From assembly GCA_945860895.1 (NCBI GenBank), contig CAMASK010000020.1, positions 1 to 40,984 of the forward strand: a stretch of DNA of 40,984 nucleotides. The letters run 5' to 3'. A program made the translations under genes and the position numbers. Position 1 is the first letter of the stretch. Each line of letters opens with the position of its first letter. Positions 1 through 40,984 of this stretch are shown here, piece after piece. Under the pieces are notes generated by a model that was not told the origin of the DNA, ran no database searches, and saw only the letters and a list, made by a program, of their open reading frames with translations. This DNA is from Bacteriovorax stolpii (GTDB lineage: Bacteria > Bdellovibrionota > Bacteriovoracia > Bacteriovoracales > Bacteriovoracaceae).

Positions 1-562
1 CATCGGGCTCGGAAAGAAGGAGACGACATAAAGCGACTCGACGTTTTTCACCACCAGAGAGAGTAGCGCACATTTGATCTGAAGGAGGGCAACGAAGTGC
101 TTCCATGGCAAGTTCTAATCGAGAATCAAGATCCCAAAGATTTTGATGATCCATCTTGTCTTGTAATTCAGCCTGTCTTGCAACCAACTTATCCATTTCG
201 GCATCAGACATTTCTTCGCCGAATTTGTTATTCACTTCTTCGTATTCTTTAACAATATTTACTTGCGACTGAAGACCTTCTTCAACCACCTGTCGAACAG
301 ACTTATCGTCAGCAAGTTTTGGATCCTGCTCCAGGTAGCCAAAGGTAATACCCTTATTCGAGTTAACAGTGCCGAGAAAATCCTTATCAACTCCAGCAAT
401 AATTTTAAGTAGCGATGACTTACCTGAGCCGTTAAGCCCGAGAACACCAATTTTGGCGCCTAGGTAAAATGAAAGGGAGATATTTTTAAGCACTTCTCTT
501 TTAGGCGGATAGATTTTTCCAACCTTATGCATACCAAAAATAATCTTTTTGTCATCGATCAT
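1..562 (-). CDS. ettA: EttA, ABC-F translation factor, 3' part outside window
   Basis: First 187 residues of an ABC-F ATPase; the gene runs off the left edge. The protein opens MIDDKKIIFGMHKVGKIYPP, very close to the EttA start, with a Walker A GLNGSGKS at residues 42-49 and the LSGGEKRRVALCR signature just before the edge. EttA-type proteins bind the ribosomal E site and gate the first peptide bond according to ATP/ADP level; they have two ABC domains and no membrane part. The ATG at 562 is preceded by AAAGGAA at a normal distance. The VGKIYPPKREVLKNISLSF stretch separates it from other ABC-F members such as Uup. Only the first ABC domain can be judged. Confidence 0.93.
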   Translation of the reverse strand, partial: MIDDKKIIFGMHKVGKIYPPKREVLKNISLSFYLGAKIGVLGLNGSGKSSLLKIIAGVDKDFLGTVNSNKGITFGYLEQDPKLADDKSVRQVVEEGLQSQVNIVKEYEEVNNKFGEEMSDAEMDKLVARQAELQDKMDHQNLWDLDSRLELAMEALRCPPSDQMCATLSGGEKRRVALCRLLLSEPD

Positions 563-626
563 GGGAACATTCCTTTGAATTTTAAGAAGCTCCATTAAAG
601 CAGAATCAATGCATTCTGTCTAAGGT

Positions 627-1502
627 TCACATTAGAGTCAAAAGGTCCCCTAAAAGAAGAAAAATGAAGGCTAAATAAGAAGGCAGGAAGAAAATTGACA
701 TTAAAGCGAGTTTTATCACCATGAGTCGCTTTTCAAATAGTTCAAAATGCCACTTTTCCTGAAAACGTAATTCTCCCATTAATGAGAGCACATCATCCTC
801 ATAACTTCCCCCTTGTTGTAGGGCCCTTTGACAGGTTTGCTTAAGTTTTTCCACGATGTGAATAAGAGACTTTTGCTGAATGTTTTTAAGCTCTGTGACC
901 CCAGCAATAGTCAAAACTTCAGTTCGAGAGAGTGGAACTTTTACTAATGAACGTAAGACATAAAGCATCTTCCATAATTTACCAATATCTTTAAAAAATT
1001 TCTTCCTGAAATATTTTAATAAAAATGGCAGAAGACTCATGCCGATACCTTGCCAAAGGGCAATCATGATTAAGCGTAAAAGGTTAATTTTCACATCCAC
1101 TAAAGCAAGGGCACCAAAAATAAATCCCCAAGTTAAAACCACCAACAAACCCATCTGAAGCCAAGTGCCTAAAATCATCTCTTTTAATTTTTTTTCAAAC
1201 TGCTTATCGGCTTGTAGTCCTTCTCGCAAAAACAGCATGGAGTCCTGGTAACTTCCTCCCATTTTACGGGACAGGTTTAAAAGGATTTCTACAATTTCTG
1301 AATAGAATTTATATTTTGGAAAATGCCCATGGCTCAAAGGTTCATGACGATTCAGCCAATTAAATTTCTTGAGCCAAGATTCTAACTCTTCAGCGGGGTT
1401 TTTTTTCTTTGTTATCAAGATGTTAGGCAGGAGGCTGGTTTGGGACTCCACCCAGTAAATGAGCCCAGCTAGAATTAAGAGATAAAGCAGAACTGAAAAC
1501 AT
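627..1502 (-). CDS. Integral membrane protein, T2SS-F/TadB-like
   Basis: 291 residues with a hydrophobic N-terminal segment (about 3-20), two membrane segments in the middle (about 115-160) and one or two at the C-terminus (about 262-291). Two cytosolic blocks look like repeats of the type II secretion F fold: GGSYQDSMLFL near residue 82 and GGSYEDDVLSLMGEL near residue 232, each followed by a charged helix and a membrane segment. That layout is what TadB/TadC or GspF proteins show. No secretion ATPase or pilin gene is adjacent, so a role in a Tad or type II/IV pilus machine is inferred from fold resemblance only. The gene is upstream of ettA on the same strand but 65 bp away. Confidence 0.5.
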   Translation of the reverse strand: MFSVLLYLLILAGLIYWVESQTSLLPNILITKKKNPAEELESWLKKFNWLNRHEPLSHGHFPKYKFYSEIVEILLNLSRKMGGSYQDSMLFLREGLQADKQFEKKLKEMILGTWLQMGLLVVLTWGFIFGALALVDVKINLLRLIMIALWQGIGMSLLPFLLKYFRKKFFKDIGKLWKMLYVLRSLVKVPLSRTEVLTIAGVTELKNIQQKSLIHIVEKLKQTCQRALQQGGSYEDDVLSLMGELRFQEKWHFELFEKRLMVIKLALMSIFFLPSYLAFIFLLLGDLLTLM

Positions 1503-1544
1503 TGAAAATCCTTTTGAAAATTCTAGCTGATACTCTCCCTTTAA

Positions 1545-1573
1545 TTGACAGCGTGCAACTCAAGTCATAATTT
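1545..1573 (+). promoter_or_regulatory. Sigma70-type promoter for the 1581 gene
   Basis: A perfect TTGACA (1545-1550), a 17-bp spacer, then TAATTT (1568-1573), which keeps the three most important -10 bases. Predicted start of transcription is about 1580, directly at the ATG at 1581. The TTG of this -35 box is also an in-frame potential start codon, which would make a naive gene call begin inside the promoter. Confidence 0.5.
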
Positions 1574-1580
1574 CAATTGT

Positions 1581-1880
1581 ATGAATTCACTTATGAAACA
1601 AACCGCTAATGGCCCAGTCCAAACTCCAGAAAATTTTGTCGCGGAATTTGAGAATAATTTATTGGTTTTGGAATTAAGGGAAGCTGAATTAACCATGAAA
1701 AAATTAAAATTTCTGGGATTACATTTTGATCCCTTTGCTCAGGAACACACTATTGAATGCCAGGAGATCATGGAAAATTTAGGTTTATCCGAGCATTTAA
1801 AAAATCCTTACATGGCCACTAATTTACTTTTGCGACTCTTAGATAAAACTGAAGAACGAATAAACAACCTTAAGCAATAA
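1581..1880 (+). CDS. Small hypothetical protein, about 99 aa
   Basis: I do not recognise this protein. It is soluble, acidic and helical, with no signal peptide. A central stretch (ELREAELTMKKLKFLGLHFD) is followed by a leucine-rich C-terminal helix with LLLRLLDKTEERINNL. The frame is open from a TTG at 1545, but that codon lies inside a perfect -35 box, so I place the start at ATG 1581; ATG 1593 is equally possible, and none of them has a clear ribosome site. The stop is 4 bp before the methyltransferase ATG at 1885, so the two genes form an operon. Confidence 0.6.
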   Translation: MNSLMKQTANGPVQTPENFVAEFENNLLVLELREAELTMKKLKFLGLHFDPFAQEHTIECQEIMENLGLSEHLKNPYMATNLLLRLLDKTEERINNLKQ

Positions 1881-1884
1881 ATGC

Positions 1885-3096
1885 ATGAACAAAATTCCTG
1901 AATGCCTCATACACCCTATTTCAATAAAATTGATCAGGGCCGGTCATCCGTGGATCACAGCGGATAATTTTTCTAATCGATTTCCGAGACAATCGGAGTT
2001 CATCATTGCAACAGATGAGCGCAAGCGACCCATGGCGCTTTTACTACACGATCCTCATCATAAAAATGTAAAGGCTAGAGTCTGGAGCACAAAATATCCT
2101 TTTGATCGTGAAGCTCAACACTTTACTGCCAGTATTCAGGCACGGCTTGATCTGGCCATTGAGAAAAGGACCCAGGAGCCAGCTCTTAAAGAAAGAGATA
2201 ATTACTATCTGGCTTTTGGTGAAGCTGATCATTTGCCAGGATTATTTATCATTAAACTAAAAGACCGGATTTTGATTCAGTTTTTTTCAAGTTTTTGGAC
2301 TCGCTACAAATCCATCATTCAAACCACAATTCAGGAAATTTTTCCGGAACTCAAAGATGATGCATTTTGGTTTCAGCTTAGAGGTGAAACTAGAGAACTT
2401 CAAAAACTACCCACCAATGCAGTAGAAGCTCAAAGAAGAGATGAATTTCATCTTCAGGAATTTGGTCTTCAGTATCTAGTTCGCCTTGGTAGCTCTTACG
2501 ATCATGGACTCTATACTGATATGAGTTCCATTCGTTTTCAGCTTAAGAAATTTATCACTCCAGGCATGGCGGTGTTAAATTTATTCAGCTATACCGGCGC
2601 CTTCTCGTTATGGGCCATGAATTTAGGGGCAAAACAAGTCACTTCGGTAGATCTTTCTCCAAAATATATTGAATGGCTTCAGCAAAATCTTGCTTTAAAT
2701 CCGCAGATTGATTCAACTCAACATGAAGCTTTAACTATGAGTGTAGAGGAAGCTCTGGATAAACTTAAAACTGAAGAGAAAAAATTTGATTTCATTATTT
2801 GTGATCCACCTTCGTCTTCTTCGGATGGAGACAAACGAGTTTCCGCTCTCAAGGCCTATAAAGACTTAATTTTGAAAATGGATAAAGTGCTAAACATTAA
2901 AGGTCATCTTGTCTTGTTTTTAAATACACATCAGATTTCCAATCAAAAGTTTGAAAAGATGATTCAAGACAGCTTGAGTGAATTACAACTCAACTACAAA
3001 CTGGGCATGCGTTTGTCACTTGGTCAGGATTGTCCTACTCTAAAAGCTTTCCCAGAAGGCAGTTATCTTAAAGGTATTGTTCTGGAGAAATTATAA
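1885..3096 (+). CDS. Class I SAM-dependent rRNA methyltransferase, RlmI/COG1092 type
   Basis: 403 residues, the normal length for the RlmI/YccW family. An N-terminal PUA-like part carries the AGHPWI motif (19-24), followed by a linking domain. The Rossmann methyltransferase domain has motif I VLNLFSYTGAFS (230-241), an acidic motif II in VTSVDLSPKYIEW, and motif IV DPPSSSS (307-313). The C-terminal AFPEGSYLKG is typical of the family. E. coli RlmI makes m5C1962 in 23S rRNA. Here the position where I expect an SCS-type catalytic cysteine reads FLNTHQIS, so the exact modification should not be copied from RlmI. It follows the 1581 gene by 4 bp. Confidence 0.85.
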   Translation: MNKIPECLIHPISIKLIRAGHPWITADNFSNRFPRQSEFIIATDERKRPMALLLHDPHHKNVKARVWSTKYPFDREAQHFTASIQARLDLAIEKRTQEPALKERDNYYLAFGEADHLPGLFIIKLKDRILIQFFSSFWTRYKSIIQTTIQEIFPELKDDAFWFQLRGETRELQKLPTNAVEAQRRDEFHLQEFGLQYLVRLGSSYDHGLYTDMSSIRFQLKKFITPGMAVLNLFSYTGAFSLWAMNLGAKQVTSVDLSPKYIEWLQQNLALNPQIDSTQHEALTMSVEEALDKLKTEEKKFDFIICDPPSSSSDGDKRVSALKAYKDLILKMDKVLNIKGHLVLFLNTHQISNQKFEKMIQDSLSELQLNYKLGMRLSLGQDCPTLKAFPEGSYLKGIVLEKL

Positions 3097-3120
3097 ATTA
3101 TTGGCCGCTCATTGGGCGTC

Positions 3121-3423
3121 TTAGAAAGCTTTTACTTTACCGGCAAGAATTTGCCAGAACATTTTAAAATCACCAAGAAGACTAAAATAAGGCTCTTTAA
3201 ATGTAGCAGGACGGTTTTTTTCAAAAACAAAATGCCCAACCCAAGCAAAGCCGTATCCCACAACTGGCAGGAATGCCAACAGCATAGGATTACCAGTAAA
3301 AAAGAACAGAAGTAAAAGTGCAATAACTCCACAGGTTCCAAGAAAATGAAGCTTACGACACATTATATTTGAGTGTTGATTTAAATAAAATGGATAGAAA
3401 TCAGCAAAACTTTTAAACTCCAT
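3121..3423 (-). CDS. DUF962/Mpo1-like membrane protein
   Basis: 100 residues, full length for the DUF962 family. It shows the family sequence in order: FYPFYLNQHSN, CRKLHFLGT, then two hydrophobic segments, GYGFAWVGHFVFEKNRPATF and SLLGDFKMFWQILAGK. The conserved histidines (in NQHSN, KLHF and VGHF) match the iron-binding residues of yeast Mpo1, an alpha-dioxygenase for 2-hydroxy fatty acids. Bacterial members are uncharacterised, so the activity is only inferred. It is convergent with the methyltransferase gene, 24 bp between stops. Confidence 0.85.
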   Translation of the reverse strand: MEFKSFADFYPFYLNQHSNIMCRKLHFLGTCGVIALLLLFFFTGNPMLLAFLPVVGYGFAWVGHFVFEKNRPATFKEPYFSLLGDFKMFWQILAGKVKAF

Positions 3424-3545
3424 GAAGCCCCTTTTTCAACATCATATATTGTAACTCTACGATTTCTCAAGAAATTTTAATTAGACTCATGACAAATGCT
3501 AAAGTGATACCTGAGCATACCGATAAGGTTTAAAAAGGGACTTAT

Positions 3546-4412
3546 TTGAAGCGACTAATTCTTCTCCTTATCGTGTTTCAGACATCTGCATTTGCTGATA
3601 ACTCAGGTTTAATTACCGTGCCGGATATAAGTCGAGTAATGGATTATCCCTATGAAAATGAAGAACAAATTGAACCTGAATCTGGAGACCTGATAAGTAT
3701 TGAGAGTGTGGCCTATCCTAGAAATAAGAAGGCTAAGTTTTGTATCCGACCCGCAGAGATGGTGGATACTATTGTGATCCATCATTCAGAAACTTCTTCA
3801 TCCTCTACAGCACTCGAAATTAATGATTTTCATTTAAACCGAGGCACTGCAAGTGATCCCTGGTACATGATTGCTTATTCATTTGTGATTAACTCTCCAT
3901 ATGAAGGTAGTACTATCCCTCTTCCTAAAGTGAGCGAGGGTCGCCCTTTTGATATAGTTGGTGGCCATGCTGGATCAAATATTTTTGTTCCCATGGATGA
4001 TGTTCAGGCAAGACTTTGGTCCCAGAAAAAAATTCTCTGTGGCAAAGAAAACCAGAAACCCAAATATGATTCAACACTAGTGAAGAATAAAAAAATCAAG
4101 GCGAATGTAACGACTATTGGTGTTGTTGTGAATGGAAACTATTCACCTTATGTACTTGAGAGTGGTGCGATTAATCCAGGTGGTTACATGCAAGGTGAGC
4201 CCAGAGGCCCAAGTGACTCTACGCTGGATATGATTGCACGCCTTTCATGCCAGTTACAAAAAAAGTATCCTCGTATTAATAGGCTGGCCTATCATAATCA
4301 ATACCACCCCACGAGTTGCCCGGGTGATTTTGCGGCCAATATGGAAAAAATTAAAATTAAAGCTAAGGAGTATGGATGCGAATTCAATTTACTGCTCAAA
4401 TCATATTACTAA
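3546..4412 (+). CDS. Exported N-acetylmuramoyl-L-alanine amidase (Amidase_2/PGRP type)
   Basis: 288 residues with a signal peptide (MKRLILLLIVFQTSAFA). The catalytic domain starts at residue 74 with DTIVIHHSET (zinc ligand at H79 or H80), continues through INDFHLNRGT, WYMIAYSFVI and a GGHAG segment, and ends with YHNQYHPTSCPGDF, supplying H254 and C258. This is the H-H-C zinc site of T7-lysozyme-like amidases, which cut the lactyl amide bond between MurNAc and L-Ala in peptidoglycan. The start is a TTG with a strong AAAAAGGGA seven bases upstream and no ATG alternative. The next gene begins inside its 3' end. In a predator it could serve wall remodelling of self or prey; that is inference. 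Confidence 0.8.
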   Translation: MKRLILLLIVFQTSAFADNSGLITVPDISRVMDYPYENEEQIEPESGDLISIESVAYPRNKKAKFCIRPAEMVDTIVIHHSETSSSSTALEINDFHLNRGTASDPWYMIAYSFVINSPYEGSTIPLPKVSEGRPFDIVGGHAGSNIFVPMDDVQARLWSQKKILCGKENQKPKYDSTLVKNKKIKANVTTIGVVVNGNYSPYVLESGAINPGGYMQGEPRGPSDSTLDMIARLSCQLQKKYPRINRLAYHNQYHPTSCPGDFAANMEKIKIKAKEYGCEFNLLLKSYY

Positions 4413-4771
4413 TTAGCTTCGTTTGCTCAAGTGCATTTGCTTATAGTGATAAAGAAATGCAGGAATTACTTGATAGCTATGATGATGTGACAAAATATCA
4501 TAACACAGCGATTGTTGAAGATGTTTTTACCAAAAACTTCCTGAATGAAAATGGTGGGAAAGAGAAGTTTATTGAGAAAGTTAAATCTGCCCCTAAGCAG
4601 AAAAAGAAAAAGGGTCTCGGTTTACTATTGAAGAAATGGAAAAAAAGTAAAATGAGTAAATTCTTTTCTGCTAAAGGCGTTGATGATGATGCCAAGGAAC
4701 CTTCTCCTGAATTCATTATTAAAGACGAAGACGGTAGATTAAAAATTGATGGGACAATTAGTGATGGATAA
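4376..4771 (+). CDS. Small exported basic protein, unknown
   Basis: 131 residues, not recognised. A signal peptide (MRIQFTAQIILLISFVCSSAFA) is followed by a helical acidic part and then a very lysine-rich block (QKKKKKGLGLLLKKWKKSK, about residues 75-93), and an acidic tail. The block could bind membrane or nucleic acid. The ATG at 4376 is preceded by AAGGAG and lies 37 bp inside the amidase gene, so translation is coupled to it. Its own stop overlaps the start of the next gene by 8 bp. Confidence 0.65.
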   Translation: MRIQFTAQIILLISFVCSSAFAYSDKEMQELLDSYDDVTKYHNTAIVEDVFTKNFLNENGGKEKFIEKVKSAPKQKKKKGLGLLLKKWKKSKMSKFFSAKGVDDDAKEPSPEFIIKDEDGRLKIDGTISDG

Positions 4772-5066
4772 ATTAATTATTTTGGCCTTATTTTTTACTT
4801 TCTCGTGTGGAAAAGAAGTTAATATTTCCAATAAGCTTCTCGAAACTAATTCTGCTTCCACTTCGACTCCTATCGAAGGACTCCTTATCCGCGGAGTTAA
4901 GGATCAAATAAGAATCAACAACAATGTTTATTATATAAGTAAGTACAGCTCTTATTCTGCCCTAGAGTTCGTGGCTTCAAAACCCCTTGGCACTCAAATA
5001 GGTGTGAAATTCTTAGGTACAATCAAAAATCAGGAAGTAGCTATTGACACTATTTTAGCGAAATAA
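4764..5066 (+). CDS. Small exported protein, probable lipoprotein
   Basis: About 100 residues, not recognised. From ATG 4764 it reads MDKLIILALFFTFSCGKE, a signal peptide ending at a cysteine; the lipobox TFSC is imperfect (no small residue pattern of L-A-G-C), so lipidation is likely but not certain. The frame extends back to TTG 4746, but the ATG overlaps the previous stop (ATGGATAA), the usual form of coupling, and gives a proper signal peptide. Third and last gene of the amidase operon; a strong terminator follows. Confidence 0.65.
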   Translation: MDKLIILALFFTFSCGKEVNISNKLLETNSASTSTPIEGLLIRGVKDQIRINNNVYYISKYSSYSALEFVASKPLGTQIGVKFLGTIKNQEVAIDTILAK

Positions 5067-5082
5067 TTCTTACACTTAATCA

Positions 5083-5104
5083 AAAGGCTCCTTCCGGAGC
5101 CTTT
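5083..5104. terminator. Bidirectional intrinsic terminator
   Basis: Perfect 9-bp stem AAAGGCTCC / GGAGCCTTT with a TTCC loop, A-rich on one side and T-rich on the other. It lies between the convergent amidase operon and nuoBCDI operon and can serve both. Confidence 0.9.
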
Positions 5105-5111
5105 AATTAAA

Positions 5112-5621
5112 TTAAGATTTAACGATACGATCTCTCCAGGCAATAATGTCTGGTGCCAGGTAATCATATTTCATTTGATCAATGGTGTAGGCAGAAAATT
5201 CAAAGTCATGAGAGTGAGTCAAACACTCTGTAGGACAAACTGTAGTACAGAGTCCGCAGTAACAACAAAGGGCCGTATCAATAGTAAATTGAGTAAGGTG
5301 CAAACGTATCGGCTGTCCGTTACTGGTCTTCTTGATTTCAGTGCCTTCAGGAAATTTTTCCGAAGCAATATAGATACAATCAACCGGGCAAGCCATGGCA
5401 CATTGAGTACAGCTGATACAGTTTTGAACATCATTAAACAGACGCATGCGGGCGCGATCTGGTAGAACTTCACGAACTTCAGGATATTCAATAGAAACTG
5501 GCTTTACTGCCCAAACGTAACGGAAGGTAATCCACATGCCTTTTAGGCTTGTAAAAACACCACTTGCAAGAGCTGCAAAGTATTCTTTAAGTGATGATGT
5601 TTGATGTACTTGTGCACTCAT
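5112..5621 (-). CDS. nuoI: NADH-quinone oxidoreductase subunit I
   Basis: 169 residues, normal for NuoI. Two ferredoxin motifs are complete: C68-x2-C71-x2-C74-x3-C78-P and C119-x2-C122-x2-C125-x3-C129-P. They bind clusters N6a and N6b, which carry electrons from the peripheral arm to N2 in NuoB. The N-terminal 60 residues contain an amphipathic segment and a possible membrane anchor. The ATG overlaps the nuoD stop by 4 bp. In most complex I operons nuoH separates nuoD and nuoI; here it does not. Last gene before the terminator at 5083. Confidence 0.95.
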   Translation of the reverse strand: MSAQVHQTSSLKEYFAALASGVFTSLKGMWITFRYVWAVKPVSIEYPEVREVLPDRARMRLFNDVQNCISCTQCAMACPVDCIYIASEKFPEGTEIKKTSNGQPIRLHLTQFTIDTALCCYCGLCTTVCPTECLTHSHDFEFSAYTIDQMKYDYLAPDIIAWRDRIVKS

Positions 5622-6793
5622 CTGTCTACCTCTCCTAAAACGATATCAATTGATCCCACAGTCGCAACAAAGTCAGCAATCATCTGGCCAGGGGCCACAT
5701 GAGGAAGCATTGAAACGTGCGTGAAGCAGGGAGATTTTACTTTTAAACGATAAGGCATTTTCTCGTCTTGTTTAGTCACAAGGTGGAAAGCTAACTCTCC
5801 TCTTGGACACTCATGACGTACATAGATTTCACCTTCAGGAAGTTTAAGAACTTTAGGGACTTTGCCCATGATTGGACCTGGCTCTAATTTCTCAATCACC
5901 TGACGGATAATTCGGATTGATTGCACAACTTCTTTCATACGAACCATGTAACGGTTCCAACAGTCACCAACTACGCCATGCTCAGCTTCACCGACTGGGA
6001 TATCAAAATCAAATTCAGAGTAAAGTGAATAAGGTTCATTCTTACGTAGATCCCATTTCATTCCTGCTCCACGAAGAACCGGACCAGAAGCACCGTAAGT
6101 TAAACAATCATCAATGTTCATTACGCCAACATTGGCAGTACGTTCGATGAAGATTTTATTCATTGAAACGAGCTCGTGATATTTTTTTGCTTCTTCTTCC
6201 ATGTCATCACAAAATGCAGAGACTCTTTCTAATTGCTCATTTGTCCAGTCATTCCAAAGTCCACCAATCCAAATGTAATTATAAAGAAGACGAGCACCTG
6301 ATACTTCTTCAAATAAACGCAAGATTTTCTCTCGGTAATCGAAGGCATATAAGAAAGGAGTAAATGCTCCTAAATCCAGAGCATAAGTACCGAAGGCCAT
6401 TAGGTGAGAGGCAATTCGCTGCAATTCACAAGTAAGGATACGAAGAAGTTCAGCGCGACGAGGAACTTCAGTGCCGAGCATTTTTTCTAAAGCCGCAGCG
6501 TAAGTCCATTCCATATTCATGGCCGCCAGATAGTCCAGACGATCAACGAAAGGAATGATTCCGCGGAAATCAATATTCTCAGCATGCTTTTCCATGCAAC
6601 GGTGGAGATATCCAACGTGTGGGATGGCATGAGCTACGATTTCAGAATCAGTCCAGATTTCAATCCGCAGAACTCCGTGAGTCGCAGGGTGCTGAGGTCC
6701 CATGTTAAGGACAAGTAACTCTGATTTGAGCTGCTCTGTATCTTGATTGATGGTTGGCTTTTCTGGTTCACCAATGTCCCAACGAGTTTGCAT
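5618..6793 (-). CDS. nuoD: NADH-quinone oxidoreductase subunit D
   Basis: 391 residues, full length. It shows the family hallmarks GPQHPATHGVLR near residue 33, HVGYLHRCMEKHAE, the IPFVDRLDYLAAMN stretch, PRGELAFHL and the typical C-terminal VLGEVDR. NuoD forms the quinone pocket together with NuoB; the histidine in the ATHG loop is the quinone-contacting residue. It starts 19 bp after nuoC and overlaps nuoI by 4 bp. Confidence 0.96.
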   Translation of the reverse strand: MQTRWDIGEPEKPTINQDTEQLKSELLVLNMGPQHPATHGVLRIEIWTDSEIVAHAIPHVGYLHRCMEKHAENIDFRGIIPFVDRLDYLAAMNMEWTYAAALEKMLGTEVPRRAELLRILTCELQRIASHLMAFGTYALDLGAFTPFLYAFDYREKILRLFEEVSGARLLYNYIWIGGLWNDWTNEQLERVSAFCDDMEEEAKKYHELVSMNKIFIERTANVGVMNIDDCLTYGASGPVLRGAGMKWDLRKNEPYSLYSEFDFDIPVGEAEHGVVGDCWNRYMVRMKEVVQSIRIIRQVIEKLEPGPIMGKVPKVLKLPEGEIYVRHECPRGELAFHLVTKQDEKMPYRLKVKSPCFTHVSMLPHVAPGQMIADFVATVGSIDIVLGEVDR

Positions 6794-6811
6794 ATATATC
6801 TACCCTCTTAC

Positions 6812-7384
6812 TTATTGAGCTTTTGCAGCCTGAGCTTTTTTAATCATTTCCTGACGAACAATATATTCTCGGTCTTCCATGTTCATTTTATTATCTGGAT
6901 AGACTTCAATGCCTTGATAATATTTCTGGGCCACGTAATCTTTACGAAGAGGCCAGCCTTCCCAATCATCAGGACAAAGAATTCTTCTTAGATCCGGGTG
7001 ATTATTAAATTTAATTCCGAACATGTCGTAAACTTCACGCTCCTGGAAATTAGCAGCAAGAAAAAGATTCACGATGGAATCGATATTTGGATTAACGCGA
7101 TCAGTGAGTTTTGCTTTAAGAATCAAAACTCCCTTGTTGTTATTCGGATCGTAGTTAGTCAGCATATAGCAAACTTCCATGTGGTCCATATAATCAACAC
7201 CAGAGATGCAGTGAAGAGAATTCCATGAATTCTCAGAGTTGTTTTTTAAGAAGTTAACAACTTTGAAAATATGAGAAGCTTCAACAGTAATGCTTGAATC
7301 ATTCTTTTTATCTGCAGCTAAAAAAGCCACTGCATTGGCACCAGTCACATTACGATTAATTAAATCCGATAATTGCTTATGCAT
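6812..7384 (-). CDS. nuoC: NADH-quinone oxidoreductase subunit C
   Basis: 190 residues. The 30-kDa-subunit signature is clear: [20 protein letters not shown] followed by [20 protein letters not shown]. It is a structural subunit of the peripheral arm, not fused to NuoD. The start overlaps the nuoB stop by 8 bp. A short alanine-rich tail (KKAQAAKAQ) follows the conserved part. Confidence 0.95.
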
Positions 7385-7859
7385 GTTTTACCCACTTATT
7401 ACGAAGTAAACGCTCATTGGCGATTTTCTTCTGAAGAGTCATCACACCTTCAATTAGAGCTTCAGGACGAGGAGGACAGCCAGGAACATAAACATCCACA
7501 GGAACCACTTCATCAACGCCGTTAAGAACGTGATAGCCGTATTGCCAATATGGTCCACCCTTGTTTGCACAAGAGCCCATTGAGATTACATATTTTGGTT
7601 CTGCCATTTGCTCATAAAGAACTTTCACTCGACTGGCCATCTTTAAAGTCACTGTACCAGCAACAATCATAAGATCTGCGCGACGAGGAGTGGCCATGAA
7701 AGCACCACAACCAAAACGTTCAAGATCATATTTAGAAGCACCAGTGGCCATCATTTCAATCGCACAACAAGCGAGACCAAAGGTCATTGGCCAAAGAGAA
7801 TTTTTTCGACCCCAATTTAAAAAATCATCAAGGGTCGTAAGAACAACACCATCTTGCAT
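7377..7859 (-). CDS. nuoB: NADH-quinone oxidoreductase subunit B
   Basis: 160 residues. The four N2 cluster ligands are present: the CC pair at 31-32 ([10 protein letters not shown]), C97 ([10 protein letters not shown]) and C128 ([10 protein letters not shown]). N2 hands electrons to quinone. The ATG is preceded by CGGAG at a good distance. This is the first gene of the operon; the promoter lies directly upstream and no nuoA is present, although nuoA normally precedes nuoB. Confidence 0.96.
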
Positions 7860-7897
7860 GGAAGACTCCGGTTAACTAAGAGAAATGAACTTGACCT

Positions 7898-7926
7898 AAT
7901 TTACCTTTTGAGGCTTGAAATTTCAA
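7898..7926 (-). promoter_or_regulatory. nuoBCDI promoter
   Basis: On the minus strand TTGAAA (7926-7921), 17-bp spacer, TAAATT (7903-7898). Predicted transcription start is near 7891, about 30 bases before the nuoB ATG. Confidence 0.6.
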
Positions 7927-7958
7927 TCATTTCCAGAGGAATTCAGAGGCTGACAGAA

Positions 7959-8879
7959 TTATTTTGGAGAGCAACGGCTGGAGTAGCTGATCAGTAATTT
8001 ATCTTTACCAACAATATCAGTAGCAGGCGTTCGTTGTGGTCCCTGCTGCATATAGGCAAGGCGCTTCTTATCGTTCTCACACACTTTTTTTAGCACTAAA
8101 TCGTACTCCATTAAGGCAGCAAGGGGATAAGGAACACCGTAAGCGGAGGAAATAAAATTTATTTTTTCAGGTTTTAGGTCTGAAAATGAGCTAGCAATGC
8201 TCCTACTTTCTAATTGTTTGCGAAAACCCGAGTAATATGATCCAACATGGTAAAATAATTCAACTGCTTTTGTATAAGATAAATCTCCACGCTCATTTTC
8301 TATTTTCTCACAATGTGAATGAGTACTGGCCTTGCGGGAGAATAACTCACGCAACACACGGCATTCAGTCAAAAAAGCTTGCACTTCACCCCCATCGCCT
8401 TCGATGGTGGACTTTATAAAATCCTTTACATTGAAATTTTCTGAGTATGGATTAAAACTTTCTCGATAAACAAAATGTGTTAACTCATGGGCCAAATCTA
8501 AGAGCGCATTGTCCCAGCTTAAATAGCGACTAAGATAAACCACTGAGCGTGATTCATAAATAACTTGTTCAGGAGTAAGGGGAGAAAATTTGCGCACCAA
8601 AGTGGTATCAGTCAAAGACCCTTCACCTACTTTAACCACATCCGGTAAAGTGTTACCCATACGAGAAGCTTTATACGTGGCTTCTTTAATTAATCTTTCA
8701 CCAGTATGGGAGCGACTTAAGAGCTCAAAGAGTTTTCTAAAATTAAGTTCTTCACTGGAGGTATAATCCATCCATGTGCCACGAGTGATTTGACCTTCAA
8801 TATGAATAGTTTTTTCCTCTGCCGCTGAGAGAGAGAGTGTTGTCAGAAAAGTGAGCAATAAGAGTGAGCAGTACTTCAT
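7959..8879 (-). CDS. Exported putative zinc metallopeptidase (HExxH)
   Basis: 306 residues from ATG 8879. The signal peptide is MKYCSLLLLTFLTTLSLSAA. The zinc motif HELTH is at residues 131-135 (LLDLAHELTHFVYRES), and a glutamate at E165 in a GGEVQAFLTE helix is well placed as third ligand, as in gluzincins. I do not know the family beyond this motif. An upstream GTG at 8897 would add six residues before the signal peptide; the ATG gives the cleaner leader. It follows the COG3014 gene by 48 bp on the same strand, so it may be the last gene of the LPP20/LpoB operon, which points to an envelope substrate. Confidence 0.6.
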   Translation of the reverse strand: MKYCSLLLLTFLTTLSLSAAEEKTIHIEGQITRGTWMDYTSSEELNFRKLFELLSRSHTGERLIKEATYKASRMGNTLPDVVKVGEGSLTDTTLVRKFSPLTPEQVIYESRSVVYLSRYLSWDNALLDLAHELTHFVYRESFNPYSENFNVKDFIKSTIEGDGGEVQAFLTECRVLRELFSRKASTHSHCEKIENERGDLSYTKAVELFYHVGSYYSGFRKQLESRSIASSFSDLKPEKINFISSAYGVPYPLAALMEYDLVLKKVCENDKKRLAYMQQGPQRTPATDIVGKDKLLISYSSRCSPK

Positions 8880-8927
8880 TAGTCTGCTTCTCGGCACTCC
8901 CCAAAGGTTCTGAAGAAAAAAACTAGA

Positions 8928-10574
8928 TTATGGTTGAACTAATCTGAAAGAATGGATGCTCTTACCTGAGTTGTTTACCTTGATATTTCCCAGGATTTTC
9001 AAATTTGCGGTCACAACTTCACTTCCCGTTGGTATTAGGGCAATTTGATAATTTCCGGCCGCCAAATTAACTTCTGTCATTCTGAACAACTGAGGCAGCG
9101 TCGTCCAGTGACGGGTGTCGGCCTTTTCAAGAGCAGCTATGCCCTTTGAAGCTCCCACATAGGTGGCCATAGAAGCGGCGTGAGCAATAAAGGCACCTTT
9201 ATCTTTTAATTTATTATAAACCTGCATGGCTGCAACAATGGCCAGAAGATGTTTCACCGCTACCCGAGTTCCGGTTTTTACATAATGATTTACAATATCC
9301 TCTTCCAGGACAAGTTTTGCAATATCACCATTTTCCGACACGATCGCCAGCGCCTCACTTCTTAAAACACTTCCCTTCTCATCAAGGATAACAAGTTTTA
9401 GATCTTTAACTACTGGTGAATTTTCGATCATAGGTAATTCAAAGGCTATTGCCGCTTCCTGAACTGCCAATCTCGTCACATCATGAGCGAAAATAAAACT
9501 TCCAGTACTGCTAGCTGCTTGTGGATTCATCCCCAGATTAGTCATGGCAAAAGCTGTTAAAACTTCTGCGCCAACAGTAGAAATAAAAGCTTTGGCACCA
9601 GGACTATCAATGGAATCAATGGCACCCTTTAATCCGAAGTTAAAAACTTTTCCCACTTTCTCAGGAATCAGTCCCTCTTCCAGAACAATCACCACATTGG
9701 CAGTAGGTTCATCAAGCTTCTTCACGACTTCCTCAGAAGGTTTCATCATTTTTAACAATGAATTGAGTTCCGAGCTTCTCATGTCTTTAGTCAGACTCAG
9801 AATTTTATATTGAATAAAATTCTTCAGATCTTTTTGAGCATTCGTAGCCAGATAGGAGCTTTCTTCTGGTTTTTTTCCATCAACAAGTGCCTTGATATAG
9901 TCAGCATTAGAAGTATTGAAAACAGAGAATGCTCCACCCATTCCATCAAGAATCTGCAAGGCATCTTTATAAAGCTGTAAGGCAATTTGTTTATCGTTAC
10001 GGATCTGACTGACTTCGTGAACTTCAGCTCCAAAAATCTTAAGCATCAGATCAGTTTGATAAATGGTTTTTGCGGCTGCACTTCTTTGCAACTCTGAAAA
10101 GTAAGAGTCCCACGCCAGAATAGTTGCACGGGCCCCTTGAAGATCAAGCTTCTCCTGATTTTTCAAGAAGCGGGAATAATAAGCCTTGGATAAAAAATAG
10201 TGAGCGTACGATCTCTCATAACTAGCTCCATAAAAAACATCAGAAGCATCGTTGATCAGAAAACTAGCGGCTTTGGCCGATATTTTTTTTGTATAGAGTT
10301 TATCGATAAGATCTATGGCAGCTGAGAGATGTTTAATTGCTTCAGTTTCATTACTCTGGCTCAAGGCAAGAGTTCCAGCTTCAAGCTCCCAGAGTAATTC
10401 ACTGTTTTTTTCTTTTTCAAGACCGCTGTCTTTTAAAAGAACTGTGGCTTTTGGTAAATCTCCAGCTGCATAGGCTTCCCTGTAGGCCTTCATTTTATCT
10501 TTCAACCTGGAGGCACAGCCTCCAAGCGTGAGAAGCAAAATAATTAGGGGAAAATTAAAAAAAGTTTTTACCAT
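8928..10574 (-). CDS. COG3014-type lipoprotein with helical repeats
   Basis: 548 residues. The signal peptide ends in a good lipobox (LTLGGC, Cys20). Residues 25-260 are TPR-like helices (YREAYAAGDLPKATVLLKD and similar). A middle block with VVIVLEEGLIPEKVGKVFNF and the alanine-rich segment after it resembles COG3014 proteins, which I know as neighbours of LpoB and LPP20 genes. The C-terminal 100 residues look like a small beta domain (MTEVNLAAGNYQIALIPTG). Function is unknown; context suggests a periplasmic assembly linked to peptidoglycan synthesis. The start overlaps the LpoB-like gene by 7 bp. Confidence 0.7.
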   Translation of the reverse strand: MVKTFFNFPLIILLLTLGGCASRLKDKMKAYREAYAAGDLPKATVLLKDSGLEKEKNSELLWELEAGTLALSQSNETEAIKHLSAAIDLIDKLYTKKISAKAASFLINDASDVFYGASYERSYAHYFLSKAYYSRFLKNQEKLDLQGARATILAWDSYFSELQRSAAAKTIYQTDLMLKIFGAEVHEVSQIRNDKQIALQLYKDALQILDGMGGAFSVFNTSNADYIKALVDGKKPEESSYLATNAQKDLKNFIQYKILSLTKDMRSSELNSLLKMMKPSEEVVKKLDEPTANVVIVLEEGLIPEKVGKVFNFGLKGAIDSIDSPGAKAFISTVGAEVLTAFAMTNLGMNPQAASSTGSFIFAHDVTRLAVQEAAIAFELPMIENSPVVKDLKLVILDEKGSVLRSEALAIVSENGDIAKLVLEEDIVNHYVKTGTRVAVKHLLAIVAAMQVYNKLKDKGAFIAHAASMATYVGASKGIAALEKADTRHWTTLPQLFRMTEVNLAAGNYQIALIPTGSEVVTANLKILGNIKVNNSGKSIHSFRLVQP

Positions 10575-11173
10575 GCAGATGCGTTTTTATCCGAATATTT
10601 GAAAACTTTCGTACGGGTACGAAGAAGTTCTGTAGCACGTTCAATATCAGTCATGCGAATGTTAACTGAATATTCTTTAATGGTTTTACCATCACGTTTC
10701 TCAGGCTTCATATAGACATTCCCGAAAATCATAACATCAGCACCAGTTTGCTTTCCAATTTTTTTAACCGTAGCAGGGTCTACCATTCCGTCATTCTGGT
10801 AAGTGATTTCCCCAAGAATTTTTTCACGGGCCTGATTATCCACCAGTTCAAATTCACCGGAAAGTGAGAGTTCATTTAGAAGCTCATCGTTTAAATCGCC
10901 GATCGGAAAATAGGCTTCTGATGACTGGTTCTGAACTTCAGCAATGAAAATTTTTGGTGTCTGGTGACGAGCCTTCATTTTCGTGAATCCTGGGTGGGCC
11001 TTGATCTGCTTTATGATGTCAGTTACAGCCTTGGTAGTATCAGCACTCATCCAGTTATCAGTAATGGCCAAGCCTTTTTCATCAGATTCATTTGCATCAA
11101 CTCTTTGGGCCTTAAAACTTCCACAAGAAGTCGCAAGTAGAGAAAGTGATAAAACGGTTACTAAAATTTTCAT
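10568..11173 (-). CDS. LpoB-like penicillin-binding protein activator
   Basis: 201 residues, lipoprotein (LLATSC lipobox, Cys17). The body matches the LpoB/COG3417 family: TPKIFIAEVQNQSSEAYFPI, GEFELVDNQAREKILGEI, KIGKQTGADVMIFGNVYM and a final YSVNIRMTDIE strand. E. coli LpoB reaches through the peptidoglycan from the outer membrane to activate PBP1b. This form has a short linker, so reach may differ. It sits between an LPP20 protein and the COG3014 lipoprotein, the combination seen in many non-enterobacterial genomes. PBP activation itself is inferred. Confidence 0.8.
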   Translation of the reverse strand: MKILVTVLSLSLLATSCGSFKAQRVDANESDEKGLAITDNWMSADTTKAVTDIIKQIKAHPGFTKMKARHQTPKIFIAEVQNQSSEAYFPIGDLNDELLNELSLSGEFELVDNQAREKILGEITYQNDGMVDPATVKKIGKQTGADVMIFGNVYMKPEKRDGKTIKEYSVNIRMTDIERATELLRTRTKVFKYSDKNASAW

Positions 11174-11182
11174 AGATACTCC

Positions 11183-11866
11183 TTATACTTCGCCTTTGCG
11201 GGCCTTTACAAAATCTTCATCAATCTGATCTAAAGCTTTCTTTACGTTTTCTTTTGTTTCAGGATCATCGGTCTTATTAACGATATCCTCAGACGCCTTT
11301 TCAATAGCTGCCTTAAGACGGTTAATTTCCATTTTCACCAGGGTGGCACAAGTAAAACCAACATGGTCTTTTTTAGCACCAAGTTTCTGCAGATAATAAC
11401 GCTTTTCCCAGTAAGTATTGATCACAGCTGCACCGTTAATCATGGCCTGAACTCTTTCAGCAAGAGTATTAGAAACAAACTCTCTCATTGGCTGGGTCTT
11501 AGGATTATTAGCATCTATCCCGGCCGCCCCCTCTTGAGACTCAGCTAAGGATTTTTGAATAAAAGTGGTAATTTCACCAGCAATATCTGCACGAAGATTG
11601 GCCTTGGCAAGATTGCAAGCAATTTCACGGCTAACTTTTGGTTCAGTCTCAAAAGAGAAATAGCGATATTTTGTATTATCCATGTTTTCCTGCTCAACCC
11701 AAGCAGTAGCGTCTTCAATCCAGCCAGGGCGGATATTGGAAGAAGCATCTCTTACTTCATAGTCACGTGCAATCGTAGCCGAATTGTCCACGTCTTTAAC
11801 TTTTTTCTTACTTGAGCAAGCCACACCCAAGGTGAGGACGAGCATAACGGACAATAGCTTCATCAT
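11183..11866 (-). CDS. LPP20-family lipoprotein
   Basis: 227 residues, lipobox LGVAC (Cys17). RPGWIEDATAWVEQ followed by a helix of alternating alanines (REIACNLAKANLRADIAGEI) is the LPP20 domain, named from a Helicobacter outer-membrane lipoprotein. The C-terminal third is a charged helix (about 180-227). It starts 16 bp after the upstream LPP20 gene and ends 9 bp before the LpoB-like gene, with an AGGAGCTCCT-type ribosome site just ahead. Its role in this operon is unknown. Confidence 0.75.
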   Translation of the reverse strand: MMKLLSVMLVLTLGVACSSKKKVKDVDNSATIARDYEVRDASSNIRPGWIEDATAWVEQENMDNTKYRYFSFETEPKVSREIACNLAKANLRADIAGEITTFIQKSLAESQEGAAGIDANNPKTQPMREFVSNTLAERVQAMINGAAVINTYWEKRYYLQKLGAKKDHVGFTCATLVKMEINRLKAAIEKASEDIVNKTDDPETKENVKKALDQIDEDFVKARKGEV

Positions 11867-11882
11867 AGGAGCTCCTTTAATC

Positions 11883-12842
11883 TTAATCTAAGTGTAGTTC
11901 AGACAGATGTTCTTCAATATAATCAATAAAAAGATGTTTTACTTTCAAGAGGGCATCGGCTTGAGTCCTGCCATTTACAGTTTCAGATGTGGCAATAGTT
12001 TTTCGTTTTTCGCCATCTACAGAACTAGTCAAAGAAAGAGTGAACGTATATTTTTCAAAGCCTGAAACATTGAGAAATTCTTTAATTGAGTCAACTTGCA
12101 GGCTAACAGCTTTAGAAGCTTCTCCTTTTACAATTTTAAACCCTGATTCGCTAAGAAGTTCAGTAACTTTCTCCGTCATCCAATCCGGCGCTTGCCCAAC
12201 TTTTAAAACAAGAGCTTCAATTTTAGGACGCGATTCTCTCCATTTAATAATTTGATCCCAGCTTACGCTGGAAGGTCGACCATCTTTGGCAACAATGGAG
12301 TAACGCTCATTCAGTTTTTCACGCTCTAAAAATAATTTAACAATTCGACGTAAATTTGTACGCTGATGGTTTCTCCAAAGTATTTCTAATTCTTGATCAA
12401 TTTTTGTAAGCCGATTTCCAAGCAACTCACTTGCCTTTACTCTATCGAGTGAAGCTAGGGAGTGAGAAAGACCGGCTTTTTTAAAATGTTGCTTGATCTG
12501 TACGGCTTCAAGAATCTGGTCTACCGATTCTTGGAGTGATTTTTGGACCTCTTCCCTAACTTGAGCTTGCCATGGGAAAATTTGGCTCCCGGTGGTAGTG
12601 GCAATTAATTCAGACTGCACCTTTACCTCAAAAATACTGGCAAGATTCAATTTGGCTTCACTATCGGATTGCGTGAAATTTTTACCTTCACCGGTAGCGC
12701 ATAATTCTGAATCTTCAATACAACTGTCGTATGGAGAATAAATCCAAGCTGGCAAATCTTTAGCAGTTTCGGAAAGTGTTGGTTTTGCCCCTTGAAAGAG
12801 AGCACAACTACCTAAAAGCAGATAAAAAAAGAGATATTTCAT
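11883..12842 (-). CDS. LPP20-domain lipoprotein, first gene of operon
   Basis: 319 residues, lipobox LLGSC (Cys13). The LPP20-like part is LPAWIYSPYDSC, LCATGEGKNF and SDSEAKLNLASIFEVKVQSE. Unlike its 227-residue neighbour it has a second half (about 170-319) with LVLKVGQAPDWMTEKVTELL and a beta-rich end; this resembles the anti-parallel fold of other outer-membrane-associated lipoproteins, but I cannot name it. No usable ribosome site is next to the ATG, and the promoter predicts a leader of only about 2 bases. Confidence 0.65.
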   Translation of the reverse strand: MKYLFFYLLLGSCALFQGAKPTLSETAKDLPAWIYSPYDSCIEDSELCATGEGKNFTQSDSEAKLNLASIFEVKVQSELIATTTGSQIFPWQAQVREEVQKSLQESVDQILEAVQIKQHFKKAGLSHSLASLDRVKASELLGNRLTKIDQELEILWRNHQRTNLRRIVKLFLEREKLNERYSIVAKDGRPSSVSWDQIIKWRESRPKIEALVLKVGQAPDWMTEKVTELLSESGFKIVKGEASKAVSLQVDSIKEFLNVSGFEKYTFTLSLTSSVDGEKRKTIATSETVNGRTQADALLKVKHLFIDYIEEHLSELHLD

Positions 12843-12850
12843 TTGCGAAA

Positions 12851-12879
12851 ATTTTGAACCTCTTAGGAATTAAAGTCAA
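12851..12879 (-). promoter_or_regulatory. Promoter of the LPP20/LpoB operon
   Basis: Minus strand TTGACT (12879-12874), 17-bp spacer, CAAAAT (12856-12851). The predicted start near 12844 is 2 bases before the ATG at 12842, which would make the message nearly leaderless. Confidence 0.45.
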
Positions 12880-12927
12880 TTGAAGTTAAAATTGACACCA
12901 AGCTTCACTCGAAGGCTTTTTTAGCAT

Positions 12928-12944
12928 TTAACAGAATCTTAACC
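12928..12944 (+). promoter_or_regulatory. Pho-box-like direct repeat
   Basis: TTAACA-GAATC-TTAACC: two TTAAC hexamers with an 11-bp period, the spacing that PhoB/PhoP dimers bind. It ends at about -35 relative to the predicted start of the two-component operon, the position expected for an activator. It suggests autoregulation by the PhoB-like product. Confidence 0.5.
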
Positions 12945-12963
12945 TTTCCGAGCGAAGCTGTTC

Positions 12964-12972
12964 TGGTATAAC
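12964..12972 (+). promoter_or_regulatory. Extended -10 element of the two-component operon
   Basis: TGGTATAAC: a TGn extension plus TATAAC. The hexamer ends 7 bases before the ATG at 12979, so transcription should start on the first base of the start codon. No good -35 hexamer is seen; the repeat at 12928-12944 takes its place. Confidence 0.55.
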
Positions 12973-12978
12973 AGCCGC

Positions 12979-13677
12979 ATGAAAATTCCTCAAATTCTGG
13001 TCATTGAAGATGAAATAGATATCCGAGATCTCATAAGTTTTCAGCTTAAGTCCGAGGGGTACGACGTTATAGCTGTGGAAAATGCTGATAAGGCAATATC
13101 CATCATAGAACGTGGAGAAAAAATTGATTTATTTGTTATCGACTGGATGCTACCAGGCGCCATGAATGGGCTGGATTTCACTAAAAAACTAAAAAACCAT
13201 AAAAACTATAAAGATCTCCCAATCATCATGCTCACTGCTTTGACTCAAGCCGAAAATATTGTAGCCGGGCTAGATGCGGGAGCAGACGACTATATAACTA
13301 AGCCTTTTGATCTGAATGTCCTCCAGGCAAGAGTGAGGGTTCAATTAAGAGGAAATCAGGTTAAAAAATCCGAGAATCCAGAACTACTGGATTTTGGTCT
13401 TTTGAAAATTGAAATCACAAAATGTCGCGTCTTCATCGAAAACGAAGAAATCACATTAACTTCAACCGAGTTCAAAATTCTTCTCCTGCTTGCCCAAAAA
13501 CCAGGTCATGTTTATACACGTGAGCAATTTATCAACAATATTCAGGGTGAAAACATCTTCGTTTCCGGAAGAACGATTGACACACATATTGCCGGCTTAA
13601 GAAAAAAATTAGCCGCTGCATCCAATATGATTGAAACTATCCGAGGCATCGGTTATAGATTCAAAGATGTCATCTGA
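12979..13677 (+). CDS. PhoB/OmpR-type response regulator
   Basis: 232 residues. Receiver domain: acidic pocket E10-D11-E12, phospho-acceptor D55 (FVIDWMLPG), T86 (IIMLTALTQ) and K108 (YITKPFD). The C-terminal winged helix (about 132-232) has LTSTEFKILLLLAQKPGHVY and SGRTIDTHIAGLRKKL with GIGYRF at the end, as in PhoB/PhoP. It overlaps the kinase gene by 11 bp. No ribosome site precedes the ATG, consistent with a leaderless message. PhoB assignment rests on sequence type plus the Pho-box-like repeat; the target genes are not visible here. Confidence 0.88.
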   Translation: MKIPQILVIEDEIDIRDLISFQLKSEGYDVIAVENADKAISIIERGEKIDLFVIDWMLPGAMNGLDFTKKLKNHKNYKDLPIIMLTALTQAENIVAGLDAGADDYITKPFDLNVLQARVRVQLRGNQVKKSENPELLDFGLLKIEITKCRVFIENEEITLTSTEFKILLLLAQKPGHVYTREQFINNIQGENIFVSGRTIDTHIAGLRKKLAAASNMIETIRGIGYRFKDVI

Positions 13678-15427
13678 AATTATTTATCCCTGGTTTTTCT
13701 TTTATCGGATAGCGCGACTATCTTTCTTGGTATTCTTACCAACGATATTTATCATTTTGTTTTTGTACCGATCATCCTACAAGGATGGATTGGTGTCTCA
13801 AATGACTCTTCAGGTGGAAGAAAATTTAAAAACCACTCAAGTTACACTGAATAAAGCAAAACTCGGTTGGCAGGAATGGTGTGAAAACCTTCGCCCTGAA
13901 CAAACTCGTTATGAACTCATTCGTAAAGATGGTTTAATTCTTTGTGACACTGATATTACAAGAAAAGGAAAAATTGTTGAAGATATGACGGACGTGACCG
14001 GAAGTCTTGAACATACTTTTTTTTCACAAGTCCGATATAGTGACTTCTTTGAGACCCAGTCCTTATTTGCCAGTTTAAAATTATCCAATGAGGTCATAAT
14101 ACGAAAGATTGTACCCATCACCTCGTTAAAAAATGACATGAACCGGTTTGATCGAGTTATTTTCCAAAAAATAGTGCCTACTGCTTTCCTCAGTTGGATC
14201 GTCTTTCTGATACTTTTTTATCATGCCTCCAAACCACTTGGCGGAATCTTAAATAAAGTAGAACAATTCAAGATTGATATACCCTTCAATAAAAACTTGC
14301 AGCTTCTCTATAAAAAAGATGAATGGTCCAGGATTTATGAAGCCTTGAATGAGGCTGATCATCAGTTAAAAACTCAAGTGGTAAAAGTACGAACTGAAAA
14401 TGAAAAGATTGCGGCAATATTAGAATCAATTTATGATGATATTATTGCCATTGATCCGTATGAAACCATCCTCTTTTATAACTCAAATTTTAAACGAAAC
14501 TTTATTCAGGAAAAAGCTTACAGGGAATTAGTTCCAAAACTATGGCACAAGTTCTCTGATGAAACTGTCCTGGAAGCTTTCAGATCCGTTTTAAAAAGCG
14601 GAGAAAAGGTTTCTATCAAGGGACTTAGATTTCTCTCTTCACAAAATCCCGACAGATATTTTGATCTCACAGTCACATCATTAAAAAACCCAGACGGGAA
14701 AATAAACGGTGCCTTGGGTGTCTTTTATGATGTCACTGATTTCAAATTAACAGAACAAATGCGTGTAGATTTTGTTGCCAATGTCTCGCATGAGATTCGC
14801 ACTCCCTTAACTTCCATTAAAGGCTATACCCAGGTTTTGGAAAATCAGAAGAGCAAGATAGACCCTTCTCTCCATTTATTTTTGGAAAAGATTGTTTCAA
14901 ACACCGAAAGAATGATCCTTCTTTTTACTGATCTTTTAAATTTATCAGTCATTGAATCCAAGAATATTATGAAATTTGAAGAGATCAACGTTAAGTCTCT
15001 CACAGAGCTGGCTTCAGAGAATATTCAGACGAACTATCCAGATAAATCAATTAATGTGACATATGATTTAAAGTTAGAAAACATTTATGGAGATAAACGA
15101 CTGTTAGAGCAAGTTGTCTCAAATCTATTGGACAATGCCTGCAAGTATGCAGGAGATAAAATCGATATTACTATTGCAACCTATCAAATAGAAGATCGAT
15201 CATGTATCAGGGTGTCTGATAATGGCCCAGGTATTGCCAAAGAGCACCTACAGAGAATTTTTGAAAGATTTTATCGCATAGATACATCACGAGAATCTTC
15301 ACGAGGCACTGGTCTTGGCCTTTCTATCGTAAAACATATCATAGCAAAGCACGGTGGAAGAATATGGGCAGAGAGTAAAGACACTCAGGGTTCAAGCTTC
15401 ATCATTGAATTGCCCCACCATACATAA
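13667..15427 (+). CDS. PhoR-like sensor histidine kinase
   Basis: 586 residues from ATG 13667. TM1 is about 18-34, a 135-residue extracytoplasmic part with LILCDTDITRKG, TM2 about 168-186, then a HAMP-like linker, a PAS domain (about 245-360, ending GVFYDVTDFK), HisKA with H375 in NVSHEIRTPLTSIKGY, and HATPase_c with NLLDNACKYAG, DNGPGI, RIFERFYRID and GTGLGLSIVKHI. All kinase boxes are intact. The frame extends back to TTG 13631 inside the regulator gene, but ATG 13667 fits the usual short overlap. The PAS-HisKA order matches PhoR, and the neighbour is PhoB-like; the signal could be phosphate, but that is inference. Confidence 0.9.
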   Translation: MSSEIIYPWFFFYRIARLSFLVFLPTIFIILFLYRSSYKDGLVSQMTLQVEENLKTTQVTLNKAKLGWQEWCENLRPEQTRYELIRKDGLILCDTDITRKGKIVEDMTDVTGSLEHTFFSQVRYSDFFETQSLFASLKLSNEVIIRKIVPITSLKNDMNRFDRVIFQKIVPTAFLSWIVFLILFYHASKPLGGILNKVEQFKIDIPFNKNLQLLYKKDEWSRIYEALNEADHQLKTQVVKVRTENEKIAAILESIYDDIIAIDPYETILFYNSNFKRNFIQEKAYRELVPKLWHKFSDETVLEAFRSVLKSGEKVSIKGLRFLSSQNPDRYFDLTVTSLKNPDGKINGALGVFYDVTDFKLTEQMRVDFVANVSHEIRTPLTSIKGYTQVLENQKSKIDPSLHLFLEKIVSNTERMILLFTDLLNLSVIESKNIMKFEEINVKSLTELASENIQTNYPDKSINVTYDLKLENIYGDKRLLEQVVSNLLDNACKYAGDKIDITIATYQIEDRSCIRVSDNGPGIAKEHLQRIFERFYRIDTSRESSRGTGLGLSIVKHIIAKHGGRIWAESKDTQGSSFIIELPHHT

Positions 15428-15438
15428 TAGAAAATTGA

Positions 15439-17046
15439 TCAGAAGATGTATTCTAATTCAAAACCACTGATATATTTTTTATAATCAAAGTTGTCTTTAT
15501 CGTCAGAAATATATCTCGAATAATCAAATTTCAAATTCCCATGTAAGTTTTTCTTGATAACTCTTGATAAACGAAAGGATGGATTAATTAAATATTCGAT
15601 ACCTCTATCTGAATTATTAATGGGATCAATCCTGGTAACGGCTATTCCCAAGCTGGGAGAGAACCAGTCTTTATACATCCCCATGATTAAGTCGGTCCTT
15701 ATCATTAATCCGTTTGTATCGTAAGAGCTACTCTTCACTTTCGTCACATCGTAACTACTATAGATTGCGAGCGTCTTAGATGTCATTGATATGTTCTGTT
15801 CAAAAATAATACTTAATGTTTTTGAATCTGAAGTATCCAGATAACTATCAAAAAATCTTCTTTTTAAGCGGATGGTAGAATCTCCTCCCCTGAAAAAATT
15901 AAAACGTTCACCTAGCATTAAAGTATGAGAGCGAAAAGCAAACTTAAGTTTTTGCTCTTCATTCACATCACGTTTGGCATCATTGTAATCATAATCAAAA
16001 AGAACAGACGCTGCCTTATTATTCCATGTGTGCTCATAAGTAGTACGAATGGCAGGGGCCAGAACATAGTTATCATTTCTATAGATCTCTGGGATTCGAT
16101 TTATGTAACGAATGTAGTTAAAACGAAATTCGGGGGCAATACTGATAAAATTACTAGGATAGAATGTAAATTTTCCCATGGCATCAGTGCGGGTATATCC
16201 TGAATTTTTTTTTGATTCGGCAATTTCCTGCTGTGTTGGAGAAAAAGTCACGTTTGAATCAATTCCATACTCAAGAGCTAACCGCATAAAGTATGGTGGT
16301 ATCTCTGTTGGCCTTCCATTTCGTAATTTAAAAAGAATCAAATCATACTTGTTTTGCAATTTAAGTATTTTTTCCTGGATCAAAGGTGCGAGTGGAGAAT
16401 TTTTATCCACCTCATAAGCAATTTGATACTGAGGAATCACATAATTTTCGATCGTTCTCAAAGCATCAGAATTTTTCTCAGCTTGCTCTAAGTAGATATC
16501 CCCGATCTGCATTTCTGCAGCTTGTCTGATTTCCATTGATTCAGATGCATCAATCTTTTTAATCGCCTGATAAAAAGTGATAGCTTTTTTTTTCTCACCC
16601 ATTTCTTTTGAAATGTAGGCAATGTAATAAAGCGACACAGCTCTTTTAAATTTTTTCTTTAAAGATTCTCTAAATTGAAGTCTAGCCTCAGATAACTTTT
16701 CTGCTGCAAATAAGGCCTGGCCGTATTCGTAGTTAAGATCAACTGGAGAATATTCCAAACCTAAAGCTTTATCAAAATTTTTAATGGCTTCAGAAAAATC
16801 CTGAAGTCGGTTATAACAAATAGCTTTCCAATAAAAGATAAGGCCTTTTGAAGTCTTTGACATCGAACTTGTAAATTCGAGATTATTTAATTCTGTAATG
16901 GTTGCCTCATATTTTCCTGACGAAAATTGATTTGAAGCCTCTTTAAATAGTGAATCTTTTGAATCTCCATAAAATTTCGCATTACTATCTTGAGCATTTG
17001 CAAATAAGCAAAATCCACAAATGAGAAGACCTAGCATCAACTTCAT
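15439..17046 (-). CDS. Outer-membrane protein with N-terminal TPRs and C-terminal beta-barrel
   Basis: 535 residues with a signal peptide (MKLMLGLLICGFCLFANA). Residues 28-225 are TPR repeats (FKEASNQFSSGKYEATITEL, FYWKAICYNRLQDFSEAIKN, YYIAYISKEMGEKKKAITFY). From about 250 to the end it alternates aromatic and polar residues as barrel strands do, and it ends in EYIF, the C-terminal aromatic that the Bam machine recognises. This TPR-plus-barrel layout is that of Slam (DUF560) proteins, which move lipoproteins to the cell surface; I cannot confirm the family from the sequence alone. It lies 66 bp downstream of the FecR gene, in one operon, with GGAAGAGA before the ATG. Confidence 0.65.
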   Translation of the reverse strand: MKLMLGLLICGFCLFANAQDSNAKFYGDSKDSLFKEASNQFSSGKYEATITELNNLEFTSSMSKTSKGLIFYWKAICYNRLQDFSEAIKNFDKALGLEYSPVDLNYEYGQALFAAEKLSEARLQFRESLKKKFKRAVSLYYIAYISKEMGEKKKAITFYQAIKKIDASESMEIRQAAEMQIGDIYLEQAEKNSDALRTIENYVIPQYQIAYEVDKNSPLAPLIQEKILKLQNKYDLILFKLRNGRPTEIPPYFMRLALEYGIDSNVTFSPTQQEIAESKKNSGYTRTDAMGKFTFYPSNFISIAPEFRFNYIRYINRIPEIYRNDNYVLAPAIRTTYEHTWNNKAASVLFDYDYNDAKRDVNEEQKLKFAFRSHTLMLGERFNFFRGGDSTIRLKRRFFDSYLDTSDSKTLSIIFEQNISMTSKTLAIYSSYDVTKVKSSSYDTNGLMIRTDLIMGMYKDWFSPSLGIAVTRIDPINNSDRGIEYLINPSFRLSRVIKKNLHGNLKFDYSRYISDDKDNFDYKKYISGFELEYIF

Positions 17047-17112
17047 TCTCTTCCTTAAGAATTGACCATATCTTTCTATGTTAGCAAAAAAAAATATTTA
17101 AAGTAAAAAATT

Positions 17113-18390
17113 TTAATTAGATCCTAAAGGTGGTTTCACAATAATGGTTCTGTTTCTAATCGTGTTTTGCTGAACAAATTCTGTCAATGGCGCTGTACCA
17201 GATGGAATCGGTGATGAAGGCAATATTGAGGGTGGTGTCATAGTGGTTATGGAGGTTGTCGGCACTCCATGTCCTGAGACATTGGCAGGTGCTAAAGGCT
17301 TTATCGCTACTGGCTCAGTGACAATTACTAATGGCTTTCCATTTGGACCAATAACCGAAGTTATGATTTTACCATCATTTGTTATTTCACCACCACCGGC
17401 GGGGACAAATGATCCATCTTCAGCAATTGAGCCAACCGAAGGACTCAACCCGTAAGAGTTTGTGTTGGCATCTAGAGCACTGTCGGCACCGGGAGCGATG
17501 ATTTTTCCTGATTCAAAATGCACAATGGATCCATTTGCAGGTTTGAAAATGTCTCCCTCCTTAAAGCCTTCAGCATCTTGGGAGGATGAAGAATCATGAG
17601 AAGAAAGATTGATCCCTGCCACCTGGCTAATTTCGTTTTTTAAAATGGAAGAATCATTACTCACTACCTTTCCTGATAGGCCCGCAGGTACCACAGATTT
17701 GGTTTCCTCATCAGCTTCAGAGCTACTAGGAGCTCTTCTATCAAAAGTGTCATTTTTCTCCAAGGCTTCTCTTTGTTTAATATTAAGAATCGATGGAACT
17801 GTTGGAGCTGTTGAATTCTTTTCAACGACTGAGAATTCACCCGGAGAAATTCTTACTCCACGGTCCACAATTTCTTCTAAATGCTCACTGCTATTAGTGA
17901 AGCGATTGTCTAATTTATTGAAAAGGATTTCACCTTCAAATAGAACAGTTGCTGTATTTACTCCATTGGTGTAGATCATAAAGTGTGTTCCGCGAATACC
18001 CAAAACGGCATTGGGAGTCTTGATAAAGAGCTTTGACTTATTAGAGTTGCCCATTTGTAAGTAATCTTTAGTGACTTGCGAACGAATCTTTCCTTTAACA
18101 AGATCAATCACACCCGGATCATTTTGTGAGAATTTTTCAATTTTCACTTCCGAATTTGGACCTATGTTCATTTGAGATTTGTCGATAAATATTAATTTTA
18201 CAAAACTTTTCTCAGCAGTTTTTACTACTGATCCGGCCTCAATCCAGTCTTCAATTTTTAATTTAACTGTTCTCCCAATGGTCATGACTTCCACTTCTCC
18301 ACGGAGCATTTTAACGACAGCCACATTTTTTGCCTGAGCAAAAGCCAAGGAAGTAGTAAGCAAAATAAAAATGAAGAATAGGCATTTCAT
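17113..18390 (-). CDS. Exported FecR-domain protein
   Basis: 425 residues, signal peptide (MKCLFFIFILLTTSLAFA). The FecR domain covers about 22-165: VVKMLRGEVEV, IEAGSVVKTAEKSFVKLIF, VDLVKGKIRSQ-like strands and NAVLGIRGTHFMIYTNG. The remainder is a low-complexity serine/proline-rich tail (for example PPSILPSSPIPSGTAPL). Classic FecR proteins span the inner membrane and control a FecI sigma factor; here there is a cleavable leader, no TM segment and no sigma factor, so this is a free-standing periplasmic or surface FecR. It is co-transcribed with the TPR-barrel protein and divergent from the 887-residue lipoprotein. Confidence 0.8.
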   Translation of the reverse strand: MKCLFFIFILLTTSLAFAQAKNVAVVKMLRGEVEVMTIGRTVKLKIEDWIEAGSVVKTAEKSFVKLIFIDKSQMNIGPNSEVKIEKFSQNDPGVIDLVKGKIRSQVTKDYLQMGNSNKSKLFIKTPNAVLGIRGTHFMIYTNGVNTATVLFEGEILFNKLDNRFTNSSEHLEEIVDRGVRISPGEFSVVEKNSTAPTVPSILNIKQREALEKNDTFDRRAPSSSEADEETKSVVPAGLSGKVVSNDSSILKNEISQVAGINLSSHDSSSSQDAEGFKEGDIFKPANGSIVHFESGKIIAPGADSALDANTNSYGLSPSVGSIAEDGSFVPAGGGEITNDGKIITSVIGPNGKPLVIVTEPVAIKPLAPANVSGHGVPTTSITTMTPPSILPSSPIPSGTAPLTEFVQQNTIRNRTIIVKPPLGSN

Positions 18391-18424
18391 AATCGGGACC
18401 TTAGGTTATGAGAAACTCCTGTCA

Positions 18425-18452
18425 ATTATACCTCTGTCCAAAAAGGCGCCAA
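18425..18452 (-). promoter_or_regulatory. Promoter of the FecR/TPR-barrel operon
   Basis: Minus strand TTGGCG (18452-18447), 16-bp spacer, perfect TATAAT (18430-18425). Transcription would start near 18418, about 28 bases before the ATG at 18390. Confidence 0.55.
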
Positions 18453-18624
18453 AATGCTTATGCAACAGCAAGAATTTCCATAGTTAAAGATCTGACGATA
18501 TTGATTGAAATGAATCATCCATGCCTATGAATTTATGAGGGTTTGCCACTTTTTTGATGCAATAAAAAATTGATATAAACAAAAAGAAGATTAATGAACT
18601 AGCAGCCAAAATACTCTTTCGTTT

Positions 18625-18630
18625 TATAAT
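18625..18630 (+). promoter_or_regulatory. -10 box upstream of the large lipoprotein gene
   Basis: Perfect TATAAT about 110 bp before the GTG at 18741. No convincing -35 is visible at 16-18 bp. The 350-bp space between the divergent genes otherwise holds the FecR promoter and the short leader ORF. Confidence 0.4.
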
Positions 18631-18708
18631 ATCCAATCAATATTGTCAGATACTTATTCGTCATTTCTTTGATCGATTCAACCGAAACAGGAATTTGAGG
18701 GAAGTAAA

Positions 18709-18744
18709 ATGATGAAGAGACCTATTAAGGAGATTTATTCGTGA
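18709..18744 (+). CDS. Possible 11-codon leader peptide
   Basis: ATG at 18709 preceded by GAGGGAAG, reading MMKRPIKEIYS and ending in TGA at 18742-18744. That stop overlaps the GTG start of the lipoprotein gene (GTGA). The ribosome site of the downstream gene (AAGGAG, 18727-18732) lies inside this leader. The layout suggests coupling: ribosomes finishing the leader could restart at GTG. It may also be chance; there is no homology evidence. Confidence 0.35.
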   Translation: MMKRPIKEIYS

Positions 18745-21404
18745 ACGTGCGATTCTTCCAGTTTTTAATAATTTTGACATTTATGACACTGATGGGATGT
18801 GGAAATAAGCAGAATTCAGTGAGCCTAGAAGTCAGCAATGGATTCATAGTCTCTGCTGCTGGCTTTACAGGAGGCCTGGTTGTTTCAGGTAAAAATCCAG
18901 CTGGAGAACGATTTGTTAAAACTGTATTTGGTGGAACAACTCTGAAAGCCGCTTTGCCGGATGGTACCTGGGAATTGAATGTCGTTGGCTGGGACGGGGT
19001 CTTACCAACAGAGTATCAGCCTCCTTTTTCAGGAACTCCGTACTGTGGTAAAAGCATCATCAACTTATCTTCGAGCGACATTACGGCAACAGTTCCAGTT
19101 AATAATGCTAACTGCCAGACCAGTGATTTTAGTGGCAATGCTTATATTGCCAATTCAATCATTAATCCTTTAAAGATTGTTACTTGTGGCTCTTTCTATG
19201 AGCATTCACCAAACGGTATCACGAAACTAACACCCCTGAATCAAGCCACTATTCCAAGTATATTTTGTGAAAATCTTGATCACCCATTGGACCTTAGAAG
19301 TCGTTCAAAAAGTATTAAGCTCGTTGGGCTTAATAAAAATATTAGAGCGGATTTCCAACCACTGCTTGGGATGAATCCACATTGTGTCACAGGCGCTAAT
19401 GGCATTTTTAACATCTATCAGGAGATACCTGTTAAAGGTCTGCCAATTCAAATTAGATTTTACAAAGACAATGCTTGCAGTGAATCGGACGTTATTAGTT
19501 CAATCACTTTTCCAGATGGCCTGGAGGCTGGCCTTCCTCAAAAATTCGATTCTTTATTTGCCTTTAAAGACTCTGATTCCCCTCCTCTGGTAGCGAGTAA
19601 TCGTTTAATCATTTCTGATAATCAATTTAATAAAGGTTGGTCAGCTCTTTATGAGTTAATGCCGGATGTTCGTTGCTCAACTGGTTTTTGTGGTGAACTT
19701 TCCCCTTCCGCCATCTTTGATTACTTCGCTGAAATAGATTACAGAAATGTCCCTAATGATGAGCCTTTAAAAATTGAAATTCCATCTTCTAGTAATATCT
19801 GTGGAGCCCTTAACTTTTCCCCAACTAGTAAAATTGATAACACAAATGATATCTGTAGTTTTGATCCAATTAATAAAAAAATTAAATTAGAGCTATTTCC
19901 CAAGGTGGATAGTATTGATTGCGGGACCATGATATCTGATATTTGTCGATCACCAGAGAGTACTTTTGATTTCACAATTGGAGGGGTCAGTAGGAATATT
20001 TATTTCCAAGGCCAGAAAGATTACTCAGGTTTTTGGCCTGTTCAATTTTCTTATTTCTTCCAGCCGGTGCCTCTGGTCACTATAGCAAATTCGTGCAATT
20101 CTTTGGGTGTGTTAACTGATATGTATAGTGGGCTTCAACCTGATTCAGATTGCCAAATGTTAGGTGAGATCAAGACTCCAACACCATTGGTAAAAAGTTC
20201 CTATGACAATATCAAAAAAACTTACAGAGTAGAATCGGATCCTAACTCGGCATATGGTTCAATTAGTTTTTATACATCTCCTTATAATACAAAACTTGCG
20301 ATGCTGCCCCCGACACCACAGCAACAAAAAGAAGTGATAAGAATCATTTCTGATTCAATTGGATCAAGCGAGACGAAGGAAACTTTTAAATATTTTGGAT
20401 ATGAAACTCATATTCAAGACGATGATCCCAATGCAAGAAAGTATGGAACACTAAGACACATTAGAGAAATATTTTCTCCCAAGGGACCAAGTATGCTTTT
20501 TGATCATACTTTATCATGTGCCAATTTAGTAGGCTCCAACTCCTTGACCTTGGCTCGAGAAAAAAAAGGCCAATTAGTAACTTATGAAGTCATAGTAGAG
20601 AATATTACCCACACTCATCCAACTTGGTCGTCAGATACATTATTAAATCGTCCTTTAAGTATATGTGTTGCTGACAAGCCTTATGCCTCTTCAAACAATT
20701 GCGAAAGCTCAAATTCTGGAAAGTTTGAGAAAAAAATGATTATTAAGAAAAATGGCACCCCAGAGACAATTGTCCTTTTTGATTGTTCCCAAAAAGCAGG
20801 ACGATATGAAAGCCTTGAAAATGAAAAAAATGCTGGCAAATACAGAAGAGACAAAGAAATCACATTCTGGAATACGCAAGACAATTTAAATAAACGTTTT
20901 GAACAATATTTAATTTCGATGGAAGCAACAACCAGCTCCTTTGGCGCTTCAACTGTTTCTAGGCGCTATAGCTTTCAAAAAGTCCATAAAGTGGCCGATA
21001 ACGAAATACATGGCCGAGTGATGGAATACAGTTCCAACCAAAATTCTCTTGATACTGTCACTTATCAAAATTTAAGTAATTTAAGATTTAAACTTGTAGG
21101 TTCTTCAGGTTTTAAATTGAGTTATGGTCACTATGACTTTCACGAGGATATGACTAAAGACTTCTTTTCTATATCTTCACAGTATCAGACCATTATGACC
21201 GATAAAATTACAGATACTCATTTTTGCTCAAGTTACAATTTTCCCATTGCTACATTTAACACCAACTGTAACTTATCAACTTACTACTTTGATGAGGGAG
21301 AAGCGCCCATATTGGGTCCTCCTCAAATGAATTACCAAGTCGTTAAGCCAGTGACTTTAACTAACACTATTGCACCTGGCTATAAACCCCTAACGGGTTG
21401 GTAA
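18741..21404 (+). CDS. Large outer-membrane-type lipoprotein, unknown, 887 aa
   Basis: I do not recognise this protein. GTG start with AAGGAG eight bases upstream. Signal peptide with lipobox LMGC (Cys20). Residues 30-130 look like a beta domain of the carboxypeptidase-regulatory/SdrD type (GGTTLKAALPDGTWELNVVG). The protein is rich in serine, asparagine and many spaced cysteines (for example CSTGFCG, ICRSPES, CNSLG), so disulfides and extracellular exposure are plausible. No catalytic motif is seen. The gene is divergent from the FecR and TPR-barrel operon, so it is a reasonable candidate client of that barrel; this is inference. Confidence 0.8.
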   Translation: MNVRFFQFLIILTFMTLMGCGNKQNSVSLEVSNGFIVSAAGFTGGLVVSGKNPAGERFVKTVFGGTTLKAALPDGTWELNVVGWDGVLPTEYQPPFSGTPYCGKSIINLSSSDITATVPVNNANCQTSDFSGNAYIANSIINPLKIVTCGSFYEHSPNGITKLTPLNQATIPSIFCENLDHPLDLRSRSKSIKLVGLNKNIRADFQPLLGMNPHCVTGANGIFNIYQEIPVKGLPIQIRFYKDNACSESDVISSITFPDGLEAGLPQKFDSLFAFKDSDSPPLVASNRLIISDNQFNKGWSALYELMPDVRCSTGFCGELSPSAIFDYFAEIDYRNVPNDEPLKIEIPSSSNICGALNFSPTSKIDNTNDICSFDPINKKIKLELFPKVDSIDCGTMISDICRSPESTFDFTIGGVSRNIYFQGQKDYSGFWPVQFSYFFQPVPLVTIANSCNSLGVLTDMYSGLQPDSDCQMLGEIKTPTPLVKSSYDNIKKTYRVESDPNSAYGSISFYTSPYNTKLAMLPPTPQQQKEVIRIISDSIGSSETKETFKYFGYETHIQDDDPNARKYGTLRHIREIFSPKGPSMLFDHTLSCANLVGSNSLTLAREKKGQLVTYEVIVENITHTHPTWSSDTLLNRPLSICVADKPYASSNNCESSNSGKFEKKMIIKKNGTPETIVLFDCSQKAGRYESLENEKNAGKYRRDKEITFWNTQDNLNKRFEQYLISMEATTSSFGASTVSRRYSFQKVHKVADNEIHGRVMEYSSNQNSLDTVTYQNLSNLRFKLVGSSGFKLSYGHYDFHEDMTKDFFSISSQYQTIMTDKITDTHFCSSYNFPIATFNTNCNLSTYYFDEGEAPILGPPQMNYQVVKPVTLTNTIAPGYKPLTGW

Positions 21405-21461
21405 CTCATGTTAAATATTATTAACGCATAATCTCCTTTGCAAATGCAGCTAGTCGAGATT

Positions 21462-21490
21462 AAAACTCCTCTCATCTTGAGAGGAGTTTT
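21462..21490 (+). terminator. Perfect hairpin: terminator and ribosome-site lock
   Basis: AAAACTCCTCTC (21462-21473), loop ATCTT, GAGAGGAGTTTT (21479-21490): 12 bp without mismatch, ending in four T. It can terminate the lipoprotein transcript. The 3' arm GAGAGGAG is also the only ribosome site for the next gene, whose ATG begins at 21491. A message entering from upstream would keep that site paired. Confidence 0.75.
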
Positions 21491-22564
21491 ATGTTCATTA
21501 GATTGATTTTATTGTCATGGTTATCTATTTCATTTGCTCAGTCCAATGAAAAAGGAATTTTTGATGCTTGGAAAGGATTCTCTGATCCAGAAATCATGGC
21601 CTCGGGTTTTAAGCACAAGATGAGTGAGCTTCCTCTGCAAGGTAGTATTCCGGACGGCACTAAAGGTTGGTCAGGGGGTTATTGGGCATCTCAAAAAGGT
21701 GGAATTAATATTCGTTGGAATTCGCCTACTCAAGAAGGATTTAAATATACCTCTCCTTCGAAAGCTCAAGTTTTTAGGATGAGTATCAATGAGCTTGCGA
21801 GTCTTGCTCCAACTGAGAAGTATGATTTATTCACAGGTAGCTATGATTATCCTATGAAAAAATTAGCGGCGACTGCTGCTGATAAAAATGCTCCAGACTG
21901 GGCAGGAATTTGTCATGGCTGGTCTGCGGCCTCATTAAATCATAATGAACCAACTCCAAAAATTTTGACAAACTTAGATGGCATAAGAATTCCATTTGGC
22001 TCTTCAGACATTAAAGCTCTCTTGAGTTATTACTATGCTTATCATCACGAAACAGATACGACTCATCAAGTTGGACTACGATGCTTCTTTGGTTCGTGGA
22101 TGGGTGGTTCAAAAGCATGTGATGAAGATTTAAATGCAGGTGCATTTCACATTGTCCTTACAAACATGCTTGGCATACGTAAAGAAGGCTTGGTGGCAGA
22201 TGTAGATCGCTTTAAACAAGTTTGGAATCAGCCAGTGGTAGGTTTTAAAACAAAAATCCTGGCCGATAATCTAAAACCTGCAAAAGGAGCTGCTGAGAAC
22301 TCTGTGAAAGGAATAAAAGTTCAGACAGAATTTTTCTATGCAGACGAATCGGAAAATTCAACCTGGGAAGTGGCTTACGGGACGCCAGAACAGCAAATTT
22401 CCAAAAAAGATTATATCTACACTTTGGAGATCGATGCTCGAGGACAAATTGTAGGAGGCTCATGGGAGTCTGAAGTAAGACCTGACTTTCTTTGGAACAA
22501 AGAGAAAGCTTCGACTTTTGAAGGTATCCTTTATCGTTTACCGGAATTACTTAATGATTTATAA
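21491..22564 (+). CDS. Exported transglutaminase, elicitor (GP42) type
   Basis: 357 residues with a short signal peptide (MFIRLILLSWLSISFAQ). It matches the transglutaminase-elicitor family known from Phytophthora and some bacteria: DWAGICHGWSAASLNH (C141 as nucleophile), IPFGSSDIKALLSYYYAYH, AGAFHIVLTNMLG (H220), VADVDRFKQVWNQPVVGF and GGSWESEVRPDFLW (D332). A Cys-His-Asp set is therefore complete. The family cross-links glutamine and lysine side chains; the substrate here is unknown. It has its own start directly behind a hairpin that holds its ribosome site. The oomycete resemblance raises transfer as a possibility, but base use is like the neighbours. Confidence 0.65.
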   Translation: MFIRLILLSWLSISFAQSNEKGIFDAWKGFSDPEIMASGFKHKMSELPLQGSIPDGTKGWSGGYWASQKGGINIRWNSPTQEGFKYTSPSKAQVFRMSINELASLAPTEKYDLFTGSYDYPMKKLAATAADKNAPDWAGICHGWSAASLNHNEPTPKILTNLDGIRIPFGSSDIKALLSYYYAYHHETDTTHQVGLRCFFGSWMGGSKACDEDLNAGAFHIVLTNMLGIRKEGLVADVDRFKQVWNQPVVGFKTKILADNLKPAKGAAENSVKGIKVQTEFFYADESENSTWEVAYGTPEQQISKKDYIYTLEIDARGQIVGGSWESEVRPDFLWNKEKASTFEGILYRLPELLNDL

Positions 22565-22936
22565 GCAAAAACCCGCTAGCTGAAGAATCTTAACAAATTT
22601 CTGTGCTGATTTTTTTCCGTTAAGACTCCAGGTTAACCAACGATCATTACCACGAATGAATGTTAGTTGGTTGGCCGTGGAATGTTTTTCAAATTTTAAT
22701 ATACATTTTTTCTTTTGAATTTTTTCTTCGCAAATCCCCATATCCTGAAGATTCATCATCTCTTCATTTAAAGTAGATACCGACATTTCTTTTAATTGCA
22801 TTTTTGAGTGCACTACGTTTCCAGTGGCAAATTCAACTATTCTTACTCCCATGGTTTGACCAGGGCGAATATCACAATCACTTTGCGCCAGCGCGGCCTG
22901 TGAGATGAGTAAGATAAATAATAAAATAATCTTCAT
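22559..22936 (-). CDS. Small exported protein, unknown
   Basis: 125 residues, not recognised. Signal peptide MKIILLFILLISQAALA. The mature part begins with QSDCDIRPGQ and has further cysteines (GICEEK, KKCILK, GFCL), an even number suited to disulfides. Likely a small periplasmic beta protein. It is convergent with the transglutaminase gene and overlaps its end by 6 bp. Confidence 0.65.
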   Translation of the reverse strand: MKIILLFILLISQAALAQSDCDIRPGQTMGVRIVEFATGNVVHSKMQLKEMSVSTLNEEMMNLQDMGICEEKIQKKKCILKFEKHSTANQLTFIRGNDRWLTWSLNGKKSAQKFVKILQLAGFCL

Positions 22937-23077
22937 ATTGACCCTTCAATTTTCTAGAGACAAGTGCATTTAATCAGATTTTAAGAATCAAGGGTGGAAA
23001 ACGAAGAAAGATTGTAAAACTGCAAGGAAGTGTCTAAAGATTAGTCACTCCCCCCGAAAATTAATATATTCGGATAC

Positions 23078-23713
23078 TTAGGCTTTTTGAGAGACTTTGC
23101 TTTTAAACCAAGGAACAAGCATAGGGAGCATCGAGATGAAAATCACGCCAAAAATAACAATGTGAAAATTTCGTTTTACCATTGGGAGATTTCCAAAAAA
23201 GTAGCCTGCTAAAATAAATGAGAAAACCCAAGCGACAGCACCAATGATGTTGTAACTAATGAAACGTTTGTAATTCATGGAACCAATTCCGGCGACAAAG
23301 GGAGCGAAGGTTCGGGCTATGGGTGCAAATCGGGCAGCCACTACAGTAAAAGAGCCCCAATTATTATAAAAAGCTTGAGTCTGAATTAAATATTCACGCT
23401 TAAAAAAACGGCTGTCGTTATCAAAAACTTTGGGCCCGAGATATTTTCCAATGTGATAATTTACGGTATCTCCCAGGATACCTGCAATAGTCAGAGACCC
23501 AAGAAGAAGCCATATGTCTAATCCATTATCTAATGCCGCCAAGGCACCCAGAGCAAACAATAAAGAATCCCCTGGAAGAAAAGGTGTCACCACTAAACCG
23601 GTTTCACAGAAAATAACTAAAAACATGATGACGTAAAACCATGGACCAAAATAAGTAATCCACTCCAAAAGATGAGCATCTAAATGAAGAATGATATCGA
23701 TAAAGTTAGTCAT
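23078..23713 (-). CDS. DedA-family membrane protein
   Basis: 211 residues from ATG 23713. The family stretch FCETGLVVTPFLPGDSLLF is almost identical to E. coli DedA, followed by GDTVNYHIGKYLG, the ARFAPIARTFAPFVAGIG block with its essential arginines, and GAVAWVFSFILAGYFFG. DedA proteins are lipid scramblases or undecaprenyl-phosphate and phosphatidylethanolamine carriers that need proton motive force. The frame is open to TTG 23788, which would add 25 residues; ATG 23713 with GGA six bases upstream gives the same N-terminus as E. coli DedA, so I prefer it. Confidence 0.9.
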   Translation of the reverse strand: MTNFIDIILHLDAHLLEWITYFGPWFYVIMFLVIFCETGLVVTPFLPGDSLLFALGALAALDNGLDIWLLLGSLTIAGILGDTVNYHIGKYLGPKVFDNDSRFFKREYLIQTQAFYNNWGSFTVVAARFAPIARTFAPFVAGIGSMNYKRFISYNIIGAVAWVFSFILAGYFFGNLPMVKRNFHIVIFGVIFISMLPMLVPWFKSKVSQKA

Positions 23714-23857
23714 TACAATTCCAATGGTTAAAATAATCACAATGGGAAGGAAGTCTAAAATTCTTACCCTATATTTAGAAAATATCAAGCTCTATAGGGC
23801 CCTGTATTTCAGTTACTTACAGATATATTAGATAATAAGTTGGGTTTTTGGCGAATT

Positions 23858-23863
23858 TATAAT
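23858..23863 (+). promoter_or_regulatory. -10 box of the 23889 gene
   Basis: Perfect TATAAT; transcription start expected near 23870, leaving a short leader with AAGGAA before the ATG at 23889. The -35 is weak. Confidence 0.4.
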
Positions 23864-23888
23864 ACAAGGAGCCATCAAGGAAATATAT

Positions 23889-24149
23889 ATGACAGTTTCA
23901 ACTACTCCTGCCCAACCCGCTAATTCCTTCAGAATCGCTCTGAATTTGGAATTTTCTGAGTCTCGCATGGACAATGTGCTTTTGAACGCTCTTCGTGAAC
24001 AGGATGAAAACGACAAGCTTAAGGCCATGAGTCGCACTCTTTTAAAAGATCTTTTCACTAATAAAAAGATTTTAATTAAAGGACAAAGAGCAAAATCTTC
24101 GTCTGCTCTGGCCAAGGGAATAACCTACGTTGATATTTTGGGTTACTAG
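23889..24149 (+). CDS. Small cytosolic hypothetical protein
   Basis: 86 residues, not recognised. No signal peptide. The N-terminus is disordered-looking (MTVSTTPAQPAN), followed by a helical charged core (NVLLNALREQDENDKLKAMS) and a basic stretch (KKILIKGQRAKS). It has a good AAGGAA ribosome site and a clear -10 box, so it is likely expressed. It ends back to back with the VF530 gene with no space. Confidence 0.6.
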   Translation: MTVSTTPAQPANSFRIALNLEFSESRMDNVLLNALREQDENDKLKAMSRTLLKDLFTNKKILIKGQRAKSSSALAKGITYVDILGY

Positions 24150-24368
24150 TTATTTTTGAATAGAGAGGTAAAGGTCTTCGACTTTTGCCCTGGCCCAGGG
24201 AGTTTTTCTTAAGAAGGCCAGGCTTGATTTAATGCTCGGATCATAATTGAAACAACGTATTTGAATAATTGCGCCCAAGTCTTCCCATCCAAAATGCATA
24301 ACGAGTTCCTCCAGAATTTTTTCCAGAGTTTTTCCATGTAAAGGATCTTTCGAAACAGGCTTATTCAT
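24150..24368 (-). CDS. VF530/DUF2132 DNA-binding-type protein
   Basis: 72 residues, full length. The family pattern is complete: [60 protein letters not shown]. The structure of the Vibrio member suggested DNA binding; its physiological role is unknown. Upstream of its start there is about 90 bp shared with the divergent NADAR gene. Confidence 0.9.
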
Positions 24369-24459
24369 AGGAGCTAATCTATTACAGTCCTCACTTTAAG
24401 TCCATTAGATGAGTTTGCATCTGGTTTACCGATACTAAAAAAAATAGTACAAAAACTGA

Positions 24460-25101
24460 ATGAAATACCTTTTCTTATTTTTGTTAATCCTCAATTCTCT
24501 GGCCCTTGCTCAACCCTATCCGGCCGAATGGTTTAAGCCGGTAAATCCACAAGGCGCACCTGCTTGGGAAATTCTTCCTCAAGCAGCTGCTCCAGGTGAA
24601 GTGATACTTTCTAAAAGAACTGAATTAGGAATCCTATCAAACTTTGCAGCGACACCATTCGTGTATAAAGAAAAGCTTTATGCCAGTGTTGAGGGATTCT
24701 GGCAGATGATGAAATATCCAGAAGGCTCCTCTGATCCACGATCGGTAAAAATTTATCCATTCACACGTGATGAAGTTTCGGCCATGACTGCCTTTGAAGC
24801 AAAAGAGGCCGGCAGTGTCGCCAGTGCTATCATGAAAGAGTTAGGAATTAACTGGGTGACGTTTGAAGGTATCCAAATGGTCTACTGCACTCTCGAACCT
24901 GGACTTCATTATGAGCTCATTCTGGATGCGATGAGGGCCAAATTGAAACAGAATCCTGAAGTGAAAAGAATTCTCCTTGCTACCGGTGACTTAATCCTTC
25001 GACCTGATCATCATGATGAGGGTTGCAAAGCACAGGAATGGAAATATTATGAATTATGGATGATTTTGAGGGCCGAACTCACTTCTTCTTATTCTTTTTA
25101 A
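24460..25101 (+). CDS. Exported NADAR-domain protein
   Basis: 213 residues. Residues 1-18 form a clear signal peptide (MKYLFLFLLILNSLALAQ). The NADAR domain covers about 50-205: LGILSNFAATPFVYKEKLYA, SVEGFWQMMKYPEG, KELGINWVTFEG, NPEVKRILLATGDLILRPDH and the final YYELWMILR. NADAR proteins are ADP-ribose N-glycosidases or hydrolases, known to remove ADP-ribose from guanine and from NAD-related metabolites, and are normally cytosolic. A leader on this domain is unusual. The 3' end overlaps the convergent cytochrome c gene by 23 bp. Confidence 0.8.
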   Translation: MKYLFLFLLILNSLALAQPYPAEWFKPVNPQGAPAWEILPQAAAPGEVILSKRTELGILSNFAATPFVYKEKLYASVEGFWQMMKYPEGSSDPRSVKIYPFTRDEVSAMTAFEAKEAGSVASAIMKELGINWVTFEGIQMVYCTLEPGLHYELILDAMRAKLKQNPEVKRILLATGDLILRPDHHDEGCKAQEWKYYELWMILRAELTSSYSF

Positions 25102-25426
25102 CGGACTGAACCCAGGCGTAGATATCGGGAATATCTTTTTGAAGCTTAGGAATCTTTCTCATCACTTTCGTCGTTCTCTTAGGCACATATCCAGCTGGCA
25201 ATTTTGCCGGATACAGCCCAGTCATAACTTTAGAAGTCATCACTTCTAAAGGAGCATCAACCATTTCCGGACCAAGACTACCTTTAAGATTGGGATCACG
25301 ATTATGACATTGAATACAATTAGCGAGGTAAAGACGTTTACCCTTCTCCAAGTTAGGCTTAGCGATTATAGAACTTGAAATAAAAAGGGTGCTTAGAAAA
25401 GCACCCTTAATAAGACTTAACTTCAT
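25079..25426 (-). CDS. Cytochrome c, monoheme, paralogue 1
   Basis: 115 residues from ATG 25426. Signal peptide MKLSLIKGAFLSTLFISSS and one heme motif (NCIQCHNRDPN). The rest, LKGSLGPEMVDAPLEVMTSK and the PAGYVPKRTTKVMRK segment, is nearly the same as in the upstream gene, so this is a tandem duplication. The ATG shares a base with the previous stop (TAATG), with GGTGAG upstream. It should shuttle electrons for the urate-oxidase-type membrane protein. A TTG at 25450 is possible but inside the upstream gene. Confidence 0.88.
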   Translation of the reverse strand: MKLSLIKGAFLSTLFISSSIIAKPNLEKGKRLYLANCIQCHNRDPNLKGSLGPEMVDAPLEVMTSKVMTGLYPAKLPAGYVPKRTTKVMRKIPKLQKDIPDIYAWVQSVKKNKKK

Positions 25427-25878
25427 TATTTTCTCACCGACTGTATCCAAGCATGGATAGAAGGCACATCTTTTTCAAGATTTGGGAACTTTCTCATTTG
25501 CTTGGTTTTTCGTTTCGGTACAAAGCCCGCAGGTAAAACTTCTGGATAACGACCAGTAACAACTTTAACTGTCATAACTTCCAGAGGAGCATCAATTAGC
25601 TCAGGACCTATGGCACCTTTAATATTTGGATCCTTGTTGTGGCAACTGATACAGTTAGACATAAAAAGAGTTCTTCCTCTTTCAATATTAACTTCAGTCG
25701 TGGCCACCTCATGAACCCCCGTCTCTGCTCCAGGGGCCTCGGCTTCTTCGGTTTTTGTCACTTCAGTGACTGGAGCTTCTTCAACAACTTTTACGTGCTC
25801 CGGAGCTTTAACGGGAACCGAGACTATAATAAACAAATAAAGGGCACCAAGGGTGCCCAGAAGAATTACTGAATTCAT
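25426..25878 (-). CDS. Cytochrome c, membrane-anchored, paralogue 2
   Basis: 150 residues. An uncleaved-looking N-terminal anchor (about 3-20) is followed by an acidic, proline- and glutamate-rich linker (about 25-65, for example VEEAPVTEVTKTEEAEAPG) and one heme domain (NCISCHNKDPN). The domain is a paralogue of the next gene's product. The ATG shares a base with the stop of the membrane protein gene. The linker would let the heme domain swing, as in electron carriers tethered to a membrane oxidase. Confidence 0.88.
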   Translation of the reverse strand: MNSVILLGTLGALYLFIIVSVPVKAPEHVKVVEEAPVTEVTKTEEAEAPGAETGVHEVATTEVNIERGRTLFMSNCISCHNKDPNIKGAIGPELIDAPLEVMTVKVVTGRYPEVLPAGFVPKRKTKQMRKFPNLEKDVPSIHAWIQSVRK

Positions 25879-26579
25879 TAAACAATAACCTCAATTAGTC
25901 CATATAGAATGACTAAAAGACCAAGCCCACAATGGATAACACCTTTAACAGTAGTTAATGGCCCAAGCTTACCTTTGATGGCGTTCAATTCTAAAAGAAG
26001 AATTAAAAGTGTTACAACCGCAAGAACAGCAAAAGGAGAAAAGCCTTCAGGAATAGTTAAAGACAAATGTCTGGAAGCACCCATGAAAAACAAAAGTGGA
26101 ATAGAGAACATAACGTTTGTTCTAGAAGCCAGAAGGGCCTGAGGACCCACTTTCGCAGCTTCAGGATTCGCAGCTCCGCCACCCATAACAGTTGTAGCGT
26201 TAGCGATAAGAATTTTTTGCTTAGGCCAGATAATAAGCCATACGTTCAAGAACATAATAGTTCCCAACAAGGCACCAGGATAAATATATATTCCATAAGG
26301 GGTCTGGAAAAAATCACCGGCCAATTCTTTCCCAACAATCGCAAGCATCGCAATACCAGACAGGAAAGTGCCCATAGCACCCCAACGGAACCACCACATA
26401 GCACGTGGAACAAGTTTTACGAAAACGTTGTTCTTAACGTTCGCATCTACTTCAGGCATGAAAGCACCCTGTACGAAATTGAAGTAATAAAGATGACCAA
26501 TCCAGGCTACGCCAGCAAAAAAATGAATCCATCGAAGGATCATAATTAACCCTTCTTGGGTAAAGAGAGCAATGTCCAT
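25878..26579 (-). CDS. Urate-oxidase N-terminal (PuuD-type) membrane protein
   Basis: 233 residues with about six membrane segments. ILRWIHFFAGVAWIGHLYYF near the start, RAMWWFRWGAMGTFLSGIAM, and GPQALLASRTNVMFSIPLLF fit the Urate_ox_N domain. PuuD of Agrobacterium fuses this domain to a cytochrome c and oxidises urate. Here the cytochrome part is provided by two separate genes in the same operon, linked by TAATG overlaps. GGAG is well placed before the ATG. No purine genes are near, so urate is not certain as substrate; it may be a general respiratory module. Confidence 0.8.
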   Translation of the reverse strand: MDIALFTQEGLIMILRWIHFFAGVAWIGHLYYFNFVQGAFMPEVDANVKNNVFVKLVPRAMWWFRWGAMGTFLSGIAMLAIVGKELAGDFFQTPYGIYIYPGALLGTIMFLNVWLIIWPKQKILIANATTVMGGGAANPEAAKVGPQALLASRTNVMFSIPLLFFMGASRHLSLTIPEGFSPFAVLAVVTLLILLLELNAIKGKLGPLTTVKGVIHCGLGLLVILYGLIEVIV

Positions 26580-26686
26580 AACAACTCCTGGTAATAATTA
26601 AAATAACTCTGCCATTTTATCGACTTAGAGAGAAGTTATCCATTCTTAATTAATTAAAATGATGTCTGTGCGCAGCATTAATAAGA

Positions 26687-27628
26687 TCAATCTATTCTTT
26701 CCATTTCAATCAAGGGAGAAAATGACTTAATACTCGCCCGGCTTCCCATAGTTAGGCCTTTATTAACTAGCGTTGCACAAGAAGCAGCTAAACCTGTTCG
26801 CAACATTTTTTCTGCACTTTTTGAATTTATCTTTTGGAATTCTTTCATAAATACATGGGCCATTGCTCCCACCATGGAATCTCCAGCGCCCACACTACTA
26901 TGCACTTTAACTTTTGGAATTTGCCCGAAAAAAGCAAAATCTTTACCAATTAAAAGTGCCCCACCCTCAACTGAAGAGATGCACTGAAGAGGAACAAATT
27001 GAGAAAATTTGCGGGCAGCTTTTATGACCTCATTCTTTTTAAAGATTTTTTTTCCCAGCATTTCTTGAAACTCAGATAGATTAGGTTTAACAAGGATTGG
27101 ATGAGCGCTGATGCATTCTTTTAAAATTTTTCCCGGTACATCCAGAAAAGTTGGAACATCCTTCTCATTAAAGGTTTTAATTATTTTTTTTAAAGTCGCA
27201 GGACCTATACTTGGAGGTAAACTTCCCCCGATCAAGACAAGCGATGGTTTACTTCTTTGCAGAAAATACAAGAGATTATTAATTTCTTTTTTGTGAATAA
27301 ACGGACCCGGAAAACTCAAGCGTGTCTGTTCATGACTTTTGGCCAGGGAAATCGTAACGTTCATCCGTGTTTGTCCCTCAATAGAAACAAAATGGTGGGG
27401 CATTTTTTCATGAGTAAGGAGTTGATCAATTTCAATTCCATTAGGCCCACCAAGAAAACCTGACGCCAATACTTCACTGCCGAGTCGATGAGCAATTCTC
27501 GCACTATTTATTCCATTGCCCCCAGGATAGCGTTTTTCATCTGAGACATAGCTTTTCTCATTGGGGATTAAACTTGGAACAATGCCGCTGATATCAAGTG
27601 CCGGATTAAGTGTAAGTGTCAGAATCAT
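26687..27628 (-). CDS. PfkB-family hexose-phosphate kinase (6-/1-phosphofructokinase type)
   Basis: 313 residues. Opens MILTLTLNPALDISG, then YPGGNGINSARIAHRLG (substrate site), LIGGSLPPSIG, LVKPNLSEFQEML and the ATP site SSVGAGDSMVGAM with catalytic D250. It resembles E. coli PfkB (Pfk-2) and FruK; the two activities cannot be told apart by reading. No fructose PTS genes are nearby, which favours a glycolytic 6-phosphofructokinase. AGAGG precedes the ATG. Confidence 0.88.
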   Translation of the reverse strand: MILTLTLNPALDISGIVPSLIPNEKSYVSDEKRYPGGNGINSARIAHRLGSEVLASGFLGGPNGIEIDQLLTHEKMPHHFVSIEGQTRMNVTISLAKSHEQTRLSFPGPFIHKKEINNLLYFLQRSKPSLVLIGGSLPPSIGPATLKKIIKTFNEKDVPTFLDVPGKILKECISAHPILVKPNLSEFQEMLGKKIFKKNEVIKAARKFSQFVPLQCISSVEGGALLIGKDFAFFGQIPKVKVHSSVGAGDSMVGAMAHVFMKEFQKINSKSAEKMLRTGLAASCATLVNKGLTMGSRASIKSFSPLIEMERID

Positions 27629-27684
27629 AAAACCTCTTTTTGTAACTATTATAATCTTACAAAATGCGACCTTCTTAGGAAATC

Positions 27685-27693
27685 TGGTATAAT
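27685..27693 (+). promoter_or_regulatory. Extended -10 box of the ppiC-like remnant
   Basis: TGGTATAAT, an extended and perfect -10. Start near 27700, followed by AGGGG five bases before ATG 27711. The control region of the broken gene is intact. Confidence 0.55.
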
Positions 27694-27710
27694 TAAGTAT
27701 AGGGGCAAAA

Positions 27711-27940
27711 ATGAAATTAAAAGCTCGTCATATTTTGGTGGAACATGAGTATGAAGCCAAAGATATTCAGAAGAAGCTAATTGAAGGAAAATCTTTTGAA
27801 ATTCTTGCAAAGGATTTTTCCCTTTGCGGCTCAGCCGCACAAGGTGGAGATTTGGGTGAATTCTCTAAAGGCATGATGGTAGAAGCATTTGAGATATTGT
27901 AAAAACCCAATTCGGCTATCATTTAATAAAAAGATTATAG
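27711..27940 (+). pseudogene. PpiC-type parvulin gene with internal deletion
   Basis: The first 60 codons encode a normal parvulin start: LKARHILVEHEYEAKDIQKK, IEGKSFEILAKDFSLC, GGDLGEFSKGMMVEAFEIL, then TAA at 27900. Full PpiC enzymes are about 92 residues and end in a TQFGYHIIK motif. That motif is present here just after the stop, in another frame: VKTQFGYHLIKRL, ending in TAG at 27938-27940. About 16-20 codons between AFE and TQFGYH are missing, and the deletion shifts the frame. Promoter and ribosome site are intact, so the loss is recent. A shortened 63-residue product may still be made; its active site would be incomplete. Confidence 0.8.
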
Positions 27941-27941
27941 C

Positions 27942-29471
27942 TTAGAGACACTTGATGGGAGAATTTTTCTTGATGTACTCTTCCATCAAAGGCCAGAAGA
28001 ATTTTCCTGAGTTTTCAAGTTTAGGAAAAATATCCTGAGCTTTTTTTGGCAACAAGACTTTTACTGCATCAGCTATTTCCCGAGGAAAGGCCATCCTATA
28101 TTTTGATTTGTTTTCAATGCTTTTTCCGTGAATTTTAAAATGAAAAGCATAAGTGTAGCCACCAATATAGGGAAATTTTTCGGGCATCTGAATCGATTTG
28201 TAATCAACTCCATAAAAACTAAAACCAAATTGTTTTTTGATGGCAATGATTGAACGCAAAAGTATTTTTAATGTTTTCCCATCAGTTTCAAAACTAGAAA
28301 TCTCCCATCCTGGATCACCCAAACGTTTAATGTGAGGAAAATTATCAATGATATTCCCAAAAGTCACAGGACCTGGCTCAATGGTTTCTCCTTCAAAGAA
28401 GGCCAGATGGGCTCCTAAGTCTGCTCCTGTGGCCTCGGTCGAAATCTTCGCCATATGACGACCCCAACAAGTATTTCTTATCACGGGATGACCATTTTCA
28501 TATCCGCTTAATTTAATTTCAGTTGAACCAATGACTTCATCAAAGCGGCCATTAAACATTTCATTTCTTTGTTCATGAGTGTGATTTATAAGATCACGCA
28601 TCTGCTGATTCTCTTGCATAGGAGGGGCAATGTCATGAAGTGTATACTCTTTAACTTCAACAACTCCACCGGCTTTAACATCAATCAAAAGACTTCCTAT
28701 TACAAGTCCATGAGAAGAAGCCTGAACAATAGGAACTATTTTTTTATTTTTATTTTGGATCAACATTGCCTGGTCGAGGCGCAAATGATCATGTCCACCA
28801 ACTACCAAATCAATATCTGATGAGCTTTTGACCAGCAACTTATCATAATAACTTCCAATATGGGTAAGTGCGATGACAAGATCTTTGCCTGCCGATTTAG
28901 CTTTTTTTGCTTCAATATTTCCAATGATTGCAGGTTCTAAAATATAACCAGGAGCTAGAGCATATTGATACTGTGGCTCAGCTGTTGAAAGTCCTATTAC
29001 GCGGATTTTGATCCCATCTTTAGTGAAATCTGCGTAAGGCTTTACTAAGTCCCCCATATCCATGTCTGGAGTCTGTACTAAATTGGCAGAAAGAATATTT
29101 GTAGCAACATTGGCCCTACGAATTTGCTGGGCCAGTACAAATCCTCCCATCATATAATCATGATTACCTACAACTGAGGCTTCAGTGCCGAGAATACCAA
29201 GGGCTCTAACAGAATTTGCCCCACTATCGGCCAGAAAATAAGATGTACCTTCTCCGAAATCTCCGCCATCTAAAATCAAAGTCGCAATCCCTTGAGACTC
29301 GGCTTGCGCTTTTAAGTCATCGAGTTTTGCTTTGAGGCGTGCATAGCCTCCTTTACCGTCCACATGACCTTCAAAATAGGAATGCAAATCATTGGTATGA
29401 ATAATCTGTAAAAGTTTTGCATGAGAGGTAAATGAAAGACTTAGTAGTATTAGGATGAAGAGTTTTTTCAT
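27942..29471 (-). CDS. Exported 5'-nucleotidase/UshA-type metallophosphatase
   Basis: 509 residues from ATG 29471. Signal peptide MKKLFILILLSLSFTSHA. The metallophosphatase motifs are in order: IIHTNDLHS, LILDGGDFGEG, VVGNHDYMMGG, LVIALTHIGS and LVVGGHDHLR. The C-terminal nucleotide-binding domain follows (GADLGAHLAFFEGETIEPGP, FGNIIDNFPH). It would remove phosphate from extracellular or periplasmic nucleotides, useful for a predator taking up prey nucleotides. An in-frame TTG at 29489 is less likely, as GGA lies at the right distance for the ATG. Confidence 0.88.
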   Translation of the reverse strand: MKKLFILILLSLSFTSHAKLLQIIHTNDLHSYFEGHVDGKGGYARLKAKLDDLKAQAESQGIATLILDGGDFGEGTSYFLADSGANSVRALGILGTEASVVGNHDYMMGGFVLAQQIRRANVATNILSANLVQTPDMDMGDLVKPYADFTKDGIKIRVIGLSTAEPQYQYALAPGYILEPAIIGNIEAKKAKSAGKDLVIALTHIGSYYDKLLVKSSSDIDLVVGGHDHLRLDQAMLIQNKNKKIVPIVQASSHGLVIGSLLIDVKAGGVVEVKEYTLHDIAPPMQENQQMRDLINHTHEQRNEMFNGRFDEVIGSTEIKLSGYENGHPVIRNTCWGRHMAKISTEATGADLGAHLAFFEGETIEPGPVTFGNIIDNFPHIKRLGDPGWEISSFETDGKTLKILLRSIIAIKKQFGFSFYGVDYKSIQMPEKFPYIGGYTYAFHFKIHGKSIENKSKYRMAFPREIADAVKVLLPKKAQDIFPKLENSGKFFWPLMEEYIKKNSPIKCL

Positions 29472-29605
29472 ATGTATCCAAATTAACAAATAGAGGAATA
29501 TTTAGGTAATAAAAGTCAGTAAAACTTACAATTTAAAGTGGTTTTGAGCCAGTAATTTCTTGATGAAACAACGCAGTGAGGGCAACTTGCTGAACTTCGA
29601 ACGCA

Positions 29606-30802
29606 CTAGGCAATTTTGTTGGCCAACTGATAAGTGGCTTGAGAGGTTTGGAGCTCCACTTGATACTTCTTGGAATAGTCAGAAACAAGTTTTCTTAATC
29701 TGGCGAGTGTTTTTTCAGTAACTTCTTCATTCCATATTAAATGGATGAGTTCAGCATAAGTCATTGGTGAATTGATGTGAGTAAAGATGTAGTGCATTTT
29801 TTTTAAGTTTGAATCCATTTTCTTTAAATCATCAAATGATATTTTAACGGGATTTAAATTTTTCTTATAAAGGTTTAAGGCTTGAAAAAAAAGGGTATTA
29901 TCACCATTTGCTTCAAAGTTATCGTAATAAAGAGATGGATTATGCTGAGTGAGCTTTTTCCAAAATTTATTTGCAGTTTGTGAGTCCCCTGACTTGAGAG
30001 CCTTAATAACTTCGAGTTGATGGTGCATTTCAGGAAAACCTTCAAAATCTCGAGAATAGATATAGAAAGGCGCATTTTTTACTATAAGATCCAAAAGAGA
30101 CTTATTGTAATTATAATTAGCAGTCACAAGACAACCAGATAGTTGGGTGTATTCCTTTAAGATTTGATAACAATGTTCATATTTTTTTTCCTTGCTATAG
30201 ATCATAAACATAATTGCGATGAAGTAAGGCTTAAAAACTTCATATTCTGGAAAACCTTTTTTTTGAACCTTTTGATAGAGACTTTTGGCTTTCTGATATT
30301 GGCCCGAAATATTATAAAAACAGATTTCTGCATACATGACCTGAATCTTTCGTAGATCTGTGCGAGCGGGACATTCTTTTATTTTATCCACGCATTCGGC
30401 CATAAGTAATATTTCTCTTCGGTTTCCATAAACATTCGCCAGCACACAAAGTGGATTGAGAACAAATTCATTTTCTTCAGCTTTCTCAAAAAGTAAAATC
30501 GAATATTTAAGATTTTCTATTGCATGAGTGTAATGGCAAAACTGATTATAAGTCAGACCGATAAGATAAAATCTCATGGCTTCAAGAAATGTATCTTCAC
30601 TCATCTTTACTTTTAAAAGCGCAAGACACTCTTCTTTTTTATTTTTTTTATAAAAGTAAAAAGCCTTTAGTAGCCTAGACTCTGGAATTGAAAGCTCCCC
30701 TTTTTTTAACCAGTACGAAAACATGCGTATGTTACTATGAACAAGATTCCAAACTTCGATAAATTTCTCATGTTTACTAAAACTATTTGGAGGATTTTTC
30801 AT
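29606..30802 (-). CDS. TPR-like protein with C-terminal winged-helix domain
   Basis: 398 residues, cytosolic. About 1-300 is all-helical with a repeated pattern like TPR/SEL1 (YQKAKSLYQKVQKKGFPEYE, KKYEHCYQILKEYTQLSG). The last 65 residues, MTYAELIHLIWNEEVTEKTL then ARLRKLVSDYSKKYQVEL and TYQLANKI, look like an OmpR-type winged helix with its recognition helix and wing. That makes it a one-component regulator with a large sensory or scaffolding part. There is no ribosome site before the ATG, which lies 20 bp inside the upstream secreted gene; translation should be coupled. Targets unknown. Confidence 0.65.
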   Translation of the reverse strand: MKNPPNSFSKHEKFIEVWNLVHSNIRMFSYWLKKGELSIPESRLLKAFYFYKKNKKEECLALLKVKMSEDTFLEAMRFYLIGLTYNQFCHYTHAIENLKYSILLFEKAEENEFVLNPLCVLANVYGNRREILLMAECVDKIKECPARTDLRKIQVMYAEICFYNISGQYQKAKSLYQKVQKKGFPEYEVFKPYFIAIMFMIYSKEKKYEHCYQILKEYTQLSGCLVTANYNYNKSLLDLIVKNAPFYIYSRDFEGFPEMHHQLEVIKALKSGDSQTANKFWKKLTQHNPSLYYDNFEANGDNTLFFQALNLYKKNLNPVKISFDDLKKMDSNLKKMHYIFTHINSPMTYAELIHLIWNEEVTEKTLARLRKLVSDYSKKYQVELQTSQATYQLANKIA

Positions 30803-31310
30803 ATGTTTTTATTAAAAGTTTTAACTTATTCAAATGAATTGAACGCTTTTTGAAATGGACAAAACATTGATTTGGCTCCTTCATCTCTTTGATACCTGCC
30901 TCCCAAATAATGACAAGATCCTTTAAGATTTTAAGCTCTTGTTTGTAATGAGGACGACTTGAAATATTATTCAATGAATTTTCTGTGTCGTTTAATTCAC
31001 ACAGATAAGTCGGAGAAGATTTTAGAGGTTGAAGCTTTGAGAGTAATTTGAAAATAGAGTGAAGAGCGATTGTATCCATCAAATTAAAGAAATTGTTATT
31101 AGCGTAGTCTTTCTTCCAGTATTTACTGAATTCTTTTTCAAGCACTTGGGCTTTAGATGCGTTGACTAAACACATCCACTGAGCTTTTGGAAGGCCGGTT
31201 AAGGCCAATTTGCCCATAAAATCTCTCCCTCCTCCAGGATGACCCATACTTTGGGCCCGGATCATTTGCGGGACTATAACCATGAGAAAAATCAGAAGAA
31301 TCTTAATCAT
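30783..31310 (-). CDS. Exported hypothetical protein
   Basis: About 175 residues, not recognised. From ATG 31310 the signal peptide is MIKILLIFLMVIVPQMIRAQ; ATG 31322 and TTG 31337 upstream are possible, none with a clear ribosome site. The mature part starts SMGHPGGGRDFMGK, is helical and lysine-rich, and has three cysteines. It is the gene just before the TPR/winged-helix regulator and overlaps it by 20 bp, so the two probably work together, for instance as exported partner and cytosolic regulator; this is inferred from gene order. Confidence 0.6.
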   Translation of the reverse strand: MIKILLIFLMVIVPQMIRAQSMGHPGGGRDFMGKLALTGLPKAQWMCLVNASKAQVLEKEFSKYWKKDYANNNFFNLMDTIALHSIFKLLSKLQPLKSSPTYLCELNDTENSLNNISSRPHYKQELKILKDLVIIWEAGIKEMKEPNQCFVHFKKRSIHLNKLKLLIKTYEKSSK

Positions 31311-31362
31311 AACTTTGCTCATCGGAAAGTTGAGCAAAAAGCTTTAATTATGATGGTTTTAT

Positions 31363-32133
31363 TTAAAGCTCGTTAAGGATTTCGCATGTTTTCAGGGCCA
31401 GATCCTTTGCTGCTTCACCACAGACATGAATATTATCGTTGGCAGCTGCGCCAGAGCATCCAGGTTTTCCTTCAATCTGGACTCTTTTTAAAAGTTCTTT
31501 TCCATCAAAATAAGAAGAGGTTTTCATTAATTCTAATCCGTCCAAAAATTGACAACGATCGGATAGTCCTTTTTTTAAGGCTTCTCTAATTCTTTTCGTA
31601 TTTGCCAAATTTTTTCTCGGTACATTTCTTTTTGTCTGAATTTGCATTTCATAAGTAGGAGTTAAGAAAAAACAATTGCCCGATGGTATATTTTTATCAT
31701 CCAGCAACTTCACTAGTGACTGTGCTTCCTTAACAATCTCCTCATCAGAATTTCCAATATAGTTATCACCAAAGAAAAAAAGCACCTTCCTTGGTTGGTA
31801 AGCGTCGAGCATAGGCCCAATTCTTTTCTTGCAAAGAGGAACTTGGTCCCCGATTCCGATACTTAACTGAGGATTCTTCGGATCTCGTTGGATGATCTCA
31901 ATATTCTCGAGTCCTCCCTTCTCTAACCAGTTGCTGATGATACTGGCACCCTTACCAAAGATGATGAATTCTTCCTTCAGACAGGTCTGCAAAAAATCAC
32001 CAAAATAGCTCTTAGACCATTTGCTTCCTGTTTGAGAGTCACCGATAACCAAGGTGTCAACCGGGTCTTGGCAGTCAGAGATTGCCGCAGACATGTAAGT
32101 CAAACTTAAGACAAGAAGGATGATAGTTTTCAT
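31363..32133 (-). CDS. Exported SGNH-type hydrolase
   Basis: 256 residues, signal peptide MKTIILLVLSLTYMSAA. The SGNH blocks are present: VIGDSQTGS with S33 as nucleophile, FGKGASIIS (block II glycine), FFFGDNYIG (block III GxN) and DNIHVCGEAAKDLA near the end (block V D-x-x-H). Such enzymes act on esters, often acetyl groups of polysaccharides or lipids. The substrate cannot be read. Several cysteines suggest disulfides in the periplasm. First gene of a probable three-gene operon with the two genes below. Confidence 0.7.
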   Translation of the reverse strand: MKTIILLVLSLTYMSAAISDCQDPVDTLVIGDSQTGSKWSKSYFGDFLQTCLKEEFIIFGKGASIISNWLEKGGLENIEIIQRDPKNPQLSIGIGDQVPLCKKRIGPMLDAYQPRKVLFFFGDNYIGNSDEEIVKEAQSLVKLLDDKNIPSGNCFFLTPTYEMQIQTKRNVPRKNLANTKRIREALKKGLSDRCQFLDGLELMKTSSYFDGKELLKRVQIEGKPGCSGAAANDNIHVCGEAAKDLALKTCEILNEL

Positions 32134-32140
32134 GGCCGGG

Positions 32141-32146
32141 ACTATA
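32141..32146 (-). promoter_or_regulatory. -10 box next to the SGNH hydrolase start
   Basis: Minus-strand TATAGT, ending 7-8 bases before the ATG at 32133, so transcription would begin at or one base before the start codon. No -35 match is convincing. The remaining 270 bp to the MFS gene show nothing I can name. Confidence 0.35.
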
Positions 32147-32415
32147 GTCTATTCAGGGAGGTTTGGATCACCCGTATGTTATATTTACATGCCATGAGAT
32201 AAGCAAAACTCAGCTACTTTCTTGCAGATAGTTAAATAAAATTCCCAAAGTTATGGGAAAAAATTCTCTATCTTAAACACCAGTTAAAGCAGGCAGTTTT
32301 GAAAGTTTTTCAGGTATCAAACCATCTGGAGAAGTAGAACCTTCAATTTTGGCTGCTGATAAAACATTAAATTAGGTCGGGCCTATGTTCATGGTATGTA
32401 GCAAGGGTTGAAACA

Positions 32416-33615
32416 TCATTGCATGTTAGATGAATCATATCTTCTTTGATCTTTGATCAAGAATAACAAAATCAAGATAAAGCAAAAGCTACCAACGCAG
32501 GTGAACAATAAAGCAACTGTGCTACCGTGCCGATCCCATAAAAAACCTGTGACAATACTTGCTAAAATCTGACTAACACCAGTTGCAGTTCCCAAAATTC
32601 CCAATGAAGAAGCTTTGTTCTCTGGTTTAACCAATCTCACAGCATAAGATTTGCTCACTCCATCTGTGGCGGCCATATATGATCCATACAAAAAGAAAAG
32701 TAAGATAAACATAAAGACCGAATCAGACAAAGCAAACCCCATATAAACGAATGTAAATATAATTAAACCGATAATTAAAACTTTTCTCGCTCCTATTTTG
32801 TCAGAAAGGTGCCCGAGTGATGGGCTTAGGAGGGCATAGACGAGGTTGTAAAATGCATAGATAAGAATAATCGCCACAAAGTCGAGACCAGCATCTTTCA
32901 TCTTTAAAATCAGAAAAGCATCACTTGAATTGGTTAAACAAAAAACAGTCCAACCAATGATAAAATTCTTGTACTCTTTACTATAGTTGTGCCAATTGAA
33001 ATCAAATTTCTTACTCGTAACCGAAGTTACTTTTTCAGGCTCTTTTATCCAGAAGATAATCAAAACAGAAATTAAACCAGGAATAATCGCCCAATAGTAA
33101 GCTTCCCTGAGATCAGAAAAATAGCCTACAAAGAAAATGGCAAGTAATGGCCCGATTACGGCCCCCATGGTGTCCATTGACCTGTGCCATCCAAAAGCTA
33201 GTCCTAGGTCTTGTGGTCCAACAAAGTCAGCAATAAGCGCATCCCGAGGAGCTGAGCGTAGTCCTTTGCCAACACGGTCTAGGCTTCTAGCTCCAAGGAC
33301 ATGTAAAGCGGTAGTTGAGAGACCTATCAGGGGACGACTTAAAGCTGATAATAAATAACCAACAAAAATAAAAGGTTTTCTTTTGTTTATTTGATCTGAC
33401 CAAAATCCTGAATAGGTTTTGAGAAGGCTCGCTAGACCTTCGGCCACACCCTCAATAATGCCCACACTTAACATTGAGGAGCCTAAAATTGAAGTTAGAA
33501 AAATCGGTGTAATTGGATAAAGCATTTCGCTTGAGATGTCGGTGAAGAAGGAAACAGAACCAAGAATCAATACACCGGGATAGTTTTTTTTAACGTAGGA
33601 GAACCTGTTCATCAT
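32416..33615 (-). CDS. MFS transporter
   Basis: 399 residues and about 12 membrane segments. It has the loop signature of a known MFS subgroup, RSLDRVGKGLRSAPRDALIA, between TM2-TM3 and TM4, with a second conserved stretch SPSLGHLSDKIGARKVLIIG at the corresponding place in the second half. Start MMNRFSYVKK with AAAGG upstream. The substrate is unknown; this subgroup includes proteins tied to drug or metabolite efflux. The gene stands alone. Confidence 0.88.
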   Translation of the reverse strand: MMNRFSYVKKNYPGVLILGSVSFFTDISSEMLYPITPIFLTSILGSSMLSVGIIEGVAEGLASLLKTYSGFWSDQINKRKPFIFVGYLLSALSRPLIGLSTTALHVLGARSLDRVGKGLRSAPRDALIADFVGPQDLGLAFGWHRSMDTMGAVIGPLLAIFFVGYFSDLREAYYWAIIPGLISVLIIFWIKEPEKVTSVTSKKFDFNWHNYSKEYKNFIIGWTVFCLTNSSDAFLILKMKDAGLDFVAIILIYAFYNLVYALLSPSLGHLSDKIGARKVLIIGLIIFTFVYMGFALSDSVFMFILLFFLYGSYMAATDGVSKSYAVRLVKPENKASSLGILGTATGVSQILASIVTGFLWDRHGSTVALLFTCVGSFCFILILLFLIKDQRRYDSSNMQ

Positions 33616-33709
33616 TGTGCCTTTCTATTTTTTTAGGCTACGCCAATGAATAGTTTCATATTGTTAATAAACTGTCATGTCCTTGAGTGCCGTGCCACAG
33701 GTGAGAAAT

Positions 33710-34420
33710 TTATTTTTGAAAGATTTTTTTCCAGTTTTGTGTAACTTCAAGTCTGGAAACTTCATTGGTACATTCTGTCACACAAATTTGGACTAAAAGT
33801 CTGCAAACCTTACCCTGATCTACTCTGTCCATGATTTTAAATTTCAAATTTCTAGGAAGCAATACTTCCTCCTCGAGTGAGTTAATGAGAATTCCTGGAT
33901 GACGATCATTTGAATACAAATACAGCACTCCAGAAGATTTTATATTATCAGCAATTGCACCCGAAAAAGATTCTGCGACACTATGATTTACCGAGGTTGA
34001 TCCAAAGCCTGGATCATTAAATATTTCACCTTTTTTGTAGCACTTATCATTTCTAAATTTAAAATTTACGCCCCTAAAAGATAATAAATTGGCCGGCAGA
34101 ATCGCGAGTTTTTTTATTCCAGAATCCATTTGTGAGATGGATCTTTTTAACTCATCAACGTTTGTAAAATAATAAAGCAAATCAGCTTTTCCAGTTCGCA
34201 GATATTCGTTTATTTCAGGATAAATGGGATCATCATAAGAGACATAACTAGAAAGTGCCATTACTTCATCATAGGATATTCTTTGACTTTCATAAGCTTT
34301 CCATACATCTTCATAACCCACAATTTGACTAAGTTCTTTGTAGGAAAATATCGGGCCGGGCGATGTTGCCCAAAGATTTGTCACAAAGATAAATAGACTA
34401 ATTAAACTTAAAAAATTCAT
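33710..34420 (-). CDS. Exported ADP-ribosyltransferase (R-STS-ExE)
   Basis: 236 residues from ATG 34420. Signal peptide MNFLSLISLFIFVTNLWA. The catalytic signature of the ADP-ribosyltransferase exoenzyme fold is complete and in order: R116 in LLSFRGVNF, STS at 141-143 in DPGFGSTSVNHSVAESF, and EEE at 183-185 in NSLEEEVLLPRNLKF. The glutamate two residues before the catalytic one is typical of arginine-modifying enzymes. The helical N-terminal part (25-105) may be a target-binding region. AAAGG is spaced correctly for ATG 34420 rather than ATG 34426. A predator effector or toxin role is plausible; no immunity gene is adjacent. Target unknown. Confidence 0.75.
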   Translation of the reverse strand: MNFLSLISLFIFVTNLWATSPGPIFSYKELSQIVGYEDVWKAYESQRISYDEVMALSSYVSYDDPIYPEINEYLRTGKADLLYYFTNVDELKRSISQMDSGIKKLAILPANLLSFRGVNFKFRNDKCYKKGEIFNDPGFGSTSVNHSVAESFSGAIADNIKSSGVLYLYSNDRHPGILINSLEEEVLLPRNLKFKIMDRVDQGKVCRLLVQICVTECTNEVSRLEVTQNWKKIFQK

Positions 34421-34660
34421 TCCCATCCTTTGGGTTAATTATCTCCTGGTGGCATTTAAAAGGATGATTTCTTGTAAAGTTTACGACAGTGTCAAAAGAT
34501 TAATCGGCCTGCTTTCACGCAATTACAACATCTTTACAGAGCGATGTGGCCCTAGGTCCAAAAATAGCTCTCTCAATTGGGACATTTTTTCTCCTAATAA
34601 AAGGGCCATCTAATTATCATTAAAACAGAAATTACTGATTAGAACTTATGGAGAAAACAA

Positions 34661-34948
34661 ATGAAAATATTCATGATCGGATTATTCGCTCTCACTTCAA
34701 TTGCTGCCTCAGCTAAAACGAACCCAAATGGACCAGGTATGTACTGTGCACTCGATGCGCAAGCTCAAGCCAAATCTCATGCAAAAGCAAACGGTGCTAC
34801 TCAAGCCGAATTGAAAAGAGCCGAAACTATTTCCTTAGATCCTGAGCAAGGAATTTTATTCAAAACGACAATCGGCTCTCAGGCGTTTTATATTATAGAA
34901 ACCGCTAAAGACGGAAGCTGTGTTACTGAATATGTAAAAGAGATTTAA
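34661..34948 (+). CDS. Small exported hypothetical protein
   Basis: 95 residues, not recognised. Signal peptide MKIFMIGLFALTSIAASA; GGAG before the ATG. The mature part has two cysteines (MYCALDAQAQ and GSCVTEY), an alanine-rich helix (AQAQAKSHAKANGA) and a beta-like C-terminus. Likely a periplasmic one-disulfide protein. Confidence 0.65.
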   Translation: MKIFMIGLFALTSIAASAKTNPNGPGMYCALDAQAQAKSHAKANGATQAELKRAETISLDPEQGILFKTTIGSQAFYIIETAKDGSCVTEYVKEI

Positions 34949-35047
34949 ATAGCCGACATTACGACTACATTATCTTTTATCGATATTTTTTTGTGGGAGT
35001 AATTTTTAGGATTGAATCACTCCCATATCAGTCTTAGAATATCTGAT

Positions 35048-35605
35048 ATGAACAAAAACAAACAATTCTTGCTATTCTTGTCCTCCGCTTTTCTCCTCTC
35101 AAGCGCAGAAGGAGCAAAACTTAGTTTTGAACCCATTTATGGAATAGAGACGGCTTTAGTCCGTTATCCAGAACCTGCCAGGTATGTTAATCGCGCAATT
35201 TACGGAGCAAGATTGCTTTACGGGGTTACGTTTTTGTCAGGTGAATTTGAATATACGCAGACTGATTCCCGCAAAGATTATCCTGGCTCTGCCATAAAGG
35301 TTTATGACCAATCTCAAAGAGCCAGTTTTGGCGTGCGTAGCACTTATGTACTCGACTCAGCAGTGGGACTCTATGCCCGTGTCGGTGCCAGGGCCTCTAA
35401 AGGAAAATCGGTAGTAGAAACCTCAGGGGTAAAAGAAACAATCGAAAATCCTTTGCGTCTGGATCCCTACGCAGGTGCCGGCCTTCAATTGGCCCTTTCT
35501 CCTCAATTTGCCCTCAACGCTGGTGTTACATTGATTAGCAATAGCGACAATCATTACGATTCACAATATACGCTAGGTCTGACCGCCCAAATTGGAAATC
35601 CATAA
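35048..35605 (+). CDS. Outer-membrane beta-barrel protein
   Basis: 185 residues from ATG 35048. Signal peptide MNKNKQFLLFLSSAFLLSSA. The body shows paired amphipathic strands typical of a small 8-strand barrel (IYGARLLYGVTFLSGEFEYT, YARVGARASKG, LDPYAGAGLQLALSPQFALN, TLGLTAQIG). A TTG at 35012 would extend the N-terminus by 12 residues but the ATG gives the cleaner leader. The C-terminus ends NP after the last strand, not in an aromatic residue. Confidence 0.7.
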   Translation: MNKNKQFLLFLSSAFLLSSAEGAKLSFEPIYGIETALVRYPEPARYVNRAIYGARLLYGVTFLSGEFEYTQTDSRKDYPGSAIKVYDQSQRASFGVRSTYVLDSAVGLYARVGARASKGKSVVETSGVKETIENPLRLDPYAGAGLQLALSPQFALNAGVTLISNSDNHYDSQYTLGLTAQIGNP

Positions 35606-35654
35606 AGTTAATGCTCGCTGGGGAGGCTTAGTATCTTTTTTTTAGCTCAAAATG

Positions 35655-35683
35655 AAAGGCGCCCTCTATGAAGGCGCCTTTTT
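35655..35683. terminator. Bidirectional intrinsic terminator
   Basis: AAAGGCGCC / GGCGCCTTT, 9 bp, with a nine-base loop and TTTTT at the right side. It separates the convergent barrel gene and the 36289 gene. Confidence 0.88.
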
Positions 35684-35725
35684 AATAATAAGAAAATCAC
35701 ATCAATTTATACAGGACTGAGCCGA

Positions 35726-36289
35726 TTAATTTAGTTCTTCTAGAACATGATTCAAGATTTTTTTGTAGTTATAGATTTTATAGCGGCCTTTAGTAGATCT
35801 TTGACAAAACAAATTACTTTTATCTCCATCAATGATGATTTTTACTGCCTTCTGTAATGTTTCGGCTTTATCCTTCTTTGAAAGAGAGTTGAGATTAAGT
35901 TTTTCCTTCAAGTCGTTGATCAATTGTTTAGGGAGTGCTCCACCTCTAGCAGCAGTAATTGTTCCAAGGGCCTGATAGAATGTATTATATTTATCCGGCC
36001 TTGCTCCATCTGAAACTTCAATTAATGCGAAAATGGCTTCAACACCACCAAAAGCTGTTGGCGGTATGAGCATCCAACTTGGACCCGGGGCGATGACAAA
36101 CTCAACGGCCATGGCTGCAAGTGTAACCGCACTAACAACCACCACACCTGAGATAGCACTTGTTTTTTTAATATCCTTAATTAACTCCGCCCGTGCACGT
36201 GCCTTCACTTCGTAGGCATTCTTACAATCTGCAAAAGTACTTGTTATAGTGAATAAAGTCAGAAATGAAGCTGCGATTAATTTTTTCAT
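35726..36289 (-). CDS. Exported hypothetical protein with hydrophobic core
   Basis: 187 residues, not recognised. Signal peptide MKKLIAASFLTLFTITSTFA from ATG 36289, with AAGGAG eight bases upstream. A strongly hydrophobic stretch (about 42-75, including VVVVSAVTLAAMAVEFVIAP) could insert in a membrane. The C-terminal half is helical and basic (LINDLKEKLNLNSLSKKDKA). Confidence 0.65.
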   Translation of the reverse strand: MKKLIAASFLTLFTITSTFADCKNAYEVKARARAELIKDIKKTSAISGVVVVSAVTLAAMAVEFVIAPGPSWMLIPPTAFGGVEAIFALIEVSDGARPDKYNTFYQALGTITAARGGALPKQLINDLKEKLNLNSLSKKDKAETLQKAVKIIIDGDKSNLFCQRSTKGRYKIYNYKKILNHVLEELN

Positions 36290-36507
36290 AGAGAACTCCT
36301 TAGTAAGCAAAATTGAGGTTCTCTGGAATATTAAAGGGAAGCAAAAACCGCTAGGATTAAAAATACTCTTAAACCCTAAAAAGGGTCGTTTAATTTAGGC
36401 TTATAGTTCTTCTTGTCCTTTGAATAATAGCAAAATGTTTTGTCGATAATAGGAAAAAACTGTGAGGGTAAAATTCAAATTATTTCAATACTTTAAATAC
36501 GTTTGTC

Positions 36508-36534
36508 GCGGTTGGTTCGAACCGCTATCGTCAA
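36508..36534 (+). repeat. Short imperfect repeat, left copy
   Basis: A 27-bp stretch (ends ACCGCTATCGTCAA) that resembles 37682-37708 (ends ACCGCTATCTCAA), same orientation, with shared GCG, TTGTTC-like and ACCGCTATC blocks. It also contains GCGGTT-GGTTCG-AACCGC, a small hairpin. The two copies flank the broken genes at 36.6-37.6 kb. It could mark an insertion, or be chance. Confidence 0.3.
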
Positions 36535-36582
36535 TGGTCTCGATTTTGCCAAGTAAGTAAATGGTTTAGCTGGAGGTTTAAA

Positions 36583-36810
36583 ATGACAACTTTCACGAAG
36601 GGTAGAAGAGTTGAAAGACATACGTCGCAAAACTCACTTGAAAAAATTCGGAACACCACAATTTCAAATATTCATCAATTTAGTCAGAGTAAAATCGATT
36701 TAGATTCACGTATCAAAAATTTGGAAAATGAATGGGATATTGAGAGATACTTGGAGACAAATGCTTCAGTCATTGCTTTTATTGGACCCATTCTCGGTGC
36801 ATTTGTTTAA
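36583..36810 (+). pseudogene. 3'-truncated gene, DUF2892-like membrane protein
   Basis: 75 codons with a strong GGAGG site. RRVERHTSQNSLEKIRN, RIKNLENEWDIERYLETNAS and VIAFIGPILGAFV match, to my recollection, a bacterial family of about 120 residues whose second half is a membrane segment ending in a QHAVQGWCPP-type motif. Here the frame stops two bases after GAFV and none of the three frames carries the missing half. The sequence beyond 36808 belongs to another gene in the opposite direction, so the 3' half was deleted. Confidence 0.65.
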
Positions 36811-36951
36811 GTCTGCGAAGTAGCTATATCCAAAAGTTCCAATTAATATTGAAAAAAAGATGAGTAGAAAAGCGATGAAAAGATATCGACTTAATCGAGC
36901 AAGGAAACTTTTAAGGGGAATGACTTTTTGTTTTTTGCTTTCTAATTTCAT
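36808..36951 (-). pseudogene. 3'-truncated gene, two-TM channel-like membrane protein
   Basis: Starts MKLESKKQKVIPLKSFLARL with a membrane segment (LFIAFLLIFFSILIGTFGYSYFADL). Family members that I recall continue with a WLDALLNASMILTGMGPV-type pore stretch. Here the homology ends at FADL (36808), exactly where the convergent gene also breaks; the open frame then runs into antisense of that gene until 36766. No good ribosome site is seen before the ATG. Confidence 0.55.
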
Positions 36952-37050
36952 TCTGAAGCGCCATGTGAAGAGATTAATAGCTTAAATTATCATTCATAAT
37001 GTTTTGAATGAATTGGCGCACTCTAGTGGATGACTTTCAAACCGCGTGTT

Positions 37051-37568
37051 CTAATTTCTAGACTTTAGACCAATTTTCTTACGGTTAGGTTTAAGAATCG
37101 GTGCTTCATCTTCAATTGAGTCAAGTCTTTCGAATACTACTTTAAAAAGCTTATTCGTCCCATCTTCCAATTTGCTAATTCGGTCTGACAGAGAGCTCTC
37201 CATGACTAAAAAACTTCTAAGACGCGTAAAAATCCTCATTATGGCGATATTGACCTGAACTGCACGAGCTGAGCTAAGGACTCCAGACAACATGGCCAAT
37301 CCATTCTCCGTAAAAACTAACGGTAATTTCTGTTTACCACCCTACCTACCTTTGAAGTCACAGATTGTGACTTCAAAGCCTGATACTCTTCAGAGGTTAA
37401 CTGAAACATAAAGTCTTTAGGAAATCGGTCCAAGTTACGTCTCACAGCTTGGTTTAGCGCCTTAGTTTCAACTTCATAAAGCTCAGCAAGATCTGAATCA
37501 AGCATGACCTTCTGGCCACGAACAACATAGATCATATTTTCAATCTTAGATAAATTAATTTCACGCAT
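37051..37568 (-). pseudogene. ORF6N-domain DNA-binding protein gene, one-base frameshift
   Basis: The N-terminal half has the ORF6N core IENMIYVVRGQKVMLDSDLA, ELYEVETKALNQAVRRNLDR and FPKDFMFQLTSEEYQALKSQ, then stops. In another frame the usual continuation follows: QKLPLVFTENGLAMLSGVLS, ARAVQVNIAIMRIFTRLR, and a coiled-coil C-terminus with LFKVVFERLDSIED. Adding one C to the CCC run at 37340-37342 (plus strand) restores GRGGKQKLPLVFTEN, the expected family sequence. ORF6N proteins are found in phages and as mobile regulators. GGGAG precedes the ATG. Either a true frameshift or a sequencing error. Confidence 0.85.
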
Positions 37569-37681
37569 AAAACACTCCCAATAAATAAGAGAGGTCTACT
37601 TCACAAAATTTAGTATTGGCCTTAACGGGTTTAGAGAAATGTTCTTATTATTCAGTTATGAATCAAGATATTAATTTTTGA

Positions 37682-37708
37682 GCGAGTTTGTTCATACCGC
37701 TATCTCAA
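37682..37708 (+). repeat. Short imperfect repeat, right copy
   Basis: Counterpart of 36508-36534 (shared ACCGCTATC and TTGTTC-like blocks). It lies between the ORF6N remnant and repeat copy A. The 250 bp from the ORF6N start to copy A hold no gene I can support. Confidence 0.3.
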
Positions 37709-37823
37709 AGAATATTTATGAATTGTTCGATACATGTCTTCGGGTAGATTTGTAAATGTATGATTATAATGAAGAATTTGAATGGCGCATACTCTGCAAC
37801 CCGATCAATATTAAAGAGATACC

Positions 37824-37957
37824 AAGGACAGTCTGAATTAACCCTATATCCGCATAACTCAAAAAGCATCAATCCCCCTTTTTTAGGAATCGGATGACCT
37901 TCGGTCTCACCTTTAAAGGAAATCTTCACGGCTTTTTGTCGGATTCGGCTGAATTTT
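37824..37957 (-). repeat. Dispersed repeat element, copy A (inverted)
   Basis: 134 bp, read on the minus strand from AAAATTCAGCCGAATCCGAC to GACTGTCCTT. It is the inverted counterpart of copy B at 38724-38857, nearly identical over most of its length, and shares its second half with copy C. It contains GACC-GAA-GGTC (small hairpin) and an outer pair CAAAAAGC ... GCTTTTTG. An ORF through it reads GHPIPKKGGLMLFELCGYRV, but the other copies are shifted by one base at this point, so I do not treat it as coding. Confidence 0.85.
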
Positions 37958-37980
37958 ACTTCAGTTCATTCCATAGAAAT

Positions 37981-38121
37981 TTATTCTAAGGTCAATTTCT
38001 GAATGGAGAAAGTCTGCTTCAGAAGGACATCCTTTGGAATAAAAATATTACCGTCCGTACAGTCATAATCAGAGTCATAACTGCTGCAGCCTTTGCCCCA
38101 GGAATTACGAACAACAAAAGA
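37981..38121 (-). pseudogene. 3' remnant of a papain-type (C1) peptidase gene
   Basis: 47 codons ending in TAA at 37981, reading SFVVRNSWGKGCSSYDSDYD then CTDGNIFIPKDVLLK. The VVRNSWG block with following cysteines and a GNIFIP strand is the end of a C1-family cysteine peptidase, where the asparagine is part of the active site. The stop codon TAG precedes it in frame, and the preceding residues (EARVGFS in another frame) may belong to the same gene after one frameshift. The catalytic Cys and His regions are not present. Copy A of the repeat begins 23 bp beyond its stop. Confidence 0.6.
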
Positions 38122-38511
38122 CTAAACCCTACTCGTGCTTCACATGAAGTCTCATATAAAAACGTTGGTATTATTTTGCCAAATAATATTAAACAAAAAC
38201 CTGCCAGCGCTTCTTCTCTTTATCGAGTAAGCACCATTGAAGTTTGGCCGGCTATTCTATCGTGACGCTCTCATCTCGCCGTTTGCAGCCTTCCGCTTAG
38301 AGTCTTCTGGCCTTCGTTTTAAACTCTAGTAATCGTTGTTATACGTTCCTCTCCATGACATCCACCGATTGGCCCCGATTCTCGTCAGCAAGCGTATCAA
38401 GAACATACGTGCTCTATTTTCACGGTCTGCAGTCATTATGATATCACAGAACATTTGCGGTATAATAACCATGCCAAATAATAGATTTTGAACTTGGGTG
38501 GTTAAGCTGCC
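38122..38511. other. Non-coding stretch with no supported gene
   Basis: 390 bp, somewhat richer in GC than the neighbourhood, without a plausible gene. One 48-codon minus-strand ORF (38472-38326, reading MVIIPQMFCDIIMTADRENR at its start) has no ribosome site or recognisable domain. It is probably decayed sequence upstream of the C1 peptidase remnant. Confidence 0.5.
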
Positions 38512-38745
38512 TTAGAATTGGTTTGCCTCTATATACGAGTAGAGTTTAGTCTGACCAAAAGGGCCGTCTTTTAGGTTGGTTTGACGGGAATCTACTATCA
38601 GCTTGCTTGAAATTAATTGAATCATCTTAATTAGCCTGTAGGTCATACCACTGGCTTTGAGTTTTCGTATAAGAGCCACTGCTCCCAAAATTGTGAAGAC
38701 GGCCTTAAATAAGAGAATCCATAAAATTTCTGCCGAATGCGACAA
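38512..38745 (-). CDS. Doubtful ORF, 77 aa
   Basis: Begins with TTG inside repeat copy B and reads ILWILLFKAVFTILGAVALI, a hydrophobic segment, then a basic helical part. No ribosome site and no family recognised. Since its first codons come from the repeat, it is more likely the remains of a gene than a functional one. Confidence 0.2.
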   Translation of the reverse strand: MSHSAEILWILLFKAVFTILGAVALIRKLKASGMTYRLIKMIQLISSKLIVDSRQTNLKDGPFGQTKLYSYIEANQF

Positions 38746-38857
38746 AAAGCCGTGATAATTTTCCCTTAATAGAGTGACCGAAGGTCATCCGATTCCTAAA
38801 GATGGTGGGCCCTGCTTTTTGAGTTGTGCTGATATAGGGTTAATTCAGACTGTCCTT
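38724..38857 (+). repeat. Dispersed repeat element, copy B
   Basis: 134 bp from AAAATTTCTGCCGAATGCGA to GACTGTCCTT. Structured parts: TGACC-GAA-GGTCA (38775-38787) and an outer pair CAAAAAGC (38743-38750) with GCTTTTTG (38814-38821), both also possible in copy A. The last 40 bases (GATATAGGGTTAATTCAGAC then TGTCCTT) are the most conserved part in all three copies. An in-frame reading GHPIPKDGGPCFLSCADIGL is offset by one from copy A. Confidence 0.85.
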
Positions 38858-38898
38858 TCTGTTCTCCATTTAGGTGAAGCTACTCTCATGTTAAAAAG

Positions 38899-39090
38899 AT
38901 GGAGACGGAATGGGTAACAAGCGAGGCTGAATTACTGGAAAATTTAGATACCGAAAGCGGAGGCAAATGCTGGGTAGCACTTAACTGTTTCGGATGGGTA
39001 ATTTGGGTGGTATCATTAGTTACCGCTGGCAAATTCGTCTCCCTTCCTTTCTGGCGAGTCATCGATGAAAATAACAATATAAATAGTTAA
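38899..39090 (+). CDS. Small hypothetical membrane protein
   Basis: 63 residues, not recognised. METEWVTSEAELLENLDTES is acidic; then a tryptophan-rich hydrophobic helix (WVALNCFGWVIWVVSLVTAG) and a short tail. No clear ribosome site before the ATG. The stop is 13 bp before the next gene, whose AAGGAG follows at once, so it may be the first gene of a two-gene unit starting just past repeat B. Confidence 0.35.
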   Translation: METEWVTSEAELLENLDTESGGKCWVALNCFGWVIWVVSLVTAGKFVSLPFWRVIDENNNINS

Positions 39091-39103
39091 TAAGGAGAAC
39101 CCA

Positions 39104-39721
39104 TTGAAGTTTTTTTTTATGCTTGTTTTATTATTAAGTTCAGTTAATGCCCTTGCATCCAGAGCTTCCGAGATTTTGAATAAGTATGCTAACTCAGACT
39201 TAGTCAAAAATACTTTGGAAAATATTGAAAATCAACATGGAGTGACCTGTACCAGCGGAAAACCTCACGGTTTTTTTCCTCGAGTATTTGGTTCTGTTTG
39301 GAATGTAAGTTACTGTCACAAGTTGGGTGTAAAAATCAAAGTGAGAATCAGCAGTTCGTTTAAAAATGATAATGAACCCGTTTTTGTATTGGAAAGATTG
39401 AAAGTGAAAGCTATTTGGGGGAACGTTCAGTCGGAAGAGACTCATGAGCAGCATCTTTTATCTGATCCATTTGTGGATGCCTTCAAGAAGTCGGAACTCG
39501 TGCGCAGTTTAAGACACATGGTTGAAGATGATTACAAAATCGTCTGCTCGCAGGGAAAAGCAAGAAGAGGCACCTTCTTGGGCAAAGCAAATTATTTTTA
39601 TAAGGTGAACTGCAAGAGCGATACTGCGAGTTTTAAATTAAAAGTTAAAGCACGGGTTCAGATTATTGGAGATGATGTTTTCAAATTTAGATTGAAGAAT
39701 TACAAAGTCATACGGTCATAA
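39104..39721 (+). CDS. Exported protein with a duplicated cysteine domain
   Basis: 205 residues from a TTG with AAGGAGAA upstream. Signal peptide MKFFFMLVLLLSSVNALA. Two tandem copies of a domain of about 74 residues: 31-104 and 130-203. Both begin with S-D/E-LV-K/R, carry VxC(T/S)xGK with C49 or C148, a second cysteine exactly 22 residues later (C71, C170), a K-x-KV-x-A/R strand and a final LK-V/N-K/Y. So each domain probably has one disulfide. I do not know the family. Followed by a strong hairpin. Confidence 0.7.
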   Translation: MKFFFMLVLLLSSVNALASRASEILNKYANSDLVKNTLENIENQHGVTCTSGKPHGFFPRVFGSVWNVSYCHKLGVKIKVRISSSFKNDNEPVFVLERLKVKAIWGNVQSEETHEQHLLSDPFVDAFKKSELVRSLRHMVEDDYKIVCSQGKARRGTFLGKANYFYKVNCKSDTASFKLKVKARVQIIGDDVFKFRLKNYKVIRS

Positions 39722-39730
39722 AAATAACTC

Positions 39731-39762
39731 GTAATGACTGTTCAAAGTTTGGACAGTCATTA
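39731..39762 (+). terminator. 11-bp hairpin downstream of the duplicated-domain gene
   Basis: GTAATGACTGT (39731-39741) / ACAGTCATTAC (39752-39762), perfect, ten-base loop. No T run follows, so it is a weak intrinsic terminator or an mRNA 3'-end stabiliser. The ATG at 39734 lies inside its left arm and is unlikely to start a protein. Confidence 0.6.
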
Positions 39763-39832
39763 CTCAAAACGACATAAACTGATCCAACAATCTTTTTCTA
39801 ATTTAATTAAGAATTTCTTCTATTTGAGTCCC

Positions 39833-39985
39833 TTGAATTTGGTTATACCATTAATCGTACTCGGGTCTTTATCCTCTTTGGCAGTGGCGAGTGAGAATTG
39901 CGAGAATTCCGTCACACAAATCGAATTGAATGAGTGTTCCAGTGTTGCCCCCCCATCAACCTCTAGCTGCTGTAAAAAAATATAA
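39833..39985 (+). CDS. Short LprI-like exported peptide, probably truncated
   Basis: About 50 residues from TTG 39833 (GAG upstream), reading MNLVIPLIVLGSLSSLAVAS as leader. The mature start ENCENSVTQIELNECSSV looks like the beginning of an LprI/DUF1311 domain (C-x-N/A-x-x-T-x-x-E-L/M-N-x-C), which inhibits lysozyme in other bacteria. It then ends after a Ser/Pro stretch with CCKKI, far shorter than the usual domain. A run of seven C (39948-39954) sits at the break, so an indel may have caused it. A start at ATG 39734 is possible on paper but lies in a hairpin. Confidence 0.35.
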   Translation: MNLVIPLIVLGSLSSLAVASENCENSVTQIELNECSSVAPPSTSSCCKKI

Positions 39986-40103
39986 GATCCTGTAAAATCT
40001 TCAAGGTACCCACTTCTTTTTTATGCATGCATGGATTAGAAGGTACATTCACTTAGTAAAAGAGTCCGCTTAAAAATTAATATGATATTAAAGGGGAAAC
40101 ATT

Positions 40104-40685
40104 ATGAAAAAACTATATCTACTATGCTTTGCTTTAGCTTCATTTTCTGCCTTAGCGACAGATCCGGTAAAATCTATCCCTAAGGGAGTTGTGAGACAAG
40201 GCACAATATCCAGCGCAATTTATGAATTTAATAAAATCGAATATCGTGAGCATGATGGTTTCAAACCTCGTAAAGATAAAAAAGTTTTTGTTACACTTTC
40301 TGGTATTACTCAAAAAAGGAATTCAGCTTATTCAAATAATGTGGGACAAAGCGGAGCCGAAAATCTTGGAGGGCCAGCTACGGATATAAAGACTTCATTG
40401 AACATAGTAATTAATGATGGTGTTCAAAGTTACAGCTGCCTCTTGAGTTCTTCAATGCTAAGTGATGGCTTCGATTCCATTGGTTATGATCAAGAAGAGC
40501 TTAAGTGTGATAAAGAGTTCAACAACGGAAAGGGTAGAATGATTATCAGACTAATTGATAATAGTGAAAACCGAGTTGAAGGTATTCAGCCGTATTATGA
40601 ACTTATATTAAAATTATATGAAGATCGTGGAATTTTCAGAACAAATAGAGATATTTATTTCGAAGCTCAAATTAATGCCAAATAA
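40104..40685 (+). CDS. Exported hypothetical protein
   Basis: 193 residues, not recognised. Signal peptide MKKLYLLCFALASFSALA; AGGGGAAAC before the ATG. The mature part is mixed beta (KVFVTLSGITQKRN, TSLNIVINDGVQSYSCLLSS, GRMIIRLIDN, YYELILKLYEDRGI) with two cysteines that could pair. Similar in style to the other small exported proteins of this end of the window. Confidence 0.65.
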   Translation: MKKLYLLCFALASFSALATDPVKSIPKGVVRQGTISSAIYEFNKIEYREHDGFKPRKDKKVFVTLSGITQKRNSAYSNNVGQSGAENLGGPATDIKTSLNIVINDGVQSYSCLLSSSMLSDGFDSIGYDQEELKCDKEFNNGKGRMIIRLIDNSENRVEGIQPYYELILKLYEDRGIFRTNRDIYFEAQINAK

Positions 40686-40692
40686 TGTGATT

Positions 40693-40727
40693 GAGAGCAA
40701 ATGATATGAGTAATATTATTTGCTCTC
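40693..40727 (+). terminator. Hairpin downstream of the 40104 gene
   Basis: GAGAGCAAAT (40693-40702) / ATTTGCTCTC (40718-40727), 10 bp perfect, extended inward by further AT pairs. No clear T run follows, but it stands directly behind the stop codon. Confidence 0.65.
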
Positions 40728-40752
40728 TCACCCATTCTTAATTTTATATTTT

Positions 40753-40841
40753 AGAGTGAGACCGAACATCATCCTATCCTAAAAAGGGGGGATTTCTGTT
40801 TTTTGAGTTATACTGATATAGGGTTAATTCAGACTGTCCTT
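40753..40841 (+). repeat. Dispersed repeat element, copy C (shorter)
   Basis: 89 bp homologous to the second part of copies A and B, from AGAGTGAGACCGAA to GACTGTCCTT, same orientation as B. The GGTC arm of the small hairpin has mutated (GAACATCATCC) and the first 40 bp of the element are absent. It is joined directly to the uppP remnant. Confidence 0.75.
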
Positions 40842-40984
40842 ATCTCAACACCAGAGTATTTATATCTTGGAGTTTGTTTTGTATCGTCATTTGTTTTTGG
40901 TTTTATCAGTGTCAAAATCTTTCTGAAGTGGCTTGATCATAGAACCTTCATTGCTTGTGGGATTTATAGAATCGTTTTTGCGAT
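40842..40984 (+). pseudogene. 5'-truncated uppP (undecaprenyl-diphosphatase) remnant
   Basis: 47 codons to the right edge in one frame: ISTPEYLYLGVCFVSSFVFG then FISVKIFLKWLDHRTFIACG and IYRIVFA. This is the last part of UppP/BacA (final membrane helices and the F-x-x-x-x-IYR motif). UppP is about 260-280 residues; the first 200 or more are missing, since repeat copy C and the 40104 gene occupy the upstream sequence. The frame is open through the repeat, but no start codon with a ribosome site is seen. The very 3' end may lie beyond the window. Confidence 0.6.

What the first reader, a model, noticed from the sequence alone, without database searches (positions are those of the whole stretch)
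37824..40841. Three copies of an unrecognised 90-134 bp structured repeat
Copies A (37824-37957, inverted), B (38724-38857) and C (40753-40841) share long identical blocks, above all GATATAGGGTTAATTCAGAC then TGTCC. Small indels shift the reading frame between copies, so conservation is at DNA or RNA level. Copies A and B keep two pairing segments, a GACC-GAA-GGTC hairpin and CAAAAAGC with GCTTTTTG. They lie near or against gene remnants. I recognise no described family. It may be a MITE-like mobile element, a REP-like element or a repeated small RNA.
Basis: partly seen in the sequence, partly recalled or inferred. Interest (0 to 1): 0.85.

Follow-up and report, generated by a model that had tools for sequence, protein, structure and literature searches.

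The report
Unnamed DNA-joining repeat forming cassettes
A 154-letter repeat in a predatory bacterium sits at the seams between unrelated DNA pieces, often in one-way rows, and nearly the same sequence lies beside antibiotic-resistance genes in E. coli, Salmonella and Acinetobacter plasmids.

Summary
The repeat is real. It is 154 bp long with fixed ends. The window's genome has 20 matches, and 13 of 26 genomes of its genus (Bacteriovorax-like predators) have at least one. Copies form one-way rows: 62 of 71 neighbouring pairs share orientation. The DNA between copies holds toxin-antitoxin and secreted-protein genes, or pieces of genes cut at the repeat's edge (trpS, glutamine synthetase) that are whole in relatives without the repeat. 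It is not a canonical integron: 0 of 54 copies carry attC boxes, no integron integrase passes its cut-off in 26 genomes, folding is at chance. It is not a classical MITE: no target duplication. The same element, 94% identical to a copy in this genome, is in 19 of 72,556 plasmid records and 9 of 5,426 complete E. coli genomes. In the records viewed it joins a 2.4-kb tet(M) fragment, or tet(X6)-estT, to other DNA with the same kinds of seam. Best reading: a small mobile joining site that builds cassette arrays, worked by an unidentified recombinase. The mechanism is not settled.

The parts
37824..37961 (-). Copy A of the 154-bp element (model 17-150); outer left end diverged; central hairpin 37896-37906
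38550..38633 (-). Solo left module (model 3-73), head to head with copy B and abutting the 435-bp repeat
38704..38857 (+). Copy B, complete (model 1-150); central hairpin 38776-38786
40750..40841 (+). Copy C, right part with hairpin region (model 62-150); left part missing
38858..40749 (.). Cargo (cassette) between copies B and C: ORFs 39104-39721, 39734-39985 and 40104-40685, all plus strand; the first and third give no Pfam match
38117..38552 (.). Second, unrelated ~435-bp repeat with 18-bp inverted ends, adjoining the solo left module

Best explanation
The repeat is a short non-coding joining site. Its two fixed outer ends (left TTAAATAAGA..., right ...CTT) become joined to arbitrary DNA fragments. 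Fragment plus site then behaves as a cassette, and cassettes accumulate head to tail with most sites in one direction, much as in an integron. SHOWN: fixed ends; one-way arrays; gaps from a few bp to 5.7 kb; cargo ends that cut genes at the site; no target duplication; no target homology beyond chance; the same seams in plasmid records described as complete. INFERRED: that cassettes move as units; that a recombinase acting in trans does it, probably breaking near the middle of the site, where many solo halves end; and that the family belongs to Bacteriovorax-like predators and was carried into resistance plasmids. NOT KNOWN: the enzyme, and how raw DNA is first joined to the site.
For: 129 HMM matches at E<=0.05 on the fetched contigs, 54 of them full length. 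Same orientation in 62 of 71 neighbouring pairs within 5 kb. G000:C88: three successive segments split by elements; segments 1 and 3 lie on different contigs of G025 (C8, C7) and segment 2 matches G001:C73 and G018:C217; segment 1's similarity starts 3 bp after one element and ends 4 bp into the next. trpS is cut at the left end in G000:C129, while 93.4% identical DNA in G001 reads on through an intact gene; a search of G000 found only a 32% identical paralogue of the 3' part. Glutamine synthetase is cut after 33 codons. Other pieces at seams: SDR, cyclase and a weak GH16 match, group II intron ends. Left and right arms come in several types and combinations. Of 24 left-only matches 12 end, and of 28 right-only matches 20 start, at model 69-101. 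Plasmids: a contiguous 2438-bp tet(M) fragment, 98.6% identical to a C. difficile plasmid, is joined to the element on one side and a left module on the other; it ends inside an HTH gene and inside the tet(M) leader. A resolvase gene is cut at the left end.
Against: No recombinase tracks the arrays: IntI over cut-off in 0 of 26 genomes; the tyrosine recombinase near a half-site in G025 has only 33-34% identical relatives in G000 and G001, the richest genomes; the IS91-like transposase is in 2 of 26. If crossover were always mid-site, the right arm of one site and the left arm of the next should be linked; they are not (1329 of 5000 shuffles as high), while arms within a site are linked overall (0 of 5000) though not within G001 alone (790 of 5000). 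Half of the left-only matches do not end near the middle, and some 'halves' may be arms of a type the model does not know. Most arrays are in draft metagenome genomes. No excised circle or movement was seen.
Confidence: 0.5

Rival explanations
1. End of an IS91/ISCR-type rolling-circle transposon. The element is the 3' (origin) end and arrays arise by one-ended transposition, which drags along neighbouring DNA of random length.
For: All 3 places found by protein search lie 44-45 bp upstream of an element in the same orientation (G000:C50, G001:C41, G001:C89); a fourth remnant touches the element in G000:C103. The C50 protein matches Y2_Tnp and Zn_Tnp_IS91. No target duplication and no inverted ends, as in that family (recalled). 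A hairpin lies near the break point of many solo halves.
Against: Transposase in only 2 of 26 genomes, with a further N-terminal piece in G002 cut by a solo right half. Both outer ends of the element, not one, are joined precisely to random DNA. The remnants precede elements of different arm types, as cargo would.
Confidence: 0.18
2. A miniature element working like IS26 (IS6 family): translocatable units of element plus adjacent DNA build direct-orientation arrays, and intramolecular transposition gives random cargo ends.
For: Precise element ends, random cargo ends, one-way arrays, no duplications. That IS26 arrays look like this is recalled; for PMC7986276 I saw only a search listing.
Against: Ends are not inverted repeats, which the IS6 family needs (recalled). 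Does not explain breaks near the element's middle. No partner IS was identified; no IS6 transposase search was made.
Confidence: 0.17
3. A variant integron: the elements are unusual attC sites of a lost or unsampled integrase (a CALIN).
For: One-way arrays with some toxin-antitoxin cargo; central hairpin.
Against: attC boxes in 0 of 54 copies on either strand, fold z about 0; no IntI over cut-off in 26 genomes, best 61 bits against 265; cargo ORFs 48 same and 51 opposite orientation. IntegronFinder reported none in Bacteriovorax sp. As-1 (PMC12642874, passages seen).
Confidence: 0.08
4. Dispersed repeat plus ordinary RecA recombination or misassembly at repeats: the seams are by-products.
For: Several contigs end inside elements or share exact 149-bp ends there; most hosts are draft genomes.
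Against: The same seam types are in complete plasmid records; misjoining would not give one-way rows such as the 15 plus-strand matches of G001:C41; the trpS 3' part was not found elsewhere, though the genome is 94.6% complete.
Confidence: 0.07

Closest known systems
Integron attC sites and cassette arrays without integrase (CALIN)
   Same: Short repeats in one direction separating small cargos; some toxin-antitoxin cargo; central hairpin
   Different: No R boxes, no attC fold, no IntI over cut-off, no bias of gene orientation, cargo often gene fragments
IS91/ISCR family (gene capture by rolling circle)
   Same: No inverted ends, no target duplication, unrelated DNA at its side; IS91-like transposase pieces beside four copies
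   Different: Both ends precise; transposase found in 2 of 26 genomes; element lacks a gene
IS26 (IS6 family) translocatable-unit arrays
   Same: One-way copies separated by cargo with random ends
   Different: 154 bp, no transposase gene, no terminal inverted repeats
MITEs and intergenic repeats (ERIC, Correia)
   Same: Short, non-coding, dispersed, 100-160 bp (sizes recalled)
   Different: No inverted ends or target duplication; sits at seams, in one-way arrays

Membership tests
Integron attC | R boxes RYYYAAC / GTTRRRY at the two ends | tested here: not met
   0 of 54 full copies have both, on either strand
Integron attC | stable single-strand fold (imperfect palindrome) | tested here: not met
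   DNA fold z mean 0.16 top and 0.36 bottom for 20 of 54 copies; no consensus fold on 34
Integron | IntI integrase in the genome | tested here: not met
   TIGR02249 over cut-off in 0 of 26 genus genomes; weak matches to other tyrosine recombinases in all 26 and in 14 of 14 control genomes; several genomes are incomplete
Integron | sites in one direction with cargo between | tested here: met
   62 of 71 neighbour pairs
Integron | cargo genes mostly in the orientation of the site | tested here: not met
   48 same, 51 opposite in 57 intervals
MITE (DDE type) | terminal inverted repeats | tested here: not met
   Read by eye from the alignment of 34 copies; only a weak gapped resemblance of the ends
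MITE (DDE type) | target-site duplication | tested here: not met
   4 bp or more in 1 of 48 copies, 2.7 expected
IS91/ISCR | associated HUH transposase | tested here: inconclusive
   Beside the element at all four 3' ends found, but protein matches in only 2 of 26 genomes
IS91/ISCR | one fixed end next to a target tetranucleotide | tested here: not met
   Both ends fixed; no strongly conserved flanking base in 48 copies, most common 24 of 48
IS26 / IS6 | IS6 transposase acting on inverted ends | not tested
   No search for an IS6 transposase was made
Known RNA family | match to an Rfam model | tested here: not met
   No match to the element at gathering score in 8 loci or to E 0.5 in the window and L154
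REP/BIME | TnpA-REP (RAYT) partner and tetranucleotide | not tested
   Element is far longer than REP (recalled)

The most novel reading that the evidence does not exclude
Bacteriovorax-like predators run a cassette-capture system independent of integron integrase. A 154-bp site is joined to arbitrary, including foreign, DNA fragments and stores them in one-way arrays. Its sites have reached resistance plasmids of E. coli, Salmonella and Acinetobacter, where they helped package tet(M) and tet(X6) fragments. The arrays would then catch the making of new cassettes, a step unexplained for integrons, in the act.
Probability: 0.28. Interest if true: 0.92.

Novelty: new variant of a known kind. Interest (0 to 1): 0.82.

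Why it matters
It would be a new route by which bacteria stitch arbitrary DNA into mobile cassettes, and a candidate joint behind the spread of some tet(M) and tet(X6) fragments on plasmids from livestock and people, where no annotated feature is listed under it (19 of 19 plasmid rows, 9 of 9 E. coli rows; the plasmid gene table is incomplete). It makes the origin of gene cassettes testable: cargo with cut genes can be compared with the uncut donor. It also ties predatory bacteria, which digest other bacteria, to resistance plasmids through a shared mobile element.

Tried and rejected
RNA element: folding no better than shuffles, no Rfam match to the element, no consensus fold. Target-site homology: native DNA at 3 left and 3 right seams does not resemble the element's ends beyond chance (best about 7% of random positions as good), although single cases look similar by eye. 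A transposon whose ends flank the cargo (right module - cargo - left module): arm types across cargo are not linked. Clean empty site: none among the fetched DNA; the hits were self or other repeats. Tyrosine recombinase of G025 as the array enzyme: in the other genomes it sits beside a small partner gene with no element nearby. 421-aa integrase of G001:C49: a relative is in G014 and a cut piece in G001:C41, more likely cargo. Phages: no match. Viral contigs: no exact match to one right-end pattern; the same pattern in 84,980 species genomes hit 9 stretches in two Bacteriovoracaceae MAGs only. Type-2 copy in plasmids: none. Other genera of the same family: 0 of 10; other families of the phylum: 2 of 22 with one weak 30-bp hit each. 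Literature searches listed no paper that by title or abstract describes this repeat; only passages of PMC12642874, PMC9668308, PMC9024848 and PMC11539080 were read, and most subscription journals are not covered.
Full report
OBSERVATION. The three copies exist. Searching the genome with copy B gave 11 matches, and with a better copy 22 at E<=1, 15 of them at E<1e-8. A sequence-only model built from 34 full copies (A1; R1) finds 20 matches in this genome at E<=0.01, and matches in 13 of 26 genomes of the genus; three of the 13 have one weak match only, and the richest, G001, has 70 (117 candidates scored per genome). Other genera of the family: 0 of 10; other families of the phylum: 2 of 22 with one weak 30-bp match each.

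ANATOMY. Aligned with their flanks, copies share sharp outer ends: left (C)TTAAATAAGA.., right ..TAATTCAGRCTGTCCTT or variants, about 154 bp apart, with unrelated flanks on both sides. The left arm has two main types and the right arm at least three, in several combinations. A hairpin sits at the centre in 34 of 54 full copies and is built from different letters in the two left-arm types. There are 24 left-only and 28 right-only matches (a few at contig ends or halves of one split copy); 12 and 20 of them break at model 69-101, around the hairpin and a run of G. In the window, B is complete, A has a diverged left edge, C lacks its left part, and a solo left module lies head to head with B.

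ARRAYS. On the contigs fetched because they hold matches, 62 of 71 neighbouring pairs within 5 kb share orientation; 6 of the 9 exceptions lie within 71 bp of each other, mostly head to head. G001:C41 has 15 plus-strand matches in 21 kb (and two short minus-strand ones), G001:C49 eight, all plus. Same-strand gaps reach 5.7 kb; 57 gaps of 0.2-5.8 kb have a median of 1.5 kb, 49 of them hold an ORF of 90 aa or more, and ORFs run 48 with and 51 against the element. Signal-peptide-like starts are only slightly commoner than elsewhere (29 of 99 against 75 of 349). Cargo and direct neighbours include HipA/HipB, HigA-type and HI1419/1420-type toxin-antitoxin genes, Fic, transporters and mobile-element pieces (95 of the 105 ORFs were scanned in 96-98). 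Several contigs end inside elements, so arrays may be longer than seen.

SEAMS. Elements stand where unrelated DNA meets. In G000:C129 a 1.78-kb stretch 93.4% identical to G001:C29 stops at the element's left end inside trpS; G001, G007 and G025 have the gene whole, and a search of G000 for its 3' part found only a 32% identical paralogue; that genome is 94.6% complete. In G000:C95 an amino-acid permease and the first 33 codons of a glutamine synthetase stop at the left end; in G001:C100 the synthetase is whole. In G000:C88 three consecutive segments separated by elements match different loci of relatives: segments 1 and 3 different contigs of G025, segment 2 G001:C73 and G018:C217. Other gene pieces end at element edges. 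In G011 the other part of the cut cyclase does not appear among the ORFs of the next 5 kb. So simple insertion into intact loci does not explain them. Target duplication is absent (1 of 48, 2.7 expected), and uncut targets do not resemble the element ends beyond chance.

PLASMIDS. A BLAST of one element copy against 72,556 plasmid records found its left module in 19 records. The full element is there: 18 records at 99% identity or more and one at 96% to the Salmonella copy; 10 Escherichia, 8 Salmonella, 1 Acinetobacter; 37 places. In complete E. coli genomes it is in 9 of 5,426, all 18 places on plasmids. The plasmid copy is 94.2% and 91.6% identical to the G000:C103 and C88 copies, while its median identity to the 54 full copies is about 60%, so it belongs to a type of this genome. 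In Salmonella NZ_CP039857 the order is intI1, a resolvase gene cut after 26 codons, full element, a cysteine-rich KTR gene and tet(M), a left module, the first ~46 bp of sul1 running backwards, and the region before a second intI1. The tet(M) stretch between the two elements is one contiguous 2438-bp piece, 98.6% identical to a C. difficile plasmid, whose ends fall inside an HTH gene and inside the leader-peptide gene and coincide with the element ends. The uncut resolvase reads on in a Nitrosomonas and an uncultured-bacterium plasmid. In A. baumannii NZ_CP048828 the element follows tet(X6)-estT and a cut ORF that looks like rteC (recalled; no Pfam match to the fragment). These records are titled complete, so the seam types are not artefacts of metagenome assembly. 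The four E. coli and Salmonella records viewed share one arrangement and look like one event that spread; the others were not viewed.

WHAT IT IS NOT. attC boxes: 0 of 54; fold z about 0; IntI over cut-off in 0 of 26 genomes. Bacteriovorax sp. As-1 was reported without integrons by IntegronFinder (PMC12642874, passages only). No Rfam family for the element. No phage match, and no exact-pattern match in viral contigs.

MECHANISM. Most likely the element is a joining site used by an enzyme acting in trans. One-way arrays, arm shuffling and mid-element half-sites fit site-specific recombination near the centre; random cargo joined to the fixed outer ends is the cassette-making step. Against this, arm types across a cargo are not linked and no recombinase tracks the arrays. 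IS91-like one-ended transposition is the best-documented alternative, because all four transposase 3' ends found lie at or just upstream of an element; IS26-like unit arrays are another. The arrays and seams are well supported; the enzymology is open.

Noticed in passing
window 38117-38552: A second repeat of about 435 bp with 18-bp inverted ends (AGACTAAACYCTACTCGT), at several other places in this genome and in relatives, often cut at or abutting the 154-bp element; identity unknown.
   Followed up: partly
L072 9312-10966 and relatives in L173-L186: A tyrosine recombinase of about 320-340 aa with a 183-227 aa partner gene beside it in 13 of 13 neighbourhoods listed; relatives of 53% identity or more in 14 of 26 genus genomes.
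   Followed up: partly
L154 4721-4796 and 5623-5676: Two group II intron 3' ends in the G001:C41 array, the second just below its family's gathering score and abutting an element's left edge.
   Followed up: partly
window 38117-38760 and L012 7161-7742: The window and contig C95 share a composite of the 435-bp repeat, a minus-strand left module and a plus-strand left end, as if an array segment were duplicated.
   Followed up: no
window 37317-37568: Short ORF6N-domain gene beside copy A, perhaps truncated; a stretch 80% identical lies in G022:C23.
   Followed up: no
window 25079-25878: Two adjacent related cytochrome c-like genes, DNA 70% identical over 208 bp.
   Followed up: partly
L014 5927-6075 and L015 1-149; L014 1-149 and L084 1-149: Exact 149-bp overlaps between contig ends, the first at an element, so the assembly graph branches there.
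   Followed up: no
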